In this document: piece by piece, positions 1 through 14,754 of the stretch
Layout of the letters: each line of letters starts with the position of its first letter
Numbering within the stretch: the stretch's first letter is position 1
DNA from: an uncultured Clostridia bacterium
GTDB lineage: Bacteria; Bacillota; Clostridia; Oscillospirales; Acutalibacteraceae
Length of the DNA stretch: 14,754 nucleotides
Direction of reading: 5' to 3'
NCBI GenBank assembly: GCA_946409885.1
Contig: CAMJYF010000012.1
Coordinates: forward strand, 1 to 14,754
The notes under the pieces: model-generated
What the model saw: only the letters and a program-made list of their open reading frames with translations
The model's database searches: none
Told to the model about the DNA's origin: nothing
Program-made: the position numbers and the translations under genes

Positions 1-95
1 TGATCAAGGTGTGGACGGATGACGCGTGGGAAGATTTTGAGTATTGGACAAAACATGATAAAAATCGTTCAATGCGGTTCTCATTACAGGGATAA
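1..95 (+). pseudogene. Truncated YoeB/Txe-like toxin fragment
   Basis: Reading from base 3 gives IKVWTDDAWEDFEYW followed by TKHDK. This matches the start of YoeB/Txe-family mRNA endonuclease toxins (xKxWTxxAWEDYxYWxxxDKK). The window opens with TG, so an ATG start probably lies one base outside it. After the DK the family should continue with roughly 60 more residues, including the catalytic Arg/His region. Here the reading ends at TAA (93-95) after seven unrelated residues, so the toxin is truncated and should be inactive. A YefM-type antitoxin would be expected upstream but lies outside the window. Family assignment rests on about 20 residues. Confidence 0.55.
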
Positions 96-96
96 A

Positions 97-225
97 TAAC
101 ACGGATTCCAATCCCCATCGTGCGCGTGTTTGAGAAATACGACGAGTTCGTCCCGGACGCGCCGGTGCTTCGCCTACGGCGTGCTGGATATCGAAGGGAT
201 GAAAAAGCGGATCGAAAGCTGGTGA
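97..225 (+). pseudogene. Frameshifted remnant of an unidentified gene
   Basis: Two protein-like stretches lie in different frames. VRVFEKYDEFVPDAPVL reads from 120. AYGVLDIEGMKKRIESW reads in another frame and ends at TGA 223-225, five bases before the next start. Both have ordinary amino-acid composition, while the alternative readings in the same bases are Arg/Ser-rich. The simplest view is the 3' end of a gene that suffered a frameshift near 170. I do not recognise the family. A spurious reading is possible. Confidence 0.28.
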
Positions 226-230
226 CCGGA

Positions 231-437
231 ATGAAATCTGTACTGATCAAAGACACCACCCGGGCGGAGCGGGAGGAGATCGTCAAAAACGCCCTGTCCT
301 GCGGGGGCGGCTGCGAAAACTGCTCCTCCTGCTGGCTGGGCGGCGGGTCGCCGTGGGAGATGTACCAGGACTATATCGACGGCAAAAAGGAGATCGCCGA
401 GATCAACCGGGACTACAACGCCCGGTATCTGCATTGA
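231..437 (+). CDS. Small four-cysteine protein, function unknown
   Basis: The protein has 68 residues and starts at ATG 231. The open frame runs upstream to a GTG at 120, but the upstream part reads like a remnant of another gene. The 231 start lies 5 bases after an upstream stop, so translation may be coupled; its own ribosome binding site is weak. The centre carries SCGGGCENCSSCW, with Cys at 24, 28, 31 and 34 (C-x3-C-x2-C-x2-C), flanked by a Gly-rich turn. The C-terminal half is charged and probably helical. The cysteine spacing suggests metal or iron-sulfur binding, but this is inference. The HAD hydrolase begins 25 bases downstream, so the two are probably co-transcribed. I have an impression of similar short proteins in Clostridia, without a known role. 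Confidence 0.7.
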   Translation: MKSVLIKDTTRAEREEIVKNALSCGGGCENCSSCWLGGGSPWEMYQDYIDGKKEIAEINRDYNARYLH

Positions 438-462
438 CAATTATGAGAAAGAGAGAACAGAT

Positions 463-1065
463 ATGATAAAAAATATCGTCTTTGATCTGGGCCGGGTGAT
501 GGTGGAATTTGACCCCGTGGCCTATCTGCGGGGGTTCGGCTACCCGGAGGAGCTGGTGCAGAAGCTCTTTGACATCGTGTTCGGCCACGACTGGTACCTG
601 CACGACCGGGGCGACTACGCCACCATCGACGACCTGCGCCTGGCGCTGACGCAAAAATACCCCGCCTACGCGGCGGAGCTGACCGCCGTGCTGCGGGGCG
701 ACTGGGTGAAGATCCACTATCTGAAAACGGATACCGCCGACTACATGGCGGAGCTGAAGCAGCGCGGGTACCGCATCTACATCCTCTCCAACCTCTCCGT
801 GGAGAGCTACGAGTATATCCGGCAGTATGACTTTTTCCGGCTGATCGACGGCGGCGTGTTCTCCTATCAGGAGCGCTCCTGCAAACCGGAAGAAAAGATC
901 TACCGGGCGCTGCTGGACCGGTATTCCCTTGCGCCGGAGGAGACCGTCTTTCTGGACGACAACCCGGACAACATCGCCGCCGCCGACCGCCTGGGCATCC
1001 ACGGCGTCCTGTTCGCCGACTTGGCGACGGCGAAGGAGCAAACGGAGCGGCTGCTGAAAGGCTGA
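463..1065 (+). CDS. HAD-superfamily hydrolase (YihX-like, subfamily IA)
   Basis: This 200-residue protein is a probable soluble phosphatase of the haloacid dehalogenase superfamily. Motif I is VFDLGRVMVEFD, with nucleophile Asp8. The usual second Asp (DxD) is Gly10, as in the YihX-type FDLGNV group. Motif II is ILSNLS (Ser109-Asn110), motif III is Lys141 in CKPEEKIY, and motif IV is FLDDNPDN (Asp165, Asp166) for Mg2+. The helical cap lies at about residues 17-90. Length and motif order fit the family. YihX acts on alpha-glucose-1-phosphate, but substrates in this family cannot be read from sequence, and the missing DxD acid makes substrate inference weaker still. It starts at ATG 463 behind an AGAGAGA-type site and follows the Cys4 protein closely. 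Confidence 0.9.
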   Translation: MIKNIVFDLGRVMVEFDPVAYLRGFGYPEELVQKLFDIVFGHDWYLHDRGDYATIDDLRLALTQKYPAYAAELTAVLRGDWVKIHYLKTDTADYMAELKQRGYRIYILSNLSVESYEYIRQYDFFRLIDGGVFSYQERSCKPEEKIYRALLDRYSLAPEETVFLDDNPDNIAAADRLGIHGVLFADLATAKEQTERLLKG

Positions 1066-1087
1066 GCCGGATTTGCCGGGATCTTTT

Positions 1088-1110
1088 GTACGGCCGCTCA
1101 CCGGCCGTCC
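1088..1110 (+). repeat. 23-bp hairpin repeat, copy 1
   Basis: The stem ACGGCCG/CGGCCGT encloses a CTCAC loop (1090-1108). The 23 bases 1088-1110 recur exactly at 1396-1418, where a T tract follows. This copy has no T tract, so it is a repeat copy and at best a weak 3' end for the HAD transcript, which stops 24 bases earlier. Confidence 0.75.
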
Positions 1111-1172
1111 GCCACCAAACATCGGCAGCCCGCAGCCTGTTCTTCAATAAAACACAGCAGCACAAACGAAAT

Positions 1173-1197
1173 ACGATTCCATTGATGATGGAATCGT
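1173..1197. repeat. Perfect 10-bp inverted repeat
   Basis: ACGATTCCAT (1173-1182) and ATGGAATCGT (1188-1197) are perfect complements around a TGATG loop. No T tract follows and no promoter is seen beside it. It could be an operator, an mRNA 3' stabilising hairpin or a repeat relic. Confidence 0.6.
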
Positions 1198-1234
1198 TCG
1201 ACAATATCAGCCGATCCGAAACAGGAAGGGGGTT

Positions 1235-1255
1235 GCGGGCGGTCAGTGCCCGCCC
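1235..1255. repeat. GC-rich hairpin repeat
   Basis: GCGGGC (1235-1240) pairs with GCCCGC (1248-1253), with an alternative register GGGCGG/CCGCCC (1237-1255). The pattern of a GC hairpin followed by CCTACA resembles short dispersed palindromic repeats common in GC-rich Clostridia. That comparison is from general impression, not a search. Confidence 0.45.
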
Positions 1256-1318
1256 CTACAGGATTCGCCTGACTTCAATTTGTGCAATCCCATCGAAAGG
1301 GAAAGGTGAGCCGCCGCA

Positions 1319-1391
1319 CGTAGCGGGCCGACGGCTACGGAAAGAAACGCGCCTGCTGCCGTATGGCGGGCGCGGGAACAGCCCGCCATAC
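1319..1391. repeat. Two adjacent hairpins
   Basis: CGTAGC (1319-1324) pairs with GCTACG (1334-1339). GTATGGCGGGC (1361-1371) pairs perfectly over 11 bp with GCCCGCCATAC (1381-1391) around a 9-base loop. The second lies seven bases before the terminator-like hairpin at 1398. Confidence 0.6.
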
Positions 1392-1395
1392 TCCG

Positions 1396-1425
1396 GTACG
1401 GCCGCTCACCGGCCGTCCTTTTTTT
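1396..1425 (+). terminator. Intrinsic terminator (hairpin repeat copy 2 with T7)
   Basis: The second exact copy of the 23-bp hairpin repeat has stem ACGGCCG/CGGCCGT (1398-1416), then CC and seven T (1419-1425). This is a good plus-strand intrinsic terminator. It is about 330 bases past the HAD stop codon and is the only strong T-tract terminator between that gene and the opposing transporter gene. Confidence 0.65.
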
Positions 1426-1446
1426 GTTTTCCGCCAAAACCCGAAG

Positions 1447-1535
1447 GGCAGCCGGAAGGGGAAGGGGAAAAACCGGGGGGGGAACGACCTGACGATTCCC
1501 CCCCGGATTTCTCCCCCTCCCCCTCTTCGCTGCGG
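1447..1535. repeat. Long imperfect palindrome with G8/C7 core
   Basis: The core CCGGGGGGGGAA (1473-1484) faces TTCCCCCCCGG (1496-1506). Outside it, purine-rich GGAAGGGGAAGGGG (left) faces CTCCCCCTCCCC (right), and GGGCAGCCGG faces CTTCGCTGCGG. Weaker complementarity continues toward about 1425 and 1560. The result is a hairpin of roughly 90 bp or more with some mismatches, with no gene inside. Confidence 0.55.
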
Positions 1536-1549
1536 GGTATGGCGGCGTT

Positions 1550-1620
1550 TTCTTTTTTTCTGCTCTGTCTTTTCTCTTCTCTCTTCTTCTCTGTCTCTTC
1601 TCTTATCTTCTCTTCTCTCC
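1550..1620 (+). other. Polypyrimidine tract
   Basis: About 70 bases consist almost entirely of C and T, with TCTTCTC-like runs and only a few interruptions. The minus strand is correspondingly purine-only. It abuts the palindrome on one side and an inverted repeat on the other. It could adopt triplex DNA or be slippage-prone. No coding sense is apparent. Confidence 0.7.
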
Positions 1621-1654
1621 GTCACAATGTGCGCCAAACGCGTCATATTGTGAC
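1621..1654. repeat. Inverted repeat GTCACAATRTG
   Basis: GTCACAATGTG (1621-1631) is matched with one mismatch by the reverse complement of 1644-1654 (ends ATTGTGAC), across a 12-base spacer. The arms are oriented outside-in, so it is not a CRP-type TGTGA-TCACA site. No adjacent promoter was seen. Function is unknown. Confidence 0.5.
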
Positions 1655-1789
1655 GCGGAATGCAGCGTGAAACCGTGAGACAACCGCAGCGCGCCGGGTC
1701 TTCGTTGCCGCTGCGGTCGGTGCTTCTGCTTCGCAGAGGTGCCCACCGGACACCTCGCAGCCTCAGATGCGTCATACACGGACAGTGGG

Positions 1790-1807
1790 ACGGAGCTGAG
1801 GCTCCGT
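1790..1807 (-). terminator. Stem-loop just 3' of the phosphate transporter
   Basis: ACGGAGC/GCTCCGT form a perfect 7-bp stem with a 4-base loop, 17 bases beyond the stop codon of the minus-strand transporter. There is no T tract on the minus strand, so it is at most a 3'-end hairpin, not a canonical intrinsic terminator. A second small stem (1736-1756) lies further on. Confidence 0.35.
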
Positions 1808-1823
1808 GCTACGGATAAATTCC

Positions 1824-3608
1824 TCATTCCGCATTATCTCCGCTCTCTTCCATCATCCCTCTGTACCTTGCGTCGAACTCCTCGAAGGCTTTGCGGAAGG
1901 CGCTGTCTTCGGAGGCCTTCAGGCGGTTGATATAGCCGTGGGCGTCGTAGGTGTTGTCGCGGCGCTCGATGACGGCGATGGCCAGGTTGGAGCAGTGGTC
2001 CGCGATCCGTTCCAGGTTGGTCAGGATGTCGTTGAACACAAAACCCTGGGAATAGCCGCACACACCGGTGCGGATGCGCTCCACATGGCGGCGCTTGATG
2101 TCGTCGCACAGGTCGTCGATGACCTGCTCCAGCGGCTCCACACGGGTGGCCGTCTCCGCGTCGCCGGTTTCAAAGGCCCGCACGCTCAGGTGCAGAATCT
2201 CCGTTACGGCGGCGGTCAGGGCGCTCAGGTCGCGCTGACCGGGCGCGGAGAAGACGATCTTTTTATCGTGGAGCTCCTTCGCGTTTTCCGCTAAGTTCAG
2301 CGCGTGGTCGGAGATGCGCTCGTAGTCGGTCAGGGAGTGGAGGAACTCCGCCACGTCCGCGTTCTGGCGGGGGGTCATTTCCCGCGCGGTCACCCCCATC
2401 AGGTACGCGCCGAGCCGGTCCTCGTAGATATCGCTGTCGTCCTCCAGCTTTTTGACCTTCTCAAATTCCTCCTCGGAGAAATCGGTCAGCAGCCGGATGG
2501 CCTTGCCCACGCTCTTTTTGGAGAGGTTCGCCATGGTCACGATGTTTTCGCGGCACTGCTCCAGCGCCAGCGACGGGTACTGAAGAAAGCGCTCCTCCAG
2601 CCGCAGGGCGGGCCCTTCCTTTTCCGGCTTTGGCGCGTCTTTGACCAGCAGCGTCACCAGCTTTAAGATCAGCCCGGAAAGGGGCGTGAGCACCAGCACC
2701 ATGGCCAGCCGCAAAAAGGAATTGACCGCCGCCACGGAAAAGGGGTTTACCTGCGCCGACAGGAACGGAAAGCGGAACGCGGCGTTCAGCCCGTAAAAGA
2801 CCGTGCCGGTGACGGCCACGCCCAGAACGCCCGCCACGGGGTAAACCAGGGCGGCGCGCTTGCCCTCCGCGCCAGCGCCGATGGCGGCCAGCAGCACCGG
2901 GGCCGCCGCGCCGATGGCGACGCCCATCAGCAGGGGCAGCGCCTGGCTGACCCCCATGGCCCCGGTGACGGACAGCGCCTGAATGATACCCACGGCGGCG
3001 CTGGCGGACTGCAGCACGGCGGTAAACACGGTACCGGCCAATATGCCCAGCAGCGGGTTGGAAAGGCCGGTGAGCAGCTTTAAAAACCACGGGGCCTCCC
3101 GCAGGCCGGCTACGGCGCCGCTCATCACGGACATGCCGAACATCAGCACCGCGAAGCCCATCAGGATATCGCCGATGTGGCGCTTGACCTGCGCCTTGGT
3201 GAACATCCGCAAAATGATGCCCGCCACAGCGATGACGCCCGTGAGGGTGGCGGTGGACAGCAACGTCTTCAAGCCGCCCGCCCCTTCGATATACGAAAGG
3301 CAGATGACCCAGCCGGTGACGCTGGTGCCGAGGATGGCCCCCAGAATCACGCTGACGCTGCGCTTTACCTGCATCATGCCGGAGTTGACAAAGCCCACCA
3401 CCATTACCGAGGTGGCGCAGGAGGACTGGATCACCGCTGTGACCCCGGTGCCCAGCAGCAGCCCCCGCAGGGGCGTGCCGGAAAGCCGGTATAAGATCAG
3501 CTCCAGCTTGTTGCCGGCCACCTTTTTTAAGCCGTCCCCCATCAGCGTCATGCCGAAAAGAAACAGCGCCACGCCGCTGAGCAGCGATATCACTTCCGCG
3601 ATTCCCAT
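1824..3608 (-). CDS. Na+/phosphate cotransporter family II with PhoU-like domain
   Basis: The protein has 594 residues. Residues 1-325 form the membrane part, with two inverted Na/Pi-cotransporter repeats. The signature AVIQSSCATSVMVVGFV (about 58-74) and its counterpart AVLQSASAAVGIIQ (about 197-210) carry the QSS/QSA motifs that line the transport site. Residues about 340-580 are helical and PhoU-like, with repeated E-R-I-x-D-H/N motifs (ERISDHALNLAEN, ERIADHCSNLA). The family is the NptA/YjbB type and is predicted to move inorganic phosphate with Na+ at the cytoplasmic membrane. Direction of transport is not certain, since YjbB is linked to export. ATG at 3608 follows a GGAGTGG site, and a clear promoter lies upstream. 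Its last codons run into a short AATGNGG-like heptad sequence. Confidence 0.92.
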   Translation of the reverse strand: MGIAEVISLLSGVALFLFGMTLMGDGLKKVAGNKLELILYRLSGTPLRGLLLGTGVTAVIQSSCATSVMVVGFVNSGMMQVKRSVSVILGAILGTSVTGWVICLSYIEGAGGLKTLLSTATLTGVIAVAGIILRMFTKAQVKRHIGDILMGFAVLMFGMSVMSGAVAGLREAPWFLKLLTGLSNPLLGILAGTVFTAVLQSASAAVGIIQALSVTGAMGVSQALPLLMGVAIGAAAPVLLAAIGAGAEGKRAALVYPVAGVLGVAVTGTVFYGLNAAFRFPFLSAQVNPFSVAAVNSFLRLAMVLVLTPLSGLILKLVTLLVKDAPKPEKEGPALRLEERFLQYPSLALEQCRENIVTMANLSKKSVGKAIRLLTDFSEEEFEKVKKLEDDSDIYEDRLGAYLMGVTAREMTPRQNADVAEFLHSLTDYERISDHALNLAENAKELHDKKIVFSAPGQRDLSALTAAVTEILHLSVRAFETGDAETATRVEPLEQVIDDLCDDIKRRHVERIRTGVCGYSQGFVFNDILTNLERIADHCSNLAIAVIERRDNTYDAHGYINRLKASEDSAFRKAFEEFDARYRGMMEESGDNAE

Positions 3609-3644
3609 GAATATCCACTCCGTTTACAGTATGGTTCCATTATG

Positions 3645-3673
3645 AGTATACTATACCCCACAGCGTTTTGCAA
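3645..3673 (-). promoter_or_regulatory. Sigma-A promoter of the phosphate transporter
   Basis: On the minus strand, TTGCAA (3673-3668) and TATACT (3650-3645) are separated by exactly 17 bases. Transcription would start near 3638, about 30 bases before the ATG at 3608. It lies beside the left end of a heptamer repeat element. Confidence 0.75.
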
Positions 3674-3683
3674 CCGGAAAAAC

Positions 3684-3892
3684 GGATTTGTCGGGGCGCT
3701 TTGCGCCCAGTCGGAAGTCGCCAGTCGGAAGTCGGTAGTCTTCCAAGTCGAAGGCTTCGATGTAACATTTGACAACTTCCTAAACAAAAGTCGGAGCAGA
3801 TGTCGCATATCAGTGGATTCAGCTTCCCCATAGGGGACTTCCGACTTCCCACTGATGACTTCCGACTCGTCGAGCTCTGCTCGACAAATTCC
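3684..3892. repeat. Heptamer inverted-repeat element A
   Basis: The left end runs GGATTTGTCG, then hairpin GGGCGC-TTT-GCGCCC (3694-3708), then five 7-base units of the form AGTCGNN or close to it from 3709. The right end is the mirror image on the minus strand: GGAATTTGTCG (3892-3882), hairpin GTCGAGC/GCTCGAC (3869-3885), then five AGTCNNN-like units with one AGTGGGA. The central 90 or so bases are unique and non-coding. No transposase and no obvious target duplication are seen. The two capped arms in opposite orientation resemble a MITE-like or extragenic palindromic element. Confidence 0.75.
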
Positions 3893-3919
3893 AATTGATC
3901 ACAGCCCCTCCCCCCGTAA

Positions 3920-3976
3920 GGCCTGCGCGCATTCCCGCGCGGCGGCCGATAGACCTATCAACCTTATAGGTTTTTT
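3920..3976 (+). terminator. Possible short terminator upstream of the met promoter
   Basis: A GC-rich stem (GGCC..CGCGC with GCGCG..GGCC, about 3920-3948) is followed by ACCTAT/ATAGGT (3953-3958 with 3966-3971) and a run of six T (3971-3976). No gene in the window would end here on the plus strand. It may insulate the met promoter from transcripts entering from the repeat element. Confidence 0.35.
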
Positions 3977-3988
3977 CAAAAAAAAGGG

Positions 3989-4017
3989 TTGACAATCCCG
4001 CCGCAGGGTGCTATGAT
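3989..4017 (+). promoter_or_regulatory. Sigma-A promoter of the metQ leader
   Basis: A consensus TTGACA (3989-3994), a 17-base spacer and TATGAT (4012-4017) predict transcription from about 4024. It is among the best promoters in the window. Its transcript runs through the leader peptide and terminator into metQ. Confidence 0.85.
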
Positions 4018-4047
4018 AAATAAAAATCAGAGGAAAGGATACCGCGT

Positions 4048-4140
4048 ATGAAAGCGTATGACGCAACCAACAGAACCGTATGCATGTGCATGACAAAGCC
4101 GGTCGGAAGTCGCTTTACCGTTCGGTATCCCATGCGCTGA
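4048..4140 (+). CDS. Leader peptide with Cys-Met-Cys-Met codons
   Basis: A 30-codon ORF starts at ATG 4048 behind an AGGAAAGG site (4031-4038), about 24 bases from the predicted transcription start, and ends at TGA 4138-4140. Codons 12-15 are TGC ATG TGC ATG (CMCM, 4081-4092). The antiterminator strand begins at 4095, three bases after them, and the terminator hairpin begins 26 bases after the stop. This is the architecture of a ribosome-stalling attenuator for an operon that imports methionine. The peptide has no other recognisable feature and is probably not functional as a protein. Proposed role: sense charged Cys- and Met-tRNA. A chance ORF is possible, but promoter, ribosome site, codon content and RNA pairing all agree. 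Confidence 0.72.
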   Translation: MKAYDATNRTVCMCMTKPVGSRFTVRYPMR

Positions 4141-4175
4141 TTTTTGGGACGGTAAATACGGTTTCCGGAGGCTTT
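4095..4175 (+). promoter_or_regulatory. Antiterminator stem of the metQ attenuator
   Basis: AAAGCC (4095-4100) pairs with GGCTTT (4170-4175). TCGGAAGTCG (4103-4112) pairs with CGGTTTCCGG (4159-4168), including G-U pairs. TTTACCGT (4114-4121) pairs with ACGGTAAA (4149-4156), and CCCA/TGGG adds an inner helix. The stem of about 24 pairs consumes the entire 5' arm of the terminator, so the two cannot coexist. A ribosome stalled at the CMCM codons leaves it free; a ribosome at the stop codon sits in its loop and disrupts it. Confidence 0.7.
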
Positions 4176-4197
4176 TTCAGGTCTCCGTTCTTTTTTT
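4166..4197 (+). terminator. Attenuator terminator upstream of metQ
   Basis: CGGAGGC (4166-4172) pairs with GTCTCCG (4181-4187) with one G-U, and a T-rich tract TTCTTTTTTT follows (4188-4197). It lies between the leader peptide and metQ, so it must be overcome for metQ expression from the upstream promoter. Confidence 0.8.
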
Positions 4198-4223
4198 GCC
4201 ATATCCCGTTATTCCTTCTTGCG

Positions 4224-4261
4224 CTTTACTTTATATTGTGCTATTGTAATATAAAGTGAAG
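4224..4261 (+). promoter_or_regulatory. 14-bp inverted repeat before the metQ ribosome site
   Basis: ACTTTATATT (4228-4237) and AATATAAAGT (4248-4257) are perfect. With one G-U the RNA stem extends to 4224-4261 (14 pairs, 10-base loop). A weak promoter-like TTGCGC-17-TATTGT (4219-4247) overlaps it. It could be an operator over a second metQ promoter or a 5' mRNA hairpin. The ribosome site AAGGAG follows at 4279. Confidence 0.55.
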
Positions 4262-4294
4262 ATAAAAAAATTCTGGAAAAGGAGAACAAAAATC

Positions 4295-5188
4295 ATGAAA
4301 AAGACAATTGCACTGCTGCTGGCGCTGGTATTGACCGTGGGCCTGTTCGCGGCCTGCGGCAAAGCCCCCGCCGAGGACAAAGCCACAAAAACCGACGCCG
4401 CCCCCGCGGGGACCGGCCTGCAGATCGCCATCCCCAACGACACCACCAACGAGGCCCGCGCGCTGATCCTGCTGGAAAACCTGGGCATCATCAAGCTGAA
4501 GGAAGGCGCGGGCGTCACCGCCACCATCCTTGACATTGAGGAGAACCCCTTTAACGTGGATTTCAAAGAGGTGGAAGCCGCGCAGCTGCCCGGCGTGCTG
4601 CAGGACGTGGACTACGCCGTCATCAACTCCAACTTTGCCATTGACGCCGGTCTGGTGCCCGCTGACGACGCCCTGTCGCTGGAAGGCGCCTACTCCGCCT
4701 ACGGCAACATTGTGGCCGTAAAGGAGGGCAACGAGGATACCGCCAAGACCAAGGCGCTGGTGGCCGCGCTGGAGAGCCAAAAGGTGGCCGATTTCATCAA
4801 CGAGAAATACAGCGGCAGCGTCATCAGCGTGGTGGAGAACCCCGGCGACGGCTTTGCGGCTGACGTGGATTACGACGCGCTGGCGGGCGAGACCATCAGC
4901 GTGGGCGCTTCCCCCACGCCCCACGCGGAGATTCTGGCCGTGGCCAAGGAGATTCTGGCCGAAAAGAACATCACCCTGAACGTGGTGGAGTTCACCGATT
5001 ACGTGCAGCCCAACAACGCGGTGGAATCCGGCGAGATCGACGCCAACTACTTCCAGCACAACCCCTACCTGGTGGATTTCAACGCCAACAACGGCACCCA
5101 TATCAACGCGGTCTCCTACATCCATGTGGAGCCTCTGGGCATCTACGGCGGCAAGCAGACCAGCCTTGACCCCGTGACCGCCAAATAA
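4295..5188 (+). CDS. metQ: Circularly permuted MetQ-type methionine-binding lipoprotein
   Basis: The start is ATG 4295, ten bases after AAGGAG; the in-frame GTG at 4256 lies inside a hairpin and is rejected. The 297-residue protein has a lipoprotein signal with lipobox LFAAC (Cys21), then a short linker. Residues 41-183 carry the motifs that form the second half of ordinary MetQ: IAIPNDTTNEARALILL, LDIEENP, VEAAQLPGVLQDVDYAVINSN. A linker (184-199) leads to residues 200-297, which carry the normally N-terminal half: VGASPTPHAEIL, VEFTDYVQPN, IDANYFQHNPYL, VEPLGIYGGKQTSLD. Ordinary MetQ reads SLDxxxDGxxIAIPND continuously; here that point forms the two ends of the mature protein. All halves needed for the two-lobed binding fold are present once, so function is likely retained. 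Predicted to capture methionine for MetN-MetI. Confidence 0.92.
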   Translation: MKKTIALLLALVLTVGLFAACGKAPAEDKATKTDAAPAGTGLQIAIPNDTTNEARALILLENLGIIKLKEGAGVTATILDIEENPFNVDFKEVEAAQLPGVLQDVDYAVINSNFAIDAGLVPADDALSLEGAYSAYGNIVAVKEGNEDTAKTKALVAALESQKVADFINEKYSGSVISVVENPGDGFAADVDYDALAGETISVGASPTPHAEILAVAKEILAEKNITLNVVEFTDYVQPNNAVESGEIDANYFQHNPYLVDFNANNGTHINAVSYIHVEPLGIYGGKQTSLDPVTAK

Positions 5189-5247
5189 CAGTCGGCTGCG
5201 CCGTCTGTTATCAGTCGCCAGTCGCCAGTCGTGAGTCGCCAGTCCCT
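5185..5247. repeat. Heptamer element B (half element)
   Basis: The hairpin ATAACAG-t-CGGC / GCCG-t-CTGTTAT (5185-5211) contains the metQ stop codon TAA (5186-5188). Four AGTCGNN units follow from 5213 (NN = CC, CC, TG, CC), then AGTCCC leading into CCCTTCGGG. The same CCCTTCGGG follows the heptamers in element C. No mirrored right arm was found, so this is a solo or decayed half. The hairpin may also serve as the metQ 3' end, though there is no T tract. Confidence 0.7.
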
Positions 5248-5339
5248 TCGGGAAGGCGGCAGAAAAGATATCCCGCGTTTCCGTATGGAAGGCGCTTGAT
5301 CTGACGATTGGCTGCCGGCGGCTGATTTTTAAATAGAGA

Positions 5340-5368
5340 TTGATTTTCGCGCAAAATAATGCTATCAT
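5340..5368 (+). promoter_or_regulatory. Sigma-A promoter upstream of metNI
   Basis: TTGATT (5340-5345), a 17-base spacer and TATCAT (5363-5368) predict transcription from about 5375. It would give metN-metI their own supply independent of the metQ attenuator, with a leader of about 265 bases. Confidence 0.65.
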
Positions 5369-5397
5369 AAAGCACAGAAAACGCATACGGGGTGGTC

Positions 5398-5592
5398 ATG
5401 ATGAGCATGGAGGACTGCGACGAGTTGCTGGAATGCGCCGCAACGGACGCGGCCATTACCGCCGCGGAAGCCGGTTTACGGCAGGGCGGCGGGCTGCATC
5501 CGGCGGAGGAGGCCTTTGCGGCTTTGCGGAGGAAACACTTTGGAGACGCAAGAGGCGCTGCTGACAGAAGGCGCCTTGTGGGAATTGGATGA
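5398..5592 (+). CDS. Small ORF between metQ and metN, possibly frameshifted
   Basis: This ORF starts MMSMEDCDELLEC about 23 bases after the predicted transcription start and ends at TGA 5590-5592. A GTG at 5392 would add two residues. The middle (DAAITAAEAGLRQG, then AEEAFAALRRKHFG) weakly resembles the toxin-binding tail of Phd/RelB-type antitoxins. From about 5540 another frame looks more protein-like (TQEALLTEGALWELDEIYG) and stops at 5645-5647, overlapping the metN start. It may therefore be one small gene of about 80 codons broken by a frameshift. The Met- and Cys-rich start is also compatible with a second leader peptide. I do not recognise the product. Confidence 0.35.
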   Translation: MMSMEDCDELLECAATDAAITAAEAGLRQGGGLHPAEEAFAALRRKHFGDARGAADRRRLVGIG

Positions 5593-5639
5593 GATATACG
5601 GTACGCAAAAAGCAATTGCTGATACCGACGAGATAGAAA

Positions 5640-6638
5640 ATGATTGAACTGAAACATTTGACAAAGACCTTTCACACCGCGTCGGGGGACGTGCCGGCGC
5701 TGTCCGACGTGTCGCTGACCGTTGAAGACGGCGATATCTACGGCATCATCGGCATGTCCGGCGCGGGCAAAAGCACGCTGGTGCGCTGCATCAATATGCT
5801 GGAGCGGCCCACGGACGGGCAGGTGCTGATCAACGGCGTGGATATCGGCTCCCTTTCCAAAAAGGAGCTGCGGGCCCAGCGGCGGGAGATCACCATGATC
5901 TTTCAGAGCTTTAACCTGCTGATGCAGCGCACCTGCCTGCGGAACGTGTGTTTTCCGCTGGAGCTGGCGGGCGTGAAAAAGCAGGACGCCAGAAAACGCG
6001 CCATGGAGCTGCTGGAGATCGTGGGCCTGCCCGATAAGGCGGAGGCCTACCCGGCGCAGCTTTCCGGCGGCCAGCAGCAGCGTATCGCCATCGCCCGGGC
6101 GCTGGCCAGCTCCCCCAAGGTGCTGCTGTGCGACGAAGCCACCAGCGCGCTGGACCCCAAAACCACCCATTCCATTCTGGAGCTGATACGGGATATCAAC
6201 GCCAAGATGGGCATCACCGTCATCGTCATCACCCACCAGATGAGCGTGGTGGAGGACATCTGCCGCCACGTGGCCATTCTGGACGGGGGCAAGGTGGTGG
6301 AGGAAGGAAGCGTCAGCGACGTGTTCGCCTCGCCGAAATCCGACGCCGCCCGGCGTCTGGTGTTCCCGGAGGGCTATACCCCCTCCGTGTTTGACGCGGA
6401 CCCCGACGTACATAAGATCCGGGTGCTGTTCAACGGCGACGATACGGCCACGGAGCCGGTGATCGCCAAAATGGCCGTGGAGCTGGGGGTGTTCGCCAAC
6501 ATTATGGCGGCCTCCACCAAAACGGTGCAGGGCAAGGCCTACGGCACCATGCTGCTGGGGGTGGACAGCGCGGAGGAGGCCATCCGTCTGATCGACTACC
6601 TGAAGCGATACGGCGTTTACGCGGAGGAGGTGCGCTGA
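5640..6638 (+). CDS. metN: Methionine ABC transporter ATP-binding protein
   Basis: The protein has 332 residues. Walker A is GMSGAGKST (38-46), the Q-loop is FQSFNLL (Gln89), the ABC signature is LSGGQQQR (141-148), Walker B is VLLCDEATSALD (Asp165, Glu166), and the switch His is His199 in ITHQ. Residues about 258-332 form the NIL domain found in MetN, which binds methionine in the cytoplasm and inhibits transport when the pool is full. The FQSFNLL and NIL features separate MetN from other polar amino-acid ATPases. It starts at ATG 5640. Its stop codon overlaps the metI start by one base (TGATG), showing tight coupling. It powers import of methionine delivered by MetQ. Confidence 0.95.
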   Translation: MIELKHLTKTFHTASGDVPALSDVSLTVEDGDIYGIIGMSGAGKSTLVRCINMLERPTDGQVLINGVDIGSLSKKELRAQRREITMIFQSFNLLMQRTCLRNVCFPLELAGVKKQDARKRAMELLEIVGLPDKAEAYPAQLSGGQQQRIAIARALASSPKVLLCDEATSALDPKTTHSILELIRDINAKMGITVIVITHQMSVVEDICRHVAILDGGKVVEEGSVSDVFASPKSDAARRLVFPEGYTPSVFDADPDVHKIRVLFNGDDTATEPVIAKMAVELGVFANIMAASTKTVQGKAYGTMLLGVDSAEEAIRLIDYLKRYGVYAEEVR

Positions 6639-7345
6639 TGTTTACCAATGTGTTTACCCCGGAAAGCTGGGCGGAGGCCGTCTCCGTCATCAAATCCGAG
6701 TTTTTGATGGGCATATGGGAGACCTTTTACGTGACGGTGGTCTCCACCTTTTTCGCGCTGGTCATCGGCCTGCCCCTGGGCGTGCTGCTGGTGGCCGGGG
6801 ATAAGGACGGCGTGCTGCCGCTGCCCCGGGCCCTGATGCAGGTGCTGAACGTGATCATCAACCTGCTGCGGTCCATCCCGTTCCTGATCCTGATGATCAT
6901 GGCCTTTCCCATCGCGCGGCTGCTGATCGGCACCACCATCGGCACCAAGGCCAGTATCGTCCCGCTGGTGATCGCGGCCTTCCCCTTTGTGGCGCGGCTG
7001 GTGGAATCCAGCCTGCGGGAGGTAAACCCCAACATCATAGAGGCGGCCCAGAGCATGGGCGCCTCCCCCCTGCAGATCATCTGCAAGGTGATGCTGCCGG
7101 AAAGCGTGCCCTCCCTGATCTCCAACGCCACCATCGCCATCACTACCATTCTGGGCTATTCCGCCATGAGCGGCATCATCGGCGGCGGCGGGCTCGGCAA
7201 GATCGCCATCAACTACGGCTATTACCGGTACAAATACCTTATCATGTACGCGGCGGTGATTCTGCTGGTGCTGCTGGTGCAGCTGTTCCAGTCCCTGGGC
7301 ACCAGGCTGGCCGTGAAGATGGATAAACGGCTGAAGAACAACTGA
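6638..7345 (+). CDS. metI: Methionine ABC transporter permease
   Basis: This 235-residue integral membrane protein has five likely membrane segments (about 25-53, 66-97, 104-125, 160-185 and 198-222). The EAA loop that docks on the ATPase is EAAQSMGASPLQIICKVMLPE (about 135-155), with the conserved Gly141. IIGGGGLGKIAINYGYYRY (about 180-198) is typical of MetI. Length matches the family. The start overlaps the metN stop, so the two are translated together. With MetN it forms the transport channel for L-methionine and possibly D-methionine. A heptamer repeat element begins 18 bases after the stop. Confidence 0.95.
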   Translation: MFTNVFTPESWAEAVSVIKSEFLMGIWETFYVTVVSTFFALVIGLPLGVLLVAGDKDGVLPLPRALMQVLNVIINLLRSIPFLILMIMAFPIARLLIGTTIGTKASIVPLVIAAFPFVARLVESSLREVNPNIIEAAQSMGASPLQIICKVMLPESVPSLISNATIAITTILGYSAMSGIIGGGGLGKIAINYGYYRYKYLIMYAAVILLVLLVQLFQSLGTRLAVKMDKRLKNN

Positions 7346-7363
7346 GCGGAGGAAGGAAAAGGG

Positions 7364-7552
7364 GGATTTGGCGAGCCGTTGGCTCGAGTCGCCAGTCGCA
7401 AGTCGTGAGTCGTAAGAAGCCCTTCGGGCGTTCCTGTTTTGCGTTGAAAATCAAGGGATTCCTATTCTGACAGAACAACTATTTCTTACGACTTGCGACT
7501 CACGACTTACGACTGTTTAGCGAGCCAACAGCTCGCTAAACTTCAATTTCCC
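7364..7552. repeat. Heptamer inverted-repeat element C
   Basis: The left arm is GGATTTGG, hairpin CGAGCC-GTT-GGCTCG (7372-7386), then four AGTCGNN units from 7387 (NN = CC, CA, TG, TA) and AGAAGCC. The right arm, on the minus strand, is GGAAATTGAAG, a perfect 11-bp hairpin GTTTAGCGAGC/GCTCGCTAAAC (7515-7541), then four AGTCGNN units (NN = TA, TG, CA, TA) and AGAAATA. The arms are the same module in opposite orientation. The centre (about 7425-7480) is unique and includes GCCCTTCGGGC. It is the best preserved copy in the window. Confidence 0.8.
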
Positions 7553-7569
7553 TCTTTCCTCTCAAACGC

Positions 7570-7605
7570 AAAAAACCGGCCCGGAAGCAGCTGTTCCGGG
7601 CCGGT
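7570..7605 (-). terminator. Intrinsic terminator of mgtE
   Basis: ACCGGCCCGGAA (7575-7586) and TTCCGGGCCGGT (7594-7605) form a perfect 12-bp stem with a 7-base loop. On the minus strand the stem is followed by six T. It lies 18 bases past the mgtE stop codon. The plus-strand side is only T-rich (TCGATTATTTTC), so weak bidirectional action is possible. Confidence 0.9.
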
Positions 7606-7623
7606 CGATTATTTTCTTCAAGG

Positions 7624-9000
7624 TTATTTCGGCATCAGGAAGGCGTTGGCCAGGGACAGGTAGATGATCAGGGTGACCAGGTCCACGATGGTGGTCAGCA
7701 TGGGACCGGCCATCAGCGCCGGGTCCAGATGGATGAGCTTGGCCCCGATGGGCAGCGTGCAGCCCATGAGCTTGGCCACGATGACGGCGAACACCATGGC
7801 GGCGGAGACCACCAGGAACACGTGGATATCGTGAGAGCCGGTGGCGGAGAATTGGGAGAGCAGGAACATTCTGCCGATGTTCACCGCGCCCAGGATCAGG
7901 CCGCAGATCACGGCCACCCGCAGCTCCTTCCACACGATCTTTAAGTAGTCCTTGGGGGTGATGTCGCCCACGGCAAGGCCGCGAATGATAAGGGTGGAGG
8001 CCTGGTTGCCGGAGTTGCCGCCCGTATCCATCAGCATGGGGATGCAGGCGGTAAGGCCCGCCACGGCGGAAAGGGTGGTTTCAAAATTATCGATCAGCTT
8101 GCCGGTGAAGGTGGCGGAGACCATCAGGATCAGCAGCCACACGATACGGTGGCGCACGTGGCTGAACACGCCGGTCTTTAAGTAGCCCTCGTCGGAGTGC
8201 TGCACCTTGGCCATCTTTTCAAAGTCCTCGGTGGCCTCTTCTTCAATAACGTCCACGATGTCGTCGACGGTGATGATGCCCACCAGCCGGTTTTCGTTGT
8301 CCACCACGGGCACGCTCAGCAGGTCGTATTTTTTGACGATGGCCGCCACGTCCTCCTGGTCGTCGTGGGTGTTCACGGAGATCAGCTTGGCGTCGTCCTC
8401 CATGATGTCCCGCACCAGGGTATCCTCTTTGAACAGCAGCAGGTGCAGCAGCGGCACGCTGCCAAGCAGGGTGTGCTGGGCGTCCGTACAGTAGCAGGTG
8501 TAAACCGTCTCTTTGTCCAGGCCCGTGCGGCGGATGCTCTCAATGGCGTCCCGGGCGGTCATGTCGTCCCGCAGCTGCACCATCTCGATGGTCATGATGC
8601 TGCCGGCCGAGGACTCGGGGTAGTTCATGAACTTGTTGATCAGCTTGCGGGTCTCCGGGGTGGCCTGCTCCAGCACGCGGGTCACCACGTTGGCGGGCAC
8701 CTCCTCCAGAAAGTCCACCGCGTCGTCGATATACAGCTCGTTGACCAGGCCCTGCAGCTCCCGGTCGGAGATCATCTTCACGATCTCCGTCTGGCTTTCC
8801 GGTTCCAGATACGCAAAAACCTCCGCCGACATATCCTTTGACATGATCCGGAACAACCGCAGCCGTTTTACCGGCTCCAGCTGCTCCATGATCTCGGCAA
8901 TATCGACAGAGTTGATCTCGCCCAGCATACTGCGCAGGGCGGTAAATTCGTTTTTGTCAAGAAGAGAGCTGACGATCTTCAGCAGCGTCTCAAATTCCAT
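7624..9000 (-). CDS. mgtE: Mg2+ transporter MgtE
   Basis: The protein has 458 residues from ATG 9000; an in-frame TTG at 9003 is less likely. Residues 1-130 are the MgtE N domain, an acidic helical Mg2+ sensor. Residues about 135-255 hold two CBS domains, the second ending VGIITVDDIVDVIEEEATED. A connecting helix follows, then about five membrane segments from 285 to 455. The family signature PMLMDTGGNSGNQASTLIIRGLA is at 321-343. The pore region keeps LDPALMAGPMLTTIVD, with Asp440 matching the Mg2+-selecting Asp of the Thermus protein by motif. It is a Mg2+-gated, Mg2+-selective channel of the cytoplasmic membrane. The ribosome site GGAGGAGG is buried in a terminator-like hairpin just upstream, so expression is probably conditional. 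Confidence 0.95.
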   Translation of the reverse strand: MEFETLLKIVSSLLDKNEFTALRSMLGEINSVDIAEIMEQLEPVKRLRLFRIMSKDMSAEVFAYLEPESQTEIVKMISDRELQGLVNELYIDDAVDFLEEVPANVVTRVLEQATPETRKLINKFMNYPESSAGSIMTIEMVQLRDDMTARDAIESIRRTGLDKETVYTCYCTDAQHTLLGSVPLLHLLLFKEDTLVRDIMEDDAKLISVNTHDDQEDVAAIVKKYDLLSVPVVDNENRLVGIITVDDIVDVIEEEATEDFEKMAKVQHSDEGYLKTGVFSHVRHRIVWLLILMVSATFTGKLIDNFETTLSAVAGLTACIPMLMDTGGNSGNQASTLIIRGLAVGDITPKDYLKIVWKELRVAVICGLILGAVNIGRMFLLSQFSATGSHDIHVFLVVSAAMVFAVIVAKLMGCTLPIGAKLIHLDPALMAGPMLTTIVDLVTLIIYLSLANAFLMPK

Positions 9001-9001
9001 C

Positions 9002-9033
9002 AAAAAAGCCTCCTCCGCCGCAGCGGAAAAGGC
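9002..9033 (-). terminator. Leader terminator hairpin that buries the mgtE ribosome site
   Basis: On the minus strand GCCTTTTCCGC (9033-9023) pairs over 11 positions (two G-U) with GCGGAGGAGGC (9018-9008), and six T follow (9007-9002). One base later comes the mgtE ATG. The 3' arm contains the ribosome site GGAGGAGG, so the stem would both end transcription and block initiation. Confidence 0.7.
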
Positions 9034-9096
9034 ACGAACAAACGCCGGAAGAACGCCTGCAAGGCGCTTACGGTTCTGTGCGCGGTTCCGTTGCGG
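9018..9096 (-). promoter_or_regulatory. Candidate antiterminator in the mgtE leader
   Basis: In the minus-strand RNA, CCGCAACGGAA (9096-9086) can pair with TTCCGCTGCGG (9028-9018) with one mismatch, and GCAC just downstream can pair with GTGC. This uses the 5' arm of the terminator and would free the ribosome site. The upstream strand lies inside the small leader ORF, so translation would interfere with it. Confidence 0.45.
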
Positions 9097-9112
9097 ATAT
9101 TATTTTCTTCAT
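9068..9112 (-). CDS. Possible leader peptide MKKIISATEPRTEP
   Basis: A 14-codon ORF in the mgtE leader ends in EPRTEP and TAA (9070-9068). Its codons overlap the antiterminator strand. Glu-Pro-rich nascent chains are known to destabilise ribosomes at low Mg2+, as in the MgtL leader peptide of enterobacterial mgtA, which makes the composition suggestive. Against it, no good ribosome site precedes the ATG, and an ORF this short occurs easily by chance. Confidence 0.33.
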   Translation of the reverse strand: MKKIISATEPRTEP

Positions 9113-9187
9113 ACTACTTCGGGGACGTTGTCCGTCGGAACTGCTCACAAAATCTCACCACACTTATTCATTGATGGTTACGTTAAT

Positions 9188-9216
9188 AGTTTAGCGCCAA
9201 ATGGGGAAATTGTCAA
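9188..9216 (-). promoter_or_regulatory. Sigma-A promoter of mgtE
   Basis: On the minus strand, TTGACA (9216-9211), a 17-base spacer and TAAACT (9193-9188) predict transcription from about 9181. That gives a 180-base leader before the ATG at 9000. I did not see the conserved M-box core in this leader. Confidence 0.75.
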
Positions 9217-9307
9217 GAGAAAATGACAATGATCCCGAAATAACCGATTCTTCCGGTCAGGAGACTCTCAATATGGTCAACCTGGTCAGAATTGTTTTAA
9301 AAACCCC

Positions 9308-9336
9308 TTGCGTTTTGGCGCGGAAACACATATAAT
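9308..9336 (+). promoter_or_regulatory. Sigma-A promoter of phd-vapC
   Basis: TTGCGT (9308-9313), a 17-base spacer and a consensus TATAAT (9331-9336) predict a start near 9343. GACC-5-GGTC (9348-9360) just downstream, and GGTCA repeats at 9275-9288, are candidate sites for antitoxin autoregulation, which is usual in this family. Confidence 0.75.
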
Positions 9337-9385
9337 ATAGACGGAAAGACCGACATGGTCCATAAAGCGGCAAGGAGGAGAACTT

Positions 9386-9625
9386 ATGCAGGTCAATATA
9401 TTGGAAGCGAAAACCAACCTGTCCAGTCTGATCAGGCTGATTGAGACCGGAAAAGAGGAAAAGGTCATTATTGCAAGGTATGGAAAGCCGGTCGTCAAAA
9501 TGGTTGTGTACAATGACGTGCCTGTTTCAAAGAGGATCGGCGTGGCAAAGGGGAAGCTGAAATCCCCCGTAAACCTTGATGAACACAACGATGAAGTGGC
9601 GGCGCTGTTTGGAGGCGGTTTATGA
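9386..9625 (+). CDS. Phd/YefM-family antitoxin
   Basis: The protein has 79 residues. The N-terminal half (MQVNILEAKTNLSSLIRLIE, then EEKVIIARYGKPVVKMV) is the Phd fold, which dimerises and binds operator DNA. The C-terminal tail (about 50-79) should be the flexible toxin-wrapping part, ending DEHNDEVAALFGGGL. A strong AAGGAGGAG site precedes ATG 9386. The stop overlaps the toxin start (ATGA), ensuring coupled translation. The pair is less GC-rich to the eye than metF and sbcDC beside it, which fits acquisition by transfer. It neutralises the PIN-domain toxin and represses its own promoter, by family knowledge. Confidence 0.9.
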   Translation: MQVNILEAKTNLSSLIRLIETGKEEKVIIARYGKPVVKMVVYNDVPVSKRIGVAKGKLKSPVNLDEHNDEVAALFGGGL

Positions 9626-10026
9626 ATCTGCTTCTTGATACCCATATCCTGATCTGGGCGCTGAACGAAGACCCTCGCCTGTCGGAAACAGCGAGGGAGA
9701 TGATCCTGGACGCGGGCAACGTGATATACTACAGTACTGTTTCGGTGTGGGAGATCTCCATAAAACACGCGCTGCACCCGGAGAACGTAGCGTTCAGCGG
9801 CAGGGAGCTGGCCTCCTATTGTCAGAAGGCCGGCTTTCTTTCTTTAGAGATACGGGATAAGCATGTGTTTGCCCTGGAAACGGTCACAAGGCCGGAGAAC
9901 GCGCCAAAACACAGCGATCCTTTCGACAGGATGCTGATTGCGCAGGCGAAGGCGGAAAACATGTCTTTTCTGACGCATGACGCGCTGATTCCGTATTATG
10001 AGGAGAAGTGTATTATTCCGGTATAA
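9622..10026 (+). CDS. VapC-type PIN-domain ribonuclease toxin
   Basis: The protein has 134 residues. The PIN domain acids are visible: Asp6 in LLLDTHILIWAL, Glu44 in SVWEISIKH, Asp99/Asp102 in HSDPFDRMLIAQA, and Asp120 in FLTHD. These coordinate the Mg2+ needed for RNA cleavage, and VapC toxins usually cut tRNA or rRNA. All key residues are intact, so the toxin is probably active and held by the antitoxin. The sequence belongs to the Phd-partnered PIN group (DTHxLxWxL start, DPFDRxLxAQA). The start overlaps the antitoxin stop by four bases. metF starts only 45 bases after the stop, with no clear promoter between, so read-through from the toxin-antitoxin promoter into metF is possible. Confidence 0.92.
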   Translation: MNLLLDTHILIWALNEDPRLSETAREMILDAGNVIYYSTVSVWEISIKHALHPENVAFSGRELASYCQKAGFLSLEIRDKHVFALETVTRPENAPKHSDPFDRMLIAQAKAENMSFLTHDALIPYYEEKCIIPV

Positions 10027-10071
10027 CTGAAACCGCGGATGGAATGAACCGGTGAAAGGAAGTTACGAAAA

Positions 10072-10947
10072 ATGAAGATAACGGAAGTATTGCGACAGGA
10101 CAGGCTGCTGCTGTCCTTTGAGGTGTTCCCGCCCAAGACGGATACGGCGTTTGCCTCGGTGAAAAACGCCACGGAGGAGATGGCCAGGCTGCGGCCCTCA
10201 TTTATGAGCGTCACCTACGGCGCGGGGGGCGGCACCAGCCGCTACACGCTGGACATCGCCCGCAACATCAAAGAGCGCTACGGCGTGCCCACGCTGGCGC
10301 ACCTGACCTGCGTCTCCTCCTCCAAAGAGACGGTCCACGCCCGCATCCGGGAGATCATCGACGCGGGCATTGAGAACGTGATGGCGCTGCGGGGCGACCT
10401 GACGCCGGAGCTGGAGGCCAGCGACCGTTCAAAGTGGGACTACCGCCACGCGGCGGAGCTGGTGCGGGAGCTGAAGGAGAGCGGCGCGGACCTGTGCATC
10501 GGCGGCGCCTGCTACCCGGAGATCCACCCCGAAAGCCCCAACCAGAAGGAGGATATCCGCTACCTGAAGGAAAAAGTGGAGGCGGGGTGCGAATTTCTGA
10601 CCACCCAGATGTTTTTCGACAACAACCTGCTGTACAACTTTTTGTATAAGATCCGCGAGGCGGGCGTCACCGTGCCCGTCATTCCGGGGGTGATGCCCAT
10701 CACCAACGCCAACCAGGTGGCGCGGGCGGTCAAGCTGTCCGGGTCCTTTATGCCGGTGCGGTTCAAGAGCCTGGTGGATAAGTTCGGCTCCTCCCCCGCC
10801 GCCATGATGCAGGCGGGCATTGCCTACGCCACGGACCAGATTATCGACCTGTACGCCAACGGCATCAAAAACGTCCACGTCTATTCCATGAACAAGCCGG
10901 AGGTGGCGGCAGCCATCCGCCGGAACCTGTCGGATATCGTGGGGTAA
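10072..10947 (+). CDS. metF: 5,10-methylenetetrahydrofolate reductase
   Basis: The protein has 291 residues, close to the usual single-domain bacterial MetF. It is an FAD-containing TIM barrel that makes 5-methyl-THF, the methyl donor for methionine synthesis. Diagnostic stretches are SFEVFPPK with catalytic Glu17, FMSVTYGAGGGTS, NVMALRGD with Asp109 (folate binding), ACYPEIHPES, FLTTQMFFDN with Gln179, and PVIPGVMPI. There is no C-terminal SAM-binding domain, as expected for bacteria. A GAAAGGAAG site precedes ATG 10072. It lies between a toxin-antitoxin pair and sbcDC, not beside metQNI; the sbcD start is 26 bases downstream, suggesting a metF-sbcD-sbcC transcript. No folate or SAM riboswitch and no promoter is evident in the 45 bases upstream. 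Confidence 0.95.
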   Translation: MKITEVLRQDRLLLSFEVFPPKTDTAFASVKNATEEMARLRPSFMSVTYGAGGGTSRYTLDIARNIKERYGVPTLAHLTCVSSSKETVHARIREIIDAGIENVMALRGDLTPELEASDRSKWDYRHAAELVRELKESGADLCIGGACYPEIHPESPNQKEDIRYLKEKVEAGCEFLTTQMFFDNNLLYNFLYKIREAGVTVPVIPGVMPITNANQVARAVKLSGSFMPVRFKSLVDKFGSSPAAMMQAGIAYATDQIIDLYANGIKNVHVYSMNKPEVAAAIRRNLSDIVG

Positions 10948-10973
10948 AACACAGAAAAAAGGAGGCGGCTGCC

Positions 10974-12113
10974 ATGAAACTGATCCACCTGTCCGACCTG
11001 CATCTGGGCAAGCGCGTCAACGAATATTCCATGCTGGAGGACCAGGAGTACATCCTGAAACGGATCCTCGGCGTGATAGATGACGAACAACCGGACGGCG
11101 TGCTGATCGCCGGGGACGTGTACGACAAGTCCGTCCCCTCCGCGGAGGCGGTATTGCTGTTCGATTGGTTCCTGTCCGCGCTGGTGGACAGGCAGATCCC
11201 CGTGTTCGTCATCAGCGGCAATCACGATTCCCCGGAGCGCATCGCCTTCGGGGCGCGCATTATGGACCAGCGCGGGGTACATCTGTCCCCGGTGTACGAC
11301 GGTACGGTGACGCCGGTTCCCCTGACGGATGAATGGGGCACGGTGAACGTGTGGCTGCTGCCCTTCCTGAAGCCCGCCCACGCGCGGCGGTTCTGCGGGG
11401 ACCGGGAGATCGCGACCTATACCCAGGCGATGGCGTTCGCCGTGGAGCAGATGGGCGTGGACCCCGCCCTGCGCAACGTGCTGGTGACGCACCAGTTCGT
11501 CACCGGGGCCAGCCGCAGCGAATCGGAGGAGATCTCCGTGGGCGGCTCCGACAACGTGGACGCGGCCGTGTTCGCGCCCTTCGACTACGTGGCGCTGGGG
11601 CATATCCATTCCCCCCAGAACTGCGGTTCGGACCGGGTGCGCTACTGCGGCACCCCGCTGAAATATTCCTTTTCGGAGGCGGGCGACCAAAAGTCCGTCA
11701 CCGTGGTGGAGCTGCGGGAAAAGGGGAACGTCTCTTACCGTACCGTCCCGCTGGTCCCCCGCCGGGATCTGGTGGAGCTGAAGGGCAGGTACGAGGATCT
11801 GACCCTGCGGTCCTTTTACGAAAACACCACCTGGCAGGAGGATTACACCCACATCACGCTGACGGATGAGGAGGACGTGCCGGACGCCATCGGCAAGCTG
11901 CGCACCGTCTACCGCCACCTGATGAAGCTGGATTACGACAACCGACGCACCCGCGCCAACACCCTGCTGCCGGAAAACGCGGCGCCGGAGACGAAAACGC
12001 CCTTTGCGCTGTTCTCCGATTTTTATGAGGCACAGAACAACCAGCCCATGAGCGGCGAGCAGGCCGCCTTTATGCGGGCGCTGATCGAAAAAACGTGGGA
12101 GGGAGAAGCATGA
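10974..12113 (+). CDS. sbcD: Exonuclease subunit SbcD (Mre11-like)
   Basis: The protein has 379 residues. The metallophosphoesterase motifs are in order: DLHLGK (Asp8, His10), GDVYDKS (Asp48), SGNHDSPER (Asn83, His84), VTHQ (His173) and GHIH (His210, His212). These bind two Mn2+ ions for nuclease action. The C-terminal 110 residues should form the capping and SbcC-binding region. The SbcCD complex cleaves DNA hairpins and blocked double-strand ends, removing long palindromes at replication. A GGAGG site precedes ATG 10974. The stop overlaps the sbcC start by four bases (ATGA), the usual coupled arrangement. Confidence 0.95.
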   Translation: MKLIHLSDLHLGKRVNEYSMLEDQEYILKRILGVIDDEQPDGVLIAGDVYDKSVPSAEAVLLFDWFLSALVDRQIPVFVISGNHDSPERIAFGARIMDQRGVHLSPVYDGTVTPVPLTDEWGTVNVWLLPFLKPAHARRFCGDREIATYTQAMAFAVEQMGVDPALRNVLVTHQFVTGASRSESEEISVGGSDNVDAAVFAPFDYVALGHIHSPQNCGSDRVRYCGTPLKYSFSEAGDQKSVTVVELREKGNVSYRTVPLVPRRDLVELKGRYEDLTLRSFYENTTWQEDYTHITLTDEEDVPDAIGKLRTVYRHLMKLDYDNRRTRANTLLPENAAPETKTPFALFSDFYEAQNNQPMSGEQAAFMRALIEKTWEGEA

Positions 12114-14754
12114 GACCGCTGCAGTTGACCATGGCCGCCTTCGGCCCCTACGCGGGCAAAACCGTGCTGCCGCTGGAGGAGCTGGGGGAAAACGGCCTGT
12201 ACCTGATCACCGGCGATACCGGCGCCGGCAAGACGACGATTTTTGACGCCATCACCTTCGCCCTGTACGGCGAAGCCAGCGGCGACCACCGGGAACCGGC
12301 CATGTTCCGCTCCAAATACGCCGCGCCGGAGACCCCCACGGAGGTGGCGCTGACCTTTTCCTACGCCGGAAAGATCTATACCGTTAAGCGCAACCCGAAA
12401 TATGAGCGGCCCAAGGCCCGGGGGGAGGGCTTTACCACCCAGGAGGCCGCCGCGGAGCTGACTTATCCGGACGGCCGCGTGCTGACAAAGCCGAAGGAGG
12501 TGGACGCCGCCGTGCGGGAGATCATGGGCGTGGACCGGAACCAGTTCATGCAGATCGCCATGATCGCCCAGGGGGATTTCCTCAAGCTGCTGCTGGCCTC
12601 CACGGAGGAGCGCAAGGCCATCTTCCGCCGCATCTTCAAAACGGAGCTGTTCCAGACCGTGCAGGAGCGGCTGAAGGCGGAAACCGCCGCGCTGGGGCGG
12701 CAGGCGGAACTGGCCCGCGGCAGCCTGGCCCAGTACGTCAGCGGCATAATGGCGGACGAAACGGACGTGCTGAGCATGGAGGCGGCCAAGGCGAGATCCG
12801 GCGGCCTGCTGACCGGGGAGACGCTGGAACTGCTGCGAAAGCTGATCGAACAGGACGAGGCCGCCGCGGCGCGGCTGAAGGATGAAAAAGAGGAACGGGG
12901 AAAGCGGCTGGAGACGGTCAACGGGATCCTCGGCAAAATCGAGGCCCGGGAAGAGGCGGAGGCCGCCGCCCTCCGGCTGCAAAACGAGCTGACCGGGGAG
13001 GAACAACGGCTGGCCGCCCTGCTGGAAACGCGGGAGGCCTGCCGGGCCCAGGCGCCGGAGGCCGAAGCCGCCGCCAAAGAGCGGGCGGCGCTGGAGGCGG
13101 AGCTGCCCCGCTACGACGCGCTGGCGGCGCTGATCGGGGAGATCGGCAAGGCGCTGGAAGAAACGGAACAAAAGCGCAGGGAGCGGGAGCGCACCCGGAC
13201 CCAATGCGAACAGGACGGCAAGGCGCTGGACGCACTGCGGGAGGAGCTGCAATCACTGGCGGACGCGGGCGAACAGAAGCAGAAGCTGGCCGCGGAAAAG
13301 GAAAAGGCGGACGACCGGAAGGACCGTCTGACCGCCCTGTCGGCGGGGCTGCAGGAGCACGCCTCCAAAACAAAGGCGCTGGCCCGGCTGCGGGCGGAAT
13401 ACCTGGCCGCTTCGGAGGAGAGCGCCCGCGCCACCGCCGTATATGAAGCCAAAAACCGGGCGTTTCTGGATGAGCAGGCCGGCATTCTGGCGGAGACGCT
13501 GGCGGAGGGACGGCCCTGCCCGGTGTGCGGCGCCACGGAACACCCCCGCCCCGCGCAGAAATCGGAAAACGCCCCCACCGAGGCGCAGCTGAAGCAGGCG
13601 AAGGCCGCCGCGGAACAGGCCCGCACCGCCGCGGAGGACAAAAGCGCCGCCTGCGCCGCCGCGAAAGCGGCGCTGGACGCGCTGCGGGGCGACCTGCTGG
13701 ACCGCCTCGCGGAGCTGGGGCTTTCCTGTGAGCCGGAGGACGCGCCGGAGGCTGTGGCCGCCGCCGCGCAGGCGCTGGAGGGGCAGATCGCCTCGCTGGC
13801 CGTCGCCATCCGGACGGAGGATAAGAAAATCGCCCGCAGGGCCCTGCTGGAAGCGGAGATCCCGAAAAAGGAACAGGCCCTTACCGGCCAAAAGGCCCTG
13901 CTGGAGGCGCTGGAAAAGACCGTGGCCGGGCTGGAGGCCGCCGTCGCCTCCAAAACGGAGCAGCGGGACAGGGACCGTCAGGCCCTGCGGTTCGACGGCA
14001 GAAGGGCGGCGGAAGGCCGGATCGGCGAACTGACCGCCCGGATCGGGCAGCTGCAGACCGCGTTAAAGCAGGCGGAGGAGGCCTGCGCCGCCTCGGACAA
14101 AAAGGCGGGCGAGCTGCGCGCCGCCATCCGGGAGCTGCGGGACCGGCGGGAAGAAGGCCCCGCCCCCGACAAGGAGGAGGCGCTGCAAAACCGGGCCGCC
14201 CTGCTGGCAGCGGAGCGGGCGGCGGAAGCAAAGGCGGAGGCGGTGAGCGTCCGGCTGGCCGCCAACCGGACGGCGCTGAAGAACATGGAGAAGACCGCCG
14301 GCGAGCTGGCGGCAGCGGAAGAAAAATACGCGTGGATGAAGGCCCTGTCCGATACCGCCAACGGAAGCCTGCGCGGCAAGGAAAAGATCATGCTGGAGAC
14401 CTATATCCAGACCGCCTACTTCGACCGGATCATCGCCCGGGCCAACACCCGGCTGATGGCCATGACCGACAGCCAGTACGAGCTGAAGCGCCGCCGGGGG
14501 GCGGATAACCTGATGAGCAAGAGCGGGCTGGACCTGGACGTGACGGACCACTACAACGGCACGGACCGCAGCGTGAAGACCCTGTCCGGCGGCGAGTCCT
14601 TCAAGGCGTCGCTGGCGCTGGCGCTGGGCCTTTCGGATGAAATCCAGTCCTCCGCGGGCGGCGTGCGGCTGGATACCATGTTCGTGGACGAGGGCTTCGG
14701 CTCGCTGGACGAGGAATCCCTCAACCAGGCCGTCAACGCCCTGGCGGGGCTGAC
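12110..14754 (+). CDS. sbcC: Exonuclease subunit SbcC (Rad50-like), 3' end outside window
   Basis: 881 codons are present and the reading frame is still open at the window edge. Residues 1-180 are the N-terminal ATPase half, with Walker A GDTGAGKTT (35-43) and the Q-loop MIAQGDFLKLLL. Two long coiled-coil arms, rich in Ala, Glu, Lys and Leu, flank the zinc hook CPVCG (470-474), through which two SbcC molecules join. The C-terminal ATPase half follows: signature LSGGESFKASLAL (from 825) and Walker B TMFVDEGFGSLD (Asp860, Glu861). Only the last few dozen residues, with the H-loop, are missing. It is the ATP-driven DNA-tethering partner of SbcD. The repetitive Ala/Glu-rich arms produce many false open frames on the other strand. 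Confidence 0.95.
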   Translation, partial: MRPLQLTMAAFGPYAGKTVLPLEELGENGLYLITGDTGAGKTTIFDAITFALYGEASGDHREPAMFRSKYAAPETPTEVALTFSYAGKIYTVKRNPKYERPKARGEGFTTQEAAAELTYPDGRVLTKPKEVDAAVREIMGVDRNQFMQIAMIAQGDFLKLLLASTEERKAIFRRIFKTELFQTVQERLKAETAALGRQAELARGSLAQYVSGIMADETDVLSMEAAKARSGGLLTGETLELLRKLIEQDEAAAARLKDEKEERGKRLETVNGILGKIEAREEAEAAALRLQNELTGEEQRLAALLETREACRAQAPEAEAAAKERAALEAELPRYDALAALIGEIGKALEETEQKRRERERTRTQCEQDGKALDALREELQSLADAGEQKQKLAAEKEKADDRKDRLTALSAGLQEHASKTKALARLRAEYLAASEESARATAVYEAKNRAFLDEQAGILAETLAEGRPCPVCGATEHPRPAQKSENAPTEAQLKQAKAAAEQARTAAEDKSAACAAAKAALDALRGDLLDRLAELGLSCEPEDAPEAVAAAAQALEGQIASLAVAIRTEDKKIARRALLEAEIPKKEQALTGQKALLEALEKTVAGLEAAVASKTEQRDRDRQALRFDGRRAAEGRIGELTARIGQLQTALKQAEEACAASDKKAGELRAAIRELRDRREEGPAPDKEEALQNRAALLAAERAAEAKAEAVSVRLAANRTALKNMEKTAGELAAAEEKYAWMKALSDTANGSLRGKEKIMLETYIQTAYFDRIIARANTRLMAMTDSQYELKRRRGADNLMSKSGLDLDVTDHYNGTDRSVKTLSGGESFKASLALALGLSDEIQSSAGGVRLDTMFVDEGFGSLDEESLNQAVNALAGL

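Follow-up and report, generated by a model that had tools for sequence, protein, structure and literature searches.

Control of methionine genes in Gram-positive bacteria is usually described in terms of riboswitches, T-boxes and repressors. Ribosome-mediated attenuation of transcription is classically represented by leaders of the trp, his and ilv type, and those of the ilv type read several amino acids. Leader-peptide attenuation itself has long been known; the probable attenuator described here would read methionine together with cysteine.

The closest described case is metL (SLIV_29928) of Streptomyces lividans TK24, an ORF of sequence MSTTSDRTPATEATTTPGARCMCRRMCAF located before metNIQ and presented by its authors as a Met-dependent attenuator (PMC8079986). 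It is among the attenuators identified through RNA-seq and is leaderless, and the sections of the article devoted to it mention that no typical Rho-independent terminator was found (PMC8079986). The end of the metL peptide, ...RCMCRRMCAF, holds both CMC and MC, and its Cys codons go unremarked in those same sections (PMC8079986). The leader of the present work likewise places a Met/Cys peptide in front of a methionine import operon. Unlike metL, which is a single prediction in an actinobacterium, it displays an SD-led ORF, an intrinsic terminator, an antiterminator and an SD-sequestering helix, and leaders of its type span several families of one Clostridia order. Cysteine leader peptides are also described for actinobacterial cys operons, the mycobacterial ones being without a conserved terminator hairpin (PMC1262725), and the uORFC-8-2 motif found before cysS in Rhodobacterales finishes with a run of U interpreted as an intrinsic terminator (PMC8632094). 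These are likewise short ORFs with Cys codons but, in the portions of both sources that concern them, they involve cysteine only, other genes and other phyla. In bacilli, His leader peptides precede hisS paralogs, where attenuation is described in place of a T-box (PMC2965389); this is also leader-peptide attenuation in Firmicutes but, as far as the relevant part of that article goes, it deals with histidine and with tRNA synthetase-like genes. A Met+Cys attenuator in Clostridia was not found in the open-licence literature, where the Streptomyces metL is the sole methionine leader encountered.

The window analyzed here is a stretch of 14,754 nucleotides from an uncultured Clostridia bacterium, and all positions given below refer to it. 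We regard positions 3989-4197 as a ribosome-mediated transcription attenuator sensing charged tRNA-Met and tRNA-Cys and controlling metQ, probably as part of metQNI, with a probability of roughly 0.87. The following features are considered, together with the basis on which each was assigned.

3989-4017, + strand: sigma-70-type promoter, TTGACA-17-TATGAT, with extended -10 TG (promoter-like site scoring)
4024-4044, + strand: helix I, 5' strand, made of 4024-4030 (AAATCAG) and 4037-4044 (GGATACCG) (MFE structure of 4024-4200)
4048-4140, + strand: leader peptide ORF, 30 codons plus TGA (SD-led ORF; leaders in five other loci of the genus)
4081-4092, + strand: regulatory codons TGC ATG TGC ATG (Cys-Met-Cys-Met), codons 12-15 (Met/Cys clusters in relatives)
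4095-4123, + strand: antiterminator (helix II), 5' strand (folding)
4123-4143, + strand: helix I, 3' strand, made of 4123-4130 and 4137-4143 and spanning the leader stop codon 4138-4140 (folding)
4147-4175, + strand: antiterminator (helix II), 3' strand (folding; 4166-4175 common to the terminator)
4166-4187, + strand: intrinsic terminator hairpin (helix III), 9 pairs, loop of 4 (folding)
4188-4197, + strand: terminator U tract, TTCTTTTTTT (sequence)
4295-5188, + strand: metQ, methionine-binding lipoprotein, circularly permuted, first regulated gene (PF03180, 265.6 bits)
5640-6638, + strand: metN, ABC ATPase with NIL domain, presumed to belong to the regulated unit (PF00005 and PF09383)
6638-7345, + strand: metI, ABC permease, presumed to belong to the regulated unit (NF008049, above cut-off)

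Several features of a trp-type attenuator are present: a leader ORF, a cluster of cognate codons, an intrinsic terminator and, just 3' of the codons, an antiterminator that excludes it. As in the trp, his and ilv systems, a stop codon is placed so as to mask the middle strand. Unlike them, this leader would read Met and Cys, and a further helix, helix I, includes its own ribosome-binding site. The promoter obtained the top score among the 13 promoter-like sites of the window, and a similar extended -10 promoter is readable in five related loci (L040, L049, L052, L053 and L054; the window itself is L038). The ORF, whose translation is MKAYDATNRTVCMCMTKPVGSRFTVRYPMR, displays a start, a ribosome site and a stop and is predicted to be translatable. 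Helix II begins after a gap of two bases from the Cys-Met-Cys-Met codons, and the terminator sits between the ORF and metQ. Out of the 19 short SD-led ORFs of the window that are followed by a terminator (11 + 8), only this leader attains 4 Met/Cys in 8 codons. All the parts that an earlier note on this DNA had named at 3989-4197 (promoter, 30-codon ORF, Cys-Met-Cys-Met codons, antiterminator and terminator) were found there, and the ten bases 4166-4175 are indeed common, by folding, to the terminator and to the 3' strand of the antiterminator. The antiterminator stands as claimed, with a different extent and number of pairs: 26 main pairs between 4095-4123 and 4147-4175, instead of 24 pairs with inner limits at 4121 and 4149. 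Between the terminator and metQ, a perfect 10-base inverted repeat, ACTTTATATT-N10-AATATAAAGT, occupies 4228-4257 and a weaker one is seen at the matching place of L040; it is a possible operator or second promoter after the terminator.

The mutual exclusion of these structures is apparent upon folding. Helix II pairs 4095-4100, 4103-4112 and 4114-4123 with 4147-4156, 4159-4168 and 4170-4175, for an energy of -31.1 kcal/mol (z -2.73, with 2 of 200 shuffles equally good), and the terminator hairpin 4166-4187 reaches -12.4 kcal/mol. A third pairing, which the earlier note had missed, was observed in the fold of 4024-4200: helix I joins 4024-4030 with 4137-4143 and 4037-4044 with 4123-4130, so that the Shine-Dalgarno region of the leader, covered by its 5' strand, is paired with the end of the ORF around the stop codon. 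Helix I is incompatible with the antiterminator and compatible with the terminator. When no ribosome is present, the fold of 4024-4200 contains the SD helix and the terminator (-53.7 kcal/mol) and that of 4026-4197 contains the antiterminator (-53.0 kcal/mol); the two predicted states are near-equal, their energies being given for slightly different ends. A ribosome placed on the first Cys codon leaves 90% of the terminator 5' arm paired upstream at -31.1 kcal/mol. With a ribosome at the stop codon, a residual pairing of -2.1 kcal/mol involves 0.60 of the arm, and 4151-4197 folds as the terminator at -12.4 kcal/mol. Such folding with and without a ribosome mask had been proposed in the earlier note. 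Were the ribosome to stall at the last Met codon, it would cover part of helix II, with 0.40 of the arm paired against 0.90 at the first Cys codon; according to these folds, stalling at the first Cys codon should be the more effective of the two in the window.

From these features we infer stalling, termination and regulation in the cell according to a trp-like logic of three strands, namely the SD region, the end of the ORF and the 5' arm of the terminator. Transcription would start near 4024. A leader that remains untranslated would adopt the SD helix and the terminator by default, the formation of helix I breaking helix II and allowing the terminator to form. Upon free translation, the ribosome would reach the stop codon at 4138-4140 and cover the middle strand, the terminator would form and the operon would be off. 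Under a shortage of charged Cys- or Met-tRNA, the ribosome would stall at 4081-4092 and leave the middle strand free; 4095-4123 could then pair with 4147-4175 before the 3' arm of the terminator is made, the polymerase would read on and the operon would be on. Because very severe methionine starvation would also hit initiation, the operon should presumably come down again under such conditions.

Riboswitch and T-box explanations were addressed by covariance searches with Rfam. No family matched the window at the curated cut-off and the lax matches obtained in 3930-4300 were all far below their cut-offs. For the T-box (RF00230), nothing in the window attained the gathering score and no match was obtained in 3930-4300 at E up to 5, and the SAM (S-box) and other SAM riboswitches gave no match in the window with curated Rfam nor, up to the cut-off, in 3930-4300. 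S-box and T-box explanations were dropped on these grounds, which bear out the former remark that neither RNA is visible at the leader. Similarity searches with the DNA of the whole leader returned short matches, with E up to 0.01, in 33 of 300 genomes of the family besides its own; a control scan that took in loci L009-L037 detected there no Met/Cys ORF (4 of 8 codons) followed by a terminator. The same search found nothing in the plasmid collection and no second copy of the leader at the DNA level in the window's own genome.

In the genus, metQ was found in 17 of 26 genomes and the leader precedes it in six of the 17 loci (the window, L040, L049, L052, L053 and L054). At most 420 bases upstream of metQ were read (265 only for L042), and the 11 other loci, including that of the nearest metQ (L039), showed no leader in the bases read. 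The codon cluster is MCMCM or CMCM in five of the leaders and MCMM in L049. The five leaders other than L049 also have the SD sequence GGATACCG in common, with its complement CGGTATC located close to the stop codon; L049 has a different SD sequence, paired in the fold with a different partner. Retention of the stems with loss of the ORF or of its Met/Cys codons, which had been put forward as evidence against an attenuator, was looked for in the relatives and the opposite was found: those bearing the leader keep the Met/Cys cluster, the terminator and the competing hairpin, and most of the other sequence differs. Covariation of helix II in close pairs appears modest. Among 30 pairs compared between L038 and L040, 23 are the same, 2 show one-sided and 2 two-sided changes and 3 are broken, and 16 of 39 pairs are broken between L198 and L199. 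In the MAFFT alignment, the two types of leader are offset by one column.

Codon patterns, which ignore the neighboring genes, were used to extend the search. The pattern TRTGYATGTGYATGAYR, too strict for variant clusters like the one in L049, matched 3 of 398 genomes of the family; the window alone is a leader, the other two matches being rejected as unrelated frames. A looser pattern matched 14 places in 13 of 394 genomes of the order. Eight places were rejected on reading and six are leader ORFs with terminators, located before metN (L126, L127 and L136), metQ-metN (L134), metY (L131) and an M20 amidohydrolase (L125); these genes were named from sequence, with NCBIfam for the M20 protein, and three of the genomes were also matched in the MetN search described below. 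In the contigs of named genomes, 63 loci matched and 58 were rejected on the basis of reading frame and context. Among the five leaders that remained, L077, L097, L104 and L118 are judged to be the same places as L040, L052, L053 and L054, and L079 is new. The M20 amidohydrolase (TIGR01891) that follows the Met/Cys leader attenuator of L125/L228 is itself followed by a gene reading like an adenine deaminase; the M20 enzyme is perhaps a deacylase for Met or Cys salvage.

The L079 locus (contig JAJRYV010000092.1, MAG Dive96_bin3.88) is a distant case. It carries a tandem pair of leaders, MNQLNIKNIAIMISMCMCMCQYSKMFGRRSG and MKTIFITTQAEAMRLSHGIFTMRMCMCMMKVSFYGKG, both with a terminator of their own, in front of genes which read from sequence as metY and metX, and the MCMCM motif recurs in it. 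The RpoB of this MAG is 60-61% identical to proteins of Ignavibacteriae, Flavobacterium and Balneola (the top three among 12 proteins compared) and lies, in a tree of RpoB, outside the group made of Clostridium, a member of the class and Peribacillus. The tree row G431 was disregarded on account of a very long branch, probably caused by a wrong reading frame, and no RpoB match was obtained in the genome of the window. As its RpoB is nearer to Bacteroidota-type sequences than to Clostridia, L079 would not originate from Clostridia, unless the contig was misbinned.

A survey that does not depend on codons was conducted with the MetN of the window as the query. It returned 80 places in 76 of 295 genomes of the order, of which 79 were scanned, one being left out as its contig began inside metN; some flanks were short (319 bases for L184). 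Leaders were defined as a short SD-led ORF in which 4 or more of 8 codons are Met/Cys, followed by a terminator. On the sense strand, such ORFs were present in 30 loci and followed by a terminator in 25; L176, with a TTG start about 1.7 kb upstream, was dropped and 24 were kept. On the antisense strand, used as a control, such ORFs appeared in 7 loci, with one terminator, located inside a coding region. At the curated cut-off of Rfam, a T-box lies before metN in 5 of 78 loci (L190, L194, L197, L203 and L213), none of which belongs to the 24 loci with a Met/Cys leader; SAM riboswitches were absent from the survey loci at curated cut-offs. A T-box before metN is also a sensor of tRNA charging at the same operon, but it binds the tRNA directly and has no ORF. 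Neither a leader nor a T-box was found in 50 of the 79 loci, including that of the window, which is counted as a miss since the fetched flank does not include its leader. The distribution of the leader is patchy, here as in the genus, which speaks against the model. The recurrence of codon clusters, terminator and competing hairpin before methionine genes supports the earlier reading of the locus as a ribosome-mediated attenuator, the mechanism itself being the probable interpretation of this arrangement. This wide recurrence had escaped the earlier note. Such a system, reading two amino acids, would explain how methionine uptake is controlled in some Clostridia where this operon has neither S-box nor T-box. 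Since the curated models of Rfam flagged no such leader in the window or in the survey loci, many more may be waiting.

The Met/Cys leader of the window is more than a chance occurrence. In 96 other loci (1.08 Mb, both strands), 3 of the 221 short SD-led ORFs with a terminator score 4 Met/Cys in 8 codons, and a score of 5 was not seen. When all 190 pairs of residues were compared, Cys+Met ranked first at 6 of 8 codons, with 15 loci against 7 for the next pair, Ala+Met; it ranked second at 5 of 8 (19 loci against 22 for Met+Arg) and was outside the top 14 at 4 of 8. Among single residues, Met ranked first at 4 of 8 (19, the next being Arg with 9) and third at 3 of 8. That the leader could be an accident or an artefact of repeat-rich intergenic DNA is suggested by GTCGGAAGTCG-like repeats nearby and by a similar run within the antiterminator, yet L040 keeps the structure though the run is changed, and the relatives as well as the antisense, residue-pair and 96-locus controls contradict this explanation, to which we attach a negligible probability.

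The contribution of cysteine was evaluated in a manner that avoids circularity: 23 ORFs, L176 included, were picked on Met alone and compared with the remaining 104 ORFs. Of the 540 other residues, 53 (9.8%) are cysteines, compared with 3.0% in the remaining ORFs, an odds ratio of 3.5 with a p-value of 3.7e-11, which is too small as related sequences were counted separately and unweighted. The excess is broad, Cys being present in 22 of the 23 ORFs; 41 of the 53 Cys adjoin a Met, and both codons are used (TGC 72, TGT 19). Phenylalanine is also enriched (7.0% vs 3.8%, p 0.001) and leucine is depleted. This enrichment in ORFs selected on Met only supports the claim that cysteine is read alongside methionine. 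A switch reading Met only, in which the Cys codons would be there for other reasons such as the RNA sequence between Met codons or easily formed ATGTGC repeats, is an unlikely explanation, if one to be taken seriously. It is favored by L166, which has a Met cluster without Cys, by L145, L199 and L204, which are mostly Met, and by the nature of the named neighbor genes, which are methionine genes or an amidohydrolase. The Cys enrichment, its breadth, the contact of most Cys with a Met, the use of both codons and the recurrence of MCMCM in the distant L079 argue against it. The leader offers a simple test of joint Cys and Met sensing.

The structural model was then applied to 35 leaders, 11 from the genus, contig and order pattern searches and 24 from the survey, by folding the sequence 3' of a ribosome placed at the first codon of the cluster; in the shuffled controls the terminator arm was kept and only the upstream part was shuffled. 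Antiterminator energies gave a median z of -2.46, with 27 leaders below -1 and 20 below -2, and the mean paired fraction of the terminator arm was 0.78 against 0.59 in shuffles. The antiterminator was little or no better than shuffles in eight leaders (L131, L139, L147, L171, L191, L201, L204 and L206), the arm was unpaired in L195 and less of it was paired than in shuffles in L049 and L198. When the ribosome was placed at the stop codon, pairing energies were small in most leaders, at least 30% of the arm being still weakly paired in 17 of 35, including the window. In most leaders, the end of the ORF doubles as an antiterminator strand. Pairing of the SD region with the 3' part of the leader, extending over 6 bases or more, is seen in 27 of 35 leaders, where 14.5 are expected from shuffles (21 against 11.6 expected in the 24 leaders of the survey), and this pairing is absent in 8 of 35. 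Such numbers would suit a switch set by the frequency of initiation on the leader, through fMet-tRNA or ribosome supply, in which helix I sequesters the ribosome site and the untranslated leader terminates without any stalling at the cluster; this is quite improbable, the clustering of Met and Cys just before the antiterminator being left unexplained. Helix I is more likely a fail-safe within the attenuator model retained here, and its sequestering of the SD region points to a fail-safe that may be general in leader-peptide attenuation.

A functional role of the peptide was also considered. The intact ORF with its ribosome site, and the apparent likeness of MCMCMM to metal-binding clusters, would be compatible with a small Met/Cys-rich peptide, for example copper-binding, whose message is simply ended by the terminator. 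However, beyond the codon cluster the peptides of different families have little in common, the end of the ORF has the second function mentioned above, and five of the six leaders obtained with the gene-blind codon pattern in the order, as well as both leaders of L079, precede methionine genes, so that this role is very improbable. The Met/Cys attenuator remains the preferred reading.

Another short ORF, ending in ...NFR(F/N)GRM followed by a stop or by Cys, was noticed downstream of several Met/Cys attenuators. The loci concerned are L221, L231, L216-L227, L131, L139, L142, L143, L147 and L149, and the DNA of the motif reads ...CGAATGTG(A/C/T). The corresponding pattern matched 12 of 245 genomes of the class, and the reversed pattern, used as a control, gave none among the matches listed. 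All 12 matches are in short ORFs, with the start of the motif 57-117 bases before metY (10 cases) or metQ (2 cases), these genes being named from sequence and, in the window's genome, by NCBIfam. That genome has its own copy before metY (L221/L231; G000:C235:2725-2747, minus strand). The last Arg is CGA in all 12 matches and the next codon is TGA in six and TGY in six; no terminator was seen between this leader and the gene on reading the 12 loci. A separate survey dealt with the 30 best metY loci, drawn from 87 of 138 genomes of the class. The gene start could be located in 27; an R-M-(Cys/stop) frame lies within 150 bases in 13 of them, nine of these read N(F/Y/W)RxGRM and four loci coincide with those found by the pattern. 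This leader looks like a candidate arrest peptide or Cys leader, judging from its sequence. Upstream of metY in L241, a leader of sequence MSHGNTWPMNMYEMADSMCCMQDMMCFSCTPCSEMRM with a terminator apparently combines, within a single ORF, the Met/Cys cluster and the RM-stop end. It is tentatively proposed, with more doubt than confidence, that many Clostridia run their methionine regulon by stacked translation sensors rather than by S- or T-boxes, a Met+Cys attenuator hiding its own ribosome site being accompanied, before metY and some metQ, by an NFR(F/N)GRM-(stop/Cys) arrest peptide. If true, full supply and no translation would both mean off, and the supply of sulfur amino acids would be gauged through the ribosome alone.

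Regarding the downstream genes, the best NCBIfam models for the MetQ and MetN of the window are MetQ and MetN respectively, the former below its cut-off and the latter below its equivalog cut-off. Cotranscription of metQ with metNI is presumed; the gap between metQ and metN (5188-5640) measures 450 bases and contains a small open frame near 5399. Short repeats of the GTCGCCAGTCG/GTCGGAAGTCG type flank metQ in intergenic DNA, at 3700-3760 and 5210-5250. A metF gene (MTHFR, PF02219) is located at 10072-10947, about 2.7 kb after metI. The MetQ of the window is, by sequence comparison, circularly permuted relative to the ordinary protein, with the C-lobe first: its residues 199-284 match 28-113 of the ordinary MetQ of L226, and 40-179 match 125-271. 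Each of its 22 PDB matches falls in two stretches. Based on two sequence markers, the permuted order was observed in all 17 genus loci and in all 16 survey loci with a recognizable metQ, the window being included in both sets.
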